NCBI RefSeq assembly: GCF_017068455.1
Contig: NZ_CP070608.1
Location: 3,081,488 to 3,145,487 of the forward strand
Reading direction: 5' to 3'
DNA: 64,000 bases
Origin: Fulvivirga lutea
GTDB lineage: Bacteria > Bacteroidota > Bacteroidia > Cytophagales > Cyclobacteriaceae
In this document: in pieces, positions 1 to 64,000 of the stretch
Layout of the letters: each line of letters begins with the position of its first letter
Numbering within the stretch: the stretch's first letter is position 1
Program-made: the position numbers and the translations under genes
The notes under the pieces: generated by a model
The model's database searches: none
What the model was told of the DNA's origin: nothing
The model's input: only the letters and a program-made list of their open reading frames with translations

Positions 1-648
1 CTTTGTATTTTCATCTATAGCCTCCACTCCCACTTTATTCAATCTAAGATCAAGTTTACCATCTTCCCTCACTTTGGAAATATATCCTTTCAACTCATCG
101 CCCACTCTTACTGGTTGAAAAAGTTCATTCTTATAGAGTAAACCAGAGTAGCGCTGATTCACTACGCTTTGATAACCCAAATCAGATTCATCAAAAACAA
201 GAATATCCACTGGGTCACCTTCATTCAGTTGACTGGTGTCTTTATCTAAAAACACGTTGAGCTTGCCGACACCTAAAAGCCGGTCCGTTTTATGATCGAG
301 ACAAATTCTAACAACCTGAATATCTCCTATTTCATACCTTCTGGGCTGCTCCTTAATTGGTACAAATAAATCCTTCTCAAGGCCCCAATCCATAAACGCA
401 CCATGTGGAGCTTTATCTTTTACCTGTAATGCTACGAAGTCATTTAGCTTGCCAAATGGCTCCAATGTAGTTGCCAGTAACCTGTCTTCAGAGTCTCTGT
501 GTAGAAAAACACGTATAAAATCACCTACTTTATAACCGTCAGGCACATATTTAATAGGCAACAAAACATCGCCTAAATCTGATTTTAAATACATTCCAAA
601 ATCTACCTCACGCAGTATTTCCAGCTCGTAAAATTCGCCTATTGTCAT
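1..648 (-). CDS. S1 RNA-binding domain protein, CvfB/YitL-like (C-terminal part outside window)
   Basis: Reading leftward from an ATG at 646-648 the frame stays open to the window edge (216 codons), beginning MTIGEFYELEI. It contains repeated beta-barrel S1-like segments, including GAFMDWGLEKDLFVP (typical S1 wording: the domain makes the product 'act on' RNA surfaces) and a later GDELKGYISKVREDGKLDLRL block. Tandem S1 domains of this kind are found in CvfB/YitL proteins, RNA-binding factors that affect virulence-factor expression in Gram-positives; the role in Bacteroidota is not known to me. It is divergent from the hydroxyacyl-CoA dehydrogenase gene starting at 737. The 3' end, where CvfB carries a winged helix, is not visible. 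Confidence 0.85.
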   Translation of the reverse strand, partial: MTIGEFYELEILREVDFGMYLKSDLGDVLLPIKYVPDGYKVGDFIRVFLHRDSEDRLLATTLEPFGKLNDFVALQVKDKAPHGAFMDWGLEKDLFVPIKEQPRRYEIGDIQVVRICLDHKTDRLLGVGKLNVFLDKDTSQLNEGDPVDILVFDESDLGYQSVVNQRYSGLLYKNELFQPVRVGDELKGYISKVREDGKLDLRLNKVGVEAIDENTK

Positions 649-694
649 GGTGGCAATTTACCAACAATTGATATCTATACGCTGCATTTTTTTA

Positions 695-702
695 TATATT
701 TG
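695..702 (+). promoter_or_regulatory. Bacteroidota -7 promoter box for the hydroxyacyl-CoA dehydrogenase gene
   Basis: TATATTTG matches TAnnTTTG exactly and lies 34 bp before the ATG at 737. A TTG at 668-670 could be a distant -33 element, though the spacing is long. It supports the ATG at 737 over upstream in-frame starts, which would lie before the expected transcription start. Confidence 0.6.
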
Positions 703-736
703 CCACCCTCAAAGCGTAAATCAAAATCTTATATCT

Positions 737-1627
737 ATGAAAAATATAGCAGTAATTGGTTCGGGAACAATGGGAAATGGTATAGCACATGTCTTCGCCC
801 AAACCGGTTATAAAGTTTCGTTAATCGACATATCAGCACCGGCTTTAGAAAAAGCTATTGCCACCATTTCTAAAAACCTTGACCGCCAAATTGCCAAAGA
901 GAAAATAACAGAAGCCGATAAGAAAAGCACTTTGGATAACATTACATCCTTCACGGATATGAAAAAGGGTGTTAAAGGGTGCGATCTGGTTGTTGAAGCT
1001 GCTACTGAAAACGTTGACCTGAAACTAAAGATATTCAAAGATCTTGATGAAGCATGCGATGCTAATACTATACTTGCTACAAATACCTCATCGATTTCAA
1101 TAACCAAAATTGCAGCTGTAACCAAAAGAGCTGATAAAGTTATTGGTATGCACTTTATGAACCCTGTACCTGTGATGAAATTGGTAGAGGTAATCAGAGG
1201 TTATAATACGAGCAATGAGGTGACAGAAAAAATCATGTCAATGTCTAAAGACCTAGGCAAAGTTCCTGTAGAAGTAAATGATTACCCGGGATTTGTAGCT
1301 AACCGAATTTTAATGCCTATGATTAATGAAGCTATTTATTCGCTTTATGAAAGTGTGGCTGGCGTTGAAGAGATAGATACAGTAATGAAGTTGGGGATGG
1401 CGCACCCAATGGGACCGCTACAACTAGCAGATTTTATTGGTTTAGATGTATGCCTATCAATACTAAATGTTCTTTACGAGGGCTTTGGAAATCCAAAATA
1501 TGCACCTTGCCCATTATTAGTAAATATGGTCGAGGCTGGTCACAAAGGGGTTAAGTCTGGTAGTGGATTTTATTCCTGGGGACATGGCACTAAAGACCTG
1601 ATAGTAGCAGATCAATTTAAGAAATAA
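737..1627 (+). CDS. 3-hydroxyacyl-CoA (3-hydroxybutyryl-CoA) dehydrogenase
   Basis: A 296-residue NAD-dependent dehydrogenase that interconverts 3-hydroxyacyl-CoA and 3-oxoacyl-CoA, as in fatty acid oxidation or butyrate metabolism. The N-terminus MKNIAVIGSGTMGNGIAHVF holds the Rossmann GxGxxG motif. TNTSS and GMHFMNPVPVMKLVE carry the conserved catalytic Ser/His region, and the C-terminal domain (from about residue 185, PGFVANRI) is the 3HCDH dimerisation domain. Length is normal for the single-function Hbd/PaaH family, so this is not a fused FadB. I chose the ATG at 737; the 30 extra upstream residues do not resemble the family and run past the promoter box. Monocistronic, followed by a terminator. 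Confidence 0.93.
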   Translation: MKNIAVIGSGTMGNGIAHVFAQTGYKVSLIDISAPALEKAIATISKNLDRQIAKEKITEADKKSTLDNITSFTDMKKGVKGCDLVVEAATENVDLKLKIFKDLDEACDANTILATNTSSISITKIAAVTKRADKVIGMHFMNPVPVMKLVEVIRGYNTSNEVTEKIMSMSKDLGKVPVEVNDYPGFVANRILMPMINEAIYSLYESVAGVEEIDTVMKLGMAHPMGPLQLADFIGLDVCLSILNVLYEGFGNPKYAPCPLLVNMVEAGHKGVKSGSGFYSWGHGTKDLIVADQFKK

Positions 1628-1644
1628 TTGCTAATTGATTATAA

Positions 1645-1682
1645 AAAAAGGGTTCTGCATTACTTAATACAGAACCCTTTTT
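1645..1682. terminator. Bidirectional intrinsic terminator
   Basis: GGGTTCTG (1650-1657) pairs perfectly with CAGAACCC (1670-1677), flanked by an A-run on the left and a T-run on the right, so it can end transcription from both the dehydrogenase gene (+) and the TPR lipoprotein gene (-). Confidence 0.9.
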
Positions 1683-1698
1683 ACTTACAGGCAATTGA

Positions 1699-2292
1699 CT
1701 ACCTACAATAGCGTTTTATTAGCTCATCTGCTTTATCTACACCCAATGTCTTTGCCATCCTGAAATCGGCACAAGCTTTGGAATTCTGCTTACCATAAAT
1801 CCTAAGAGAACCCCTTGATAAGTATGCCTCGGCATAATCCTTGTCTACACTAATGGCTGAATTATACGCGGAAAGAGCCTCTTGCAAGTTTCCAAGTTTT
1901 TGATGCGCCTTCCCTTTTAATGTAAAGGCAGTAGAGTTAGTTTCATCAAGTTTTAACACCTTTTCCGCATAGAAAATGGTGTTTTCATAATCATTTAATC
2001 GATAATAATAATCTGACGCTATACTTAAGTGTGCATTTACATTTAAGGGATCCTCTTTGATCACTCGTCTGAAATCTTGCAGGGCTAAAGCATATTTTCC
2101 AAGTTCTTCATATGCTCTACCTCTGTTATAGATCGTCTTTATATCCCTAGGCTCTGTATTTAAGTAAATCGTATAAGATTCAATCGCCTTTTCGTAGTTC
2201 CCTTGATTAAAGTGAACATCACCTTCATTGGAATTTTCATTCTTACAACTCATTGCACTAATCAGTAGTGCTACCACTAATAATCTCTTCAT
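1699..2292 (-). CDS. TPR-repeat lipoprotein
   Basis: A 197-residue protein with a lipoprotein signal: MKRLLVVALLISAMSC, lipobox cysteine at residue 16. Behind it lie about five tetratricopeptide repeats (NQGNYEKAIESYTIYL, ELGKYALALQDFRRVI, RLNDYENTIFYAEKVL, KLGNLQEALSAYNSAI, then a degenerate SKACADFRMAK repeat). TPRs mediate protein-protein contacts; the partner is unknown. I prefer the ATG at 2292 because it starts directly at the signal peptide; an upstream in-frame ATG at 2349 would add 19 residues with no signal character. Last gene of a minus-strand run that includes the alpha/beta hydrolase and DUF3108 genes. Confidence 0.85.
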   Translation of the reverse strand: MKRLLVVALLISAMSCKNENSNEGDVHFNQGNYEKAIESYTIYLNTEPRDIKTIYNRGRAYEELGKYALALQDFRRVIKEDPLNVNAHLSIASDYYYRLNDYENTIFYAEKVLKLDETNSTAFTLKGKAHQKLGNLQEALSAYNSAISVDKDYAEAYLSRGSLRIYGKQNSKACADFRMAKTLGVDKADELIKRYCR

Positions 2293-2367
2293 GTCGATAA
2301 ATACTATAAAAATTAAGCCGTACCACTCGGATACAGCTTTGAGGTGCAAAGGTAAAGAATAATTAAT

Positions 2368-3111
2368 TTAAATGGACGCCAGAAATGATTTAACCGCCTT
2401 CCAATAGTCTTTAGAATCAGAAAACTTTGACCATAACGCCTTTGATCCGTGATTACCGGCCGTATCAGGTAAATAATACGATTTACGATCTTCGTTAATC
2501 GATACATAAATACCCCACCAACTACCTTTTTCAGACCGGGCTGATGTAATGAAAACAGGCACTTCTATATTCGTAGCATCTGAAGTAACAAAGTCCCTTG
2601 GCTTACCCTGATTTACGAAATACTCGGCTGGTGAAAATGCTAAAACTGCATTTACATCTGCCATTGAACCTGCCAATTTTAACGCCAGAGCGGAAGAATA
2701 GGAACTTCCCCAAATAATGACTTTATCGGATGTTAAATTTTGCTTTGCATATTTAATGGCTGCACGCATGTCAGGCAAAGCATCTACATACTGTGTAGAT
2801 TTCATAGCCTTGGATGCATTGATTTTTGTAAGGTTAGTTACATTGTTCACCGCGCCACCAGATCTTAAATCAACAGCCAGACAATTATAGCCCAATGCAT
2901 TTAATTCTGGAGCTATTTCGACATATTCACCTCTGCTCCAATTCGCCTGATGGAATAAAATGATTAATGGAGCGGTGTCTGGATGAGCCATATATAAATC
3001 AGCTGAAATCTTGACTCCGTCCTCAGAAGGAAATTCAATTAATTCTTCAGCAATTACATTCGAAGCACTATAAACTAATGAACAAGCTATTAAAATTGTA
3101 GACTTTAACAT
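2368..3111 (-). CDS. secreted alpha/beta hydrolase (dienelactone hydrolase-like)
   Basis: A 247-residue protein with an N-terminal signal peptide (about residues 1-21, ending near VIAEEL). The alpha/beta hydrolase fold is shown by LIILFHQANWSRGEY (oxyanion region), YNCLAVDLRSGG and the nucleophile elbow IWGSSYSSA (GxSxxS, serine nucleophile). A late NHGSKALW supplies the likely catalytic histidine, and PVFITSARSEKGSWW precedes it where the acid is expected. Substrate cannot be read from the sequence. The gene follows a terminator (3128-3155) that separates it from the DUF3108 gene upstream, so it probably has its own promoter. Confidence 0.85.
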   Translation of the reverse strand: MLKSTILIACSLVYSASNVIAEELIEFPSEDGVKISADLYMAHPDTAPLIILFHQANWSRGEYVEIAPELNALGYNCLAVDLRSGGAVNNVTNLTKINASKAMKSTQYVDALPDMRAAIKYAKQNLTSDKVIIWGSSYSSALALKLAGSMADVNAVLAFSPAEYFVNQGKPRDFVTSDATNIEVPVFITSARSEKGSWWGIYVSINEDRKSYYLPDTAGNHGSKALWSKFSDSKDYWKAVKSFLASI

Positions 3112-3127
3112 TCAACTAAGGTAACCC

Positions 3128-3155
3128 AAAAAATAAGGCCACTGAAATGTGGCCT
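3128..3155 (-). terminator. Intrinsic terminator after the DUF3108 gene
   Basis: On the minus strand AGGCCAC (3155-3149) pairs with GTGGCCT (3142-3136) around a 6-nt loop, followed by a T-rich run (3134-3128). It sits 18 bp after the DUF3108 stop codon. Confidence 0.75.
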
Positions 3156-3172
3156 GTTTCTTTATTATTAAG

Positions 3173-3991
3173 TTATTTTATTTTGCTCGTTACCGGATGT
3201 TTGGTTTGGGTATAATCTGAAAGTTCTACACTCACGTTTCCAATAAACATCTTAGCCTGAATTTTTAAAGGTAATTTATTCTTATCATCAGTAACCCAGG
3301 CAACTATTGAGTCCTCACCATCGAATAACTCATTTTCAGGTATCACAGGAGCTAATTTGATCGCATTAAACTTTCCAGCTTTAGTTTTTACTTTATCTCT
3401 CCCTCTATAAATTAACTCCAGATCGTAAAAGCTATCTTCAAAGAACCCGTTGATCATGAACTTGTCTCCAACTTTCATTTTGGAAAAATCAACAGTTCTA
3501 AGATACATCGCCCCTGCCATCATGTCTCGCACTCCATCAGGCGCCACATAAACCTTGGGTTCTTTAAACTTGCCTGTTTTCTTATCAGCAACCTTTGCCT
3601 CAATCAAATTAACGCGATGATCAAAGCGAACAACTTCATCTTTCTTATAATTGCCTTCTCTAATCTTTCGATATGAAATATGTGGTATTAAAGCAGCAGA
3701 ATCTACATAAGCACCCCAGTGGTCGTCTACGTTAGCCACCCAATCCACCATACCACTAGTACGACCATATACATCAATTTTATAACAAGGTCTGTGATTT
3801 ACTTTATAAGACTTTGGGTCAATGACCATCTCCGCTTCACCTATCGAGAAGATTCCAAAGTTTACTTTGAACTCCAATCTTTCCCCGCGCTGAAAATTAT
3901 CATAATCGATAGGAATATAGCTGGGTTCATCTTTTGTGATAAATGAACCACATAGTAAGAATAAAGCTGAGAAGTAGATAAATCGTTTCAT
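3173..3991 (-). CDS. DUF3108 domain-containing exported protein
   Basis: A 272-residue protein from the ATG at 3991, where MKRFIYFSALFLLCGSF is a signal peptide; an in-frame ATG 33 bp upstream is less likely because it would put polar residues before the signal. The rest matches DUF3108: a FQRGERLEFKVNFGIFSIGEA opening, a VDDHWGAYVD segment, DGVRDMMAGAMYLR, and a closing LPLKIQAKMFIGNVSVEL beta region. DUF3108 proteins are envelope proteins of unknown function, common in Bacteroidota. The gene lies 54 bp downstream of dapD on the same strand and is followed by a terminator, so it is probably co-transcribed with dapD. Confidence 0.85.
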   Translation of the reverse strand: MKRFIYFSALFLLCGSFITKDEPSYIPIDYDNFQRGERLEFKVNFGIFSIGEAEMVIDPKSYKVNHRPCYKIDVYGRTSGMVDWVANVDDHWGAYVDSAALIPHISYRKIREGNYKKDEVVRFDHRVNLIEAKVADKKTGKFKEPKVYVAPDGVRDMMAGAMYLRTVDFSKMKVGDKFMINGFFEDSFYDLELIYRGRDKVKTKAGKFNAIKLAPVIPENELFDGEDSIVAWVTDDKNKLPLKIQAKMFIGNVSVELSDYTQTKHPVTSKIK

Positions 3992-4045
3992 AATTGATAA
4001 CCTGTTGGTTAATACTGGTATCATTTACAAAGTAAGTGCCAAAGT

Positions 4046-4858
4046 TTAAACGGCTACATCATTTTCTCTTAATGCGTTATTTAAAGAGGTTTTCTTATCC
4101 GTGCTTTCTTTTCTTTTGCCAATAATGAGCGCACAAGGAACCTGATATTCGCCAGCATTAAATTTCTTTGTATAAGAACCAGGAATAACCACAGATCGTT
4201 CAGGCACATACCCTCTTGTTTCTTTTGGAGTATCGCCAGTTACATCAATAATTTTAGAGGAAGCAGTGAGTGTAACATTGGCTCCTAATACGGCCTCTTT
4301 ACCAATTCGAACTCCTTCCACAATGATACATCTCGATCCTATAAAAGCATTATCCTCAATAATAACCGGTGAAGCCTGAACAGGCTCTAAAACGCCACCA
4401 ATACCAACACCTCCACTTAAATGAACATTCTTGCCTATTTGAGCACAACTACCAACGGTAGCCCAGGTATCTACCATCGTGCCTTCATCTACATAGGCAC
4501 CAATATTTACGTACGATGGCATAAGAATTACACCTTTATTGACGAATGAGCCATATCTGGCAATGGCATGCGGAACAACCCTAACACCAAGTTTGGCATA
4601 ATTGCTTTTCAATTTTATTTTATCATGAAATTCAAACGGACCAACCTCAATGGTTTCCATTTCACGTAGAGGGAAGTAAAGTATCACTGCTTTTTTAACC
4701 CATTCATTAACTTTCCACCCTAAAGTATCAGGCTCAGCTACACGAATAACGCCCTTATCCAGATCTTCTACAGTTGATTTAATCGCAATCTGTACTTCTT
4801 TATCTTTTAATAAGGAACGATCATCCCAGGCATTTTCAATTAACTCTTTTAATTCCAT
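4046..4858 (-). CDS. dapD: 2,3,4,5-tetrahydropyridine-2,6-dicarboxylate N-succinyltransferase
   Basis: A 270-residue cytoplasmic enzyme of lysine and meso-diaminopimelate synthesis; it succinylates tetrahydrodipicolinate using succinyl-CoA. The sequence shows the left-handed beta-helix hexapeptide repeats (GVILMPSYVNIGAYVDEGTM, WATVGSCAQIGKNVHLSGGV, AFIGSRCIIVEGVRIGKEAVLGANV), and the well conserved GGVLEPVQASPVIIED segment that marks DapD. Length matches the family (about 270). Its start codon is only 27 bp from the divergent glycosyltransferase start, so the two promoters must overlap coding sequence or each other. Confidence 0.96.
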   Translation of the reverse strand: MELKELIENAWDDRSLLKDKEVQIAIKSTVEDLDKGVIRVAEPDTLGWKVNEWVKKAVILYFPLREMETIEVGPFEFHDKIKLKSNYAKLGVRVVPHAIARYGSFVNKGVILMPSYVNIGAYVDEGTMVDTWATVGSCAQIGKNVHLSGGVGIGGVLEPVQASPVIIEDNAFIGSRCIIVEGVRIGKEAVLGANVTLTASSKIIDVTGDTPKETRGYVPERSVVIPGSYTKKFNAGEYQVPCALIIGKRKESTDKKTSLNNALRENDVAV

Positions 4859-4885
4859 TTAACCCTATATTTACTATTATTACTT

Positions 4886-5995
4886 ATGCAGCTGCCAAAA
4901 CTCGTTATAGCTTCCATTCTAAAACCAGTAGACGATACGCGTATGTACGAGAAGTTTGGTGTTTCAATCAGCCAAACTGACAAATATGAAGTTAATATCA
5001 TAGGGTTTTCATCAAAAAAAAGACCTGATAATAAGAATATTAAGTTTCATCCAATATTTGATTTCAACAGAATAAGCCTGGGCAGAATAGTTGCACCACT
5101 TCGTTACCTTATACAACTATTCAAAATACAACCTAAGATCATAATCATTACAACACATGAGCTCATATGGGCATCATTGGTTTATAAAGCATTTAAACCG
5201 TGTCGCATAATTTACGATTTGCGAGAAAATTATTATCTCAATATTAGGCACACCAATGCATTCCCACCTTTAATCAAAAACGTTATTGCCAGTTATGTAC
5301 GATCAAAAGAAAAGGTGTCCGCAGGAAGTATCGATCATTTTATACTAGCAGAAAAATGCTACGCTCAAGAGCTACCATTTCTTAAAAACAAGTACACCGT
5401 TATTGAGAACAAAAGCACAAAATTTCGCATACGTGAACAAACTAAAAAGATGGTCAACGAAGGCGAAATCACTTTACTATTTTCAGGAACAATTGCTGAA
5501 TCAACTGGTGTATTTGATGTCATTAATCTCGCTAAAAATCTGCATCAAATTGATAACAAAATCCGACTAAAAATTATAGGTAAGGCATCACAAAAATCTA
5601 CACTTTATTCGATCCAAAATCTGATAAATAAACAGTCATTTATCACTCTCGTTGGAGGCGATAAATTAGTACCGCATAAAGAGATTTTGAATGCCATTTT
5701 AAGTAGTGATTTTGGAGTCATTTACTACCCACCGAATGTCGCTTATGACCGCTGCATTCCTACCAAACTTTATGAGTATTTGCACGCTAATCTTCCAATA
5801 CTAACAGACCATAAACCTGTAATCAAAAGTATTACTGATGAGTACAACGCTGCCATTCATATAGACTTTTCTAACTATGATGCGCCAGACCTACTTAAGC
5901 AAATGTACCACACCCAATTTTATCAAAAATTGCCTAAATCCGAGGTATTATGGGATCATGAAGCTTCAAAATTAATTGAAATAATAAGTACTTAA
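4886..5995 (+). CDS. GT-B fold glycosyltransferase (GT4-like)
   Basis: A 369-residue protein with two Rossmann-like halves. The C-terminal half has the GT4 features: LLFSGTIAESTGVFDVINLAK, IRLKIIGKASQ, and the donor-site region GVIYYPPNVAYDRCIPTKLYEYLHANLPI, where the P-TKLYEY wording corresponds to the conserved E/KLFEY motif. It would transfer a sugar from a nucleotide donor to an acceptor that cannot be identified. No membrane segment or signal peptide is evident, so it is probably cytoplasmic. It stands alone between dapD (divergent) and the metal-regulator gene. Confidence 0.82.
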   Translation: MQLPKLVIASILKPVDDTRMYEKFGVSISQTDKYEVNIIGFSSKKRPDNKNIKFHPIFDFNRISLGRIVAPLRYLIQLFKIQPKIIIITTHELIWASLVYKAFKPCRIIYDLRENYYLNIRHTNAFPPLIKNVIASYVRSKEKVSAGSIDHFILAEKCYAQELPFLKNKYTVIENKSTKFRIREQTKKMVNEGEITLLFSGTIAESTGVFDVINLAKNLHQIDNKIRLKIIGKASQKSTLYSIQNLINKQSFITLVGGDKLVPHKEILNAILSSDFGVIYYPPNVAYDRCIPTKLYEYLHANLPILTDHKPVIKSITDEYNAAIHIDFSNYDAPDLLKQMYHTQFYQKLPKSEVLWDHEASKLIEIIST

Positions 5996-6220
5996 TCATC
6001 TATTTATCAATTAGTTATGATATTATATATTAACAAATACTGCAATATTGTTTTCTAGTAGAATTTGAACATTTAGAGCTTAATTTCACTAAAAATTGTA
6101 CTGCTAAGTCAAATAGCAGAAGCTTTTAAGAGTAACGCAAACTTTTTCAATTTACAAAAACTGCCCTAATACTATTCTGGCATATTATTTAGTTAAATTT
6201 AATTAATAATGAAAATTATT

Positions 6221-6236
6221 TTTAGATATGCCTAAA
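6221..6236. promoter_or_regulatory. Probable DtxR/MntR operator
   Basis: TTTAGATATGCCTAAA is an interrupted palindrome with 5-bp arms TTTAG/CTAAA, resembling DtxR-family boxes of the TTAGG...CCTAA kind. It ends 5 bp before the -7 box (6242-6249), where bound repressor would block RNA polymerase. The downstream operon begins with a DtxR/MntR-family gene, which suggests autoregulation; binding is inferred. Confidence 0.6.
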
Positions 6237-6241
6237 TATCA

Positions 6242-6249
6242 TACTTTTG
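6242..6249 (+). promoter_or_regulatory. -7 box of the metal uptake operon promoter
   Basis: TACTTTTG fits TAnnTTTG exactly. Transcription would start near 6256, giving a leader of about 10 nt before the ATG at 6266. Confidence 0.65.
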
Positions 6250-6265
6250 TAAATATTTAAAGATT

Positions 6266-6922
6266 ATGCTGAGTTACGCTGAAGAAAATTATCTCAAAGC
6301 CATTTATCATATCTCGCAAGAAACTGGCGAATCGGTTTCTACTAATGCCATCGCTGACAGCCTGAATACGAAGGCTGCTTCCGTTACCGACATGATAAAA
6401 AAGCTATCAAAAAAAGGGGTTCTCTCCTATCAGAAATATCATGGTGTAACCGTTTCAGATAAGGGTAAAAAAGCTGCCCTGCAAGTCATAAGAAAGCACC
6501 GGCTTTGGGAGACATTTTTAGTCGAGAAATTGAAGTTCAATTGGGATGAAGTTCATGAAGTTGCCGAGCAGTTAGAACACATTAATTCTTCGCTTTTAAT
6601 TAAGCGTTTAGATGAGTTTCTAGCCTACCCAAAATACGACCCACACGGAGATCCGATACCAGATGAAAATGGAGAGTTTAAGGCCAAGCCACAAGTAGGT
6701 TTAGCCGAACTAAATATGGGAGATGTCGGCATCATTGTTTCGGTAAAAGATTCCAATAATTCTTTCCTTCAATACCTAGATAAGATAGGCATTTATCTCG
6801 GAGCTAAAGTGAAGGTTCTTGACAAAGTGGAGTTTGATGGTTCCAGCGAAATTCAAATAGATAATAAAAAAATAGTGTTCATTTCTAAAGAGGTAGCTGA
6901 CAATATATGGGTTACAGATTAA
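6266..6922 (+). CDS. mntR: DtxR/MntR-family metal-dependent transcriptional regulator
   Basis: A 218-residue repressor expected to sense Mn2+ (or Fe2+) and shut off the transporter genes behind it. Domains in order: winged helix-turn-helix (about 1-65, TNAIADSLNTKAASVTDMIKKL), metal-binding dimerisation domain (about 70-125) and a C-terminal FeoA/SH3-like domain (about 145-218). Ligand positions are visible: H78, E82, H97, E101, E104, H105. E101 stands where iron-sensing DtxR/IdeR have Cys102, favouring Mn; N8 replaces the usual Met10/Asp8 ligand. Its 3' end overlaps the binding-protein gene by 16 bp. A candidate operator precedes it. Confidence 0.9.
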   Translation: MLSYAEENYLKAIYHISQETGESVSTNAIADSLNTKAASVTDMIKKLSKKGVLSYQKYHGVTVSDKGKKAALQVIRKHRLWETFLVEKLKFNWDEVHEVAEQLEHINSSLLIKRLDEFLAYPKYDPHGDPIPDENGEFKAKPQVGLAELNMGDVGIIVSVKDSNNSFLQYLDKIGIYLGAKVKVLDKVEFDGSSEIQIDNKKIVFISKEVADNIWVTD

Positions 6923-7812
6923 TTATACTTTTCATCGTACTAATGGCGGCATGTAAGCCAACAGATAAGGAAGAAGGCAAACTGCAAATTGTGACTACTA
7001 CAGGAATGATTGCCGATGCAGTAAAGAACATAGTTGGTGAAACAGCGGATGTAGAAGCTCTAATGGGCCCAGGTGTTGATCCTCATTTGTATAAGGCAAC
7101 GCAAGGTGATTTACAAAGGCTCACTCGGGCAGATATCATTTTTTATAACGGGTTGCACCTGGAAGGCAAAATGGGTGAAGTATTGGAAAAACTTAGTCGG
7201 CAAAGGCCTGTAATTGCAGTGGCAGCCGAGATTGATACTACCCTCCTTTTCAGAGTGCCGCAGTTCAATAATAATTATGACCCACACATTTGGTTTGATG
7301 TTTCATTATGGTCAACGGCCGTTAAACACATTACTAAATCAATGATAGAGCAGCAACCACAAAATGAAAACCTCTATAAAACCAACGAAGCAGCTTACAT
7401 CAATAAACTAGACTCGCTACACAAAATGGTTACCGAAGAAATGGCCAGTATCCCTCCTATGCAGCGTGTTTTGATTACGGCACACGATGCTTTTGGGTAC
7501 TTTGGGAAAGCTTATGATATCGAAGTAAAGGGGCTGCAAGGTATCTCAACTATTTCAGAATACGGCTTGAGAGATGTATCTGACCTGGTAGATTTCATAA
7601 TCGAAAGAAAAATAAAAGCTGTTTTTGTAGAGACTTCAGTATCTGAAAAAGCCATTAATGCCGTAGTACAGGGCTGTAAAGAAAGTGGCTTTGATGTTCA
7701 GATAGGTGGAAATCTCTATTCTGACGCTATGGGTCCGGCAGGTACTCCCGAAGGCACTTACATAGGCATGGTAAAAGCAAATGTTTCAACAATAGTAAAT
7801 GCATTAAAATAA
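6907..7812 (+). CDS. Metal ABC transporter substrate-binding lipoprotein (TroA/ZnuA cluster A-I)
   Basis: A 301-residue lipoprotein (lipobox MAAC, Cys16) that captures Mn2+ or Zn2+ in the periplasm and hands it to the permeases. Four expected metal ligands are present: H60 (DPHLY), H127 (DPHIW), H193 (TAHDAFGYF) and D273 (LYSDAMG). The H-H-H-D set and KGLQGISTISE wording are like Treponema TroA, which binds Zn and Mn; the His-rich loop of dedicated ZnuA proteins is absent. The start overlaps the end of the regulator gene by 16 bp, and the stop codon overlaps the ATPase start, so the genes are translationally linked. Confidence 0.92.
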   Translation: MGYRLIILFIVLMAACKPTDKEEGKLQIVTTTGMIADAVKNIVGETADVEALMGPGVDPHLYKATQGDLQRLTRADIIFYNGLHLEGKMGEVLEKLSRQRPVIAVAAEIDTTLLFRVPQFNNNYDPHIWFDVSLWSTAVKHITKSMIEQQPQNENLYKTNEAAYINKLDSLHKMVTEEMASIPPMQRVLITAHDAFGYFGKAYDIEVKGLQGISTISEYGLRDVSDLVDFIIERKIKAVFVETSVSEKAINAVVQGCKESGFDVQIGGNLYSDAMGPAGTPEGTYIGMVKANVSTIVNALK

Positions 7813-8603
7813 TGATCATTCAGGCAAAAGACCCTAGTGTTGAAATACATGATTTAACTGTTTCTTACGATAAGAAACCCGTTTTATGGGATATTGACCT
7901 AACGCTGCCGCAAGGTCAGCTGATAGGTATTGTTGGACCTAACGGAGCCGGCAAATCCACATTAATAAAATCAATGATGAACTTGATAGAAGCAAGCAGC
8001 GGGTTTGTGAAGCTATTCGATCAGCCATTAGATGACGTGCGAGATCGAATTAGTTACGTTCCTCAGCGAGAATCTGTCGATTGGGACTTCCCTGCCTCAG
8101 CCATGGATGTTGTTTTAATGGGGCGATATGGCAAGCTTGGCCTGTTCAAGCGCATTAGACAATCTGATAAGGAAGTAGCAGAAGAATGTCTCAAGAAGGT
8201 TGATATGCTTCCTTTTAAAAATAGGCAAATAAGTCAGCTTTCAGGCGGACAGCAACAACGTGTATTCTTAGCCAGAGCTCTTGCCCAACAAGCTGATTTA
8301 TACTTTATGGATGAACCTTTCGCAGGGGTGGATGCTGCCACTGAAAAAACGATCATCAATATTCTTCGAGAGATGACAGCTCAAGGCAAAACCATCGTAG
8401 TGGTGCATCACGATTTGCAGTCAGTGAGCCAGTATTTTGATTGGGTAATTCTTCTTAATCTGAGGCTGGTTGCTTCCGGCCCTATTGAGGAAGTATATAC
8501 CAAGGAGCTTCTAGAAGAAACCTATGGCGGAAAACTCACTATGCTGAGTGAGGTGAGTAACCTACTCCAGAAGAGCCGATTCCCTAGTAGAGAAAAGCAA
8601 TAA
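7812..8603 (+). CDS. Metal ABC transporter ATP-binding protein (TroB/MntB-like)
   Basis: A 263-residue ABC ATPase that energises metal import. All nucleotide-binding motifs are visible: Walker A GPNGAGKST, Q-loop YVPQRESVDW, signature LSGGQQQR, Walker B LYFMDEPF, D-loop GVDAATE and the switch histidine in VVHHDL. The VDWDFPASAMDVVLMGRYG segment is characteristic of Mn/Zn-family importers. Its ATG overlaps the last base of the binding-protein stop codon; the first permease follows after 5 bp. Confidence 0.95.
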   Translation: MIIQAKDPSVEIHDLTVSYDKKPVLWDIDLTLPQGQLIGIVGPNGAGKSTLIKSMMNLIEASSGFVKLFDQPLDDVRDRISYVPQRESVDWDFPASAMDVVLMGRYGKLGLFKRIRQSDKEVAEECLKKVDMLPFKNRQISQLSGGQQQRVFLARALAQQADLYFMDEPFAGVDAATEKTIINILREMTAQGKTIVVVHHDLQSVSQYFDWVILLNLRLVASGPIEEVYTKELLEETYGGKLTMLSEVSNLLQKSRFPSREKQ

Positions 8604-8608
8604 GTGAG

Positions 8609-9898
8609 ATGAAGGATTTTATCGATTTTTTTTCTTTTTCTGATCCAAATGTGAGGTATGTTGTATTGGGTTCCATTCTAATCACAGCAAGTTCAGCCAT
8701 TGTAGGTTCTTTCACTTTCTTAAAGAAAAAAGCCCTTGTGGGTGATGCAGTGGCGCATGCTGTACTTCCGGGAGTTTGCTTGTCATTTATACTCTACGGA
8801 GAAAAAAATCCTGTAGTTCTTATTCTGGGAGCATTTGCCACCGGGTGGTTGGCGTTAGTATCTATTGATTTCATTACTAATAAGTCAAAGATTAAAGAAG
8901 ATACGGCCATAGGATTGATTCTCTCCGTGTTTTTTGGAATTGGCATTTTCCTTTTAACCATCATACAAAAGTCTGGCAATGCCTCACAAAGTGGATTAGA
9001 CAGCTTCCTATTCGGAAAAGCAGCTTCTCTGGTAGGCTCTGACGTGTACACTTTTAGTATAGTGGCTATAATTCTGGTGGCAGTGGTTTTACTTCTTTTC
9101 AAAGAACTAACACTACTAGCATTCGATTCTGATTTCGCACATTCACTAGGACTACCTACAAAGGCTTTAGAGCTAATATTAACAACCCTTACAGTTCTGG
9201 CTGTAGTAGTAGGTATTCAGGCTGTAGGCGTAGTTTTAATGGCCGCCATGCTCATTACGCCAGCGGCAGCAGCACGTTTCTGGACTGAGAATATTAAAAC
9301 GATGATATTGCTAGCAGCCATTTTTGGTGCTTTTAGTGGTATTTCGGGAGCCTATATTTCATATATAGCACCATCTATGCCCACAGGTCCGTGGATTGTT
9401 ATAGTGATCTCCACCATTGCCATGGTGTCTTTTTTCTTTGCACCGGGAAGAGGAATTATCAATCGCGTAGTTCGTCAGGGAAAAATAAAGAAACAAATTG
9501 GTGATGAGAATATTCTTAAAGTACTCTATCAATTAGGAGAACAGGAAAAGAATTTCTTTGATAAAAGAACTATCGATAACATACTATCAAAAAGGGCGTT
9601 TGAAAAACCGAACTTACTAAAAGGCCTCAAACGACTAAAAAGAGAAGGTTATTTAAAGTTGGATGATAATGAATGGTTCTTTACAAATGAAGGCAAAGAA
9701 AAGGGACAGCGCATTGTTAAACTACATCGTTTATGGGAGTTGTATTTAACCAAATACTTGAGAATCGCACCTGATCACGTACACGAAGATGCAGATACCA
9801 TTGAGCATATTCTTACACCTGAGTTGGAGGCCCGACTGGAGAAGCTTCTAGATTACCCTCAGTTCGACCCTCATGAATCGGAGATTCCTTACAGGTGA
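8609..9898 (+). CDS. Metal ABC transporter permease fused to a DtxR-like regulatory domain
   Basis: A 429-residue protein. Residues 1 to about 285 are an ABC-3 family permease with about eight membrane helices (KKKALVGDAVAHAVLPG near residue 40 and VGVVLMAAMLITPAA near 206 are family signatures). Residues 298-429 resemble a full DtxR N-terminal half: a winged helix (VLYQLGEQEK..., LLKGLKRLKREGYLKL) and a dimerisation domain with ligand positions H373, E377, H392, D396, E399, H400. There is no FeoA-like domain. The fused part lies on the inner-membrane face if the permease has the usual topology. It may let the permease sense metal, or be an evolutionary remnant. The stop codon abuts the terminal repeat of the inserted element. 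Confidence 0.9.
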   Translation: MKDFIDFFSFSDPNVRYVVLGSILITASSAIVGSFTFLKKKALVGDAVAHAVLPGVCLSFILYGEKNPVVLILGAFATGWLALVSIDFITNKSKIKEDTAIGLILSVFFGIGIFLLTIIQKSGNASQSGLDSFLFGKAASLVGSDVYTFSIVAIILVAVVLLLFKELTLLAFDSDFAHSLGLPTKALELILTTLTVLAVVVGIQAVGVVLMAAMLITPAAAARFWTENIKTMILLAAIFGAFSGISGAYISYIAPSMPTGPWIVIVISTIAMVSFFFAPGRGIINRVVRQGKIKKQIGDENILKVLYQLGEQEKNFFDKRTIDNILSKRAFEKPNLLKGLKRLKREGYLKLDDNEWFFTNEGKEKGQRIVKLHRLWELYLTKYLRIAPDHVHEDADTIEHILTPELEARLEKLLDYPQFDPHESEIPYR

Positions 9899-9899
9899 C

Positions 9900-9929
9900 T
9901 GGTTGCTGGTAGCTAGCTTCTAGTGACCA
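9900..9929. repeat. Left terminal inverted repeat of the four-helix-bundle element
   Basis: This 30-bp stretch matches the reverse complement of 10332-10361 at 21 of 30 positions, including uninterrupted GTTGCT and TTCTAGT blocks. It begins 2 bases after the permease stop codon. The arms would form the base of a large hairpin enclosing the small gene. Confidence 0.7.
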
Positions 9930-9968
9930 ATTTGTAGAAAAAAAGAATTGACAATATTTAATTTTATA

Positions 9969-10337
9969 ATGAGTTACAAAAATTTAGAAATATATCAACT
10001 GGCACGTCATAATTCCACGCTCATACATGAGATGAGTTTGCAACTACCCAAATTCGAATTATACGAAACAGGAAGTCAGATAAGAAGATCAAGTAAATCA
10101 GTACGATCTAATATTGTTGAAGGGTATGGCAGAAGAAGATATAAGAATGAGTACATTAGATTTCTAACTTATGCTATTTCTTCTAACGATGAAACTTTAG
10201 ATCATTTAGAGTCATTATTTGAAACTAAATCATTAAACAATGAGGATATCTACAAACAGCTTGTAGATCAAACCAATTTATTGGGGAAAAAATTAAATCG
10301 ATTCATATCAGCTCTAAGTAATTCTGACAATCAGTAA
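9969..10337 (+). CDS. Four-helix-bundle protein (S23/23S rRNA intervening-sequence protein family)
   Basis: A 122-residue protein starting [22 protein letters not shown], typical of the S23 family (TIGR02436-like): a short helical protein with the conserved [21 protein letters not shown] motif (here [14 protein letters not shown], then [16 protein letters not shown]). The family was first found in intervening sequences inserted in 23S rRNA genes of Leptospira and relatives; the biochemical role is unknown. The ATG at 9969 is preferred over an ATG 21 bp upstream because family members begin at MSYK-like sequence. The gene interrupts the metal transport operon and is flanked by inverted repeats, one overlapping its stop codon. 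Confidence 0.88.
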
Positions 10338-10361
10338 CTAGAAACCAGTAACAAGCAACTA
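10332..10361. repeat. Right terminal inverted repeat of the four-helix-bundle element
   Basis: Inverted, imperfect copy of 9900-9929. It overlaps the stop codon of the four-helix-bundle gene and ends 1 bp before the ATG of the second permease, so it occupies that gene's ribosome-binding region. Confidence 0.7.
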
Positions 10362-10362
10362 G

Positions 10363-11253
10363 ATGCAAGCACTCCAAATCATATTAGCCGGTTCATTAGT
10401 CTCCATTTCATGTGGATTGTTGGGGTGTTACCTTATTTTAAGAAAGATGGCTATGGTAGGTGATGCTATTTCTCATGCCGTTTTACCAGGTATTGTGTTG
10501 GCATTTCTGTTTACAGGTTCAAGAGATTCTGTCACCATGCTTATTGGAGCCGGACTGGTAGGGTTGTTAACCACTTTTTTGATCGAATACTTTCATAAAA
10601 AAGGGAAGCTACAAACCGATGCCTCGATTGGCGTTACTTTTACATGGCTATTTGCCATTGGTGTCATTCTAATCTCGGTGTTTGCCGGAAAAGTAGATTT
10701 AGATCAGGATTGTGTACTCTATGGTGAGATTGCCTATGTGCCGTTGGATTTATGGATCACTGATGCAGGAACAGTAATGGGACCTAGAGTCATTTATATT
10801 TCCGGGTCAGTGCTTATTCTTATTTTATTGTTTATTAAACTAGGATACAAAGAATTGTTTCTAACCACCTTTGACCCTGCCTATGCCAGTGCAATAGGAA
10901 TATCAACGGCTTTGTGGCATTATTTATTGATGGGTGCTGTATCTATTACTACTGTTGCCTCTTTTGAGTCTGTAGGCGCTATTTTAGTGATTGCTTTGCT
11001 CATAGCACCACCAGCAACTGCCTATTTGCTCACAGATAAGTTCAAGCACATGCTCATTTATACATGCATCATTGGAGTACTCACTTCTATTGGAGGGTAT
11101 TATTTAGCCTACAATACAGATGGATCAATTGCCGGTGCGATGGCTAGTGTGGCTGGGGTGATTTTTTTACTAGTATTTTTATTTGCTCCGGTAAATGGTT
11201 ATTTATTTAAAGCAATAAGGAATAGAAGGAAACCAAAAATAACCGTTAACTAA
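10363..11253 (+). CDS. Second metal ABC transporter permease (TroD/MntD-like)
   Basis: A 296-residue ABC-3 family permease with about eight or nine hydrophobic helices and the family motif RKMAMVGDAISHAVLPGIVLAF near the N-terminus plus SVGAILVIALLIAPPATAYLL near residue 205. Unlike the first permease it has no regulatory extension. Together they would form a heterodimeric channel. No clear Shine-Dalgarno sequence precedes it, because the right terminal repeat of the inserted element fills that position. The last 3 bp overlap the stop codon of the convergent OmpA gene. Confidence 0.93.
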   Translation: MQALQIILAGSLVSISCGLLGCYLILRKMAMVGDAISHAVLPGIVLAFLFTGSRDSVTMLIGAGLVGLLTTFLIEYFHKKGKLQTDASIGVTFTWLFAIGVILISVFAGKVDLDQDCVLYGEIAYVPLDLWITDAGTVMGPRVIYISGSVLILILLFIKLGYKELFLTTFDPAYASAIGISTALWHYLLMGAVSITTVASFESVGAILVIALLIAPPATAYLLTDKFKHMLIYTCIIGVLTSIGGYYLAYNTDGSIAGAMASVAGVIFLLVFLFAPVNGYLFKAIRNRRKPKITVN

Positions 11254-13040
11254 GAGCCTCCTTTTTTCCTCACTCTCGAAACTATTCGAACATCTGCCCT
11301 TCTGTGTTCTTCAGGGTCACCAGTTTGATCCTTAACAGATCCGTATCCCTTGGCCACAATTCTATTTTCATCCACACCCTGATCTACCAAATAGTTAAGC
11401 ACTATTAACGCTCGCTTGTTCGAAAGTTCTAAGTTGTAACGTGGGTTCCCATCTGCAGAAGCGTAGCCCGAAATATCAATATTTAAGAAATTGTACTTAT
11501 GAATTAATTGAACAATGCTGTCCAATTCCGCCTGATGCTGCTCTTTAATAGCACTCTGATCATTATTAAAGAATATAGGATGTGTATGATCCATCAACTT
11601 TATTTCGTGCTCGTCATACACAGGTGTTTCCGGGTCATTATTGGCAACAGGGTTAGAGTCTGGAGTGACAACTTCTTTCCCTCCTTCACTCCTATTCATA
11701 ACCGCAGCTATTAACTCAGTTTGGTCCAAACTATTACCATGGTATTTTACCATAAAAATATCGGTGAACCCTAAACCGCCTTCCCGCACCGAAGCATAAT
11801 AACCTGTCCGCTGGTCTTGAGAGATTTGAAAACTAAACTCATCGTCTGGGGTGTTAACTGGGTAACCCAAATTTTCGGGTGTAGACCATTCACCGTAAGT
11901 GCTATCATAGACCGATTTGAAGATATCGTAACCACCATAACCTTTATGGCCTGTGCTACTGAAATACAAAGTTTTACCATCATAGGCTAAAAACGGGCTG
12001 TCTTCATTGCCGGAGGTATTAATTACCGGCCCAAGACTCTTAGATTTATACCATTCGCCATCATCTTTGATACAATAATAAATATCAATACCACCCTCGC
12101 CTCCCGGCCTGCTGCTGGTATAAAATATCATATCATCTGTAGATGTTTCTGAAACGGAGTTCTCACTATATACACTGGAATTAATCTTAGTAGTAAGAAA
12201 TTCCGGCTCAGTCCATTTACCATTTACCAAATCCGAGTAATAGATGTCACCGGCACCTGTATCTTTATACAAATACAGCCTGTTTCCTTCTGCATTTAAA
12301 TAAATATTTGCATCGTGGTATTGCGTATTAATGGGTGGGCCAATATTTTCTGCAGGTGTCCACTTTCCATTTACCTTTCTCGAGAAAAAAACATCCTCAA
12401 AATAGAAATTATCTTTATCCACATCGGGGCTAGTATTACCTTCTTGCCTGCGCGATGTAAAAATCATTAAATCGCCTTTTTTGTTTAATACAGGTGCATA
12501 ATCAGGCCATTGAGAATTAATTTCATCACCAATTGGCTCAATGGAGTATTGCGATGGATTGTTGATGATATCCTTACCGTTATTACACTCCAAAATTCTT
12601 CTGGAGACTTCTTGTGGCATCACCCTGTCTCTACCTCGATAACTTCGATCTCCTAACACTTTTTTCTTATATCTTTCATAATACTCCAATGCATTATCAA
12701 AATCCAGGGCATAATGGTAGGCTCTGCCAATCTGATAAAGTATATCGAAACGATAACCTGGCTTCTGTTCTAAAACACGCATTAAGTAAGGCAGGGCATT
12801 GTCTTTATTAATGGTTTCCAAATAAAGTTGACCTGCCATCCAATTGGCTCTAATATTAGTGGGGTCTAAATCAGCAGCTTGAACATACAGCTCCTTGGCA
12901 ATTTCTATAGCTTCCTTCTGTTGCTTATAAATCTGATCTGCCTGTTCTAAATAAACATTTGCAAGCGCTACCGGATCATCCTGCCCAAAGGTAAGATGAG
13001 ATGTAGCAAATAGTGTGAGAAAAAATACTAGTCTATTCAC
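11250..13040 (-). CDS. OmpA-family protein with TPR and PD40-like beta-propeller repeats
   Basis: A 596-residue exported protein. In order: signal peptide (about 1-19), TPR-like helices (about 25-140, EQADQIYKQQKEAIEIAKELYVQAADLDP), WD40-like/PD40 repeats (about 175-430; recurrent DLMIFTSRR, RLYLYKDTGAGDIYYS, DDMIFYTSSRPGGEGGIDIYY, TLYFSSTGHKGYGGYDIF, GYYASVREGGLGFTDIF), and a C-terminal OmpA domain (about 485-596) with peptidoglycan-binding wording LDSIVQLIHKY, DISGYASADGNPRYNLELSNKRA and RIVAKGYGS. This architecture is common in Bacteroidota and resembles gliding/T9SS-linked PorE-type proteins, though assignment to PorE is not certain. It is convergent with the permease, with overlapping stops. 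Confidence 0.9.
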   Translation of the reverse strand: MNRLVFFLTLFATSHLTFGQDDPVALANVYLEQADQIYKQQKEAIEIAKELYVQAADLDPTNIRANWMAGQLYLETINKDNALPYLMRVLEQKPGYRFDILYQIGRAYHYALDFDNALEYYERYKKKVLGDRSYRGRDRVMPQEVSRRILECNNGKDIINNPSQYSIEPIGDEINSQWPDYAPVLNKKGDLMIFTSRRQEGNTSPDVDKDNFYFEDVFFSRKVNGKWTPAENIGPPINTQYHDANIYLNAEGNRLYLYKDTGAGDIYYSDLVNGKWTEPEFLTTKINSSVYSENSVSETSTDDMIFYTSSRPGGEGGIDIYYCIKDDGEWYKSKSLGPVINTSGNEDSPFLAYDGKTLYFSSTGHKGYGGYDIFKSVYDSTYGEWSTPENLGYPVNTPDDEFSFQISQDQRTGYYASVREGGLGFTDIFMVKYHGNSLDQTELIAAVMNRSEGGKEVVTPDSNPVANNDPETPVYDEHEIKLMDHTHPIFFNNDQSAIKEQHQAELDSIVQLIHKYNFLNIDISGYASADGNPRYNLELSNKRALIVLNYLVDQGVDENRIVAKGYGSVKDQTGDPEEHRRADVRIVSRVRKKGGS

Positions 13041-13175
13041 AATAGGTTAAAAAATAAAGCCTCTACGGTAAAAAATTACCCATTAAGATAATTACTATAT
13101 TTATGTATATCAAATTGCACAATCCTTATTAAACTGGATTAATATTGTAGCAATAGGATTTAAACTAGAGACTGG

Positions 13176-14639
13176 GTGAGTAAAATCAACTCAATACCTT
13201 ATTTAAAAGAAGAACGCCAACGTATTTCCGGGCTTACAAATTCTATATCTATAAGCCTGTTTAGTCTAAGCGTATTAGTGGGTTTAGCCTATAGTTTTAG
13301 TGATGTAACTGACACTTTACATTATAAAATTTGGGCAGTTTCCCCATTTCTAATTTTTCCTTATTTCCTTAATAAACAAGGGTACATTAATGCGAGTCGG
13401 TTAATTCTATCTGTGCTACTACCGGTGGTGGTTATGTACATAAGCATTACTTCTAAGGCCAATGTAATTGAAGATAATATTATTAATCCGGTCAACTACT
13501 TCGACATTCGGATAGTGTTGATTAATGGCCTCATTATTCCTTTTGTACTATTCTCTTTAAAAGAAACCAGGAGGTTGATTGTTTCGCTTGTTCCCGCATA
13601 TATTTCATTACTGCTGTTTGACCCAATTCATGACTATTTTAGTGTAGGCTACTATCAGGTTGGCATGATCAGCCATGACTACTACTTTTCTGCTAACCTA
13701 TTCACAATTATTACAGCTACGTTTTTGTCTTTAATCATGATGTTTTTAAAGTCTCAAATATTGAGGAGTGACTATCGGCAAAATAAAGAAAATAGTAAAA
13801 TTAAGCTCTATTTAAAGGAGTTGGTGAAGCTTAGTAATTCTAATAATGTGAACAATGGAAAGGTAGATTCAGCAAAGAAAGAAATACTACAGTCTGCCAA
13901 AGCCTGTCTTGATGTGTCTAGAATAAGTATCTGGTTATTCAACCATGATAATGATTCTATAAAATGTGAGTATTTGCTTGAAAATAATACGATTACTAGC
14001 CCCGAAACTGTACTTTATGCAGCTGACTATCCTTCCTATTTCGTGGAGTTGAAGTATCAGCAATTGATTATAGCCCATGATGCTCGCACTAATAAAGCTA
14101 CCTCAGAATTTACCGACACCTACCTGAAACCTCTGGCTATTTATTCGTTAATGGATGCACCGTTTCTTAGTAAAGGCAAACTTGGAGGTGTAATATGTTG
14201 TGAGCATCAGCATGATTATAAGCAATGGGGCGCAGCAGAAAGCTTGCTTCTGAAGGCCTTGGGTGACTTTCTGTCTTATACAATTATTGTTGAGGATAGA
14301 ATTAAACAAAATCAATTGCTCACAGAAAAGAACTTTGAAATTACACGAGTTAATGAGAATCTTGAGTCGATAGTGAGTAAGCGTACTGAAGAGTTGAAAG
14401 AAAAAAACAAACAACTTACCGAGTATGCCTATATCAACTCTCACATTCTTCGTGCGCCTGTAGCCCGTATTAGCGGGTTATACCACCTATTCAAACTACA
14501 AACCGAGCAAACCATTGAAGATCCTGCCATTTTAGATTATATGGAAGAATCCATAGCTGAGTTGGAAAATATTACGAATGAAATTAACAGGGCAATTGAA
14601 GAAAACGGCACTATCGACCGAAATCAACTTATGCCTTAG
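13176..14639 (+). CDS. Membrane sensor protein with GAF domain and phosphoacceptor helices but no ATPase domain
   Basis: A 487-residue protein starting at a GTG. Residues about 20-195 hold six hydrophobic helices; about 225-375 look like a GAF sensor domain (ISIWLFNHDNDSIKCEYLL, GKLGGVICCEHQHDYKQW); about 375-415 is a coiled coil (RVNENLESIVSKRTEELKEKNKQL); and INSHILRAPVARISGL puts a histidine (H423) in a HisKA-like H-box. The protein stops about 60 residues later, without the N, G1, F or G2 boxes of a kinase ATPase domain. It may be a phosphotransfer or signalling scaffold, or a trimmed kinase. The stop is clean and the 3' end overlaps the convergent DUF2306-like gene by 11 bp. Confidence 0.8.
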   Translation: MSKINSIPYLKEERQRISGLTNSISISLFSLSVLVGLAYSFSDVTDTLHYKIWAVSPFLIFPYFLNKQGYINASRLILSVLLPVVVMYISITSKANVIEDNIINPVNYFDIRIVLINGLIIPFVLFSLKETRRLIVSLVPAYISLLLFDPIHDYFSVGYYQVGMISHDYYFSANLFTIITATFLSLIMMFLKSQILRSDYRQNKENSKIKLYLKELVKLSNSNNVNNGKVDSAKKEILQSAKACLDVSRISIWLFNHDNDSIKCEYLLENNTITSPETVLYAADYPSYFVELKYQQLIIAHDARTNKATSEFTDTYLKPLAIYSLMDAPFLSKGKLGGVICCEHQHDYKQWGAAESLLLKALGDFLSYTIIVEDRIKQNQLLTEKNFEITRVNENLESIVSKRTEELKEKNKQLTEYAYINSHILRAPVARISGLYHLFKLQTEQTIEDPAILDYMEESIAELENITNEINRAIEENGTIDRNQLMP

Positions 14640-15291
14640 CAAATTTCTTAGTATAGGTTTTTTGCCAATAAACGCTAAATGGTACACCAATTAAAGCGGG
14701 TGCCACCCAAAGAATCCAATGATTAAAATCTGTGATTCTTCCAATGGTAACTAAAAATGCGGTTGTTGCGGCAATATAGCTGCCCATCATCGCACTAATG
14801 TGAAAATTCCACCAATACATTGCATCTTTGGGGCGCTTTATAAACTTCCAAATACCAGAAAAACCCGATTGAATGGTAAAAACACCAAAAAATATAGATA
14901 GCCCTGCGATATAGCTTGGGTTAGCAAAAATTATGTAATATCCGCCATAACTTACAAATGAAATACCTGCAAGAATGGTTAGTATGCCTGCTCCCCAATC
15001 ATATACTTTAGGCTGTTGTCCCTTATGAAGTTTCTTCAATTTTAGAATTCTCACACCTGCAAAACATCCATAATAACTGAGAAAGCTGATCATGAATAGA
15101 AAAGGAATAAACTTAATTGACGATAAAAAAACAGCACTGATAAAAACATAAGTCATGGCATAGAAATACACTTTACCTGACTTTCTGTGCAACTTCCCTC
15201 CTTTTTGGGTTGTCATGGCTATGAGCCCAGTTACTAATGAAATAATACCTGCAGCAACATGCGTTATGGCTAAAATTCTAAGTGCTTCCAT
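14629..15291 (-). CDS. DUF2306-like integral membrane protein
   Basis: A 220-residue protein with about six to seven hydrophobic helices. The opening ALRILAITHVAAGIISLVTGLIAM followed by GGKLHRKSGKVYFYAM resembles DUF2306 and related predicted membrane proteins, in which the HR-x-G segment after the first helix is conserved. Function is unknown. It is convergent with the sensor gene and 98 bp downstream of the LytTR regulator gene on the same strand. Confidence 0.7.
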   Translation of the reverse strand: MEALRILAITHVAAGIISLVTGLIAMTTQKGGKLHRKSGKVYFYAMTYVFISAVFLSSIKFIPFLFMISFLSYYGCFAGVRILKLKKLHKGQQPKVYDWGAGILTILAGISFVSYGGYYIIFANPSYIAGLSIFFGVFTIQSGFSGIWKFIKRPKDAMYWWNFHISAMMGSYIAATTAFLVTIGRITDFNHWILWVAPALIGVPFSVYWQKTYTKKFAKA

Positions 15292-15389
15292 CGAGTGTTT
15301 AATTAATTAAAGTTCAAATGAACTACACTGAATGGAACCCTCAAAATCAATGGTATAAAATGGAAAGGCTAGGTATGAACGGGAAGAAT

Positions 15390-16265
15390 TTAATTCGCAG
15401 ATCGTTCAATAGCCAATAAAACATCACTGGCCATGTTACGGGAAACAGGAACTTTCACATCGGAATATTCAAGTGTTAGCTCATAGCCTCGTGCATTACC
15501 ATCTACTTTTCTTATCATATCAAGATTCACCACATAGCTCCTGTGGCACCTGATAAAAACTGCTGGTATTGCCTCAATTACATTCTTAATCCTATTCCGC
15601 AGCAAATGTTTCTTTATCTTTTCATCCGTTTTCACGAAAAGCTCTAAGTAGTTACCATCCGATTTGATAAACAACAATTGAGAGGCTGGAAACTGATATT
15701 CGACATCACCTCCTTCGTTTTTGAAGAGTATGAGTGCCGATTGTTGCTGGTCGTTTTTATGACTATCGATATACTTATTAAGCTCTTTCGCCTCTGCCAC
15801 ATATTTCTTGAAATACTTCGCCTGATCGTAATACACATAAAAAAGTACGGGAATACTACCCACAGCCAACGTGCTAATTTGAAGGTCGATTATTACTTCC
15901 CAAACATCTCCTTGCTTATAGCCCCGAAAATGTAGGAATAAAGCGTTAGCCAACCCAATTACAACGAAGTGGAGAATAGTAAATCCTACCTCCTTCCAAA
16001 CCACCCAGTTTTGTGAGTCGAAAAATGTAGGAAATAAATATGGCAGTATGATACTCAAGCTGGCAATAGAAATAGCCGTAATTAAACCAAACTCCAAACA
16101 TATCCTGTATAACAGCCAGCCATTTACACTATCGAAGCCAAAAGGCTTAAAAAAGGCTAGAAAGAGAGTGACGAATAAGCCGAACATTAGTGCTCTTTTT
16201 AAACGACTCATAAGAGTATCGTCATTCGGGTAAGCTTTGCAACTCCAATTGGCTAGTTGATTCAT
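15390..16265 (-). CDS. LytTR-family transcriptional regulator with membrane N-terminus
   Basis: A 291-residue protein. Residues about 25-155 contain four hydrophobic helices (ALMFGLFVTLFLAFFKPFGF, ITAISIASLSIILPYLF, VGFTILHFVVIGLANALFL, ISTLAVGSIPVLFYVYY). Residues about 190-291 form the LytTR DNA-binding domain: LLFIKSDGNYLELFV, KHLLRNRIKNVIEAIP, FIRCHRSYVVNLDMIRKVDGNARGYELTL, VPVSRNMASDVL. There is no receiver domain, so the membrane part probably receives the signal directly. A near-leaderless TAnnTTTG promoter lies just upstream, divergent from that of mnmE. Confidence 0.9.
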   Translation of the reverse strand: MNQLANWSCKAYPNDDTLMSRLKRALMFGLFVTLFLAFFKPFGFDSVNGWLLYRICLEFGLITAISIASLSIILPYLFPTFFDSQNWVVWKEVGFTILHFVVIGLANALFLHFRGYKQGDVWEVIIDLQISTLAVGSIPVLFYVYYDQAKYFKKYVAEAKELNKYIDSHKNDQQQSALILFKNEGGDVEYQFPASQLLFIKSDGNYLELFVKTDEKIKKHLLRNRIKNVIEAIPAVFIRCHRSYVVNLDMIRKVDGNARGYELTLEYSDVKVPVSRNMASDVLLAIERSAN

Positions 16266-16272
16266 GATTACC

Positions 16273-16280
16273 CAAATATA
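16273..16280 (-). promoter_or_regulatory. -7 box of the LytTR gene promoter
   Basis: On the minus strand TATATTTG fits TAnnTTTG. It ends 7 bp before the start codon at 16265, so the transcript would have almost no leader. Confidence 0.55.
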
Positions 16281-16322
16281 AGGTCGATCTGATTATTGTT
16301 GTTAACTCGAAGGTATTATTCC

Positions 16323-16330
16323 TACTTTTG
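16323..16330 (+). promoter_or_regulatory. -7 box of the mnmE promoter
   Basis: TACTTTTG fits TAnnTTTG and lies 14 bp before the ATG at 16345. It faces away from the LytTR -7 box 42 bp to the left. Confidence 0.6.
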
Positions 16331-16344
16331 CCAAAATTTTGACT

Positions 16345-17715
16345 ATGAATCCAGCTACTCAAGATACAATAGTTGCCCTTTCTACACCTCCCGGTGTAGG
16401 TGCCATTGGCGTTATCAGACTATCCGGTAATGATGCAATTGACATTACAAACAAAGTGTTTAAGGGCAAGGATTTAACAAAACAAGAATCTCACACCATT
16501 CATTTTGGAACAGTAAGAGATGGTGACAAGATTATTGATGAAGTGCTGGTTTCTCTTTTTATAGCACCGAAATCATTTACCAAAGAAAACGTGGTGGAAA
16601 TTAGCTGCCATGGCTCGCCCTTTATCTTAAAGCAGGTAATTAAAGTGTTACTGAGCAACGGTGCTCGATTAGCTAGGCCGGGCGAATTTACCCAACGAGC
16701 GTTTATTAACGGTCAGTTTGATTTGGCTCAGGCCGAAGCAGTGGCTGATTTAATTAATGCAGACTCTGAAGCATCGCACGAAGCCGCTTTGAAACAAATG
16801 CGTGGTGGTTTTTCTGATCAGATTAAAGCCTTGCGCGAAGAATTGATCCATTTCGCATCGATGGTTGAGTTGGAACTGGATTTTGCCGAAGAAGATGTAG
16901 AGTTTGCCGACCGTGATGACCTGAAGAAGCTAATCCACAACCTACATGAGGTTATAAACAAGCTTATTTCCAGCTTTGATTTGGGTAATGTGATAAAGAA
17001 TGGTGTACCTACTGTAATTGCAGGCAAACCGAATGCGGGTAAGTCTACCCTACTCAATGCGTTACTAAATGAAGAAAAGGCCATTGTCTCAGATATAGCA
17101 GGTACTACGCGCGATTTTATTGAAGATGAGATCAACCTTGGCGGGATAAACTTCCGCTTTATTGATACGGCCGGATTGCGCGAAACCACCGACACCATTG
17201 AGGCTATGGGTGTGCAACGCACGCAGGAGCAAATGAAGAAAGCTTCTTTGATTATCTACCTCGTAGATATGGCCAATGACAGTGTGGTGGAAATGAACAA
17301 GGAGATTAATAAACTGGAGAATCTGGGCATACCATTCGTGGTGGTTGGAAATAAGTCTGACAAAGCTCAGGAAGATATTAAAACTGCGATTAGCAAGATC
17401 AAAGGCTCGGTATTGATTTCTGCCAACAGCCACGAAAACCTTGAAGCACTAAAAGACAGGCTACTCGAAGTAGTTAATCTTGACAACTTTAAATCTGGTG
17501 ATGTGGTAGTGACTAACATCCGCCATTACGACAACTTGTTAAAAACCAGAGATGCGCTACAAGATGTATTAAACGGTTTAGGAATGAATGTTACTGGGGA
17601 CTTTCTGGCTATGGACATCCGCCAATCTTTGCACTATTTAGGCGAAATTACCGGTGAAATCACAACAGATGATTTGTTGGCGAATATTTTTAGTAAGTTT
17701 TGTATCGGGAAGTAA
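16345..17715 (+). CDS. mnmE: tRNA uridine-5-carboxymethylaminomethyl(34) synthesis GTPase
   Basis: A 456-residue GTPase that with MnmG modifies the wobble uridine of certain tRNAs. The N-terminal formyl-THF-binding domain starts DTIVALSTPPGVGAIGVIRLSG and includes RPGEFTQRAFINGQFDLAQAEAVADLI. The inserted G domain shows G1 GKPNAGKST, G3 DTAGLRETTDTIEAMGVQR (with the K-loop TTRDFIED before it) and G4 NKSD. The C-terminal CIGK carries the catalytic cysteine. Length is normal. I chose the ATG at 16345; a TTG two codons upstream is possible but lies nearer the promoter box and is not needed. Confidence 0.97.
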   Translation: MNPATQDTIVALSTPPGVGAIGVIRLSGNDAIDITNKVFKGKDLTKQESHTIHFGTVRDGDKIIDEVLVSLFIAPKSFTKENVVEISCHGSPFILKQVIKVLLSNGARLARPGEFTQRAFINGQFDLAQAEAVADLINADSEASHEAALKQMRGGFSDQIKALREELIHFASMVELELDFAEEDVEFADRDDLKKLIHNLHEVINKLISSFDLGNVIKNGVPTVIAGKPNAGKSTLLNALLNEEKAIVSDIAGTTRDFIEDEINLGGINFRFIDTAGLRETTDTIEAMGVQRTQEQMKKASLIIYLVDMANDSVVEMNKEINKLENLGIPFVVVGNKSDKAQEDIKTAISKIKGSVLISANSHENLEALKDRLLEVVNLDNFKSGDVVVTNIRHYDNLLKTRDALQDVLNGLGMNVTGDFLAMDIRQSLHYLGEITGEITTDDLLANIFSKFCIGK

Positions 17716-17736
17716 AGTGGCTTGGCCACTGGCTAA

Positions 17737-17870
17737 GAGCTGCGAAAATCGTCCTCGCCAGCAAGCCCCTGAGGCTGTGAAGCAATCTTTAAGACCAAGG
17801 GATATTCAGTCTTCCTCCTTTATAAGGTCGTTCTGCTCGTAATTGCGATCACCCAAAGAGGTAGAAGCAA
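17737..17870. repeat. Degenerate interspersed repeat after mnmE
   Basis: The word GAAGCAATCTTT occurs twice (at about 17779 and 17861), once preceded by a segment like GTCATTGCGAG...GAAGCAATCT, a dispersed intergenic repeat seen in many Bacteroidota. No open frame of coding character is present. Copies elsewhere in the genome cannot be checked here. Confidence 0.45.
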
Positions 17871-17931
17871 TCTTTTTATTTCTTTTATGATTGTTTTTTG
17901 ATGAGTTTAGATGAGGAAATAGTAAAAACTC

Positions 17932-18639
17932 CTAACCGGTTGCAAGTTCATAAAAAAGGAATAATAGAATTGCCGCAATTATCAAAGCCATGATTAAATT
18001 TCCACCCATTTTGGCTTTTTGCTTAATTAATAACTTTCTGACTCTTTCTGGAACTTCTCCTTCTTTACATTTTTGCTCCCAAATAAGGTTAAAATAAGAT
18101 TTTAGAATATCCTTAGGTATGATTGCTCCATAAATCAAATCATCACCTTTTGCTAATTTATTTCTTTTCTTTCCAGTTATTTCAGTCAATTCTAAAGAAC
18201 TTCCTACACCACTTTGCCCTCCACCAAAATGTTCCAATTCTAAATATAGATTCTCATCTATTATAAATACAACTTTATAATATTCATCCGGCCATTTTTC
18301 TTCAATTGAATTATATACTTTTAATTTAACTCCGCTATTCTTTAGAAATTTCACAAATTCATCACTTCTTGCAAAAGCAATTAATTTGTCTGTTGATATT
18401 GAAAGAATATAATATGAACTTTTTTTATCAGAAGAATTGATTTTGTAAAGTGTCATATCTTCATAAGAAACCTTATGAATCATATTAATACATCCTTCAT
18501 CTGTAAATAGAAACTTCTTCTTTAACAGTCTCTGCAAACCTTTATCAGAACGCAGTTCTTGAGGAGTCACATCAAAGTTGTACTTATATAGTTTATAGTG
18601 TGTTGGTATTTTTAATATTAATAAATTTTTAATAACCAA
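17932..18639 (-). CDS. Hypothetical protein with C-terminal membrane anchor
   Basis: A 235-residue protein I do not recognise. It is mostly soluble and Lys-rich, with a single hydrophobic helix at the C-terminus (LIMALIIAAILLFLFYEL, about residues 214-231), so it is probably a tail-anchored membrane protein facing the cytoplasm. A Gly-rich FGGGQSGVGSSLEL segment lies near residue 160. No signal peptide. Its base composition is more AT-rich than its neighbours, and it lies at the edge of the repeat-rich accessory stretch, which suggests recent acquisition. The start codon is uncertain. Confidence 0.6.
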   Translation of the reverse strand: MVIKNLLILKIPTHYKLYKYNFDVTPQELRSDKGLQRLLKKKFLFTDEGCINMIHKVSYEDMTLYKINSSDKKSSYYILSISTDKLIAFARSDEFVKFLKNSGVKLKVYNSIEEKWPDEYYKVVFIIDENLYLELEHFGGGQSGVGSSLELTEITGKKRNKLAKGDDLIYGAIIPKDILKSYFNLIWEQKCKEGEVPERVRKLLIKQKAKMGGNLIMALIIAAILLFLFYELATG

Positions 18640-18787
18640 CTTACCAATCTTAACAAAACCTTCGTTTTGACTCGTTCAAACCTACATTTACATTGGTATT
18701 GCAATAATTTATGTAATTGGGCATTACCTACATTTCACAATGTAAAATCTCATTCCGATTTCAGGCATTCTTTCTTAAATATTAAGT
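18640..18787. other. Non-coding stretch before the repeat array
   Basis: Part of a 387-bp gene-free interval (18640-19026). Apart from the repeat unit and half unit listed separately, I see only AT-rich DNA and a run of related ACATTT/AATGT words; no RNA gene or promoter stands out. Confidence 0.5.
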
Positions 18788-18886
18788 GTCATGCCGACAA
18801 AAGGAGGCATCTTACTAAGTTGAGTTCGACAATTCCTAATAAGTACTTCATCCTAATTGAGGCGGATCCTTCCTGCGTCAGGATGA
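18788..18886. repeat. Hairpin repeat unit 1 (99 bp)
   Basis: Left arm begins GTCATGCCGAC and contains GGCATCTTACTAAG; right arm ends with CTGCGTCAGGATGAC, an imperfect reverse complement of the left arm. The middle has TTCGACAATTC. The same unit recurs at 19523, 19639, 19752 and 20143. Confidence 0.85.
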
Positions 18887-18901
18887 CTATTAATTTAGTA
18901 T

Positions 18902-18933
18902 GTCATGCTGACAATATGAGGCATCTTACTAAG
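18902..18933. repeat. Hairpin repeat, left arm only
   Basis: GTCATGCTGAC...GAGGCATCTTACTAAG matches the left arm of unit 1 and begins 114 bp after it. The loop and right arm are missing, so this is a truncated unit. Confidence 0.8.
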
Positions 18934-19026
18934 TTTGGTTAACAGCAGAGAATAATAACGCTCGCGATATCAAATAAGAACATTTATTAAAAAGGATAGT
19001 ATAACTTAACTAATTACCAAAGGCCA

Positions 19027-19509
19027 ATGGAAGAAGAAGACTTTATAGACCCGAAAAACCTTCCCATTTACAAAAAGGGTAAAGAAATCTTTGAGGTTGT
19101 ACATCAAATTTGTGAATTGATCCCCGATGACAACGAAATATTACAGCATACCAAAGAGCATATGCTTGCAGATGCTGCCATGTTAACTGTTAAAGTGGCT
19201 GGTGCCGAAGGTGGTGGTTTATACGACTTAAAAATGGAAAATGCTACAATCATCCGTAAAGCTGCTCGTGATTTACTAGTTCAAAATCATTCTCTTGAGG
19301 CTTTCGGGTTTAAGGAAGTTGCATATTTTCAAATAGTACGTGATCTCATCGAAGAATATCGATTGCTGTTCATCGATTGGGTCGCTGGATTTGACCAGTG
19401 GGATTATATAATTGATAGATGGGGACTGTTTAATCCTCCAGGTATTGGCCCCTTTGATAAGGATACTGACGATGATGTGCCTTTTGATCCGAATGACTTT
19501 TTAGAGTAA
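19027..19509 (+). CDS. Hypothetical acidic protein inside the repeat array
   Basis: A 160-residue soluble protein of unknown function. It is predicted mostly helical (KGKEIFEVVHQICELI, HMLADAAMLTVKVAGAEGG, ENATIIRKAARDLLVQ, IVRDLIEEYRLLFIDWVAGFD) and ends with a Pro/Asp-rich tail (PPGIGPFDKDTDDDVPFDPNDF). Codon use and a sensible start (ATG at 19027) make it a real gene. Similar short proteins seem to occur in Cytophagales, but I cannot name a family. It is flanked on both sides by copies of the hairpin repeat, with a half unit ending 93 bp before it and a full unit 14 bp after it. Confidence 0.75.
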   Translation: MEEEDFIDPKNLPIYKKGKEIFEVVHQICELIPDDNEILQHTKEHMLADAAMLTVKVAGAEGGGLYDLKMENATIIRKAARDLLVQNHSLEAFGFKEVAYFQIVRDLIEEYRLLFIDWVAGFDQWDYIIDRWGLFNPPGIGPFDKDTDDDVPFDPNDFLE

Positions 19510-19522
19510 AAGCGATTCGTTC

Positions 19523-19624
19523 GGTTATGCCAACCAAAGGAGACATCTTACTGAGTTAGGTTCGACAATTCTATTTAAGATAAACCAAACTAACTTAGGT
19601 AGATCCTTCCTTCGTCAGGATGAC
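19523..19624. repeat. Hairpin repeat unit 2 (102 bp)
   Basis: A somewhat diverged copy (left arm TTATGCCAACCAAAGG..., right arm ...TCCTTCCTTCGTCAGGATGAC). It begins 14 bp after the stop codon of the acidic protein gene and could serve as its transcription end. Confidence 0.8.
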
Positions 19625-19638
19625 TTTTAAACTAGTAC

Positions 19639-19737
19639 GTCATGCCGACAGAGGAGGCATCTTACTAAGATAGGTTCGACAAATCCATTTAGATTATTCA
19701 TCCTAATTAAGGTAGATCCTTCCTGCGTCAGGATGAC
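19639..19737. repeat. Hairpin repeat unit 3 (99 bp)
   Basis: The best preserved unit. Comparing the left arm with the reverse complement of the right arm gives 23 matches in 31. A 14-bp spacer (AGTTAATTTAGTAT) joins it to unit 4; nearly the same spacer follows unit 1. Confidence 0.85.
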
Positions 19738-19751
19738 AGTTAATTTAGTAT

Positions 19752-19837
19752 GTCATGCCGACAGAAGAGGCATCTTACTAAGATGAGCTCGACACTTCTA
19801 TTTAGATTCTTTACTCTAAATTAGTGAGACCCTTCTT
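19752..19837. repeat. Hairpin repeat unit 4, broken at the GIY-YIG gene
   Basis: The left arm is intact (GTCATGCCGACAGAAGAGGC...), but the right arm decays after GTGAGACCCTTCTT and the sequence continues directly into the GIY-YIG gene, whose ATG is 11 bp further on. Confidence 0.75.
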
Positions 19838-19848
19838 ATTTAAAGCAA

Positions 19849-20136
19849 ATGAATTACTTTGTTTATATAACCACAAACCCAAATAAATCTGCCTTCTACA
19901 CTGGAGTGACGAATGATCTTTATACTAGAATGAACGAACATTATCTCAACCGAGGCAACCAGAAGACATTTGCAGGCAGATATTACTGTTACAATCTTAT
20001 TTATTATGAAAGACATAATAATGTTGAAGATGCTATTGCAAGAGAAAAGGAAATAAAAGGTTGGAGACGAGCAAAGAAATTAATGCTGGTTCATACTACC
20101 AATCCAGGAATGAAATTCTTGAATAAGACTCTTTAA
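19849..20136 (+). CDS. Small single-domain GIY-YIG nuclease (YhbQ/UPF0213-like)
   Basis: A 95-residue protein consisting of one GIY-YIG domain: FVYITT and FYTGVTNDL give the two signature strands (GIY and YIG appear as FVY and YTG), R27 in LYTRMNEH is the conserved arginine, and AREKEIKGW contains the conserved glutamate of the active site. GIY-YIG enzymes cut DNA using one divalent metal; single-domain forms have unclear roles. There is no DNA-binding extension as in homing endonucleases. The gene is placed inside the hairpin-repeat array, between a broken unit 4 and unit 5, suggesting a functional or evolutionary link between nuclease and repeats. Confidence 0.9.
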   Translation: MNYFVYITTNPNKSAFYTGVTNDLYTRMNEHYLNRGNQKTFAGRYYCYNLIYYERHNNVEDAIAREKEIKGWRRAKKLMLVHTTNPGMKFLNKTL

Positions 20137-20142
20137 TTCATT

Positions 20143-20241
20143 GTAATGCATACAAACGGGGTATCTTACCAAATTGGTTTGACTTACTAAAATCAAATTC
20201 ACACAATGGCTTAAGAAGATCCCTCGTATCCTCAGTATGAC
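20143..20241. repeat. Hairpin repeat unit 5 (99 bp, diverged)
   Basis: Follows the GIY-YIG stop codon after 6 bp. Left arm GTAATGCATAC...GGTATCTTACC and right arm ...AGATCCCTCGTATCCTCAGTATGAC keep the pattern with more changes than units 1 and 3. Confidence 0.7.
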
Positions 20242-20256
20242 TGTTAATTTAGGATA

Positions 20257-20291
20257 GTAATGCGGAAAGCAGGAGGTATCTAATTAATTAG
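20257..20291. repeat. Hairpin repeat, diverged left arm only
   Basis: GTAATGCGGAAAGCAGGAGGTATCT resembles the left arm and begins 114 bp after the start of unit 5, keeping the array period. No right arm follows. Confidence 0.6.
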
Positions 20292-20377
20292 CTTGGTAAA
20301 CTCTCATAATCAATTGAAAAACCACTAAAGTTCAAGGACAATTTACCACTTTTGCAGCTTTGAATTAAGCTTTACCC

Positions 20378-21406
20378 ATGATCATATCAGACAGTAAAAT
20401 CACCAACATCATTACGCACTATGTTGGTAATAAATTAAAAGATGAAGGTTATTCTTTATCAGACTCAGCAAGTAGCATCTATGAAGAGTCAGAGGAATAT
20501 TATCTAAAATACTTTCTGAGTCAGTTAAAGTCAGAAGAGAAATACCGCTTCACCCACCCTACTGATCTGGAACTGAATGGCGTTTATCAGGCGGCTAAAA
20601 CAGTTTTTGAAGATCAGGAATCATTTATAGAAGTATCACACAACCTTGCCAAGCTGCTCTACTCCCACTCTGAGCATCCAAAAATTAATGAGGGAGTTCT
20701 CAATGTCGTTTTATTAGAAAACATTGCCTTCAGCGGTCAGCGTTGTGAGGCTCTTGGCATCTTTAAATCAGAAACCAATGTTCCTTTCTTAAAAGTAGAG
20801 CAAACAGATGCCAACTATGCACTCACACATGATTTGGGTTATGAACTTAACGGCCTTGATAAAGGTGCACTCATCGCTCAGCTGCCTAATGGTGAAATGG
20901 AAGTCATTGTATACGATAAAAATGGCCTACGCGGAGATTCCAAATTCTGGATAGATGATTTTCTGGGATTAGAAATCATTTCTAATGAATTCTATCAGAC
21001 CACAGAGTTAATGAAAGTCACTCGGGATTTTATTGAGAAAACTGTGCCAGAAGAATTTGAAATAACCCGCCCCGATCAGATTGATCTACTCAACCGCTCT
21101 ATGGATTACCTCAAACATGCAGAAACCTACAACCAGAATGAATATTTAGATTCAGTATTGCATGATGAGGGTCTCAAAGAATCGTTCAGAAGCTTTACCA
21201 GCAACCACATGCAGGAGATGAATGTACCTGAGAGTTTTGCTATTTCAGAGGTGGCCGTAAAGAAAATGGCCCGAACTTATAAAAGTGTTCTTAAACTGGA
21301 TAAAAACTTTCATGTGTACATCCATGGCGACAGAAACAAAATAGAGAAAGGCGTTGATGAGAACGGCCAGAAGTATTATAAGATTTATTTTGAGGAAGAA
21401 AGATAA
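20378..21406 (+). CDS. Nucleoid-associated protein, NdpA/YejK family
   Basis: A 342-residue soluble protein of the 37-kDa nucleoid-associated family (PF04245). The N-terminal wording IITHYVGNKLKDEGYSLSDS is typical of its Bacteroidota branch; the middle ENIAFSGQRCEALGIFKSE and the beta-rich KGALIAQLPNGEMEVIVYDKN...FWIDDFLGLE segment follow family order, and FHVYIHGDRNKIEKG...YYKIYFEEE closes it. E. coli YejK binds double-stranded DNA; its biological role is poorly known. It lies just downstream of the GIY-YIG/repeat array and upstream of the toxin-antitoxin pair. Confidence 0.85.
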   Translation: MIISDSKITNIITHYVGNKLKDEGYSLSDSASSIYEESEEYYLKYFLSQLKSEEKYRFTHPTDLELNGVYQAAKTVFEDQESFIEVSHNLAKLLYSHSEHPKINEGVLNVVLLENIAFSGQRCEALGIFKSETNVPFLKVEQTDANYALTHDLGYELNGLDKGALIAQLPNGEMEVIVYDKNGLRGDSKFWIDDFLGLEIISNEFYQTTELMKVTRDFIEKTVPEEFEITRPDQIDLLNRSMDYLKHAETYNQNEYLDSVLHDEGLKESFRSFTSNHMQEMNVPESFAISEVAVKKMARTYKSVLKLDKNFHVYIHGDRNKIEKGVDENGQKYYKIYFEEER

Positions 21407-21430
21407 GGAACAAATTCTTTCAGTAATTCG

Positions 21431-21450
21431 TAATATATTATAATATATTA
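21431..21450. promoter_or_regulatory. Tandem palindromes before the antitoxin gene (probable operator)
   Basis: The 10-bp perfect palindrome TAATATATTA occurs twice back to back, 12 bp before the ATG at 21463. Ribbon-helix-helix antitoxins bind such paired sites cooperatively, so this is the likely autoregulatory operator. Confidence 0.7.
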
Positions 21451-21462
21451 TAAATTACAGCT

Positions 21463-21699
21463 ATGAATATTTCAGTCTACTTACCTGATTCACTAAAAAA
21501 TCGCTTTGACTCTTATGTCAAAAAAAAGGGGATGACAACCAATGGAGCAATACGTAAAGCTGTAGAATTACTTTTAAAACAAGAATCTAACAAAAAGTGG
21601 GGAAATTGGATAAATAAATTAGATTCGGGTGATTCAGATTTTCCAAGCATAGAGGAGATTAGAAAGGACTTAAACTCACCTAAAGAGAATCTTTTTTAA
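21463..21699 (+). CDS. Ribbon-helix-helix antitoxin (VapB-like)
   Basis: A 78-residue protein. The first 40 residues form a ribbon-helix-helix fold: strand MNISVYLPDSL, helix KNRFDSYVKKKG, turn MTTN, helix GAIRKAVELLLKQ. The rest (WGNWINKLDSGDSDFPSIEEI...) is the flexible part expected to bind and neutralise the toxin. Its stop codon shares one base with the toxin start (TAATG), giving translational coupling. It should repress its own promoter through the tandem palindromes just upstream. Confidence 0.87.
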   Translation: MNISVYLPDSLKNRFDSYVKKKGMTTNGAIRKAVELLLKQESNKKWGNWINKLDSGDSDFPSIEEIRKDLNSPKENLF

Positions 21700-22097
21700 T
21701 GGTTTATTTATTAGATACGTGCGTCATCATTGATTTTATCAAGGGTGATGCAAACACCATTTCTTCTATAAAATCAAAATCTCCGGTGGAGGTTGCCATA
21801 TCTTCTATTACGGAATTTGAATTAAGATATGGAATGGAGCAATCTACTAATACTAAATCCAAAAAGATTTTAAATGCCCTTTTGTCTGAAATAACGATTT
21901 TGGATTTTAGTTCTAAAGAGGCCGAAATAGCGGCCCAAATCAGAAATCAACTTAGGGTTTTAGGCACACCAATTGGCCCTTACGATATGCTCATTGCCGC
22001 AACATCAATTTCTAATAAACTTGTTTTAGTTACATCTAATGAAAAAGAATTCTTAAGGATTGATGGGTTGATTATTGAAAATTGGAGGCAGATATAA
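21699..22097 (+). CDS. PIN-domain ribonuclease toxin (VapC-like)
   Basis: A 132-residue PIN-domain protein. The acidic active-site residues are D6 (YLLDTCVIIDFI), E39 (SSITEFELRYG) and D96 (GPYDMLIAATS), with N114 in the VTSNEKEF position. VapC toxins are Mg2+-dependent RNases that cut tRNA or rRNA when the antitoxin is lost. The protein looks intact and full length. It is translationally coupled to the upstream antitoxin; the next gene (DUF3817) starts 5 bp after its stop codon and may be cotranscribed. Confidence 0.92.
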   Translation: MVYLLDTCVIIDFIKGDANTISSIKSKSPVEVAISSITEFELRYGMEQSTNTKSKKILNALLSEITILDFSSKEAEIAAQIRNQLRVLGTPIGPYDMLIAATSISNKLVLVTSNEKEFLRIDGLIIENWRQI

Positions 22098-22102
22098 ACA
22101 TT

Positions 22103-22411
22103 ATGAATTTAGTCAATTCAAAAACAAATCAATTCAAACTGATTGCGCACGCAGAAGGAATATCGTTACTGCTCATTTTATTTATTACCATGCCACTTAA
22201 ATATATCATGGAATGGGGCTTACCGAACAAAGTTGTGGGCATGGCTCATGGAATTCTGTTCCTCATTTATGTGGTTTTTATTCTTGTATTGGCCATTGAT
22301 GAAAAGTGGCAAAAGCGCAAACTCTTTATTGGATTGCTTGCTTCTATCCTGCCATTTGGTACATTTTATTTTGTGAAGAGGTGGTATAATAAAACTAGCC
22401 CGCATAACTAA
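22103..22411 (+). CDS. DUF3817 family membrane protein
   Basis: A 102-residue protein with three hydrophobic helices. FKLIAHAEGISLLLILFITMPLKY and VVGMAHGILFLIYVVFI match the family's HAEG/AHG motifs, and LIGLLASILPFGTFYFVKRW-like wording ends it. DUF3817 proteins are small inner-membrane proteins of unknown function. The ATG at 22103 is chosen; an upstream TTG would overlap the toxin gene and add seven polar residues. The stop codon lies in the loop of a terminator hairpin. Confidence 0.85.
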   Translation: MNLVNSKTNQFKLIAHAEGISLLLILFITMPLKYIMEWGLPNKVVGMAHGILFLIYVVFILVLAIDEKWQKRKLFIGLLASILPFGTFYFVKRWYNKTSPHN

Positions 22412-22420
22412 AGCGGGCTA
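22396..22420 (+). terminator. Hairpin at the end of the vapBC-DUF3817 transcript
   Basis: TAGCCCGC (22396-22403) pairs perfectly with GCGGGCTA (22413-22420) around a 9-nt loop that holds the DUF3817 stop codon. The tail is AATTAT rather than a T-run, so it may be a weak terminator; it also lies at the 3' end of the convergent rsgA gene. Confidence 0.6.
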
Positions 22421-22433
22421 ATTATAAGGCCTT

Positions 22434-23504
22434 CTACTTTCCTTTCAACCGCTTCTTTATCTTCTGCACATCGCGCACCATTTTACCAAACTGACGCTGT
22501 TCCTGCTTTCGTTCATAAACTTTGGTCTGAAAGCGTTGTTGCTCTCTCATTAGCTTGATGTAGTTATCGTAAATAACAGCATCTAACTCTCCAGAATTAA
22601 AAGCTTTTAGCACTGCACAACCTTCTTCATTGGTATGTGAACAGTCACTAAATCGGCAATTTTCTGCATAGGCTTCAATCACGGGAAATTGTTCACCAAT
22701 GTCTGAATTGTCTCCAAGACCTAGCCCAAATTCACGCATTCCCGGAGTATCAATAATCATTGCTCCATTAGGCAACAATAACATATCTCTCGTGGTTGTA
22801 GTATGCTTTCCTTTGTTAGTCGAATCACTGATCATATTGGTTGAACGGATATTATCTCTCAGCAATGCATTTACCAGAGAGCTCTTCCCTACGCCTGAAG
22901 AGCCAACCAATACTGATGTACTTCCAGGTTTAAATAGATCATTTTCCAACTCTGGAATGCCTTCTCCTGTTTGCGAACTACAGAAAAACACTTCCACTTC
23001 ACGTTGTAGTCGTTTGATCTTGTCCAAATAGAATTGCTTATCAGTAATCATATCGCATTTTGTGAGCACTATTGCAGGAGTAATACCGCACCCAATAATT
23101 TGAACAAGGTATCTCTCCAGTCGGTTTAAGTTAAAATCCTGATCAAGACTTTGAACAACTATCGCATAATCAAGATTGGTAGCCAAAACTTGTTTTGATT
23201 GTTCTTTGCCAGCCGATTTTCGAAACAACAGATTAGTCCTGGGCAATACATCGGTAATAAACACGTTAGACTCATCTACTTTCATAAACTGAACCCAATC
23301 ACCTACTTTGGGTTGGTCTTCCTTTTCATAGGCTACAACAAGTCTACCCATTAGCTCAGCCACTCTTTTGCCATGATTAGTAGTTAAATGAAATTGATGA
23401 CCTTTTACAGAAATTATCCTACCAATTTCGTTCGCATTGTAGGATCGTACGATTGTATTATTTGAGCTGAAACTACTCCAGCCGTATAGATGTAATTTAT
23501 CCAC
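22434..23504 (-). CDS. rsgA: Small ribosomal subunit biogenesis GTPase RsgA
   Basis: A 356-residue circularly permuted GTPase that acts late in 30S maturation. After an OB-fold domain (about 25-100, GRIISVKGHQFHL..., GDWVQFM) the GTPase motifs come in permuted order: G4 LTKCDM, then G1 GSSGVGKSSLVNALL, G2 TTTTRDMLLL, G3 DTPGMREFG. The C-terminal zinc-binding region CRFSDCSHTNEEGCAV follows. A lysine/arginine-rich tail (YERKQEQRQFGKMVRDVQKIKKRLKGK) is typical of the family. The gene lies alone on the minus strand; the upstream 250 bp contain no recognisable gene. Confidence 0.96.
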   Translation of the reverse strand: MDKLHLYGWSSFSSNNTIVRSYNANEIGRIISVKGHQFHLTTNHGKRVAELMGRLVVAYEKEDQPKVGDWVQFMKVDESNVFITDVLPRTNLLFRKSAGKEQSKQVLATNLDYAIVVQSLDQDFNLNRLERYLVQIIGCGITPAIVLTKCDMITDKQFYLDKIKRLQREVEVFFCSSQTGEGIPELENDLFKPGSTSVLVGSSGVGKSSLVNALLRDNIRSTNMISDSTNKGKHTTTTRDMLLLPNGAMIIDTPGMREFGLGLGDNSDIGEQFPVIEAYAENCRFSDCSHTNEEGCAVLKAFNSGELDAVIYDNYIKLMREQQRFQTKVYERKQEQRQFGKMVRDVQKIKKRLKGK

Positions 23505-23754
23505 TTCTTATAAAATTAAGATTAAAAATTGATGGTGATACCCATCATTAACAAAGTCTGAATGTTACCCGAAAGGGTTTACAGCACAATCTCTGTCGTT
23601 ATGTAAGAAATGGTTGTCATACAACTCGAATATACAACTATTTAATAATAACACATCTTTTTGAATGATTCATGTAGTAGTGTCTACCACTTCTTATCGA
23701 ACATACAGATGAATTATCAAAGATTTAACATAGATGTGAACTGATTAATTAAAC

Positions 23755-24174
23755 CTATGCCTCCATCAAAAATTCAACAGCACTTTCTTCATCTCCTAGA
23801 ATTTTGAAAGGAAGTCCAAATTTATTAACTGCGCCAAGGATAAGGTTTAAGTAATAGCGTTTAAATGCATTGCCATCTGTAATAACTGCAGCACGTTCCA
23901 TTCCAGCTTCAATGGCAGCAGGCACCATCACTTTCTCAAACCATTTTCTCTTATCCGGTGCCACTACACCCTGTTTTCTTGTGTCTGACAAAAATCTCTT
24001 AACTCGATGTGTTTGGCCATATTCAAGCAGTTTTTCAAATGGTAATTTATACTGTTCATCTTTAGGTGTTCCATTCCAAATCACCTTACCTAATAGCTTT
24101 TCAGGATCATAAAGCACTTTTACAAACGACTCGTCTAGCACTACTACTTCTTGGGTTGGCACATTCTCTTCCAT
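23755..24174 (-). CDS. SpoIIAA/STAS-like protein
   Basis: A 139-residue soluble protein with an alternating strand-helix pattern: VKVLYDPEKLLGKVIWNGT, YKLPFEKLLEYGQTHRVKRFLSDTRKQG, WFEKVMVPAAIEAGMERAAVI, LPFKILGDEESAVEFLMEA. This order matches STAS/SpoIIAA-like proteins common in Cytophagales, which lack membrane segments and have no known function in this group. Assignment is by pattern, not by a signature motif. It is a single gene on the minus strand, divergent from the SEC-C gene. Confidence 0.65.
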   Translation of the reverse strand: MEENVPTQEVVVLDESFVKVLYDPEKLLGKVIWNGTPKDEQYKLPFEKLLEYGQTHRVKRFLSDTRKQGVVAPDKRKWFEKVMVPAAIEAGMERAAVITDGNAFKRYYLNLILGAVNKFGLPFKILGDEESAVEFLMEA

Positions 24175-24299
24175 ACCGTATTCAATTAATTGAATCTAGA
24201 AGATAATTGATTAATGTTAAATATTCCACAATCCTCCTTTAATTTATAATTAACTAAAATTTACTAGTTTCGATATTCAACTCATCAATATCGCTAGCT

Positions 24300-24542
24300 A
24301 TGAATAAACCTGGGAGAAACGAACCTTGCCACTGCGGAAGCGGAAAAAAGTATAAACATTGTCACTTCAAAGAAGACACAAAAAAAAATAACAGCAATAA
24401 GTCGCTGATTATTGGAGGAATAATAATCGTATTCATTGTTGTGGCTGCATTAATGGCCTATCTAAAGTCTGCACAAAATGGTGGTCGCGGGCCAGCACCT
24501 GATGGCAAAGTATGGTCTAAAGAACATGGACACTACCACTAA
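24300..24542 (+). CDS. Small membrane protein with N-terminal SEC-C zinc motif
   Basis: An 80-residue protein. RNEPCHCGSGKKYKHCH (about residues 5-21) is a complete SEC-C motif, the zinc-binding CxCx8C[H/C] element first seen at the SecA C-terminus. A hydrophobic helix follows (SLIIGGIIIVFIVVAALMAYL, about 35-55) and a short Gly/His tail ending HGHYH. In most SEC-C proteins the motif is attached to a larger domain; here it is simply tethered to the membrane. The DUF6090 gene follows after 11 bp and may be cotranscribed. Confidence 0.8.
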   Translation: MNKPGRNEPCHCGSGKKYKHCHFKEDTKKNNSNKSLIIGGIIIVFIVVAALMAYLKSAQNGGRGPAPDGKVWSKEHGHYH

Positions 24543-24553
24543 ATACTTCATAG

Positions 24554-25288
24554 ATGCTCTTTTTATTCCGAAAAGTTAGAAGAAAAATGCTTGATGATAA
24601 TAAAGTGACCAACTATCTACTCTATGCTTTAGGTGAAATTGTGCTCGTAGTCATAGGTATTCTAATTGCTTTTCAGCTAGAAGAATTAAGGGAAGATTAT
24701 GTGAATGAAGAGAAAGAAATTAAACACTTAAAACTTATCCGTGATGAGTTTAACTATAACAATGAGCAATTGCAAAATGCAAGGGTCATGCATAAGTTTA
24801 TAAATGGATCAACGTGGTGGTTGGTAGAACATATGCCATTAGGATATGGCCATCTCAATAGCGATAGTTTAAAGTATCATCTAGCAAGAACATTTGGTTG
24901 GCATACTTATGACCCTTCCATGTCGAGCATTGAAGCAATAATCAATTCGGGTTCACTTGAATTGATTTCTAATGATTCATTAAAGTATTTAATTACAACC
25001 TGGAAAGACGTAGTGGAAGATTATAATGAAGACGAATATATCTTGCAAGATTTATACAACAATAACTATGTGCGATATTTTCAGGAAAACATTTCATTGC
25101 GGGATTTTGTAGCACCTTGGTCATTAGAGAATTTAGAGTCACTAAATTCATTTAAGTGCGAGAATGTAATTCTAGAGCAATATGAACATCGTTTGCTTGT
25201 ATTGGATGAAATGAAGACCGTACAGGAGCGATTGGATCGGATTTTGTCACTTACCGAAAGTGAATTAAAAAAGAAAGAAGCCTACTAA
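24554..25288 (+). CDS. DUF6090 family membrane protein
   Basis: A 244-residue protein opening FLFRKVRRKMLDDNKVTNYLLYALGEIVLVVIGILIAFQLEE, the hallmark of DUF6090: a basic N-terminal helix, a YALGE motif and one membrane helix. The remainder is a long predominantly helical domain that should face the periplasm (LKLIRDEFNYNNEQL, STWWLVEHMPLGYG, SSIEAIINSGSLELISND). The family is nearly restricted to Bacteroidota and its function is unknown. It is followed by a group of short coiled-coil membrane proteins on the same strand. Confidence 0.88.
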   Translation: MLFLFRKVRRKMLDDNKVTNYLLYALGEIVLVVIGILIAFQLEELREDYVNEEKEIKHLKLIRDEFNYNNEQLQNARVMHKFINGSTWWLVEHMPLGYGHLNSDSLKYHLARTFGWHTYDPSMSSIEAIINSGSLELISNDSLKYLITTWKDVVEDYNEDEYILQDLYNNNYVRYFQENISLRDFVAPWSLENLESLNSFKCENVILEQYEHRLLVLDEMKTVQERLDRILSLTESELKKKEAY

Positions 25289-25337
25289 ACCTAACCTAAA
25301 TTCCGTAGCATTGAGCCCTCAAAATCAACAGAAACCC

Positions 25338-25706
25338 ATGAAGTCTAAACTTGGATACATACTGCTTTTTCTGGCAGCTGCGCTTATTGTTCTTTCGATA
25401 TTTCAACAAAGTAAAATCAACAGACTCAAAACCGTAGAAGCTAAGTATAAACTATTAGCAGAGAACTTTAAAGACTTGCATTCTAGCTATGAAAGCAATT
25501 TAAAGGAATATCAAGCGATCAAATCAAAGTTAGATTTAAACAAACAACACTTAGATTCATTGGCTAGAATATTAATGAATAAAAACACAGAATCCACCAC
25601 TGAACTTGAAGCAGTCAGTATGGAAATAAATAGTGCTATTAATAATATAGATACACTTTCTACAAGATTATCCAGACCTATAAACATCGATAGTTTATTT
25701 AACTAA
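25338..25706 (+). CDS. Hypothetical N-anchored coiled-coil protein
   Basis: A 122-residue protein starting MKSKLGYILLFLAAALIVLSIF, a single hydrophobic N-terminal helix (signal anchor), followed almost entirely by heptad-rich helix (INRLKTVEAKYKLLAENFKDL, SKLDLNKQHLDSLARILM, TELEAVSMEINSAINNIDTL). No family recognised. I chose the ATG at 25338 over a TTG 27 bp upstream. Its stop shares a base with the next ATG (TAATG), so it is coupled to another coiled-coil protein. Confidence 0.7.
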   Translation: MKSKLGYILLFLAAALIVLSIFQQSKINRLKTVEAKYKLLAENFKDLHSSYESNLKEYQAIKSKLDLNKQHLDSLARILMNKNTESTTELEAVSMEINSAINNIDTLSTRLSRPINIDSLFN

Positions 25707-26260
25707 TGAGAAATACATTACTAATTCTATTTGCAACTTTCTCACTCATTTTAACAAAGAACTGTTTAGCTCAAACAGTATTTGATAGTCAAAAAGCGAT
25801 TAAAGTTTCTAATGGAGACACGGTTGCTATCAATAAAAATGCAGTGATAATCGATTCATTAGATTTTGAAAAGATCAGACTCAATTTGCTACATTACACG
25901 GAACTGAAAGATGTATATGAACAAAATTTAGATTCAAACAGGAAACTTGTGAGTCAGCTTAGATCAACACAAGTAAAGTTGAAAAAGCTTCTTGAAAGTA
26001 ATAAAATACAATCCCAAGAGTTAATTGCACTGAACAAAATTGTTGAAAACCTAAATGCTCTTTCAAATGATATGGGTACTGTAAATGACAATCTTGCTTC
26101 CAATAATCAGGATTTTAGTGCAACCATCAACAACCTTGAGTCAACCAATAAAGAGTTAAGAAAAGAGCTCAAAAAACTTCGATTCAGAAACGTACGAAAC
26201 TATATTATTTCGGGACTAATTGGAGCGGCCATTGGCGGAGCTATCGTAGCTATTTATTAA
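25706..26260 (+). CDS. Hypothetical coiled-coil protein with signal peptide and C-terminal Gly-zipper helix
   Basis: A 184-residue protein: signal peptide (about 1-22, ending CLAQTV), then a long coiled coil (about 50-160, LKDVYEQNLDSNRKLVSQL, TQVKLKKLLESNKIQSQEL, NNLESTNKELRKELKKL) and a C-terminal membrane helix with small-residue spacing (YIISGLIGAAIGGAIVAIY). The helix pattern resembles tail-fibre or spanin-like coiled coils and phage/Bacteroidota structural proteins, but no family is recognised. Coupled by a one-base overlap to the N-anchored coiled-coil gene; the two may pair. Confidence 0.7.
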   Translation: MRNTLLILFATFSLILTKNCLAQTVFDSQKAIKVSNGDTVAINKNAVIIDSLDFEKIRLNLLHYTELKDVYEQNLDSNRKLVSQLRSTQVKLKKLLESNKIQSQELIALNKIVENLNALSNDMGTVNDNLASNNQDFSATINNLESTNKELRKELKKLRFRNVRNYIISGLIGAAIGGAIVAIY

Positions 26261-26322
26261 AAAATTCAGCTTTGCTGTAATTTTTGAAGCTGTTGCTATA
26301 CTTACCGGGTAAAACAACGATC

Positions 26323-26610
26323 ATGAAATTAATTGAGAAACTTAGATGCTCTTTTAAAACAAGCTACAAGGAGTACTATAAACAATTGAGTGCTGATCAG
26401 CTTATTCAAAGGAGAAAATCCTTAAAAAAACAATACCTCGCTCCTGCCATTGCCTGGATAGTGTCCTTTGGAATAATCCTTTTTTCAGGATTAGAATTCG
26501 AGATCATGATCCTCTTTGCCGGATCTGTATTTGGTACTGTAGCAATGTTGTATGAAGATTACAGAAAAAGGTTAATGTGTATTGATGAGATTTTGAAGGG
26601 AAATAATTGA
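26323..26610 (+). CDS. Hypothetical small membrane protein
   Basis: A 95-residue protein with two hydrophobic helices (APAIAWIVSFGIILFSGL and IMILFAGSVFGTVAMLY) and basic flanks (LRCSFKTSYKEYYKQL, QRRKSLKKQY, DYRKRLMCIDEIL). I chose the ATG at 26323; an ATG 39 bp upstream would add residues that do not look like a signal. Unknown function. It lies 62 bp after the coiled-coil pair on the same strand. Confidence 0.55.
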   Translation: MKLIEKLRCSFKTSYKEYYKQLSADQLIQRRKSLKKQYLAPAIAWIVSFGIILFSGLEFEIMILFAGSVFGTVAMLYEDYRKRLMCIDEILKGNN

Positions 26611-26633
26611 TTAGCACTAAATTCTAGTAACAC

Positions 26634-27440
26634 TTAATCAAATAAAGGAACTTCTATGTCTTCGTATTCAACTTTTTCATGCGCTTCAGGCACATCTCCT
26701 AGCCCATTTTTACCGCGCAATTGGCCTACTGGATAAATTGTCAGTTCTTCTTCCGGGTAAGGTCTAATGAGCGATTCAATAAACTTTTTATCGGAATCGT
26801 TCTGAATCTCATGAAGCCAGTCAAATTTCATCTCATTCGGTATGATGTTGAGCATTCTTGGATTGCTTTCATCCCTGTTATGCACTTTCGCCAATGCACT
26901 ATTGGCTTCTGTTGTAACGATAGTCACTGTTTTAACTACTTCTCCAGTTTCTTTGTCTACCCATTCTTCCCATAAACCGCCCATATACATAGGCAACTTA
27001 TTTTTAAACTCAATGTAGTATGGAATTTTTCGCTTGCCTTTTGCGTCAGCCCAATAGTGTTCATAATATCCTGTTAGTACCACCAAGCATCTCCGCTTTT
27101 TTGCAGCGGCCCTGAATGACGGCTTCTCAAAAATTGTTTCTCCTCTGGCATTTAGCGTTTGGTTTGAAAGTTTTTGAGCAGTTTTTGAATCTTTTACCCA
27201 AAATGGAATGAGTCCCCATTGAAAGAATTGTAGTTCATCGGGCTTATCGGCAGTGATAACCCCAAGTTTTTGATGACTAAAGCCAGAAGTGTAATAATGT
27301 TCTATGGACTCATTATACCTTTTGAGCTTTTCTAATTCCTTCAATTTCTTACTTAAGAAGTCAATTTCTGATTTATCAGCACCCAAGCGTTCAGCTTCTT
27401 TAAGCTGTCTTTTGTAATTGGTAGCTACATCGTAACACAT
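26634..27440 (-). CDS. SOS response-associated peptidase (SRAP/HMCES/YedK family)
   Basis: A 268-residue protein beginning MC: after Met removal Cys2 becomes the N-terminal residue that covalently traps abasic sites in single-stranded DNA. Other active-site residues expected for the family are N97 (LNARGETI), E127 (TGYYEHYW) and H187 (AKVHNRDESNPRML). The last motif is an extended form of the HDRMP of E. coli YedK. An N-terminal helical stretch of about 40 residues (RQLKEAERLGADKSEIDFLSKK) precedes the core and is typical of the Bacteroidota branch. Single gene on the minus strand. Confidence 0.92.
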   Translation of the reverse strand: MCYDVATNYKRQLKEAERLGADKSEIDFLSKKLKELEKLKRYNESIEHYYTSGFSHQKLGVITADKPDELQFFQWGLIPFWVKDSKTAQKLSNQTLNARGETIFEKPSFRAAAKKRRCLVVLTGYYEHYWADAKGKRKIPYYIEFKNKLPMYMGGLWEEWVDKETGEVVKTVTIVTTEANSALAKVHNRDESNPRMLNIIPNEMKFDWLHEIQNDSDKKFIESLIRPYPEEELTIYPVGQLRGKNGLGDVPEAHEKVEYEDIEVPLFD

Positions 27441-27527
27441 GATATGTACTATTAATGGTTTGCAGAGATATCAATAAACTCCTTAAAAATGGCAAAACTC
27501 AAAACAGTACAGAAGAATTTAGCGGAA

Positions 27528-28694
27528 TTACCCCTCCCCAAAAATCTCTTCAAGCTTTTGCTCTAGTGCTCTGCCTCTTAAGTTTTTACCAATAATTCTT
27601 CCTTCTGGGTCTAACAATAGCGCAAATGGAATTGCTTTAATATTATACGTTTTCGCTGCTTCGCTATTCCAGTATTTAAGATCTGAAACCTGGGTCCAGT
27701 GTAAACCATCTTGCTCAATGGCCTGCAACCAATCTTCTTTTTTTCGATCTAGTGACACACCATACACCTCAAAACCCTGGTCGTTATACTTATTGTACAT
27801 TCTAACTACATTAGGATTTTCTTTACGGCACGGACCGCACCATTTCGCCCAAAAATCTACCAACACATATTTACCTCTTAATGAAGATAATGGCACTACT
27901 TCCCCTTCGGGGTTTGGTAAAGCAATTTCAGGTGCTACCATTCCAATGGCTAATTGCTTGCTAGCCTCAACTTCTTCAATAAACTGAATAGCTACTTCAG
28001 AATTAGGTAACTCTTTTTTAGCCTCCTCAGCAATTTTTACATATAAATCATAATGCTTGTCTTTATCCAGCATTCTGCCTGAGCGTAAAATTTCTAAAAC
28101 CCCTAAAGTGGCACCGGCAGAATCTACCATGGCAGCAATTTTTTCTTTAAAGCTATCATCTAATGCCATATACTCATCTTGAGCCGCTGTCATGGCTTCT
28201 AAATCATTAGTATTTCTAGCAATTGTAAACTTTTGATTGATTTCCTGAACTTCTTGTGACGACTGAAAAGCAGAACCCATCTCTTGCACCTTTTGAATAA
28301 AGTCGTGGTCGGATGATCCTGAAACTTCTGCAAAACCGGCTCTATTATTTCCATCAACTCTCACACTAATGTCATCTTTATCTAAAAGAACATTCACAAA
28401 CTGTGTATTATAAAAATTCAAACGGTAATAACCAGGTTCTTCAATACTCACCATCTTTTTGAATGAGTAATTTTCATCCAATTGAAAAGTATCATAGGGC
28501 ACGGGTTTATTGTTCTCATACTTTTCTAGTGTTATACTACCTGATTGTGGGTACGATACCACGCCAGAAATTTCAATACCTTCCTCCACTTGCTCCTGAC
28601 CGTTGCCATTGCCTGAAGTACAAGATGTTATGAGTAGCACGAGGGCTACAATTAATGATAATGGTTTCACAATTCTATTTTCAATTTTTATCAT
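27528..28694 (-). CDS. TlpA-like thioredoxin lipoprotein with DUF4369 domain
   Basis: A 388-residue lipoprotein (signal IVALVLLITSC). The N-terminal DUF4369 domain (about 40-140, EISGVVSYPQSGSITLEKYENNKPVPYDTFQL) is followed by a helical linker and a C-terminal thioredoxin domain (about 250-388) with VLVDFWAKWCGPCRKENP, active site CGPC, and the cis-proline in IKAIPFALLLDPEG. Such proteins reduce disulfides or act in cytochrome c maturation and stress resistance in the periplasm; substrate unknown. It ends the alaS-gatB-tlpA operon, starting 6 bp after gatB. Confidence 0.92.
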   Translation of the reverse strand: MIKIENRIVKPLSLIVALVLLITSCTSGNGNGQEQVEEGIEISGVVSYPQSGSITLEKYENNKPVPYDTFQLDENYSFKKMVSIEEPGYYRLNFYNTQFVNVLLDKDDISVRVDGNNRAGFAEVSGSSDHDFIQKVQEMGSAFQSSQEVQEINQKFTIARNTNDLEAMTAAQDEYMALDDSFKEKIAAMVDSAGATLGVLEILRSGRMLDKDKHYDLYVKIAEEAKKELPNSEVAIQFIEEVEASKQLAIGMVAPEIALPNPEGEVVPLSSLRGKYVLVDFWAKWCGPCRKENPNVVRMYNKYNDQGFEVYGVSLDRKKEDWLQAIEQDGLHWTQVSDLKYWNSEAAKTYNIKAIPFALLLDPEGRIIGKNLRGRALEQKLEEIFGEG

Positions 28695-28700
28695 AATGCA

Positions 28701-30155
28701 CTAACTCAGCTTGTTTATCAAAAGTTCGTTCGTAACCTTTGGGTCGGCCTTGCCCCGACTCCTTTTCATTACTTCACCTACAAACATACCTAAAAGACCC
28801 TTTTTTCCATTCTTGTATGCTTTTACTTTATCAGGATGTTCATTTAGTACGTCATTAATTAACTGTTCTAAAACCCCGGCATCGCTTTCCTGAATTAAAT
28901 TCAATTCTTCTGCTACTTGAATCACTGGCTTCTCAGTATTCAACAACGCTGGCAACAACCGTTGCGAAGCAATAGAAAAACTAACCTTGTTGCTGTCTAC
29001 CAAAGATATTAAATCTGCCAATCTCTTAGCAGAAAGATTCAGGTCGGTAATTTCAAGGCCATTTTCATTAAGGTATGATTTTATTGGCCCCATGAGCCAA
29101 TTAGAAACTGCTTTAAAATTGGTGGTATAAGTACAAACTTCCTGAAAGTATTCTGCCGTGTTTTTATTTTCAATTAGCACATTGGCATCATAATCGGGTA
29201 AGCTGTATTCGACTATAAATTTATCTAACAACTCCCAGGGCAAAGCTGGCATTTGTGTTTGTATTTCTGCTAGCCATCTATCTGATACATGAACAGGGCT
29301 TAAATCAGGGTCTGGGAAATAGCGATAATCGTTTAACTCCTCTTTGGTGCGCATACCAGTAGTTATACCAGTTTCGGCATTAAAGTCTCTTGTTTCTGAA
29401 TCTATAGCTAGTCCTTTTTCAGCCAGCTCAATCTGCCGTTGAATTTCAAAATCAATGGCACGACCAACATTTTTAATGGAGTTCATATTTTTCACCTCCA
29501 CTTTCTTTCCATACTCACTAGCTCCTTTCGGCATGATAGAAATGTTTGCATCGCACCTCAGAGAACCCTCTTCCATATTTCCATCACAAATTTCCAGGTA
29601 TCGCACCAGCCTACGGATTTCTGCTAAAAATGCCTGAGCCTCCTCTGAAGAATGAATCACTGGTTCTGTAACAATTTCAATTAACGGAACACCTGACCTG
29701 TTAAAATCAATCAACGAATCCTCTTCCCCTTCTAAATGGATTGATTTACCTGCATCTTCTTCCAGATGTATTCTATTGAGCTTTATGGTGCGTTTTTCAC
29801 CTGACTGTTTTGTAATTACTATTTGACCACCAACACAAACTGGCGTTCTATCTTGCGTGATTTGATAACCTTTAGGTGAATCGGGATAGAAATAATTCTT
29901 TCTGTCAAAAATCATTTCTCTAGAAATGACCGATTGACAGGCCAGACCCATTTTAATGGCGTACTCTACAGCCTTTTTATTCAATACTGGTAGAGTGCCC
30001 GGATGAGCAAATGTTATTTCACTGATGTTTACATTCGGTTGATTACCAAATGTTGTAGAATCTGAATTAAATATTTTGGATTGTGTGAGTAGCTGAGCAT
30101 GAACTTCAAGCCCAATTATAACATCATATTTATCTTTTACACTCTCCTCCATCAA
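28701..30155 (-). CDS. gatB: Aspartyl/glutamyl-tRNA amidotransferase subunit B
   Basis: A 484-residue subunit of the GatCAB complex that converts misacylated Glu-tRNA(Gln) or Asp-tRNA(Asn) to the correct amide form. It starts YDVIIGLEVHAQLLTQSK and contains the family signatures HPGTLPVLNKKAV, FDRKNYFYPDSPKGYQITQ, LIEIVTEP, EEGSLRCDANIS and DYRYFPDPDL; the C-terminal tail domain (GatB/YqeY) is present with LGMFVGEVMKRSRGKADPKVTNELL. Normal length. gatA and gatC are not in the window. It lies 4 bp behind alaS. Confidence 0.97.
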   Translation of the reverse strand: MMEESVKDKYDVIIGLEVHAQLLTQSKIFNSDSTTFGNQPNVNISEITFAHPGTLPVLNKKAVEYAIKMGLACQSVISREMIFDRKNYFYPDSPKGYQITQDRTPVCVGGQIVITKQSGEKRTIKLNRIHLEEDAGKSIHLEGEEDSLIDFNRSGVPLIEIVTEPVIHSSEEAQAFLAEIRRLVRYLEICDGNMEEGSLRCDANISIMPKGASEYGKKVEVKNMNSIKNVGRAIDFEIQRQIELAEKGLAIDSETRDFNAETGITTGMRTKEELNDYRYFPDPDLSPVHVSDRWLAEIQTQMPALPWELLDKFIVEYSLPDYDANVLIENKNTAEYFQEVCTYTTNFKAVSNWLMGPIKSYLNENGLEITDLNLSAKRLADLISLVDSNKVSFSIASQRLLPALLNTEKPVIQVAEELNLIQESDAGVLEQLINDVLNEHPDKVKAYKNGKKGLLGMFVGEVMKRSRGKADPKVTNELLINKLS

Positions 30156-30159
30156 GCTC

Positions 30160-32766
30160 TTACACCATTTTTAAAGCTTTCTCCACCACTCGATCTAATC
30201 CGCTAAGATCTTTTCCACCGGCAGTTGCATAAAATGGTTGGCCTCCGCCTCCACCTTTAATTTCTTGTGCTAGTTCTCTAACTATAGTGCCAGCATTCAA
30301 GTTTTTATCTTTAATCAACTCATCACCAATAACTACTGAAATTTGTGGTTTTCCATCAATATTTGCCGCCAAAACCAGGAACAAATTTGAAAGCTCATTT
30401 TTAAGTTCAAAGGAAATTTGTTTCAATGCATCCGAGGAAGGTAAGTCTACTTTACTGATAATCTTAACTAATCCATTCTCTTCTTTTTTTGAGCTAAGCA
30501 GCTCCTTCTTCAAATCCCCTGCTTTACTTGCATGTAGCTTCTGTATCTCCTTCTCCAATTGGCTTTTCTCTTCCACCAATTGTTTGATTGACGCTTTAAC
30601 ATCTTTAGGAGCTTTTAATATATTCTTTACTTCATTAATTAATTCAACCTGTTCGGTTACATAGTCTTCTGCTCTTTTTCCTGTTATTGCCTCAATTCTG
30701 CGCACTCCGGCAGCTATAGAACTTTCAGATATTATTTTGAAAAACCCAATATTGCCAGTAGCCTTTACATGTGTACCACCACAAAGCTCAACTGACTCAC
30801 CAAACTTAATAACCCTAACAAAATCGCCATATTTCTCACCGAAAAGAGCCATCGCACCCATCTCTTTAGCTTCACTAATAGGTGTGTTTCGTGCTTCTTC
30901 TAGCGCAAGATTTTCACGAATCATTTGATTCACCATCTGCTCGACTTTTGTTATCTCTTCTTCCGACATTTTTTGGAAATGAGAAAAGTCAAAACGTAAT
31001 TCCTTCTCGTTAACCAGCGATCCTTTTTGCTCTACGTGAGTGCCAAGTACCTCTCTCAAAGCATGGTGCAATAAATGAGTAGCAGTATGATTGCTCATGG
31101 TGTCGACCCTCTTGCTTTTATTCACAATGGCAGTGTATTCAGCATCAACCTGAGTTGGAAGCTTTTCTACTATATGGATTATGAGATCATTTTCTTTTTT
31201 AGTATCCAGAACTTTAAGTCGTTCATTTTCAGACTCCAGATATCCATTATCCCCAACCTGGCCTCCACTCTCGGCATAAAATGGAGTTTTATCTAATACA
31301 AGTTGGTATACTTCGTTCCCTTTTTGTTTTACTGTTCTGTACTGAATCACTTTCGCTTGCGTTGCTAAGCTATCATACCCCAGAAACTCCACTTTTTCTA
31401 CTTTATCAAGCACAGTCCAATCTCCTGTTTCCTTTACCGCATCAGCTTTAGAACGCTCCTTCTGCTTAGCCATTTCTTCCTGAAAACCTTTTTCATCAAC
31501 AGAAAGCCCATTTTCTCTGGCAATAAGAGATGTTAAGTCTAGCGGAAAACCAAAAGTATCGTATAACTCAAATGCTGTTTTTCCATCGATGACTTTATCA
31601 CTTATTGATGACTTGATAGATTCAATTCTTTTGAGACCATTATCTAATGTTTTCAGAAATGATGCTTCTTCCTGCTCTATTACTTTTTTAATAAAATCTT
31701 TCTGAGCTCGCACTTCGTTAAACACATCACCCATTTGCTGATCCAAAATATCAACTAACTCAAATATAATGGGGTCTTTAAAGTTTAGGAATGTAAAACC
31801 ATAACGAACTGCTCTCCTTAAAATTCTCCTGATCACATAACCAGCTCCGGTATTGGAAGGCAGTTGGCCATCGGCTACTGCAAAAGTAATTGCCCTAACG
31901 TGATCAGAAATCACCCTTAAAGCAATATCAATCTGTTCATTTGAGCCATATTTAACACCTGCCTTATCAGCCAAATAATTAATTAATGGTACAAAAACAT
32001 CCGTATCATAATTCGATTTTTTGTTTTGAATAGCCATGCATAGCCTTTCAAAACCCATTCCTGTATCTACATGTTTTGCAGGTAAACTCACCAGTTCTCC
32101 GGAAGCTTTTCTATTGAACTCCATGAAAACGAGGTTCCATATCTCCACCACTTGAGGGTGATCATTATTTACAAGCTCCTTGCCAGGTTTAGCCTTAATT
32201 TCATCCTCAGAACGCAAATCAATATGAATTTCTGAGCAGGGCCCGCAAGGTCCTTGATCACCCATTTCCCAGAAATTGTCTTTCTTAGAGCCATATAGAA
32301 TTCTGTCTTCGGGAATAATAGCTTTCCAATAGTCATAAGCTTCCTGGTCTAGCCCAAGATTATCATCTTTATCGCCTTCAAAGACAGTTACGTACAATCT
32401 ATCTTTGGGTAGCTTATACTCCTCTGTGAGTAATTCCCATGCCCATTCAATAGCCTCCTTTTTGAAATAATCGCCAAATGACCAATTGCCAAGCATTTCA
32501 AACATCGTATGATGGTAGGTATCAAGACCCACTTCTTCCAGATCATTATGTTTACCGGAAACCCTCAAACACTTTTGTGTATCAGCTATACGAGGATATT
32601 TTGACTTTTCGTTACCTAAAAAGAAGTCTTTGAACTGGTTCATTCCAGCATTAGTGAACATAAGAGTTGGATCATTCTTATTTACTAATGGTGCGGAATC
32701 AACTATTTGATGTTCCTTGTTAATGAAAAAGTTTAGAAATTTTTGCCTAACCGCCTTAGAATCCAT
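30160..32766 (-). CDS. alaS: Alanyl-tRNA synthetase
   Basis: An 868-residue class II synthetase. Catalytic core motifs include VRQKFLNFFINKEHQIVDSAPLV, MFTNAGMNQFKD (motif 1 region), the YHHTMFEMLGNWSFGDYFK motif 2 region, and GAGYVIRRILRRAVRYG. The editing domain has HTATHLLHHALREVLG and CGGTHVKATGNIG (zinc ligands His/Cys). The C-Ala domain ends GGGGGQPFYATAGGKD. Full length for the family, so charging and editing both appear intact. First gene of the alaS-gatB-tlpA operon, divergent from the first M23 peptidase gene. Confidence 0.98.
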   Translation of the reverse strand: MDSKAVRQKFLNFFINKEHQIVDSAPLVNKNDPTLMFTNAGMNQFKDFFLGNEKSKYPRIADTQKCLRVSGKHNDLEEVGLDTYHHTMFEMLGNWSFGDYFKKEAIEWAWELLTEEYKLPKDRLYVTVFEGDKDDNLGLDQEAYDYWKAIIPEDRILYGSKKDNFWEMGDQGPCGPCSEIHIDLRSEDEIKAKPGKELVNNDHPQVVEIWNLVFMEFNRKASGELVSLPAKHVDTGMGFERLCMAIQNKKSNYDTDVFVPLINYLADKAGVKYGSNEQIDIALRVISDHVRAITFAVADGQLPSNTGAGYVIRRILRRAVRYGFTFLNFKDPIIFELVDILDQQMGDVFNEVRAQKDFIKKVIEQEEASFLKTLDNGLKRIESIKSSISDKVIDGKTAFELYDTFGFPLDLTSLIARENGLSVDEKGFQEEMAKQKERSKADAVKETGDWTVLDKVEKVEFLGYDSLATQAKVIQYRTVKQKGNEVYQLVLDKTPFYAESGGQVGDNGYLESENERLKVLDTKKENDLIIHIVEKLPTQVDAEYTAIVNKSKRVDTMSNHTATHLLHHALREVLGTHVEQKGSLVNEKELRFDFSHFQKMSEEEITKVEQMVNQMIRENLALEEARNTPISEAKEMGAMALFGEKYGDFVRVIKFGESVELCGGTHVKATGNIGFFKIISESSIAAGVRRIEAITGKRAEDYVTEQVELINEVKNILKAPKDVKASIKQLVEEKSQLEKEIQKLHASKAGDLKKELLSSKKEENGLVKIISKVDLPSSDALKQISFELKNELSNLFLVLAANIDGKPQISVVIGDELIKDKNLNAGTIVRELAQEIKGGGGGQPFYATAGGKDLSGLDRVVEKALKMV

Positions 32767-32927
32767 GGATTATAAAAAAAAATGATAAATTTGCACCCGA
32801 CTGTAATATTCCAAGAAAAATGAATATATTGCGTTAGTCAAACGGCTTATTTTTAGTTTGAAAGCGCAATTTTTTAATGTTCTTGATTAAAGAGGCACAA
32901 AAATAAGAGTTTTAGCTTAGATTTTAC

Positions 32928-33914
32928 ATGGCGCGAATAAAATATTACTACGATACTGAAACCTGCCGGTACGAGAGAGCGAAAATCACAAAATCCGATG
33001 TTATATTGAATTTTTTGGGGTTTTTGGCTGTGGCTTTGGTAATGTCTGTTACCATGGTAGTAATATATAACACCTACTTCGAAAGCCCTACTGAAGCAAA
33101 GCTGAAAAAGGAAAACAGAGAGCTTCAAAAGCACTATCAGGTTTTACAGGGAGAATTAAATGAAGTTGAGGATGTAATTGCCGCCTTAAACGAGCGCGAT
33201 AACAATATTTACAGAAAAATATATGAAGCGGAACCTCTTCCTTCCACAGTACTAGAGGCTGGACATGGTGGTGCGGTAGAATACAAACATATTATTGAGA
33301 AAGGGTTACGTGATTCTAAGCTTGTGGCTGGAATGAGCAACCAAATAGACAAGTTGAAAAGAAAAGCGAATATTGTCAATCAATCGTTTGACGAGATTAT
33401 GTCTTTAGCCAAAGAGAATGAAGAGTTACTTGCGGCAATACCTGCCATTCAGCCTATTCATAATCCAGATTACACCAAACTAGCATCAGGTTTCGGTAAT
33501 AGAATTAATCCATTTCATAAGGCGAGAGTAAAACATGAAGGTATAGACTATGCCGCGCCAAGAGGCACAGAAGTATATGCTACTGGAAATGGTAAAGTGA
33601 AATTCATTAAAGTAAATAGTTACTTACAAACAGGCTTTGGTAATTACATTGAAATAGATCATGGTTTTGGTTATGTAACAAGGTATGCACACTTGAATGC
33701 TGTAAGTGTAAAAGAAGGTGACGTTGTTAAAAGAGGACAGGTAATAGGTAAAGTTGGAAGCACGGGAGGATCAAGTGCCCCTCACCTGCATTATGAAGTA
33801 ATCAAAAATGGAAAGAAAATAGACCCAATCAATTTTGTTATAAATGGCTTAAATAATCGAGACTATGTAAAACTAACCGAGCTTGCTGCTCGTGAAAACC
33901 AATCTTTCGATTAA
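32928..33914 (+). CDS. M23 family metallopeptidase, membrane-anchored (first of two)
   Basis: A 328-residue protein. A short cytosolic N-terminus ARIKYYYDTETCRYERAK precedes a membrane helix (ILNFLGFLAVALVMSVTMVVIY), then a periplasmic coiled coil and a C-terminal M23 (LytM) domain (about 180-300). The zinc-peptidase residues are present: VKHEGIDYAAP (His and Asp), YVTRYAHL and APHLHYEV (His-x-His). It should cut peptidoglycan cross-links. The next gene is a paralogue with the same N-terminal layout, so this is a tandem duplication. Confidence 0.93.
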   Translation: MARIKYYYDTETCRYERAKITKSDVILNFLGFLAVALVMSVTMVVIYNTYFESPTEAKLKKENRELQKHYQVLQGELNEVEDVIAALNERDNNIYRKIYEAEPLPSTVLEAGHGGAVEYKHIIEKGLRDSKLVAGMSNQIDKLKRKANIVNQSFDEIMSLAKENEELLAAIPAIQPIHNPDYTKLASGFGNRINPFHKARVKHEGIDYAAPRGTEVYATGNGKVKFIKVNSYLQTGFGNYIEIDHGFGYVTRYAHLNAVSVKEGDVVKRGQVIGKVGSTGGSSAPHLHYEVIKNGKKIDPINFVINGLNNRDYVKLTELAARENQSFD

Positions 33915-33943
33915 TTTTTTAAACTAAGAATCAACAACAAATC

Positions 33944-34918
33944 ATGGCCAAAATCAGGTACTATTATAATACAGAAACGTGCAAATACGAGCCTATCAAG
34001 GTAACGAAAGGTGCAATGTTTCTGAATATACTAGGATTCTTTACGGTATCATTAATAATGGCTCTGGGTATTATTTATGCATATAGAGTCAACTTTACTC
34101 CTGTTAAAGAATCAATCCTTATTGAAAAAAATACTTCATTAAAACTGGACTGGGAAGTATTAAATGAAAAATTAGCTAACGCCTACACCCTTGTTGATGA
34201 ACTTCAATTTAAAGATGACAATATTTACCGTGTAATTTTAGACACAGAGCCTATTCCTGCAACCATTAGAGAAGGTGGTGTTGGTGGTCATAACAAATAT
34301 GAAAAACTGGTTGAACAAGAGCTTGAAGAACCTAAGTTGATTATTAATGCCTATCAAGATGTAGACAACCTTAAAAAGAAACTTTACATTCAAAGTAAGT
34401 CATACGATCAAATTTCAGATTTGCTTAGTGAAAAAGAACGTATGTGGGCTTCTAGGCCAGCTATTCAGCCAATTAATAATAAGGAATTAACAAGGTTACA
34501 TACCACATTTGGTAGAAGGTTCCACCCTATTCTAAAAAAATGGAAAGAACATGAAGGACTTGACTTCACCGCTCCTACTGGAACTCCGGTTTATGCTACT
34601 GGCGATGGTATAATTACAGCAGCTTACAGATCAAGCAGTTATGGTAATGTACTATTTGTGAATCATGGGTATGGATATCAAACAAGATATGCTCACCTAA
34701 CTGAATACATTGTTTCTCGTGGAGAAAATGTTAAACGAGGGCAAGTTATAGGTTATGTAGGCAGTACTGGAAGATCAGAAGCACCGCACCTTCACTATGA
34801 AGTGCTTTATAACTTTAAACCAATCAATCCGATTAATTTCTTCCAAAGAGACCTCGACAATGAAGAGTACGAGAAATTAATTGAAATTTCTCAACAAGAG
34901 ACTATTCCGTTGGATTAA
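33944..34918 (+). CDS. M23 family metallopeptidase, membrane-anchored (second of two)
   Basis: A 324-residue paralogue of the previous gene. It repeats the pattern: AKIRYYYNTETCKYEPIK, membrane helix (LNILGFFTVSLIMALGIIYAY), coiled coil and M23 domain with KEHEGLDFTAPTGTP, QTRYAHL and APHLHYEV. All three catalytic motifs are intact, so neither copy looks degenerate; divergence is mainly in the coiled-coil region. It starts 29 bp after the first copy and its stop codon is 3 bp before the CapA-like start, forming a single transcription unit. Confidence 0.93.
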   Translation: MAKIRYYYNTETCKYEPIKVTKGAMFLNILGFFTVSLIMALGIIYAYRVNFTPVKESILIEKNTSLKLDWEVLNEKLANAYTLVDELQFKDDNIYRVILDTEPIPATIREGGVGGHNKYEKLVEQELEEPKLIINAYQDVDNLKKKLYIQSKSYDQISDLLSEKERMWASRPAIQPINNKELTRLHTTFGRRFHPILKKWKEHEGLDFTAPTGTPVYATGDGIITAAYRSSSYGNVLFVNHGYGYQTRYAHLTEYIVSRGENVKRGQVIGYVGSTGRSEAPHLHYEVLYNFKPINPINFFQRDLDNEEYEKLIEISQQETIPLD

Positions 34919-34921
34919 TGT

Positions 34922-36118
34922 ATGCATTGGTCTAGCTGCTTAAAGAACTTAATTTATAGCACTCTTTTCATCAACCTAGCTATAGGTTGTAAATCTTCTA
35001 TGGTATCGAAAAGCACTGTAGAAAAAGACTCAACATTGTATACAATAGACTCTGTCTTTACTGAAGCTCAAACAGATACAGTTAAGACTGTAGTGTTAGT
35101 ACAAGACTCAATTGAAATAAACATTCATCGGCTTTTAAAAGATACTGTCTCCATTATTGGTGTTGGTGATATAATGATGGGTACAAATTACCCAGATGCC
35201 GGTTATTTACCTCCTTCTAATGGCAGATATCTATTAAACAGTCTACACCCTATCCTAACTGATGCAGACGTTACCTTTGGCAATCTCGAAGGAGTGATAT
35301 TAAACGAGGGTGGCGATGCAAAATATTGTAGAGACCCTAAAGTCTGTTATATTTTCAGATCCCCCGAAATAATTGCTCAAAACTTAGTAGAAGCTGGGTT
35401 TGATGTAATGAGTACCGCCAATAATCATGCAGGCGATTTTGGTAACCCCGGAAGAAAAAACACAATGAGGGTGCTTGATTCTATGCAAATTAACCATGCA
35501 GGGTTAGAGAGTAGACCGTATACAACGTTTATGATTGATGGAATGAAATATGGATTTGCTGCTTTTGCTCCCAATACTGGAACGGTAAGTATTCATGATA
35601 TGGCTAGGGCTAAAGCTATCATAACCCACCTGGATTCTATTAGTGATATTGTTATTGCATCTTTTCATGGTGGTGCTGAGGGCAGTAAATATCAGCATGT
35701 AACGAGAGAAAACGAGTATTTCTATGGTGAAAACCGAGGGAATGTATATCAATTTTCTCATGCGTTGATTGATGCCGGTGCTGATATTATTTTCGGACAC
35801 GGACCCCATGTAACGCGAGCCTTGGAATTATATAAGAATAGGCTAATAGCTTATAGTCTTGGTAACTTCTGCACCTATGCACGGTTTAACTTAAGAGGAG
35901 ACAATGGCCTTGCTCCAATTCTTAAAGTTTACACCGATAGTGAAGGAAAATTTTTGCACGGAAAAATATATCCTATAATACAACTGGGTTCCGGAGGCCC
36001 TCAATTGGACTCTCAGGGTCGTGTTATCGAGAAAATTAGGGACTTAACGAAAAAAGATTTCCCAGAGACTCCAATAATGATTGACGAATCTGGCAGAATT
36101 AATTATCTTCAAAACTGA
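34922..36118 (+). CDS. CapA family protein (poly-gamma-glutamate-type metallophosphatase fold)
   Basis: A 398-residue protein, probably a lipoprotein or signal-anchored protein (NLIYSTLFINLAIGCKSS; lipobox-like AIGC). The CapA domain (about 75-370) shows the usual set of metal-binding motifs: IIGVGDIMMGTN, TFGNLEGVI, STANNHAGDFG, ASFHGGAEG, IFGHGPHVTRALELYKNRLIAYSLGN. The protein is related to PgsA/CapA, first described in poly-gamma-glutamate synthesis, but in Bacteroidota it has no known product. Context with two murein peptidases suggests an envelope role. Confidence 0.9.
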   Translation: MHWSSCLKNLIYSTLFINLAIGCKSSMVSKSTVEKDSTLYTIDSVFTEAQTDTVKTVVLVQDSIEINIHRLLKDTVSIIGVGDIMMGTNYPDAGYLPPSNGRYLLNSLHPILTDADVTFGNLEGVILNEGGDAKYCRDPKVCYIFRSPEIIAQNLVEAGFDVMSTANNHAGDFGNPGRKNTMRVLDSMQINHAGLESRPYTTFMIDGMKYGFAAFAPNTGTVSIHDMARAKAIITHLDSISDIVIASFHGGAEGSKYQHVTRENEYFYGENRGNVYQFSHALIDAGADIIFGHGPHVTRALELYKNRLIAYSLGNFCTYARFNLRGDNGLAPILKVYTDSEGKFLHGKIYPIIQLGSGGPQLDSQGRVIEKIRDLTKKDFPETPIMIDESGRINYLQN

Positions 36119-36120
36119 TT

Positions 36121-36459
36121 ATGCCTTACAAAGAAAAGTCAATAGAGAAGAAGTACTATTCCATTGGTGAAGTGGCAGCGCAATTTAATGTAGCTACATC
36201 ACTTATTCGCTTTTGGGAAAGTGAGTTTGACTTAATTAAGCCGAAGAAAAACAGAAAGGGCAACAGGCAGTTCACAAAAGAGGATATCGAAAATGTAAAG
36301 CTCATTTACCACCTAGTAAAAGAACGTGGATTTACCTTGCAAGGCGCTAAAGATATGCTCAAGAGTAGTTCTAACGACCTTAAAGACAAAATGGACATGA
36401 TTGATTCATTGACTAAGGTTAAAGAGTTCTTAGTGGAGCTTCGTAAGAACATTTCATAA
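36121..36459 (+). CDS. MerR-type HTH transcriptional regulator
   Basis: A 112-residue protein. Residues about 12-80 are a MerR-type winged helix: YYSIGEVAAQFNVATSLIRFWESEFDLIKPKKNRKGNRQFTKEDIENVKLIYHLVKERGFTL, with the wing ending in RQFTKEDI. Only a short coiled coil follows and no effector domain is visible; this resembles the short MerR proteins seen with dprA and M23 genes in Bacteroidota. Starts 2 bp after the CapA-like stop. Confidence 0.9.
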   Translation: MPYKEKSIEKKYYSIGEVAAQFNVATSLIRFWESEFDLIKPKKNRKGNRQFTKEDIENVKLIYHLVKERGFTLQGAKDMLKSSSNDLKDKMDMIDSLTKVKEFLVELRKNIS

Positions 36460-36475
36460 ATCACAATTTAATTTC

Positions 36476-37585
36476 ATGGATCAGCAGCGTGTTTACCAAG
36501 TCGCCTTGAATTTTATTCCGGGCATAGGACACATGTTGGTAAAACAATTAGTAAGCTATTGTGGCTCAGCTGAGCAAGTATTTAAAACTACTAAGGGAAA
36601 ACTACTCAAAATACCCGGTATTGGAGAGCATACAGCAAGCCTGATAAGTAGTGACGCAGTTCTTAAGAGGGCAGAAGACGAATTAAATAACTGTGAAAAA
36701 CATGGGACTGAAATTCTCCTTTACACAGATAAAACCTTTCCAAAAAGGCTAAAACAAATAAATGATGCTCCATCTCTCATTTACGTAAAGGGTAAGGCTG
36801 ACCTAAATAATGAAAAAGTTGTTTCAATTGTCGGTACTCGAAAAGCAACAGAATACGGCAAAAGACTAACCGAAGAACTCATTGAGCAGCTTACTCCACA
36901 CAACCCACTGATTATAAGTGGCTTGGCCTACGGAATTGATATAGCAGCACACAAAGCATCGCTAAAACATAACTTATCTACTGTTGGCGTAATGGCCAGC
37001 GGTATTGACATCATTTATCCTGCAATACACAGAGAAACCTCCCTAAAAATGTTAGAAAACGGTGCGCTTATTACAGAGAATCCCATCGGTAGTAAACCAG
37101 ATGCCCATCGGTTTCCAGCAAGAAACAGAATAATTGCTGGTATGTGCGATGCCGTTGTAGTTATTGAAGCAGCCAAAAAAGGTGGCGCATTAATTACTGC
37201 AAACATTGCTAATAGCTACAACAAAGATGTCTTTGCTGTGCCTGGTGATTTAAAAAATGAGTTTTCAGAAGGTTGCAATGCCTTGATTAAAAGCAATCAG
37301 GCGCACTTAATACAGTCGGCTAAGGATATAGAGTATATTATGAACTGGGAAGCTTCAGCAAAACCTATGGCACCTAAGCTTTTTGACACAACAATCCTTG
37401 AGAGCAATGAAAAGCTCGTGGTTGAGGAACTTCAAAAACAAAAAGAGGCGATACTCATTGATAACTTGAGCTGGACTACACAACTAGAGCCGAGTAAGCT
37501 CGCTTCTATCCTTTTGAATCTAGAATTCAAAGGATACGTAAACTCTTTACCAGGAAAGAGATTTAGACTTGCAACTAGAAAATGA
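36476..37585 (+). CDS. dprA: DNA-processing protein DprA
   Basis: A 369-residue protein that loads RecA onto incoming single-stranded DNA during natural transformation. An N-terminal helix-hairpin-helix-like part ([32 protein letters not shown]) is followed by the Rossmann-like DprA domain with [90 protein letters not shown] and [17 protein letters not shown]. The C-terminal winged helix ([29 protein letters not shown]) is intact. The end overlaps the next start by 4 bp (ATGA). Confidence 0.96.
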
Positions 37586-38643
37586 ATGAGAATTACTATC
37601 GGATTTTAGGCCTAGATAACTTCGCTAGTGATGTTGAAATAAAAAGAGCTTATCGACAGCTTGCAAAAAAATATCACCCAGATAAAAATCAAAACACCGA
37701 AGAACAGTTTAAACGAATAACTGAAGCATATAAAAAACTATCAGACCCTGCATTTAGGTCACTACAAGATGAATGGTTAAGAAACCCGACCGCTGTAAAC
37801 CAGCAGGTTTATAATCGATATCAGCAAAAGCCTACTTATAGAAAAAGAACGAGATACTACACAACTGAACGTACACATTTCTCACCTAAGGTAAAGATGT
37901 ATGGTTCAGTGTTTATCATCGCATTTGTGATGGCCATCATCTTAATTCCAATTGGCCTGATGTATAAAGCAAGCAGTTATCATTTTAATCAAGCTGAAGA
38001 ATACAGACTTAAAGGACAGTTTGGGAATGCGTTGCTAAATTACAAACAAGCCATTACTTGGTTTGGCGAAAAAACTGAAGAAGCATCCGTTGCTGCAGCC
38101 AGAATTGGATTATACAACTTAAATAATGCTGATCAGGCTACTTTCTTTATTACTAAAGGTCTGGAATATGCTTCAAACCCTTATTTTTTAGGAGAACTAC
38201 ACTTTTTAAAAGGCAGAATCTACAGTTTGCAAAACGAGGTAGACAAAGCTCTGGAAGAATATCAAATTGCAGAAAACTTAGGCTATTTACAGGATAGCAT
38301 TGCTTTAAATATGGGTATTATCAGAGCTTTCTATCAGGATGAGTTTGAAGAAGGTATATCTGAATTTGATAAGATTCTGGCTCAGAATATGAATAATGAA
38401 GAGGCTCTTTTCGGCAAAGCTTGGTGTACTCAGCGTTTAAACAGACCTCTCCAATCTCTTGAAATGTATAATGACTTATTAAAAATAAACCCAGAACATG
38501 TTCTGGGCAATTTTTATCGAGGGCATAATCAAATAGTTCTTGGAGATACTTTAAATGCCTGTCGAGATTTTAAAAAGGCTTATCAATTAGGTTATCAACC
38601 TGCCTTTATTTACTACTCCAGGCAGTGCGGAAACTATCAGTAA
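37582..38643 (+). CDS. J-domain protein with membrane helix and TPR repeats
   Basis: A 353-residue protein. The J domain (about 1-65) has the diagnostic HPD in [10 protein letters not shown], so it should stimulate an Hsp70 (DnaK). A membrane helix follows at about 110-132 ([19 protein letters not shown]), then TPR-like repeats ([59 protein letters not shown]). There is no zinc-finger or C-terminal DnaJ domain, so it is not canonical DnaJ. It is coupled to dprA by a 4-bp overlap and convergent with the next TPR gene, the 3' ends overlapping by 7 bp. Confidence 0.9.
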
Positions 38644-39275
38644 GATCCGCCATCAGCATTATAAACTCTCTCATTACATTTTTCTCTAATGAGGTCATAA
38701 GCTTTTAAATCTCCTAACTCACCAGCTTTACTCAAGTCCAAACATCCAGCCTCATGCTGACCAAACTCTAACCTAAGAACACCTCTTAAGTAATAAGCAT
38801 CAATACTTTTAGGGTTTAATTCGATGATTTGAGTGCAATCAGTAATGGCATCCTGATACGCATCTAATTGATGCTTAGCCTGTCCTCGTTTATAATATGC
38901 ATCCAGGTGATTTGGATTTAATTCTATAGCCTTGCTAAAATCAGAAATAGCACCAAAATAGTCTTGTAAACGGAATTTAATATTCCCTCTGGCATAATAT
39001 CCTTCAGCAAACTTCTCATTCTTCTCAACAGCATTGCTAAAGTCTTTCATTGCTCCATGAATATCATCAAATTCTTCCTTTACCTTACCACGCATATAGT
39101 AGGCGAGAAAATAATTTTGATCCTTTTCAATCGCCTGATTATAATTAATGATAGCCTGCATGTACTCTCTCTTCTCGTACATGGCTTTTCCTTGTTCGGT
39201 AAATTCTTTAGCTGTCTGACTGTAGGCCATTGAGCTAAAAATGAGCATTGCTATAAGTGTGATTTGATTCTTCAT
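38637..39275 (-). CDS. Exported TPR-repeat protein
   Basis: A 212-residue protein with a signal peptide (about 1-19, ending AYSQT) and about five consecutive TPRs ([96 protein letters not shown]). Interaction module of unknown partner. It resembles the C-terminal part of the TPR lipoprotein at 1699-2292 (both end in a C-x-D-hydrophobic repeat) but is not a copy. Convergent and overlapping with the DnaJ-TPR gene. Confidence 0.85.
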
Positions 39276-39338
39276 AATTTTGTTTTCTCTATTTAAATAG
39301 CAGCTAAAATTATGCCGAATTCATTCGTTTTTGGATTA

Positions 39339-40193
39339 TCAATGGTAATGATCGAATACGGCAGATGATGCCACTACACTGTTATCAAATTCTAATTTGT
39401 TTATTCCCAAATCGAGACCTTCAGCCTCTAAATAAGAAACAATTTGTTCGGTTGCAATGTTTCCCACCAGATCATCCTTAGCCATAGGACAACCACCAAA
39501 ACCTCTAATTGCGCCATCAAACCTTCTGCAACCTGCCTGATACGCATACTTTATTTTATCCCTAGCCGTATTTGGATTTGAATGTAAATGAGCTCCAAAT
39601 TCAACATCAGGATGATCATTAATTAAGTTTTCAAACAAATAGGTAATGTTATCCCTATCGGAAACACCAATAGTATCTGCCAGAGATATAATCGTAATGC
39701 CCATCGACTTCAAGATACCTGTGAATTTAGCAACAATTTCTTCATCAAAAGGATCTCCGTAAGGGTTTCCAAAGCCCATGGATATGTAACTAACTAACAC
39801 TCTATTATTTTTAACACACAGTTCCTGAATTTCATTCAAACTATTGAGGGCTTCTAAAATGCTTTTATTGGTATTTCGTTGTTGGAATGTTTCAGAAATC
39901 GAGAAAGGAAAACCCAAATAATCAATCTCTTGAAACTTAAGCGCATCCTCAGCTCCCCTTTTATTTGCAATAATTGCTAATAATTTAGAATTCGTTTCAT
40001 CAAGATTCAGGCCTTTCAGTACATCTGCGGTATCGCGCAACTGCGGAATGACCTTTGGTGAAACAAAGCTTCCGAAATCAATGGTATCGAAACCAATTTT
40101 TAAAAGCTGATTCAAATATTTTATTTTTTTCTCTGTTGGAATAAACTCTCCAATACCCTGCATTGCATCCCGTGGACACTCAATTATTTTCAT
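39339..40193 (-). CDS. Hydroxymethylglutaryl-CoA lyase-like enzyme
   Basis: A 284-residue TIM-barrel protein of the HMGL-like family, which splits HMG-CoA into acetyl-CoA and acetoacetate (leucine degradation). Visible motifs: ECPRDAMQGIGEFIPTEKKI (metal-binding Asp region), IDFGSFVSPKVIPQLRDTADVL, VSYISMGFGNPYGDP, IISLADTIGVSD, GAHLHSNPNTARDKI and GCRRFDGAIRGFGGCPMAKDDLVGNIATE, which includes the catalytic-loop Cys (usual wording GLGGCP-A). Length is normal. The leading ECPRD replaces the typical VGPRD-L. Confidence 0.9.
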   Translation of the reverse strand: MKIIECPRDAMQGIGEFIPTEKKIKYLNQLLKIGFDTIDFGSFVSPKVIPQLRDTADVLKGLNLDETNSKLLAIIANKRGAEDALKFQEIDYLGFPFSISETFQQRNTNKSILEALNSLNEIQELCVKNNRVLVSYISMGFGNPYGDPFDEEIVAKFTGILKSMGITIISLADTIGVSDRDNITYLFENLINDHPDVEFGAHLHSNPNTARDKIKYAYQAGCRRFDGAIRGFGGCPMAKDDLVGNIATEQIVSYLEAEGLDLGINKLEFDNSVVASSAVFDHYH

Positions 40194-40321
40194 ATAAGTT
40201 TGATTAGAATTAAGTCAAGTCGAATATCTTCCATTTATCGATGAAATGCAAAGTCTGTCGATAGTTGATTCTTTTATTTGAATGTAATTCGATATTTTCA
40301 AGGTTTGAAAGATATTACACT

Positions 40322-42112
40322 ATGCCACTACCATCATTAACTGAAACTTTAGGCCGTCAGCGGGCTGCTCACTTATTGAGAAGAGCAACGTTTGGCGCCT
40401 CAAAAGCACAAATTGATGAGTTTGCTGCATTTACTCCACAGGAGGCAATCTCAAGACTGTTTGATTTGACAGTTCCAGAACCAACTTTACCTATTGACAC
40501 TGCAACAGGAACTGAGTGGATATCTGGCGTTACTGACGCTAATAGTGGCGATGATACGCTACAAGAATATTTGAAAAGGTGGTTTATTGGTCAGTATTTG
40601 GGTCAGAGTGTTGATGAGAACCTAAGGCTTGCCTCTACAACCAGAGAAAAAATCACACTTTTTTACCATACTTATTTTACCACCATTCAATCAAAGGTAA
40701 ATGATAGCCGTGCACTCTACTTTCAAAACGCACTTTTTAGGTTATTTGCTTTTGATAAAGAAGATGTTGACAAAGAAATTCTAAACGAAGATACTAACGA
40801 GCTAGAACCAGCTACTTTAGTGCTCAACATAAAAGAGCTTACAAAGAGAATCTGCGTGGATAATGCCATGCTTATTTTCCTAGATGGAAATTTAAATGTT
40901 CAGGGCAGTCCCAATGAAAATTATGCCAGGGAAATGCTCGAACTATACACTATTGGTAGAGGTCTGGAAGGAACATTACCAGATGCCCTGGAAGAAGGTG
41001 ATTATATAAACTTTACGGAACAGGATGTAAGAGCAGCAGCCAACGTTTTAACAGGGTTTGACGTTGATGACACATTCCAAAATATAGATCCTTTAACAGA
41101 ACTACCCTATGGAGTTATAAAAGGTGGAGCAACGGCTACTGCGCATGAAACAAATGATTCTTTGAAAGTATTCAGCTCCAGATTAGATAATGCTCAAGTA
41201 ACTGCAAACCAGGACCTTTTACTCAATGGTCAGCCAACAGAGGAAAGTGTTTTGGATGAAATCAGTCAACTTGTTGAACTTATCTATACAAAAGAAGAAA
41301 CTGCCAGGCATTTATGTAGGAGGATATATAGATTCTATGTGTATTATGAAATAACGCAGGAAATAGACGATACTATTATCGCTGAAATGGCACAGACTCT
41401 TATTAACAATGATTATAAGATTCAATATGTGCTTGAAGAGTTATTTCAAAGCGAGCATTTCTTTGAAGCCGTTTCTGGAGTGGAAGATGACAAGTTCGGT
41501 GGAATAATTAAATCACCACTAGACCTTGCTCTAACAACGCTGAACTTTTTTGAAGTACAGTTACCCGATTATCAAACGGATACAGAGTTGTTTTATCAAA
41601 GGACAGGTGAAATATTGAATTCTATTAGCGACATGGGCATGAACTTATACGAGCCTTTTGAAGTGGCCGGCTATTCTGCCTATCATCAGTTTCCTGTTTA
41701 TAATAGAAACTGGATTTCTACCAATTACCTCACACAGCGTTATAACTTTATTAGACAATTGCTTGAGATACAGGATGAAACATTATCTGTTGATGTCTAC
41801 ACTTTTGTGAGCAATACATTTAACGCTGAAGCCAACGATGCTAAAAGCTTAATCATAAACTTAGCTCCTTACCTCTACCCTATGGCCAACAACCTCGATT
41901 TTGATGTAGATGGAGGTGATTTGACTAAAGAAAGAATTAGGTTCTTTTTACAGGCATTCTTAGGATTTACTGATTATGAGGCGGAGTCTGATATGGCTTT
42001 AACCGAGTGGCAATCTTTGTATGCCGACCCTGACAATTATCTGGAAATTGGTGAGTTTTTAAAGCGACTATTTAATGCTATGATGCAATCACCGGAATAT
42101 CAACTGTTTTAA
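40322..42112 (+). CDS. DUF1800 family protein
   Basis: A 596-residue protein of the DUF1800 family. It opens with LGRQRAAHLLRRATFGASKAQIDEF and has NYAREMLELYTIG (the family's most conserved region), VRAAANVLTGFDVD, ARHLCRRIYRFYVYYEI and KSPLDLALTTLNFFEVQ. DUF1800 genes are nearly always paired with DUF1501 genes, as here with a 3-bp gap; the pair has no proven function. I chose the ATG at 40322, since the 19 residues added by an upstream in-frame ATG do not match the family. No signal peptide is evident. Confidence 0.88.
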   Translation: MPLPSLTETLGRQRAAHLLRRATFGASKAQIDEFAAFTPQEAISRLFDLTVPEPTLPIDTATGTEWISGVTDANSGDDTLQEYLKRWFIGQYLGQSVDENLRLASTTREKITLFYHTYFTTIQSKVNDSRALYFQNALFRLFAFDKEDVDKEILNEDTNELEPATLVLNIKELTKRICVDNAMLIFLDGNLNVQGSPNENYAREMLELYTIGRGLEGTLPDALEEGDYINFTEQDVRAAANVLTGFDVDDTFQNIDPLTELPYGVIKGGATATAHETNDSLKVFSSRLDNAQVTANQDLLLNGQPTEESVLDEISQLVELIYTKEETARHLCRRIYRFYVYYEITQEIDDTIIAEMAQTLINNDYKIQYVLEELFQSEHFFEAVSGVEDDKFGGIIKSPLDLALTTLNFFEVQLPDYQTDTELFYQRTGEILNSISDMGMNLYEPFEVAGYSAYHQFPVYNRNWISTNYLTQRYNFIRQLLEIQDETLSVDVYTFVSNTFNAEANDAKSLIINLAPYLYPMANNLDFDVDGGDLTKERIRFFLQAFLGFTDYEAESDMALTEWQSLYADPDNYLEIGEFLKRLFNAMMQSPEYQLF

Positions 42113-42115
42113 GCG

Positions 42116-43843
42116 ATGAGAAGAAGAGATTTTCTAAAAAAGATACCTATAGCAGCTGGCGCATCATTAACGCTAAACTCTATACCCGTTCGGGTGATGG
42201 CAGAAAAAGGCCATTTCCTGCGGTTAGCCGAATCAAGTACCAATGATCGGGTGTTGATTATTTTACAACTTCATGGTGGTAATGATGGCTTAAATACACT
42301 TATTCCTGTTGATCAGTACGATTTGTATTACAGTAGAAGAGCAAACATTGCCATTCCTGCGCGAAATAGCGTAAGAAAATATATACCATTAGATAGCACT
42401 TTGCCTCTTGAAGATCAGGTTGGCCTCCACCCTGATATGATAGATGCTAAAGACTTGTATGATAGAGGCCGAATGGGAATAGTACAAGGTGTATCTTACC
42501 CCAACAACAACGGCTCACACTTTAGAGGAAGAGATATTTGGCACATGGGTGGTGGACCGGATGATTACTATTCTTCAGGATGGGTAGGCAGATATCTACA
42601 GCAAGAAATATCACCGCAGATATACCCTGATGATTTTCCAAACTCCAATTGCCCTGACCCTTTAGCTATAGAAATGGGTAGTGATGTTTCACTAGTATTT
42701 CATCAACCAGGTAATATTCCAACATCTATTTCACTGGCAGGAACTCCTGATTCGTTTGCCAATTTGGTAGAAAACTTAGAAGGTTTTGACGATCAGCTGA
42801 TAGATCCTAGAGGTAAACCACCTACTAACTTGGATAACACTCCTTATGGTAAAGAAATGAATTGGATTCTAGGCCTTGAGGATAAATCTGAAGATTATGC
42901 AGCCAGGTTAAAGGCAGTATATGATGCATCAAGTGCTAGCTCTGTTACTTACCCGGAGGTTTATCCATTTAATGCACCAACAGGTAGTTTGAGAAACCCT
43001 TTAAGCTCTCAATTACAAATTGTAGCTCGTTTATTAGCCGGTGGTGGAGCTGGCCAGGGAGTAGGCACCAAAGTATTCATGTTAAGAATTGGTGGTTTTG
43101 ATACTCATGCAGGTCAAGTGGAAGGTTATGACCCTACAATGGGTGCACATGCGACTAAATTATACCATATAAGTGCTGCTATGAAAGCATTCCAAAATGA
43201 TTTAAAGGCCAGAGGCCTTGAAGATAGAGTGCTTACTGTTACGACCTCTGAATTTGGTAGAAGAATAGATTCCAACGGTAGCTTTGGTACTGACCATGGT
43301 ACAGGAGGCCCAATGATGATATTTGGCAAAGGTGTAAACCCTGGAATTACCGGAACTAATCAAGATTTAAGTAACCGTGAACGTAATGTTCAAATGCAAT
43401 ATGACTACCGCCAGGTATATGCCAACATTTTAAAAGACTGGATGCAGGTAGACGAAGAAGTTATAGCTAATGACATATTTTTCGGAAACTTTATTGACGG
43501 CCCGAAAGAAGATGGCGGATTTTATGAACCACTACCTGTGGCCGTGGAACAAATTACCAGCACAGAAGGATTCTTCAAAGATCGATTCAAGATCAACAAA
43601 ATATATCCAAATCCGGCAGCTGGCAAAACAAATATAAGCTACTTTATCAATACTGAGAATCAAGTAAATATTCAGCTTTTCGATTTAAGAGGAAGATTAA
43701 TAAAAGTTTTGATTAACGAGCGAAAAACTGCCGGAGAACATAATCAGCAGCTGGATTTACGAGGAATAGAAAGCGGAACTTATATTTTGAAGCTTGAATC
43801 AGGATTGTTAAAAGAGTCTATGAAACTAATTATAAGAGAATAG
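42116..43843 (+). CDS. DUF1501 family protein with Tat-like leader and T9SS C-terminal domain
   Basis: A 575-residue protein. The N-terminus MRRRDFLKKIPIAAGASLTL looks like a twin-arginine signal (RRRDFLKK before a hydrophobic stretch). The DUF1501 core (about 45-480) has LIILQLHGGNDGLNTLIPVDQY, GVSYPNNNGSHFRGRDIWHMGG, LRIGGFDTHAGQ and TVTTSEFGRRIDSNGSFGTDHG, the last resembling the metal-binding motifs of sulfatase/phosphatase-fold proteins. The C-terminal about 75 residues (KINKIYPNPAAGKTNISYFI...SGTYILKLES) are a type A sorting domain for the type IX secretion system, so it should reach the cell surface. Partner of the DUF1800 protein. Confidence 0.9.
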   Translation: MRRRDFLKKIPIAAGASLTLNSIPVRVMAEKGHFLRLAESSTNDRVLIILQLHGGNDGLNTLIPVDQYDLYYSRRANIAIPARNSVRKYIPLDSTLPLEDQVGLHPDMIDAKDLYDRGRMGIVQGVSYPNNNGSHFRGRDIWHMGGGPDDYYSSGWVGRYLQQEISPQIYPDDFPNSNCPDPLAIEMGSDVSLVFHQPGNIPTSISLAGTPDSFANLVENLEGFDDQLIDPRGKPPTNLDNTPYGKEMNWILGLEDKSEDYAARLKAVYDASSASSVTYPEVYPFNAPTGSLRNPLSSQLQIVARLLAGGGAGQGVGTKVFMLRIGGFDTHAGQVEGYDPTMGAHATKLYHISAAMKAFQNDLKARGLEDRVLTVTTSEFGRRIDSNGSFGTDHGTGGPMMIFGKGVNPGITGTNQDLSNRERNVQMQYDYRQVYANILKDWMQVDEEVIANDIFFGNFIDGPKEDGGFYEPLPVAVEQITSTEGFFKDRFKINKIYPNPAAGKTNISYFINTENQVNIQLFDLRGRLIKVLINERKTAGEHNQQLDLRGIESGTYILKLESGLLKESMKLIIRE

Positions 43844-43844
43844 G

Positions 43845-44723
43845 ATGAAGAAAATTTACGGTCTATTTATTTTTTTATTCGTAGCTGGTATATCTTATTC
43901 ACAACCGGCTTATTTAAATAAATACAATTCAAAAAAGCCAAGTCAAGGTGATCGTTTTCTGAAAACGCAGTGGTGGCTAGGCTTTAAAGCTGGAATAAAC
44001 CTTACTGAAGCAACGCCTGATGCCACGTATTCGGGCTACAGCCCTACTAATTACGATGCCTCTTTGCTGGAGAAAAAGTACGATAGCTTTGATGGGATAA
44101 ATGGCCAGGCAGGTTTAGAAATCACTTTTTACCACCAAGGTTTTAGCTTTAGTTTTCAACCGAATTACAGAAGACAAACCTTTGGGTATTCTAACTCTTA
44201 TGAATGGACAAGCTCAGAGGATGCAAGTAATACAATAAGCCTTAATTACGACCAAAATCATAAACTAGATTATATTGATCTGCCACTCATCATTAAATAC
44301 GATATTCTAAAATCAACTAAATTGAGGCCATTTGTTCAAGCTGGTTTTTTCTATTCCACCATGGTAAGTGCCTTGAAAGAGGTTGAAATTAGTGGTGAAG
44401 ATTTAGCTTCAGGCAGTGCAGGCCCATTTGAAAACCAGACTGTAATTATTGGCGCAGAAGATCTTTTTATTAAACCATCCTGGGGTTATTTATTGGGTGG
44501 CGGATTGGCCTATGACTTTTGGAATGTACGTCTAGTTTTAGATGCTTCGTATAGGATTGGTTCAACTAATATTACCAATGCTAAAAACAGGTATTCAGAA
44601 AATCAACTTTCGGGACTTGGTGATGCTATGGACGATATTAAAATGGATAACATCACCGTTAATTTCGGGCTGTTGTTCCCATTAAGATTTATTAGTAGTG
44701 ATGGCCATAATGCAGTTAGATAA
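43845..44723 (+). CDS. Outer-membrane beta-barrel protein (porin-like, PorT-type family)
   Basis: A 292-residue protein with a signal peptide (about 1-19, ISYSQPAYL) and alternating amphipathic strands typical of small barrels: WWLGFKAGINLTEA, GINGQAGLEITFYHQGFSFSFQPNYRR, YIDLPLIIKYDI, RPFVQAGFFYSTMVS, WGYLLGGGLAYDFWNVRLVLDASYRIG and a final strand MDNITVNFGLLFPLRF. The layout fits the outer-membrane beta-barrel family 2/PorT-like proteins. Function unknown; starts 1 bp after the DUF1501 stop. Confidence 0.82.
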   Translation: MKKIYGLFIFLFVAGISYSQPAYLNKYNSKKPSQGDRFLKTQWWLGFKAGINLTEATPDATYSGYSPTNYDASLLEKKYDSFDGINGQAGLEITFYHQGFSFSFQPNYRRQTFGYSNSYEWTSSEDASNTISLNYDQNHKLDYIDLPLIIKYDILKSTKLRPFVQAGFFYSTMVSALKEVEISGEDLASGSAGPFENQTVIIGAEDLFIKPSWGYLLGGGLAYDFWNVRLVLDASYRIGSTNITNAKNRYSENQLSGLGDAMDDIKMDNITVNFGLLFPLRFISSDGHNAVR

Positions 44724-44724
44724 A

Positions 44725-45918
44725 ATGAAAAAGTTAGTTCTATACATACTATTTATATGTGCAGCTTTTTGTACTGCATGTGATACTTCAGAAAATGAAG
44801 CGACTCTTTCAGAGTCATTCTTTAAGGTATATGATAACAGCACTTTTGATGCATCATTTATACCTATCGATGTACAGCAAACAGCTAGTGAAGGTTACTT
44901 AATACTATCCAGCAGTAGGCTTTCAAGCACAAACTTTACCGGAGTTAACTTAATAATGGTTGATAAGGAAGGAGAATTCATTCGAGAAGAAGTGCTATCG
45001 GAGGAATATGTTAATCCGGTAAATCAATTGATAAAAATTAATGATCAATACTTCTTCATGGCTATGAACGCTGTGAATTTACAAGCCACGCTATTCCAAA
45101 TAACAGATAGTGCGCGAATAGTTAGCACTACTCCTATTGGTGGCTTAACATACCCAATGTATCTTAACCAAGATGGTGAAAACCTATTGGCACTAAGCTA
45201 TAACAATCAGGAAAAAGTAAGCGTCTTGTCAGTTTTAACTACTGAAGGAGCTATCTTTGAAAGTCAGGGATATACCATTGGAGCAGGCCCCGATACTGAG
45301 GCACCAATCATATCCCACTTTACAAGAACTGGCAAACAACTTCCTTTCTTTGCTGGAAAGGTTTCTGGTGGGAGCTACTTTTTTAACGGCTTCTTTAATT
45401 ATACGCTATCATTGGTGTTTACCAACTTTGGTGATGAACCTTTAGGTGTTGTTCAGGGTCAGCAAGATGATGGTGGTTTTAGCTCTGGCGTTTCTGTAGC
45501 AGGAGCCAATTTTGCAGCATCAAGATTTAATTTCGGTGAGAATTACATTATTCCTTCTGTGGATTTAAACACAACAGGCATTTCTTCTACCACTGATATT
45601 GATGGCAATCCTTTCCCTGAATTGGTGCCGGACGCACCCGTAGTTCTGAAGCTTGTAGATGTTTCTGGACAACAGGTGATTCTGTATGGTAGTAGTACTA
45701 AAAGTGGCCAAATTATTCTAATGGCTTTTGATGCCGCTAGTGGCGTTTTAAATGGTACCAAATACCTGGGCAGTACATATCCCTATGAGATTTCAGGTTT
45801 CACCTCAACTTCAGACGGTGGGCTGGTTGTTGTGGGTAATACATCAGTGGCTGGCCGGTTTGACCGAATTTGTATGTTCAAATTATCAGCCAGCGAATTA
45901 TCTGGTTTAGCCAACTAG
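44725..45918 (+). CDS. Hypothetical lipoprotein
   Basis: A 397-residue lipoprotein from the ATG at 44725 (MKKLVLYILFICAAFCTACDTS; Cys near residue 19). The upstream in-frame ATGs overlap the barrel gene. The rest has repeated beta-rich segments (SEGYLILSSSRLSS, FMAMNAVNLQATLFQIT, QVILYGSSTKSGQIILMAFDAASG, STSDGGLVVVGNTS), suggesting a beta-propeller-like fold; the last resembles the DGG-x-V-x-G blocks of propeller repeats. No named family. It is the last gene of the DUF1800 operon and overlaps the convergent metF stop by 4 bp. Confidence 0.75.
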   Translation: MKKLVLYILFICAAFCTACDTSENEATLSESFFKVYDNSTFDASFIPIDVQQTASEGYLILSSSRLSSTNFTGVNLIMVDKEGEFIREEVLSEEYVNPVNQLIKINDQYFFMAMNAVNLQATLFQITDSARIVSTTPIGGLTYPMYLNQDGENLLALSYNNQEKVSVLSVLTTEGAIFESQGYTIGAGPDTEAPIISHFTRTGKQLPFFAGKVSGGSYFFNGFFNYTLSLVFTNFGDEPLGVVQGQQDDGGFSSGVSVAGANFAASRFNFGENYIIPSVDLNTTGISSTTDIDGNPFPELVPDAPVVLKLVDVSGQQVILYGSSTKSGQIILMAFDAASGVLNGTKYLGSTYPYEISGFTSTSDGGLVVVGNTSVAGRFDRICMFKLSASELSGLAN

Positions 45919-46868
45919 AAAAGCTCCTTCGCTATATTGTATACCGGATCAGATTTACCCATGGAGTAGTAGTGTAACACTGGTACGCCATAATCCATAA
46001 GCTCTTTTGATTGTTGGATAGACCACTCCACCCCTATTTCTTTAGCCTGCGCATTGTCTTTTGCACCTTCAATAGCATCAGCTAGATCTTCAGGTATATC
46101 AATATGAAAAAACCTCGGCAGCACAGATATCTGTCTCTTAGTAGTTATTGGCTTCAGACCGGGAATAATAGGCACGTTTATACCCTCAGCCCTACATTTA
46201 TCTACAAACTCAAAAAACTTCCCATTGTCAAAAAACATTTGAGTCACGATATAATCAGCACCCATTTCAACCTTCATTTTCAGGTATTTTAAGTCACTTT
46301 TCAGGTTAGGCGCTGTGTAGTGCTTTTCGGGATAACCTGCTACCCCAATACAAAAATTGGTAGGGCTAGCATTTTGAAGTTCTTCATCCAAATAAATACC
46401 ATTGTTCATATCTTTTACCTGCCCAAGTAACTCACTGGCGTATTTATGCCCTCCTTCCTCAGCCACAAACATAGGTTCTGTTTTAATTGCATCTCCTTGT
46501 AGAACCAGCACATTATGAATGCCTAAGAAGTCAAGATCTATCAGGGCATTCTCAGTTTCTTCTTTGTTAAATCCTCCACAAATTATATGTGGGACAGCTT
46601 CAACTTCATACCTATTTTTGATAGCCGCACAAATACCAACAGTGCCAGGTCGTTTACGTGTTGATTTACGTTCCAATAAGCCATTCTCTCTCTTTTTATA
46701 CACATATTCCTCTCTATGATAGGTAACGTCTATAAAAGGCGGTTTAAACTCCATTAAAGGGTCAATATGACTAAATAGGTTTTTAATATTATCACCTTTA
46801 AGTGGAGGTAAAATCTCAAAACTAAAAAGTGTCTTATCTGAATTTGCTATTTGTTCTGTTATTTTCAT
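45915..46868 (-). CDS. metF: 5,10-methylenetetrahydrofolate reductase
   Basis: A 317-residue flavoenzyme that makes 5-methyl-THF for MetH. Family motifs: LFSFEILPPLKGDNIKNLF, PFIDVTYHREEY (MetF catalytic region), IPHIICGGFNKEETENALIDLDFLGIHNVLVLQGDA, YPEKHYTAPNLKSDLKYLKMKVEMGADYIVTQMFFDN and VPIIPGLKPITTKRQ. Length normal. It follows metH after 15 bp and would be governed by the same SAM riboswitch. Confidence 0.96.
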   Translation of the reverse strand: MKITEQIANSDKTLFSFEILPPLKGDNIKNLFSHIDPLMEFKPPFIDVTYHREEYVYKKRENGLLERKSTRKRPGTVGICAAIKNRYEVEAVPHIICGGFNKEETENALIDLDFLGIHNVLVLQGDAIKTEPMFVAEEGGHKYASELLGQVKDMNNGIYLDEELQNASPTNFCIGVAGYPEKHYTAPNLKSDLKYLKMKVEMGADYIVTQMFFDNGKFFEFVDKCRAEGINVPIIPGLKPITTKRQISVLPRFFHIDIPEDLADAIEGAKDNAQAKEIGVEWSIQQSKELMDYGVPVLHYYSMGKSDPVYNIAKELF

Positions 46869-46883
46869 TTTTAGTAGTATGTC

Positions 46884-49553
46884 TTATTTGTAATTTAAGT
46901 TAGGTGCCAACCACTTCTCCATTTCCTCTACTGAATAGCCTTTTCTCTTCGCATAATCCTCTAACTGATCTTTACCTATTTTACCTAACCCAAAATATTT
47001 GCTATCTGCATGTGAAAAATAGAGACCGCTCACTGCTGCACCCGGGTACATAGCATACGATTCTGTTAATTTTAAATTGATGTTCTTTTCAACTTCTAAT
47101 AGATCAAACAGGGTGCGCTTCTCCGTATGATCAGGACAAGCAGGGTAACCTGGAGCCGGTCGAATGCCTGCATAATTTTCTTTAATCAGATCTTCATTAG
47201 ATAATTTCTCACTTTTTGAATAGCCCCAATATTCCTTCCTCACTTTTTCATGCATCAACTCAGCAAAAGCTTCTGCTAATCGATCGGCCAGCGCTTTAGC
47301 CATAATTGATTTATAGTCATCATGCTCTTTTTCATACTCACCAACGAGCTTTTCCAACCCAATGCCCGCAGTTACTGCAAAGCCTCCGATATAATCAGAA
47401 CCAAATTCCTTTGGCCTGACAAAGTCAGCTAAACTTAAATTAGGAAGTCCTGCACCTTTCTTTCCCTGTTGTCTTAAAAAGTGAAATTTTATATCTGAAT
47501 CAACTATTTGAATGTCATCTGCTTGCCTTTGAACTTCCCATATACCAATGACGCCCTCAGCCTCCAATGAATTATTGGCAATAATATCATCTAGCATTGC
47601 ATTGGCATCATTAAATAGCTTCTTGGCTTCATTGCCAATTGTCTGATTTTCAAATATTTGCGGGTACTTACCCTTCAACATCCAGGTTTGAAAGAAAGGC
47701 GTCCAGTCTATATAGTTTCTGATTTCAGCTAAAGGGTAATTTTTAAAAACTTTTACACCCTCTAATACAGGTTTATTGATTGATTCATTGGCCCAATCAA
47801 TATTTAATTTATTTGCTAATGCCTCAGAATAGTTAATATAATTTTTATCACTTTGTTTGCTGGCATGCCCCTCTCGCAGCACTTTATATTCCTCTTTTAC
47901 ATTGGTATGGAATTTCTCCCTACTTTTTTCGCCAACAAGATCACCAACAACAGGAACACTTCTACTTGCATCTAACACATGAACAACCGCCCCTTCATAA
48001 TTAGGATCAATTTTAACCGCAGTGTGAATTCTAGAGGTGGTGGCACCACCAATCAACAAGGGAATTTTAAGGTTCTGACGCTGCATTTCTTTAGCAACAT
48101 CTACCATTTCGTCCAGTGAAGGCGTAATCAACCCGCTGAGACCAATAGCTATTACCTCTTCTTCAATTGCCTTGGAAATAATTTTATCAGCAGGTACCAT
48201 TACACCCATATCAATTATTTCATAGTTGTTACAGGCAAGTACAACTCCTACTATATTCTTACCAATATCGTGCACATCTCCCTTAACTGTAGCAAGAAGT
48301 ATTTTCTTACCTGCTTTTGGCGAATTGTTCTTTCTCTTTTCTTCTTCCATGAATGGTTCAAGGTAAGCCACGGCCTTTTTCATCACTCTGGCACTTTTTA
48401 CCACCTGTGGCAGGAACATTTTACCCGAACCAAACAAATCACCCACTACATTCATTCCGTCCATTAACGGGCCTTCAATAACCTTCAGTGGACTTTCTAA
48501 CTTTGCTCTAGCTTCCTCAGTATCCTCATCAATAAACTCAATTATACCTTTTACAAGCGCATGTTCTAAGCGTTTTTCTACTGGTTCTTTTCTCCAGGCA
48601 TCATCTACTTCTCTCTTCTTTGAGCCTCCTTTCACCTGTTCAGCAAAAGTTAAAAGCCTCTCAGTTGCATCATCTCTCCTATCGAGTAATACGTCTTCAA
48701 CATGCTCTAATAGGTCTTTAGGTATCTCATCATACACCTCTAACATGGTGGGGTTGACAATGCCCATGTCCATCCCGTTTTTAATGCCATGATAAAGAAA
48801 TGCTGCATGCATAGCTTCACGCACCCTATTATTACCTCTAAATGAAAAAGAAACATTGCTCACTCCGCCACTCACATGTGCACCCGGCAAGTTCTCTCTG
48901 ATCCATTTTGTAGCATTAAAAAAGTCTAAAGCATTCTTTCGATGTTCTTCCATACCAGTAGCGACAGGAAAGATGTTCGGATCGAAAATAATGTCGTTTG
49001 GATTGAATTTTACTTCATTCACCAGTATGTCATAGGATCTTTTACAAATATCAATGCGCCTTTGATAAGTATCTGCCTGACCATCCTCATCAAAAGCCAT
49101 AACAATTACGGCAGCGCCATATCTTTTAATCACTTTGGCCTGATGTATAAATTCTTCTTCACCTGCCTTCAAACTGATGGAGTTAACCACTCCTTTGCCC
49201 TGTATGCACCTAAGACCCGCCTCAATAATGTGCCATTTGGAGGAATCAATCATAATAGGAACTCTGGCAATATCAGGCTCAGACGCGATGAGGTTTAAGA
49301 ACCTAACCATTGCTTCCTCGCCATCCAACATACCTTCATCCATGTTCACATCGATGATTTGCGCCCCACCTTCTACCTGTTCACGGGCTACTTCTAAGGC
49401 TGCGTCAAAATCATCGGCTTTAATTAGGTTCAGAAATTTCTTTGAGCCAGTAACATTGGTACGCTCGCCTACATTTACAAAATTAGATTCAGGCGTAATG
49501 ATAAGCGGTTCTAGTCCACTCAGTTTTAAAAATGATTGATGCGCTAATGGCAT
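46884..49553 (-). CDS. metH: Cobalamin-dependent methionine synthase lacking the homocysteine domain
   Basis: An 889-residue protein against about 1,200 for full MetH. It begins directly with the pterin-binding domain ([42 protein letters not shown]), followed by the B12-binding cap (about 330-420), the B12-binding domain with its [35 protein letters not shown] (histidine ligating cobalt in DVHDIGKN), and the AdoMet reactivation domain (about 560-889, [22 protein letters not shown]). The N-terminal homocysteine-binding domain is absent; in Bacteroidota it is usually a separate gene, often upstream, but the gene before metH here is trmB. Preceded by a SAM-I riboswitch and terminator. Confidence 0.96.
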
Positions 49554-49573
49554 ATAAACAGTTTAGTTAATTC

Positions 49574-49609
49574 AAAAAAAAAGCTCTCCCGATATGTCAG
49601 GAGAGCTTT
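49574..49609 (-). terminator. Riboswitch expression-platform terminator
   Basis: On the minus strand AAAGCTCTCC...GGGAGAGCTT forms a 10-bp stem followed by a run of T (49581-49574). Its 5' arm (CTCTCCTGACA) is the exact complement of the TGTCAGGAGAG segment in the aptamer tail, giving mutually exclusive terminator and antiterminator structures. Confidence 0.9.
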
Positions 49610-49630
49610 AATAAAATGCATCTATTCTGA

Positions 49631-49743
49631 CTTATCTCTCCTGACAGTATTCGTCAGGATGGATTTAGCACCTTTCCCTCAAATAAATGAGTGGTGGTTG
49701 CCAAGGCTTCACAGGGCCATGTCCCTCTGCCTTTCTTGATAAG
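49631..49743 (-). ncRNA. SAM-I (S-box) riboswitch upstream of metH-metF
   Basis: On the minus strand the sequence contains the S-box core: CTTATCAAGA (P1/P2 start), GCAGAGGGACATGGCCC, TGTGAAGCCTTGGCAACC, and the 3' part GGGAAAGGTGCTAAATCC. P1 is closed by CTTATC (49743-49738) with GATAAG (49636-49631). The tail segment TGTCAGGAGAG (49646-49636) can pair instead with the terminator arm. High SAM should stabilise P1, free the terminator and stop transcription of metH-metF. Confidence 0.95.
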
Positions 49744-49765
49744 AGTATCTTAAAGAACTTTGAAT

Positions 49766-49773
49766 CAAATATA
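49766..49773 (-). promoter_or_regulatory. -7 box of the metH riboswitch transcript
   Basis: On the minus strand TATATTTG fits TAnnTTTG, about 22 bp before the aptamer's P1 stem, a reasonable position for starting a transcript that carries the riboswitch. Confidence 0.55.
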
Positions 49774-49800
49774 TAGTATAAATTAATACAAAATACATTT

Positions 49801-50071
49801 GATAGTAAAAATAACCCGTAAGGCGTCAAAAGGTTATTTTAAACCCCTGATTTGACAGGATTTGAGCTGCCAGACTTACCGCAACAGTCCACTGTTATCC
49901 TGCCCGCCAACTGGCGGACGAGGTCCGTCCATCAACTGACGAACGGATGAGGCCTTGTTTTGGAAAAAGGCTCACTCGGTATTGTTTTATTGTTAGGTTT
50001 AAAAAACACGGTCAAGCCTTACGGGTACTGCAAAGCTACCCGTATTAAACGATCTAAAAAATGATTCTGGT
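49801..50071. other. Structured intergenic stretch between metH leader and trmB
   Basis: No gene. It holds several inverted repeats: AAAATAACC (49808-49816) with GGTTATTTT (49832-49840); ACCCGTAAGGC (49814-49824) with GCCTTACGGGT (50016-50026), a perfect 11-bp pair separated by about 190 bp; ACGGGTA (50021-50027) with TACCCGT (50037-50043); and a palindromic CCGCCAACTGGCGG cluster at about 49906-49919. The cluster resembles dispersed palindromic repeats of Bacteroidota. Confidence 0.5.
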
Positions 50072-50734
50072 TTAATTCACAAACGAAAACCGCAGATATT
50101 TAATATCATGCCCCTCTTCACTAAACTTCTTTTCATATCTAGTGCGAATATCATGACATTCAGGTTTCAGCTCGGAGTGGTATAAATCGAAGGTATATGT
50201 GAGGTCTTTAATGTCGGTTCTGTTTTTCAATACTTCTAATGAATATTCAAATAAACCCGTATTATCAGTTTTTAATCGAATAACAGCATCGCTCTTCACT
50301 AACGATTTATAGATATCTAAATAACGATCATGAGTAACTCTTCGCTTCTCATCTCGATCCCTAGGTCTTGGGTCGGGGAAAGTAATCCAAATTTCACTTA
50401 CTTCATTTTTCTCGAAAAAATTAGAAAGTTCTAACATGTGTGTTCTTAGGAAAGCAACATTCGAAAGGCCTTCATCTAAAGCAATGCCACTTCCTTTCCA
50501 AATTCGATCTCCTTTAATATCTATACCTATGTGGTTTCGTTCCGGAAAGATTCTTGCCAAGCCAATGGAATATTCTCCTCTGCCACATGCCAGTTCCAAT
50601 GTAATCGGTTGATCATTTCTAAAAATCAACTCGTTCCATTTTCCTTTCACTTTCTCATAAATCTCTTTACTTGGCTCAACTACATTAGGCCTTTCAGCTA
50701 TTTCAGCAAACTTTCTTAATTTTCTTCTACCCAT
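50072..50734 (-). CDS. trmB: tRNA (guanine-N7-)-methyltransferase
   Basis: A 220-residue SAM-dependent enzyme that makes m7G46 in tRNA. ITLELACGRGEYSIGLARIFPERNHIGIDIKGDRIWKGSGIAL gives the SAM-binding region, and EIWITFPDPRPRDRDEKRRVTHDRYLDIY carries the catalytic Asp/Pro-rich motif of the family (usual FPDPWPKKRH-x-KRR). The closing YEKKFSEEGHDIKYLRF is also conserved. The start at 50734 is 22 bp behind the folC stop. Confidence 0.94.
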   Translation of the reverse strand: MGRRKLRKFAEIAERPNVVEPSKEIYEKVKGKWNELIFRNDQPITLELACGRGEYSIGLARIFPERNHIGIDIKGDRIWKGSGIALDEGLSNVAFLRTHMLELSNFFEKNEVSEIWITFPDPRPRDRDEKRRVTHDRYLDIYKSLVKSDAVIRLKTDNTGLFEYSLEVLKNRTDIKDLTYTFDLYHSELKPECHDIRTRYEKKFSEEGHDIKYLRFSFVN

Positions 50735-50756
50735 GCTTACGTATAAAGCTGCAAAC

Positions 50757-52034
50757 TTAAAGATTATCTAATTCAGCCACCACAAAATTGCTTCCTCCAA
50801 TAAATATCAAATCATTCAAATTAGCATTACTTCTAGCGGCATCTACCGCCTCATTCACATTCTTTATAACAATTCCTGCCAAACCAAATTGATTACCCTT
50901 TTCAGCAAGTGCTTCTGCAGCCATAGCTCTTGGAATATTTGCCTGGCAAAAGTAATAAGTCGCATTTTTAGGTAATAGAGAAAGAATTTTACTCACATCC
51001 TTATCGTTAACCATGCCTAAAACTATATGGAGTTTCTCAAACTGAAGTGAATTGATCTGATCAAGAATATATATTATACCGGCTTCATTATGGCCAACGT
51101 CACAGTACATTAGTGGCTTTTCTGCCAGCTTCTGCCAGCGTCCTTTTAAATTCGTTAAATCAAATACTTTGTGAACCCCACTTGTAATGGCTTCATTTGA
51201 GATGCTATAGCCTCTTTCATTTAATATGTCTATAGCGCTGAATACGCCTAACAAATTTCGAAACTGATATTTGGGAAGGCTGGTTGTGTCTATTGTTAAC
51301 CACTCTTTGCCTTCTTTTAATACTACATTATTCTTAAACTCGTAGTTATCACCGGCAAATGTAATTACGGAGTTGGCCACTGAGGCAATTTCACTAAAAA
51401 CAGCGACTGTTTCTGGCTGTTTTTCTGTGATAACCACTGGTCTATTCTTCTTAATAATACCGGCTTTTTCTCGTGCAATAGCCTCAATAGTATCTCCTAA
51501 CCATTGCTGATGATCCATACTGATATTAGTAATCACAGAAACCTCCGGTAAAATAACGTTAGTTGAATCTAAACGGCCTCCCATTCCCACCTCTATAACA
51601 GCAATATCCACTTGCTCTTTAGCAAAGTAATCAAAACACATGGCTACCGTTATTTCAAAGAATGAAGGTTTTATCTCATTGATTACGGGCTTTATCCTGT
51701 CCACAAAATCAACCACAGCCTGTTTATGGATCTCTTCCCCATTAATTTTAATACGTTCTGTAAATGACTTGAGATGTGGTGATGTATATAGGCCAGTTTT
51801 GTAACCTGCTTGCTGAAGAATTGCAGCCAAATAGTGTGACGTGCTTCCTTTACCGTTAGTACCTGCTACATGAATGCTTTTAAACTGATGCTCTGGATGG
51901 CCTAAAAATTCGCATAAACGGAGGGTATGAGTTAAGTCTTTTTTAAAAGCACTCGCACCATCGCGCTGAAACATTGGAAGCTGAGAATACAAGTATTGAA
52001 CAGTTTGCTCAAAAGTTGCATCAAGTGTTAACAT
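50757..52034 (-). CDS. folC: Folylpolyglutamate/dihydrofolate synthase
   Basis: A 425-residue Mur-ligase family enzyme that adds glutamate to folates. Motifs: P-loop HVAGTNGKGSTSHYLAAIL, YTSPHLKSFTERIKINGEEI, FEITVAMCFDYFAKEQVDIAVIEVGMGGRLDSTNVI, ITNISMDHQQWLGDTIEAIAREKAGIIKKNRPV and the Mur-type C-terminal GRWQ...MYCDVGHNEAGI. Full length. It lies 9 bp downstream of the TonB-like gene in an operon that also includes trmB. Confidence 0.95.
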   Translation of the reverse strand: MLTLDATFEQTVQYLYSQLPMFQRDGASAFKKDLTHTLRLCEFLGHPEHQFKSIHVAGTNGKGSTSHYLAAILQQAGYKTGLYTSPHLKSFTERIKINGEEIHKQAVVDFVDRIKPVINEIKPSFFEITVAMCFDYFAKEQVDIAVIEVGMGGRLDSTNVILPEVSVITNISMDHQQWLGDTIEAIAREKAGIIKKNRPVVITEKQPETVAVFSEIASVANSVITFAGDNYEFKNNVVLKEGKEWLTIDTTSLPKYQFRNLLGVFSAIDILNERGYSISNEAITSGVHKVFDLTNLKGRWQKLAEKPLMYCDVGHNEAGIIYILDQINSLQFEKLHIVLGMVNDKDVSKILSLLPKNATYYFCQANIPRAMAAEALAEKGNQFGLAGIVIKNVNEAVDAARSNANLNDLIFIGGSNFVVAELDNL

Positions 52035-52043
52035 CTAAGAAAC

Positions 52044-52922
52044 TTATTTGGATTTGATTACAAAGGTAATTCTTCCTGTAGAAACAGGTGCTACCAATGA
52101 ATTATCTGAAGTCTTACTGAAGGTGAGTTTTTCAACTTCAGAGCGGTATATTTTTTCAACAGTTGGACTTACACTTCTCTCTATCGTTCTTACTGAAAGT
52201 ATCTCCCCCTGATCATCAATTTTAATCTCAAATACAATTCTCCCATTTTCGTTAGAAGTATCATTGGGTTTTGGTTTGAAGTCCCAAATCCAGCCTGTCA
52301 TGTCCAGAGCTGAGCCTCCTCCGCCACCTGCATTTCCATACAATGCCCGGGAATCTAAGGTTCCTTTTTCATCACCCTTATCACCAACTTTATTGGCATC
52401 ATCTCCATGGTTTGCTTTCTGCTGTGAAGTTGATTCACCTGTTTTACCGCTTGCTCCTTCTTCTGGTTTTACTACTTCTTTCTTTACTTCAGGCTTCTTC
52501 TCAACTTCTTTTTCTTTTACCACTTCCTCTTTAACAACAGGTTTAACAGGCTTATCTTCTATCACTTTCTGAACCACGTCAGGAGATTCCTGAACATTAT
52601 CAGTTGCATCTTCTACAATTGGTTCAGCAGATTCTTCTGACTCTGCCTCCACAGCTTCTTCAGATACCACTTCTTGCTCGGGTAAATTCTCAGGGGCTGC
52701 TTCTTCCTCAGACTCACTGTCATTGGCTGCTGTTTCTGGCTGAATTTCACCTGAACCAACATTATCTAAACCAAAATTTAGTTCAATACCATATTCAGGA
52801 AGTGGAGGATCGGGCTCCCTCCAGGCGATCATAAATAAGAAGGCAAGAAGCAATACAGAATGTATCAACGCTGAAATCAGTGCTGCATTCCTCTTATTCT
52901 TCTTTTCTTCTGATTCTGTCAT
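52044..52922 (-). CDS. TonB-like energy transducer
   Basis: A 292-residue protein of TonB layout: short cytoplasmic N-terminus, one membrane helix (ALISALIHSVLLLAFLFMIAW), an acidic Pro/Glu/Lys-rich periplasmic spacer (about 55-185, EEEAAPENLPEQEVVSEEAVE, VVKEKEVEKKPEVKKEVVK) and a C-terminal beta-rich domain (GRIVFEIKIDDQGEILSVRTIERSVSPTVEKIYRSEVEKLTF). It would carry proton-motive energy to outer-membrane receptors. Follows exbD with a one-base overlap. Confidence 0.85.
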   Translation of the reverse strand: MTESEEKKNKRNAALISALIHSVLLLAFLFMIAWREPDPPLPEYGIELNFGLDNVGSGEIQPETAANDSESEEEAAPENLPEQEVVSEEAVEAESEESAEPIVEDATDNVQESPDVVQKVIEDKPVKPVVKEEVVKEKEVEKKPEVKKEVVKPEEGASGKTGESTSQQKANHGDDANKVGDKGDEKGTLDSRALYGNAGGGGGSALDMTGWIWDFKPKPNDTSNENGRIVFEIKIDDQGEILSVRTIERSVSPTVEKIYRSEVEKLTFSKTSDNSLVAPVSTGRITFVIKSK

Positions 52923-53311
52923 TACTTAGGTTTTGTAGCAATTGACACCTTCGCTTCTAATGCAGTGGCAATATCAGCAACATACACCAAATGCTCTGTG
53001 GGCACACTGCTATCAATATGTAAAACAACCACTCCTTCTTTTTCCGTTAACTTGCTTTTCAGTTCTCCTTCTAATAAAGCTCTGGACACCTTCTTATCAT
53101 TTACATAGTAATCCAGTTCTTTGGTAATAGTCACAGAAACCTTTTGCAATTCTACCGTAGAGGATTTGCTAGTAGGTAAATTAACGGGCAACCCTGATGG
53201 TGTAATAAATGAAGAAGTAAGCATAAAAAAGACCAATAGCAAAAAGATGATGTCGGTCATAGACGACATGCTGAACATTGGTTCTACATTATGTTTAGAC
53301 TTTAATGCCAC
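52922..53311 (-). CDS. ExbD/TolR biopolymer transport protein
   Basis: A 129-residue inner-membrane protein with one N-terminal helix (SMTDIIFLLLVFFMLTSSFI); the aspartate in MTDII is the conserved proton-relay residue of ExbD. A periplasmic domain follows (VNLPTSKSSTVELQKVSVTITKELDYYVNDKKV, VLHIDSSVPTEHLVYVADIATAL). Partner of the upstream ExbB-like protein, with which it forms the motor complex. Confidence 0.93.
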   Translation of the reverse strand: MALKSKHNVEPMFSMSSMTDIIFLLLVFFMLTSSFITPSGLPVNLPTSKSSTVELQKVSVTITKELDYYVNDKKVSRALLEGELKSKLTEKEGVVVLHIDSSVPTEHLVYVADIATALEAKVSIATKPK

Positions 53312-53314
53312 AAC

Positions 53315-53998
53315 TTAATTCTTTGGTTCCTGTAATAGATCGATAAATTCAACGGAAGAGTATTCCATTTGATGCACTATCTTCTGAACGCGAGTAACAA
53401 GATAATTGTAACCCAAATACGCCAGAATACCAACGAACAAGCCTGCCGCAGTGGTTATCATAGCTGTATAAATACCTTCAGAAAGCAATTTAGGGCTTAC
53501 TGAACCTTCTTCCTGTGCTATGGCAATAAAGGCTTGTATCATACCAATGACGGTACCTAAAAAGCCCAGCATAGGTGCAGAACCTGAAATAGTAGCTAAT
53601 AAGGAAAGGTTTTTCTCCAGTTTGAAAATTTCAATCTTACCCACATTCTCAATAGAAACTTCAATATTCTTTAATGGGCTACCAATTCGTGCTATCCCCT
53701 TTTCAATCATTTTAACAATAGGAGAATCGTATTGAGTACATAACATTTTTGCGCCTTTCACATCCCCCTTTTCAACAAGGCCTCGAATTTGAGTCATAAA
53801 GCCTTCAGGAGCCGTTGAAGATTTCTTTATTGAAAGCACCCGCTCAATGAATATGTATACTGCTGCTACCCATAAAAGTAAAATGGGTATCATCATAAAA
53901 CCTCCTTGAAAAAGGAGGTCTATTACTCTTACCGAATTATCATTAGCTAAAGCCGCTGAGGTGGTATCCTGAGCGGCTATTATCTGTGTTAATATCAT
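53315..53998 (-). CDS. ExbB/TolQ/MotA proton-channel protein
   Basis: A 227-residue inner-membrane protein with three helices: FQGGFMMIPILLLWVAAVYIFIERV, then a cytoplasmic loop, then SLLATISGSAPMLGFLGTVIGMIQAFIAIA and GIYTAMITTAAGLFVGILAYLGYNYLV. The GSAPMLGFLGTVIGM and TTAAGLFVGI motifs mark the family. With ExbD it forms the proton-driven motor that powers TonB. Gap to exbD is 3 bp and to the SPOR gene 1 bp. Confidence 0.94.
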   Translation of the reverse strand: MILTQIIAAQDTTSAALANDNSVRVIDLLFQGGFMMIPILLLWVAAVYIFIERVLSIKKSSTAPEGFMTQIRGLVEKGDVKGAKMLCTQYDSPIVKMIEKGIARIGSPLKNIEVSIENVGKIEIFKLEKNLSLLATISGSAPMLGFLGTVIGMIQAFIAIAQEEGSVSPKLLSEGIYTAMITTAAGLFVGILAYLGYNYLVTRVQKIVHQMEYSSVEFIDLLQEPKN

Positions 53999-53999
53999 A

Positions 54000-54812
54000 T
54001 TAATATTTGATTACCCAAACGTCCTCGCCATACTCGCTTTTTAGCTCTGTGGCTCTATTTTCAGCAGCAGCCCACGAGTCTTGACTATCAACTGTTACCC
54101 GATGAAACTTGCTCTTGCCAAAAGGTGGTATCAAATTCACATTAACTCCTTTTTTATTAAGTTTTTTGGCGTAATCCATAGCAAGGTCACCGTCAATAGC
54201 ACTGGCAACTACAACATAAAAACGTCCAGTCCTTGAACTAATTGTTTCTACGGTGCCTATTTTTGGTTTTGCCGCTTCTTCTGCTGCTAATCTTGCAGCT
54301 TCTGCTTCTGCCGCTTCTCTTGCTTTCCGTTCCTCCTCAGCCTTTTTGGCAGCAGCTTCTTCTTTTGCTTTTTGAGCAGCTATTTGTTCCTGGCGCGCTT
54401 TTTCTTCAGCATCTTTAGCAGGACCATAAAATCCAAAATACCAAATTGCCAAACCAGCTAATACAACTACTAATACTATTCCTATGATTTTACCAACATT
54501 GGAGTTCTCTTCCTGTGGAGGAGTATAACTACCTGGAACATATTCATCAGATTCTTCAGACGTACTAGAGTCACTACTATCTTCATCTGAATCATACGAG
54601 CTGTAGGCATATGTTTCACTTTCTTCAGACTCCGATTCTGATGCGTAGTCAGACTCACTGGCTTCAGGTTCACTTTCATCCGAAGATTCATCTAATGGCT
54701 GAGGATCTACATCCGGTAAACCGAAATTATCATCCGCTTCATTAAAATCATCCTGATTGTCTTGATTCAGATCATCGTTGTTCTCTATATCTTCGTCTTT
54801 TTTCTTCGCCAT
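54000..54812 (-). CDS. SPOR domain-containing protein
   Basis: A 270-residue protein. The first about 100 residues are very acidic and Ser-rich (low-complexity DE/SE runs), then one membrane helix (VGKIIGIVLVVVLAGLAIWYFGFY), an Ala/Glu/Lys-rich coiled coil (AEEKARQEQIAAQKAKEEAAA...) and a C-terminal SPOR domain (about 195-270, GRFYVVVASAIDGDLAMDYAKKLNKKGVNVNLIPPFGKSKFHRVTV). SPOR domains bind denuded peptidoglycan glycan at division sites. A long acidic cytoplasmic stretch is unusual for this class. First gene of the exb operon. Confidence 0.9.
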   Translation of the reverse strand: MAKKKDEDIENNDDLNQDNQDDFNEADDNFGLPDVDPQPLDESSDESEPEASESDYASESESEESETYAYSSYDSDEDSSDSSTSEESDEYVPGSYTPPQEENSNVGKIIGIVLVVVLAGLAIWYFGFYGPAKDAEEKARQEQIAAQKAKEEAAAKKAEEERKAREAAEAEAARLAAEEAAKPKIGTVETISSRTGRFYVVVASAIDGDLAMDYAKKLNKKGVNVNLIPPFGKSKFHRVTVDSQDSWAAAENRATELKSEYGEDVWVIKY

Positions 54813-54946
54813 TATGTTGGTTTTAAGTTTGTTATTTAGTCAGGTCACACAAAAATAAACGAATTTTTCACTGTGCCAAATGCCTTAAAACATGATTTAA
54901 GACAACACAATATAAGAAAAATTAATATAAGCCATCGTTTATCTTA

Positions 54947-56608
54947 TTAAAAACTATAAGTGGCCCCTATCATTACCTGAAAGCCTCTGACAGGATAATT
55001 ATATAACATCTCATATTCCTGTCCGAAAATGTTATTTAACCTCACCCAGCCCGAAAATTGATCCGACACAAGGTATTCTGCCATAAAATTCAAATCAAGT
55101 GCTGCATCAAGGTTAATTTTTTCGCCCGTATTGAAGTCTAGAGCCTGAATACCACCAATTGCATATGCCTCGGTTTCAAACCTCAGCTTATCAAACAACT
55201 TAAATGTAGATAATGCCGATATTTTATAATTGGGCCTGTGCCATGCTTCTTCTGATTCATCCGTATCATAGCCCCAATAATCACCTCTTAAGGTCAAACG
55301 TAGGATTTCATTTCTGTTATAGCTTAGTTGAGCATTTATATTTAATATTTCAGAATTTCCTGTATCATAAATGACGAGGAACTTCGATTGGTCTTCAGGT
55401 GAATTGATGAACAAAGGCAAGTTCTTTAGGCTAGAAATGCTCATACCGGCCTTAAAACCAAGCTTACTGGTTAAACTACCTCCTATGCCCCCAAAAAACT
55501 CAAAATTATTGTACTGATTGAATGCTCTCGAATTTGGTGCAAGAAAAGGGTTTGATTCTACAAAACCTCTCAATGTTTGTTTATTTACATCACCTCTAAT
55601 ACCGGCTTGTACTTCAAATCCTGAACTCAGGCTATATCTTGCTCTCGCCATAGGAAAGAAGTGAATTTCGTCTGAATCACCCAAAGTGTCATTTTCATAA
55701 ACAACATTAAATCCGGCATCAATTAAAAAGCCTTCATATTCAAAAGTAAGGGTAGGTACTACTCTAAAAATATTCCTTGTCTTTACGTCTAAACCCTCAT
55801 CTTTCTGCGATATTATATCTAAATCACTTCTTAAATTAATGGTACTCTGTCCTCCCAACTTGTAGCTTCCTTTAAAATCAAGCTGAACTTCAGATTCTTC
55901 AGCACTGAAATTATCTTTCAAGTAATCGAATTGTATTCCGGTGTAAAAATTTAAATCACTAGACTTATCAGTGTTTTCTATATATCCGGAAAGGTGGATG
56001 TTATTGAAATTTTGGCTTAAAGAGTCTTCATTCACTTCTTGATTTTCAGGGTACCCATAGAAATTATAAGAACGCCTGTGATAGCCAATATCACCACCTA
56101 CTGTTAATTTTTTTCCAAAGTGTTTACCGTATCCCTCAACATCAAATTCTCCAGACCCAGAGTTTTCATCATCTACAGGTCCGTTTCTTGAATTAAGAAA
56201 ATTGATATGGGCTCCATACAACATATCTCTGCTGCGCTTTGAACTTACAAAACCTTCAAAGTATGGTGTTATATAATTGCCGAATCCGGCACGTATGTAA
56301 TTACCATAAAGCTTCTTCAATGGCTGTTCTTTAATACGAAGTGGACGTACTCTAATATTTAATGAAGGTAATGGTAGATTCAGGTTATCGAATGAATATT
56401 CCAACTGGGGTTTTACTCCAGAAAAGTTGATTGGAGCAATCTTCTCAAAATTTCGATTAGCCTTTGGAAGAGTAATTTCCCTATCCTTTACTATCTCTAT
56501 TTCTACATCTTCAATCTCACCATCACTCTCCCAATTTTCCTGGGCAGAAACAAACTGCATTCCTCCAAAAATGAGTGATAAAACAAGTATATATTTAGTT
56601 ATTTTCAT
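54947..56608 (-). CDS. Outer-membrane beta-barrel protein (TonB-dependent receptor-like, no plug)
   Basis: A 553-residue protein with a signal peptide (about 1-22, FVSAQENW). Repeated amphipathic strands of barrel type follow: GNYIRAGFGNYITPYFEGFVSS, LTVGGDIGYHRRSYNFYG, LNFYTGIQFDYLKDNF, EGFLIDAGFNVVYEND, RARYSLSSGFEVQAGIRGDVNK, FSGWVRLNNIFGQEYEMLYNYPVRGFQVMIGATYSF at the end. The last block is typical of receptor C-termini, but there is no plug domain or TonB box that I can see, so it is probably a pore or assembly partner. It starts 49 bp downstream of the long TPR gene, most likely cotranscribed. Confidence 0.8.
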   Translation of the reverse strand: MKITKYILVLSLIFGGMQFVSAQENWESDGEIEDVEIEIVKDREITLPKANRNFEKIAPINFSGVKPQLEYSFDNLNLPLPSLNIRVRPLRIKEQPLKKLYGNYIRAGFGNYITPYFEGFVSSKRSRDMLYGAHINFLNSRNGPVDDENSGSGEFDVEGYGKHFGKKLTVGGDIGYHRRSYNFYGYPENQEVNEDSLSQNFNNIHLSGYIENTDKSSDLNFYTGIQFDYLKDNFSAEESEVQLDFKGSYKLGGQSTINLRSDLDIISQKDEGLDVKTRNIFRVVPTLTFEYEGFLIDAGFNVVYENDTLGDSDEIHFFPMARARYSLSSGFEVQAGIRGDVNKQTLRGFVESNPFLAPNSRAFNQYNNFEFFGGIGGSLTSKLGFKAGMSISSLKNLPLFINSPEDQSKFLVIYDTGNSEILNINAQLSYNRNEILRLTLRGDYWGYDTDESEEAWHRPNYKISALSTFKLFDKLRFETEAYAIGGIQALDFNTGEKINLDAALDLNFMAEYLVSDQFSGWVRLNNIFGQEYEMLYNYPVRGFQVMIGATYSF

Positions 56609-56657
56609 TAATAGATTCTATCTATATTCAAATTATAACAATCTGTTATTCAATAAA

Positions 56658-59600
56658 TTAATTATCAATTATTAAACTGTCAGATTTAATAATTTCATTT
56701 TCTTTTTGTTGTTCAACTTTTTCAATCTCCTTAATCTTTTGAGCAGCTTTTTTCCTATAAAATTCATCAGGAAAATTATCAGCTACAGACTTTAATGTGC
56801 CCTTAGCCTGGAAGGTATCGCCCATTGCGAGATATGCATCTGACATAAGCATATAACCCTTCCCTACCCAATCGTTATAAGCATTAAGGTTCTTACTCAA
56901 ATCAATGAGAGCTTCTACACTTTTCTTGTAATTCTTTTGTTGAAAATAGATTTGGCCTAGCATGTATTGTGCCTCGGCCCCGAAGACATCGCGGGCATTA
57001 TTAAGAGTAGCTAAAAATTCATCTTCAGCCTGTTTAAAATCTCCTTTGGCATAAGATGATTTACCCAGATATAGAAGTGCTTTATTTTGTGAGCTTATGT
57101 GCACATTACCTTCATCAAGTATGATGTTTGCATAGCGTTTTACCGAATCGTATTTACTCAAGTAAAAGTAAGACTCCATTAACCCTGCCCAAACGTTGTA
57201 TTTATCTTTCTTACTAGAGGCCATGCTATTAAGCTCTCGATAAAAGTAAATAGCATTTTGATAGCGCCCGCTACTATATTCTATTTCTGCTATTCTTCCA
57301 ACCACACGGTTTTTATACTGAAAATCGCTAAGTGTAAACAATTGATTATAGATATCTAAAGCAGCATCATATTCCCTCAACCTGTAATGAGATTCAGCTG
57401 CATAGTATTTGGCCTCACTCACTTTAGGATCCTCTGGGTATGTACTTACAAAATCATTAAAGCGAGTAATTGCTTTTTTATAATCCAGGTTGAAGTAAAA
57501 GTTCTTTGCCGTTTCGAATTCCACATTCTCCAATCCTTTTTTATCTGGATTTTTGGTTTTGTATTCAGCGAGCATCGCATCGAATTCTGAGCCTCTATTG
57601 GCTAAGTTTAAAGATTCCTGAAGAGGTAATAGCACATCTTTAGCTGTTGGATGAGTTGGATGATTTTCTATCAGGTTTGTGTAATCCTGGATTGTATTCG
57701 AATAGTTCTTTTCATTATAGTAAGCCGAACCTCTCCTTAAAAGTGCATAAGGCACCAAGCGACTATTTGAGTGGTTGTTAATTAGTTGAGTAAAACTTGT
57801 GATGGCCTGCTGATAATTACCTTTCTCAAAATTCATCTGCCCTTTTTGATAAATGGCATCATCAATATAGCGTGAATCCTTTATTTTTATTACCTGATCA
57901 AGGGAAGCTAAAGCAGACGTTAAATCACCTTCGATACCATGAATAACTCCACTTTGGTACATAACATAGTCCAAGTCAGTTCTCGATACTGTGGAAGCCT
58001 TTTTGTAATAAGTTAAAGCAGAGTTATACTCTTTAGATACATAGTAGCAATCAGCCAATCTTATTAAACCATCGTGGTAGTATTTATTACCCTTTGCGCT
58101 AGCTTCTGGTGTGGTATAAGCTTTAAAATAGAGAAGAGCTTTGTCATATTTCTTTGAGTTATAATAAGCGTAACCCAATCCGTATCGGGCCTGGTTTAAT
58201 GTGGCATTATCCACAACACTTGCTGCACCAACAACATTTTGATAAACAGGAATGGCATCGTCATACCTTCGGCCAATAGAATAGGCTTCTCCAATCCATA
58301 AGTTAGCTTGGTATTTAATTTGGGCATCATTTGGGTACCTCAATGACTTCTTAAAAAACTCAATCGATTCTCTGTAGTTTCCTTTATTGAACAATTCTGT
58401 AGCTTTCAAGTAGTTAGCCTTTTGATACACTCCCTCGAGTTTTTTGGAAATAGATTTTTGTTTTTCAATATGCGCAATGGCTAACTCATAGCTGTTAGCA
58501 CTCAAGTAAGCTTCAGAAAGCAAGTCAGAAATTTCACCGGTATACTTTCCAGAAGTATAATTATCTAAATAATAGTTAAACCCATTAATCGCCTCTTCTG
58601 AAAGCCCTAAATCGTAACAAACCTTAGCATATTGATAAGCACCCTCTTCTCTTAACTGTGCATTAATCTTATTTTCTCTGGTATTGTAAAAAGCCGTTTT
58701 TGAGTAAAGCTTATTTCCTTCGCTCAAGTACATTATTCCTAAATAATAACCAGAATACACACCTATACTGTCTTTATCTGAGGCGGTTTGTTTGAAGTGA
58801 AAAATGGATTTTTCAAAATCCTTTTCTTTATAATAGGCATAACCTACCCGATACCGCTCATCTCTTGTTAAGGCTCTGGAATTCTCAGCCTTTTTGTAAG
58901 CTTCAACCGCTTTAGTTGTTTTATTCTTGTATAAGTAGGCATCACCCAGCATTAAATTAAGGTCTTTAGCTTTTGATACAGAATTTACCCCTACACTCTC
59001 GCCATAAGCAATTAGATCGTCATACCTACCCTGCTTGTAGTAAAGTGTGGCCAACAATTCAGGAGCTACACTGGCATAAGCTTCATCTTTACCTGCGCGC
59101 TCCAAATCGATAATGGCCTTTTGATATTCTTTATTTTCATACTCAATATACCCTGCATAATAACTTGACGCTGCCGAGTATTGAGTATTCTTGTTTTTCA
59201 ACACATTAAAGTATTCTATCGCTTCATTGAACTTACGCTGCGAGAAAAGAGAATACCCAAGGTTAAATCTGGTTTCGTCCCTCTCTTCCTCAGTAATCAA
59301 ATTTAAGTTAACCTTTGAGTAGTATTCTGCTGCCTTCTTGTATTCCTTCTCTTTGAAGTAAAATGTACCTAAATCATAATATGCAGTGAGTGCCTTTGGG
59401 TGATCTGGATGCTCATCTATAAAATTCTCTATTCTTTTTTCACCATCGTTGTGATAAAGACCCAAGGCGCAATAAGCAATGTAATATTCTGCATCAGCTC
59501 TATGTGGTGAGTTTTGGGCGTCATTCAAATAATTTTCGAACACTTCCCTTGCAGAACCATAGTGTCCTTTATCCAATAAGTCCAGGCCAGACCTGTAGTA

Positions 59601-59687
59601 GCTTTCGGAATCGTTAAAATATTGGGTATTTTGACTATATGATTGACTAAGAAAAAGTGATAGAATCACTAATAGAATATATCTCAT
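56658..59687 (-). CDS. Large exported TPR-repeat protein
   Basis: A 1,009-residue protein with a signal peptide (about 1-18, ending SQSYSQNTQ) and more than 20 tandem tetratricopeptide repeats through the whole length (for example LDKGHYGSAREVFENYL, YKEKDFEKSIFHFKQTA, NSKKYDKALLYFKAYT, EKGNYQQAITSFTQLI, RLREYDAALDIYNQLF, QQKNYKKSVEALIDLS). It should form a long superhelical scaffold in the periplasm. The TPR gene and the following barrel gene recur as neighbours in Bacteroidota, so they probably work together at the outer membrane; specific function unknown. Confidence 0.9.
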   Translation of the reverse strand: MRYILLVILSLFLSQSYSQNTQYFNDSESYYRSGLDLLDKGHYGSAREVFENYLNDAQNSPHRADAEYYIAYCALGLYHNDGEKRIENFIDEHPDHPKALTAYYDLGTFYFKEKEYKKAAEYYSKVNLNLITEEERDETRFNLGYSLFSQRKFNEAIEYFNVLKNKNTQYSAASSYYAGYIEYENKEYQKAIIDLERAGKDEAYASVAPELLATLYYKQGRYDDLIAYGESVGVNSVSKAKDLNLMLGDAYLYKNKTTKAVEAYKKAENSRALTRDERYRVGYAYYKEKDFEKSIFHFKQTASDKDSIGVYSGYYLGIMYLSEGNKLYSKTAFYNTRENKINAQLREEGAYQYAKVCYDLGLSEEAINGFNYYLDNYTSGKYTGEISDLLSEAYLSANSYELAIAHIEKQKSISKKLEGVYQKANYLKATELFNKGNYRESIEFFKKSLRYPNDAQIKYQANLWIGEAYSIGRRYDDAIPVYQNVVGAASVVDNATLNQARYGLGYAYYNSKKYDKALLYFKAYTTPEASAKGNKYYHDGLIRLADCYYVSKEYNSALTYYKKASTVSRTDLDYVMYQSGVIHGIEGDLTSALASLDQVIKIKDSRYIDDAIYQKGQMNFEKGNYQQAITSFTQLINNHSNSRLVPYALLRRGSAYYNEKNYSNTIQDYTNLIENHPTHPTAKDVLLPLQESLNLANRGSEFDAMLAEYKTKNPDKKGLENVEFETAKNFYFNLDYKKAITRFNDFVSTYPEDPKVSEAKYYAAESHYRLREYDAALDIYNQLFTLSDFQYKNRVVGRIAEIEYSSGRYQNAIYFYRELNSMASSKKDKYNVWAGLMESYFYLSKYDSVKRYANIILDEGNVHISSQNKALLYLGKSSYAKGDFKQAEDEFLATLNNARDVFGAEAQYMLGQIYFQQKNYKKSVEALIDLSKNLNAYNDWVGKGYMLMSDAYLAMGDTFQAKGTLKSVADNFPDEFYRKKAAQKIKEIEKVEQQKENEIIKSDSLIIDN

Positions 59688-59802
59688 AGATATGTGAAAT
59701 GTACTTTTTTACATATAACGAAGTGTTGCCCAATTCATGTTGCAAATGCTTCGAAATTATTTTAATCCAGCCAAATATAAACAATATACAAGCGTATACC
59801 GC

Positions 59803-60828
59803 CTAGTGCAACAATCGAAAAATAAGTTCTTTCAAAATCTGTCCGTCAGATACAGAGCCAGTACTATTTACACCTTTCAATTGTAAGTCGGCTAGTCTTA
59901 GTTGATGTATATTTCTGACCACCTGAGGTAAACTATACAGCCCAGAGGCTTGATGAAAATCTTTAGCAAAAAACGAATTCATGTTTAGCGCATTGGCCAC
60001 GCCATTAAGCGATTTATCCTTTTGTGAAACAGCTATCAAAAGCTTACCGTAAAAACTAAATAACACTGCTACAATTGGGATGATAGGATTCTTTTTAGAG
60101 TTAGCTTCGAAATAGTTAACAATTTTATTCGCCTTTAACACATCTTTAGCGGCCAATGCTTTTTGAAGCTCAAAAACATTGTAATCCTTACTAATACCTA
60201 CATATTTCTGTACAAGCTCCTCACTTATTTCTGCTCCATCAGATAGATTGATGGCTATTTTATCTACTTCATTAGAAACGCGTTCCAGATTAGTTCCGAT
60301 AGAGTCTGCCAGCATACGCACTGCCTTATGACTTATTTTGTAACCCTTACTTGAAACATGACTCTCTATCCACGCAGGAAGCTTATCGTCATAAATCTTT
60401 TTAGTTACAACATTCACTGAAAGTTTATCAATAGACTTACCAAGCGCTTTTCTCTTATCCAACGTTTTATTTTTGTGACAGAAAACCAATACCGTTGACG
60501 GTACTGGGTTATTTAAATAGTCGAGCAACATTTTTGAGCCTTCTTCCCTATTGATATCGCTTATGCTTTGAGCTTCTTTCACTATAACCACTTGCCTTTC
60601 TGACATCATAGGAAACCGCCTGGCGTGGTTGAGGATGGTGCTCACATTCGCATCTCTGCCGTACACTATGGTTTGATTAAAACCTTTTTCAGACTCTGTA
60701 AGAATATTATTTTCAATGTAATCTGAAATCTGATCAATATAGAAGGTTTCTTCACCTTGGAGAAAATATACTGGTGCTATTTTTCCTGACTTTAAATCTG
60801 AAAGTACTGCCTCAGGAGTTGTGCTCAT
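59803..60828 (-). CDS. holA: DNA polymerase III subunit delta
   Basis: A 341-residue clamp-loader subunit. KIAPVYFLQGEETFYIDQISDYIENNIL opens the ATPase-like domain, followed by QTIVYGRDANVSTILNHARRFPMMSERQVVIVKEAQ and the delta-specific collar helices (NVFELQKALAAKDVLKANKIVNYFE, LLIAVSQKDKSLNGVANALNMNSFFAKDF). Length and motif order match HolA. A TAnnTTTG box lies just upstream. Single gene on the minus strand. Confidence 0.94.
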   Translation of the reverse strand: MSTTPEAVLSDLKSGKIAPVYFLQGEETFYIDQISDYIENNILTESEKGFNQTIVYGRDANVSTILNHARRFPMMSERQVVIVKEAQSISDINREEGSKMLLDYLNNPVPSTVLVFCHKNKTLDKRKALGKSIDKLSVNVVTKKIYDDKLPAWIESHVSSKGYKISHKAVRMLADSIGTNLERVSNEVDKIAINLSDGAEISEELVQKYVGISKDYNVFELQKALAAKDVLKANKIVNYFEANSKKNPIIPIVAVLFSFYGKLLIAVSQKDKSLNGVANALNMNSFFAKDFHQASGLYSLPQVVRNIHQLRLADLQLKGVNSTGSVSDGQILKELIFRLLH

Positions 60829-60847
60829 AGTGTAGTAGAATTAGCCT

Positions 60848-60855
60848 CAAAAGTA
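60848..60855 (-). promoter_or_regulatory. -7 box of the holA promoter
   Basis: On the minus strand TACTTTTG fits TAnnTTTG exactly, 19 bp before the ATG. Confidence 0.55.
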
Positions 60856-61023
60856 TGTATTTATGCGTGCAAAATAAACTGTGAAATAACTTAAAAGAAT
60901 ATTACCAAAACCATATTATATTCCGTATCTTGATTATACATTTGTACGGCAATTTTAAAGCGTATCATTTAAAATTCTGGTATGATTTATGATTGTATTA
61001 ATTCAAAATAAACCAATTAAAAA

Positions 61024-62052
61024 ATGAAAAAATTATTTAACAAATTATTTATGGTTGGCGCTTTAGCAGGCCTTCTCATAGCGAGTGGATGTAGTGATGA
61101 TGATGAGGTGGTAACTGACCCAACTGATGAGTTTGATGTTACCCTTGAATTTTCAGATGCTACGGCTAGTGTTAACGACCCATTAATTGAGGACTATGCT
61201 TCAGGAGATGGCCAATTAACCGTTAAGGCTCGTTTAATCATAACCTCTAATGATAGAACCATCCGTAGAGTTTATGTTACACAAAACATTGCTGGTACTG
61301 GTGATCAGCCCTTTAACCTGAGAGAGAATGGTTTATCAAATAAAGCAACAAAACCAGATGGTTCAATCGATGCTGAAGCTTCTGGTGATGCTACTGTAGA
61401 TTATGCATTGAACCTACCTATCCCTTCCGGAATTGGTACTAACGGTTCTGTTGTTTATAAATTTTGGGCAACAAATGGTAAAGGGGACTATAGAGATCCT
61501 GAAAACAGTTTGGCTGCTGGTGTTGGTCAAATAGAAATAACAGTTGGAACTGGTACCAACCCAAATGCACCAGTTAAATCATATACTACCACAATTTTAG
61601 CAGCTCCATTAGCTGACGGTTCTTCTGAAACATTTGTTTCCTTATTAGACGGTGAGCTATATAGAGTAGATCAAGGAGAAGAATACTCAGCTTTTTGGGA
61701 TTTCGGATATTATTATGGGGCAACTTTAGAAGCTTCTTTGGCTGCGGCAGGTAATTATCCGTCTTCAATAATTGATGTTGTAACCGTTGCAAATACAACT
61801 GATGCTGAGTTAAACAGTTGCTTTTTTCAGATGTCAAGCATGACATCTGCGATGTTCGATGCAGTTGACGAGTCTAGAGATTTAAATTCAATAACACAAT
61901 CAAGCAATGAAAGAATTAATATGCTTGAAGTTGGTGATATTGTTGAATTTGTAGACAATTATGGTAAAAAAGGATTAATAAGAGTGGTTGATTTAACGCC
62001 AGGATTCGGTTCTGACGGTCAAATCACAATTGACATCAAAGTTCAACCATAA
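61024..62052 (+). CDS. Hypothetical Bacteroidota lipoprotein
   Basis: A 342-residue lipoprotein (LFMVGALAGLLIASGCSDDDE; Cys23), with the acidic CSDDD start common in surface lipoproteins of the phylum. The rest is beta-rich with two similar segments (VTLEFSDATASVNDPLI...LTVKARLIITSNDRTIRRVYV and TTILAAPLADGSSETFVSLLDGELYRV). A conserved WDFGYYYGATLEASLAAAGNYPS block follows. No named family. A TACATTTG box at 60937-60944 may be its promoter. Ends before a strong terminator. Confidence 0.78.
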   Translation: MKKLFNKLFMVGALAGLLIASGCSDDDEVVTDPTDEFDVTLEFSDATASVNDPLIEDYASGDGQLTVKARLIITSNDRTIRRVYVTQNIAGTGDQPFNLRENGLSNKATKPDGSIDAEASGDATVDYALNLPIPSGIGTNGSVVYKFWATNGKGDYRDPENSLAAGVGQIEITVGTGTNPNAPVKSYTTTILAAPLADGSSETFVSLLDGELYRVDQGEEYSAFWDFGYYYGATLEASLAAAGNYPSSIIDVVTVANTTDAELNSCFFQMSSMTSAMFDAVDESRDLNSITQSSNERINMLEVGDIVEFVDNYGKKGLIRVVDLTPGFGSDGQITIDIKVQP

Positions 62053-62074
62053 GTGAACTTATAGATAGAAAAAT

Positions 62075-62105
62075 AAAACCCTGACATTGCTGTCAGGGTT
62101 TTTTT
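62075..62105. terminator. Bidirectional intrinsic terminator
   Basis: AACCCTGACA (62077-62086) pairs perfectly with TGTCAGGGTT (62091-62100) around a 4-nt loop, followed by a T-run on the plus strand and an A-run on the left, so it can serve both the lipoprotein gene and the convergent rhomboid gene. Confidence 0.9.
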
Positions 62106-62664
62106 ATACCTTCTTTTCTTGAGAGTAATAGCCAGCCAAAATCATTCCTACTATAGTGCCAAATAAATGAGACTCCCACGACACTCTTTCATCTCCTGGT
62201 AATACTCCATAATAAATAGAGCCGTATAGAAGCAATACAACGCCAGATATCATAATAGAGCGTACATCTCTTCTTAATAAACCAAAAAGTATGGCAAATG
62301 TGGCTAAGCCATATACTAATCCACTTGCCCCTATGTGCGGATATGGCCTGCCTAATAGCCACACCAATAGATTTGTAATCAGATAGCAACCATAAAATAC
62401 AGGTCGAGCTATTCTAGGATAGTTATAGAACAGTGTAATGCTCAGAAATAGTAGTGGGAAGGTATTTGATATGAGATGTATAGGTCCGGCATGAATATAA
62501 GGCGATGTTATTACACCAATTAAACCGTATATATTTCTTGGAATGATACCAAAAAGGCTCAAATCAAAGCCATAGACAAACTCTAATGCAAAAAGCAGCC
62601 ACATAAAAAAAACGAACCTAATCGGTAATATAGAGCTTCCGATTAACGTTCGTTTTTCAAACAT
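62104..62664 (-). CDS. Rhomboid family intramembrane serine protease
   Basis: A 186-residue membrane protein with about six helices. The catalytic serine is in HIGASGLVYGLATF (GxSG) and the catalytic histidine in ESHLFGTIVGMILAGYY. HAGPIHLISNTFPLL gives the conserved N-terminal His/Asn of rhomboids. Compact for the family, with no extra domains. It cleaves substrates within the membrane; targets unknown. The TerB-like gene lies 17 bp upstream on the same strand. Confidence 0.9.
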   Translation of the reverse strand: MFEKRTLIGSSILPIRFVFFMWLLFALEFVYGFDLSLFGIIPRNIYGLIGVITSPYIHAGPIHLISNTFPLLFLSITLFYNYPRIARPVFYGCYLITNLLVWLLGRPYPHIGASGLVYGLATFAILFGLLRRDVRSIMISGVVLLLYGSIYYGVLPGDERVSWESHLFGTIVGMILAGYYSQEKKV

Positions 62665-62681
62665 TAAAACTTAATTATATC

Positions 62682-63143
62682 TTATGCGGGGTTTTTGATC
62701 ATATTGAGGCCTATTAATTTAGACTCTTCATACCCAACAGCCATATAGCCTAACAATCCACCAGAAGACTCAGCTATCTTTTTCGCTATATCCTTAATAC
62801 TTGCATAAAACTCCTCTGCAAACTTTTTATCAAGCTTTGGTAGTATAGAATTCAATTTTTCTAACTCGCTAATGATCATGGGGTTTCGCTCTTCTGCTTT
62901 TGACGGAAACTGCTGAATCATCACTTTCAACTTATCTTCAAAATCTACCCCAACTTCCTTGTAATATTCAATCAAATCTAATCGAGCCTTTTTTTGCTTA
63001 AGCTTAGCAATGCTAACCGCTTCTTTTATCTCCGAATTATCAATTTCGTTATCAGCACCTGCAATTAGCACTGTAACTAAAAGAGGAGCGCTTAACATCA
63101 CCTCTACTTCCTCTTGGGACAAAACTTTGAACTGTTCAATCAT
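62682..63143 (-). CDS. TerB-like helical protein
   Basis: A 153-residue soluble helical protein. LLVTVLIAGADNEIDNSEIKEAVSIAKLKQ resembles the TerB/co-chaperone fold opening (acidic DNEID loop between helices), and the rest is helical (KKARLDLIEYYKEVGVDFEDKLKVMIQQF, LEKLNSILPKLDKKFAEEFYASIKDIAKKIAESSGG). TerB-like domains occur near tellurite-resistance and membrane-stress genes; here the only neighbour is the rhomboid. Assignment is by pattern. Confidence 0.65.
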   Translation of the reverse strand: MIEQFKVLSQEEVEVMLSAPLLVTVLIAGADNEIDNSEIKEAVSIAKLKQKKARLDLIEYYKEVGVDFEDKLKVMIQQFPSKAEERNPMIISELEKLNSILPKLDKKFAEEFYASIKDIAKKIAESSGGLLGYMAVGYEESKLIGLNMIKNPA

Positions 63144-63291
63144 TATATTTCAAGTTACATTCTATAAACAAAGGCTAAATTAAATATTAAATTAGTAAAT
63201 ATCCTTCATCTCATATTCAAAATTTAAACCTACAAAGACACCTAATTAATTTATCATCAATAAATTAACCCGGATGTTCATTTTTGGAGAA

Positions 63292-63311
63292 TAGAGTAGT
63301 ATATTACTCTA
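63292..63311. promoter_or_regulatory. Perfect inverted repeat before the NtrC-family gene
   Basis: TAGAGTA (63292-63298) and TACTCTA (63305-63311) are perfect 7-bp arms around a 6-bp centre, 18 bp before the ATG at 63330. Likely an operator, possibly for autoregulation; no sigma-54 promoter was seen. Confidence 0.5.
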
Positions 63312-63329
63312 AATTTATCATCAATCTAA

Positions 63330-64000
63330 ATGTACGAAAAGGAACCTGTCAAAATATTTGTAGTTGAAGATGATCAGGCCTATACCAAATTTTTACAATA
63401 CGTATTGAGCTTGAATCCTGACTATGAAGTAAGCACATTTGAAAATGGTAAAACTGCCATTGATAGTTTATATCTAAAACCAAACATAATAACGCTGGAT
63501 TACACCTTGCCTGACATGGCTGGTGAAGATGTACTCAAGGAAATACAACGAGTTGATCCTAATATTCCGGTAATTATCATATCTGCTCAGGAAAAAATAG
63601 GTACAGCCGTGGAGCTACTTAAAAGTGGCGCTTATGATTACATAATCAAAGATGAGGATACTAAGGATAGGCTGTTAAATACAATAAACAACGCCCGAAA
63701 GAATATCTCCCTCACTAAACAGATAGATCATTTACGGCAAGAGATTACTGAGAAGTACGAATTCGATAATAGCATTATTGGCAATAGCAGTGCACTTAAA
63801 AAGGTATTTTCTCTACTTGAAAAAGCTGTAAAAACAAACATAACAGTATCTATAACTGGCGAAACTGGTACTGGTAAGGAATTAGCGGCTAAAGCGATCC
63901 ATTACAATTCTAAAAGAAAGAAAGAATCGTTTGTTGCGGTAAACATTGCTGCCATACCAAAGGATTTAATGGAGAGCGAGTTATTCGGATACGAAAAGGG
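63330..64000 (+). CDS. Sigma-54-dependent response regulator, NtrC family (5' part only)
   Basis: The frame is open from the ATG at 63330 to the window end (223 codons). The receiver domain (about 1-120) begins KIFVVEDDQAYTKF and has the phospho-acceptor D57 in ITLDYTLPD and the conserved lysine in YIIKDEDT. After a linker, the AAA+ sigma-54 interaction domain starts with FDNSIIGNSSALKKVFSLLEKA; Walker A is GETGTGKE, followed by the start of the ESELFGYEKG region before the GAFTGA loop. The remainder, including the DNA-binding domain, is outside the window. Confidence 0.93.
   Translation, partial: MYEKEPVKIFVVEDDQAYTKFLQYVLSLNPDYEVSTFENGKTAIDSLYLKPNIITLDYTLPDMAGEDVLKEIQRVDPNIPVIIISAQEKIGTAVELLKSGAYDYIIKDEDTKDRLLNTINNARKNISLTKQIDHLRQEITEKYEFDNSIIGNSSALKKVFSLLEKAVKTNITVSITGETGTGKELAAKAIHYNSKRKKESFVAVNIAAIPKDLMESELFGYEK

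Follow-up and report, generated by a model that had tools for sequence, protein, structure and literature searches.

The array of short hairpin repeats described here from Fulvivirga lutea holds a gene for a small GIY-YIG nuclease, and the question that this locus raises is whether nuclease and repeats belong together, as the RAYT transposase and the REP/REPIN repeats do in other bacteria. The window, that is, the whole stretch of 64,000 nucleotides that was analysed, had been the subject of a preliminary description, which drew this analogy and considered the array the best candidate in it for an undescribed system.

Anatomy of the array and its nuclease gene

A unit of about 99 bp is present in the window as seven copies or remnants around a 95-aa GIY-YIG gene (Table 1). 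When both arms were aligned, left arms started at 18788, 18902, 19524, 19639, 19752, 20143 and 20257, and right arms terminated at 18887, 19624, 19737 and 20241. Because right arms were found at these four places, the array consists of four complete units, two left-arm remnants and one unit degraded on its right side at the gene, which is the composition first proposed; six of the seven proposed starts were also exact, and the remaining one, 19523, is 19524. Three of the start-to-start distances between left arms, 114, 114 and 113, likewise bear out the period of about 114 bp, and there is indeed a TTAATTTAGTAT-like spacer between units (families D1 and D5).

Table 1. Positions of the repeat units and open reading frames of the array in the window
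Feature	Position	Strand	Basis or remark
Unit 1, complete	18788..18887	+	arm alignment, folding
Unit 1, left hairpin, GTC+ATGCC..GGCAT	18788-18812	+	
Unit 1, right arm, ends ATGAC	18864-18887	+	head-to-head dimer
Unit 2, left arm alone (remnant)	18902..18949	+	arm alignment
160-aa ORF inside the array, family unknown	19027..19509	+	
Unit 3, complete, left arm diverged	19524..19624	+	arm alignment
Unit 4, complete, 99 bp	19639..19737	+	arm alignment
Unit 5, degraded in its right hairpin beside the gene start, left hairpin intact	19752..19840 (end approximate)	+	
Single-domain GIY-YIG nuclease gene, 95 aa	19849..20136	+	PF01541, E=2.4e-15
Unit 6, complete but degraded, immediately 3' of the GIY-YIG gene	20143..20241	+	
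Unit 7, remnant of left arm	20257..20287	+	

A complete unit reads GTC-ATGCC...GGCAT-CT, a middle part of about 50 nt, and AGATCC...GGAT-GAC. With outward-facing hairpin arms at its ends, each tagged GTC, the unit forms a head-to-head dimer; all four complete units are GTC...GAC dimers of this kind. The four intact left tags are TGTC (three) and CGTC (one), each followed by AT, the four right tags are AGTC (three) and TGTC (one), and the tail after the left hairpins is CTT. By reading, the left hairpin has five perfect pairs followed by two G.A oppositions and a C-G pair, of which folding recovers the 5-bp stem only. Folding the units as DNA had been suggested as a check, and it gave the window hairpins energies modestly below those of shuffled sequences (z -0.8 to -2.6), which is weak as a proof of hairpins. 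The case for hairpins rests instead on the stems around related genes, where a 5-bp stem accompanies 59-67% of the tags within 400 bp of the gene versus 16-26% of the tags 600-1500 bp away. The 160-aa open reading frame inside the array matched nothing in Pfam or NCBIfam at E<=0.01, and no known RNA family was found in 18600-20500 at E<=1.

The nuclease gene, correctly described as encoding a single GIY-YIG domain, lies between unit 5 and unit 6. Since these two flanking units share one orientation, an arrangement of unit, gene and unit fits better than a gene inside a broken unit; the earlier view of a gene beside a broken unit holds, as the right arm of unit 5 is degraded. Residues Y6, Y17, G19, R27, H31 and E66 are invariant across 15 aligned rows and include what we take to be the catalytic positions of the GIY-YIG fold. 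The AlphaFold2 model of the protein is a confident single domain (pLDDT 96.9), to which the closest solved folds are 1zg2 (E=1.7e-4, the sole one at E<=0.001) and then Slx1. A sequence search of the PDB returned a single match at E<=0.01, BH0048 (1zg2, E=5.9e-4), a UPF0213 single-domain GIY-YIG protein that the window nuclease resembles in both sequence and fold and for which no repeat partner is listed.

Seven GIY-YIG genes are present in this genome, five of them single-domain by frame length. When their flanks were read, the window gene and two others were found between GTCA-type hairpins whose sequence is different for each gene (GTCATGCCGAC in the window, GTCATTGCGGACTTG / GTCATGCCGGACTTG at L010 and CGTCACTGCGAGGAC at L011). 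The fourth single-domain gene (L009) has a tagged hairpin downstream and degenerate-tag hairpins on both sides, and the fifth (L013) adjoins, by reading, an apparent tRNA end at which ARAGORN reported no tRNA. Elsewhere in the window, directly downstream of the gene NA37, a ribbon-helix-helix (weak match) and PIN-domain pair at 21463-22097 is likely a toxin-antitoxin module.

Dispersal and ends of the repeats

Searching the genome with one unit showed that the repeat is not unique to this locus. The first unit of the window matches 21 places in the 4.14-Mb genome, seven nearly full length and 14 partial, with five of the 21 in the window, and the motif GTCATGCYGA has 24 exact sites versus one for the reversed pattern, at least four of the 24 (L016, L018, L019 and L028) being by reading no hairpin arms. 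The window unit is therefore neither local nor a product of chance.

The expectation that genomes rich in units also encode the nuclease had a mixed outcome. Matches to the window unit were found in three of the 15 genomes of the genus: the genome that carries the window nuclease itself; G014, which carries a 67% relative but has five matches that are right-arm fragments; and G002, which has 16 matches, each to one arm and 24-37 nt long, and whose nearest nuclease relative among the matches listed is 43% identical. The close nuclease partner of the G002 repeat family may be missing or unassembled. A remnant of it was sought at two contigs by reading, and the fragment on C110 has no such hairpins beside it, while the gene on C122 is flanked by a different family. 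The window-type repeats of G002 (L194, L197, L199, L201, L204, L207 and L208) read as a shorter dimer and form a possible orphan family.

Unit ends were profiled in two genomes with abundant copies. A 114-bp dimer beside a nuclease gene of G007 gave at least 41 match rows in that genome (40 of 68 candidates scored) and 16 in G008, of which 38 and 10, respectively, run end to end. Across 11 G007 loci, in which the units open with CGTC and close with GACG, the 20 nt inside each end had a base agreement of 0.96-1.0, which fell to 0.47-0.77 beyond the ends, where a right flank common to some copies accounts for the higher values. In Pumilibacter intestinalis (Bacillota), the nuclease gene (L141) has hairpins on a single side. 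The 109-bp dimer upstream of this gene gave 84 match rows, some of which are one place on both strands; among 17 rows, agreement was 1.0 for the outermost 10 nt, 0.63-0.68 for the following 10 and 0.41-0.55 for the sequence outside. The profiled units of G007 (11) and G132 (17) are GTC...GAC dimers, and the ends are exact at (C)GTC...GAC(G) in both genomes with profiled ends. Such sharp ends within flanks that differ are the mark of a unit that has been copied.

An empty site for the window array was sought through the neighbouring gene NA37, relatives of which are present in four of the 15 genomes including its own, and by reading, none of the upstream regions in the other three, one of them only about 380 bp in length, looks like an empty site. 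A search in G008 for the empty site of one G007 unit aligned one flank and not the other, giving no clean junction. In G007, dimers also recur every ~579 bp at C1:4913555-4918283 and 4491436-4492713, where a larger module containing the dimer may be tandemly amplified.

Association of the hairpins with one nuclease clade

Hairpins, defined as a GTCAY tag with a 5-nt stem, were counted within 300 bp on both sides of each nuclease gene, and pairs of windows 600-1500 bp away from the gene served as controls. The genus set comprised 24 of 30 fetched loci plus L009, leaving out four loci that are broken or partial (L051, L054, L065 and L066) and two of another clade (L053 and L067). The phylum set was the best-scoring 30 of the 74 genomes with a match, among 118, with one gene per genome, and the named set, which spans several phyla, was the best 80 of at least 562 confirmed matches, reduced to 78 when L098 and L136 were dropped for short flanks and to 77, by dropping three of the 80, for the counts of tag density and of repeats across the gene. 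The sets partly share genes, as L068 and L209 are one gene and L047 and L116 another, and they include paralogues.

Proteins matching the window nuclease were found in all 15 genus genomes, some of them weakly (the best match in G006 is at 2.6e-5, and the sole match in G001 belongs to the other clade). Hairpins were present on both sides of 19/25 genus genes versus 2/88 control pairs, 28/30 phylum genes versus 0/112, and 51/78 named loci versus 4/282. On at least one side they were found at 24/25, 29/30 and 66/78 genes, the respective controls being 24/88, 18/112 and 38/282. Of the six genus loci left out, only L065 is flanked by hairpins on both sides, and L051 and L066 have them on a single side; with all six included, the genus total is 20/31 two-sided. 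The tags are concentrated near the gene, with 4-7 per kb in each orientation within 100 bp versus 0.6-1.0 per kb beyond 1 kb. Thus, the adjacency recurs in the genus, in the phylum and in other phyla, as the preliminary description had asked of a true pairing: the 51 two-sided named loci include some labelled Alphaproteobacteria (L102), Desulfobulbaceae (L118), Spartobacteria (L121), Clostridiales or Clostridia (L131 and L146), Nitrospina (L135), Verrucomicrobiia (L137) and Calditrichota (L144). The two-sided pattern is absent from 27/78 named loci, and 12/78 have no hairpin within 300 bp, including Verrucomicrobia L101, L107 and L142, of which L101 reads as a hairpin with an altered tag. Relatives of the nuclease are also encoded at 39 loci on viral contigs (L150-L188).

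The raw flanks of 24 genus loci show the gene mostly between same-direction copies of one dimer, the sequence of which varies with the nuclease type. Flanking copies aligned better as direct than as inverted repeats at 20/22 scoring genus loci, 24/25 phylum loci and 43/63 named loci. Direct repeats across the gene with a score of at least 35 were found at 32/77 named loci, and 8 of those 77 have an equally high control pair.

Two other gene families were examined by similar counts. A related GIY-YIG clade, gathered from the 118 genomes of the phylum with the single-domain protein of L053 as query, had hairpins on both sides at 2/29 usable loci and on any side at 6/29, or 3/30 and 7/30 by the measure used for Y1_Tnp genes. 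In a tree of 66 proteins, built from few columns and containing one long branch (L013), a single branch divides the two GIY-YIG sets (support 99/95, and 100% of bootstrap trees). Since the two sets were picked by query, this split shows that they are distinct and not that hairpin association defined them. The second family bears on the proposal that a Y1/RAYT tyrosine transposase mobilises the repeats, as for GTAG REPs, with the GIY-YIG gene as a passenger. Y1_Tnp proteins of the RAYT type are indeed encoded in all 15 genus genomes, and 8/29 of their loci (from the best 30) have a hairpin on at least one side, yet only 2/29 are flanked on both sides, against 19/25 genus nuclease genes by the same measure (28/30 in the phylum and 47/78 among the named loci; genus genes with a hairpin on any side, 25/25). 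Moreover, the text of Di Nocera et al. (2013, PMC3733652) states that CGTC repeats are absent from the flanks of tyrosine transposase genes. RAYT is thus unsupported as the partner of these repeats, and we regard this explanation as highly improbable. Hairpin adjacency is concentrated in the REP-linked nuclease clade, and the distance controls together with the related clade rule out a coincidental REP-rich spacer. Direct repeats across the gene fail as the sole discriminator, given the 8/77 equally high controls and the 22/27 loci of the tRNA-linked related clade that reach a score of at least 20, where the repeats have another cause.

This related clade (L274-L303, and also L067 and L013) is found at tRNA genes, with an ARAGORN tRNA in 25/30 loci versus 0/30 for the REP-linked clade. 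Gene and nearest tRNA share a strand in all 23 loci that were tested, lying within 75 bp of each other in 16 of them, and the tRNA 3' end is repeated across the gene in 17/23, above all 50 shuffles; 4 of the 17 hold more tRNA genes there. The related-clade gene appears to be a minimal element that has inserted at the 3' ends of tRNA genes. Eight GIY-YIG rows of this clade, one with a stop, follow each other about 365 bp apart at G067:C34:6982-9760, and no ARAGORN tRNA was found in the fetched locus L278.

Matching of repeats to nucleases and comparison with known systems

Arms upstream and downstream of the same gene had a mean identity of 0.92 (17/22 genes with arms on both sides; 13 identical), and arms of different nucleases within one genome had an identity of 0.57 in 22 comparisons, five of which reached 0.9 (two in G004, two in G007 and one in G013). 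Protein and repeat similarity were correlated across 115 nucleases, which remained after proteins with stops, shorter than 75 aa or identical (leaving 129) and then those without a stemmed tag had been removed (Mantel r=0.30; permuted mean 0.00, sd 0.025, with 0/2000 permutations reaching 0.30). Near-identical arms were found in 2% of the pairs at 35-45% protein identity and in 8/9 pairs above 85%, the correlation being weak (0.09) below 50% protein identity, and shared host descent is controlled only in part, through the within-genome contrast. From these sequence comparisons, each nuclease type appears to tend to go with its own repeat family.

This matching also bears on the idea that the gene is a homing-type parasite, which lands on pre-existing REPs made and spread by something else. 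Such a parasite would agree with a gene nested in arrays, with the repeats of G002 that have no close nuclease, and with the nuclease genes repeated nearby in G004 (two about 1.3 kb apart) and G008 (two 980 bp apart). However, repeat and protein sequences co-diversify, and the repeats of one genome mostly sort by nuclease, neither of which is needed of a passive landing site. We therefore consider this idea improbable.

Researchers have described CGTC REPs in Bacteroidetes, with several families per genome (Di Nocera et al. 2013, PMC3733652). According to the text of that paper, their terminal tag is unpaired and reads CGTC, or in many cases TGTC or CCTC, and their other parts are a stem of 8-9 bp that starts with A-T, a loop of 4-5 nt and a short unpaired tail, mostly CCA; the repeats are dispersed, multi-copy and extragenic, predominantly form head-to-head dimers, and "apparently lack a dedicated transposase". 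The window repeats share the unpaired GTC-containing tag, the A-T stem start, the head-to-head dimers, the Bacteroidetes host and a dispersed, multi-copy distribution (21 places). They differ in their CTT tail and in being clustered, an arrangement called rare in that text (PMC3733652), and in that a nuclease clade is associated with them here, whereas no enzyme was found for CGTC REPs as published. As the text says that "most" tails are CCA, the CTT tail lowers and does not exclude membership. Most of the text description fits, and the window repeats probably belong to, or are close to, the CGTC-tagged REP superfamily, a likeness drawn at the level of the superfamily and not of CGTC-1 to -4. 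Among the titles and abstract openings listed from open-licence literature, none links GIY-YIG to such repeats; the available text of PMC9465073 does not link the RayT and GIY-YIG genes that share one of its gene tables, and a word search of the available text of two later REP papers found CGTC in reference lists only.

The RAYT/REPIN analogy of the preliminary description is partly supported. Like RAYT with its GTAG REPs (TnpA-REP), the nuclease gene is nested among its own hairpin dimers, the dimers are dispersed and non-autonomous, and the pairing of repeat and enzyme is lineage-specific; dispersal and recurrent adjacency thus agree with it, and the co-occurrence of unit and nuclease is mixed. 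Unlike in those systems, the enzyme is a GIY-YIG nuclease and not an HUH/Y1 transposase, and the tag is GTC and not GTAG.

A second likeness is to Ssn, reportedly presented in Nature Communications in 2025, from work on transformation in Neisseria, as a family of GIY-YIG site-specific single-strand nucleases with a dispersed target called NTS and thousands of homologues, each with a repeated target. The window nuclease has in common with Ssn, as reported, the GIY-YIG fold with conserved motif residues and the dispersed repeat. We know of no treatment in the Ssn work of REPIN-like arrays, of the gene-in-repeat architecture or of the CGTC REP question. Given the reported Ssn family, our finding is not wholly new, and because the repeats also fit most of the CGTC REP description, to call the array an undescribed system was too strong.

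The same likeness suggests that the nuclease could police incoming or replicating single-stranded DNA in the manner of Ssn, with the repeats as regulatory or self/non-self marks spread by other means and the gene kept near its targets for regulation. The pairing, dispersal and clade data would suit this equally, and Ssn of Neisseria is said to bind a repeated sequence and to modulate natural transformation. However, this would not on its own account for the frequent position of the gene between direct copies of the repeat that flanks it (the 20/22, 24/25 and 43/63 loci above) or for the presence of a separate gene in each of the different repeat families, and we judge it unlikely, while giving it more weight than the other alternatives.

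We favour as the probable explanation that the window units are REPIN-like mobile repeats with the GIY-YIG gene as their dedicated partner, one of a clade of nucleases with their own repeats, for which we infer nicking and copying by repair. The nuclease would recognise the tagged hairpin in single-stranded DNA, at replication forks or in incoming DNA, and would nick it, probably as a single strand. Host recombination would then repair the nick from another copy, and in this way the dimer, and the gene nested between dimers, may be copied to new places. GIY-YIG enzymes hydrolyse DNA and, to our knowledge, are not known to join strands; the copying would therefore be homing-like rather than transposition proper. 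Ssn, as reported, would make single-strand cutting of the tagged hairpin the likely chemistry, and the finding would be a variant of the Ssn kind.

The pairing of nuclease and repeat names a candidate enzyme for CGTC REPs and provides many enzyme-target pairs, several of them in one genome, so that specificity and mobility could be tested by swapping. The pairing would also demonstrate that no transposase is needed for REPIN-like elements to arise. A broader and more tentative conjecture, which we would not put at even chances, is that single-domain GIY-YIG nucleases form a second, transposase-free REPIN route, in which each would cut its own CGTC hairpin in single-stranded form and spread the dimer and itself by repair, with the related clade acting likewise at tRNA genes as a different folded DNA target. 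If true, this would supply the missing enzyme for CGTC REPs, and both families of minimal elements that spread themselves would derive from one small nuclease fold.
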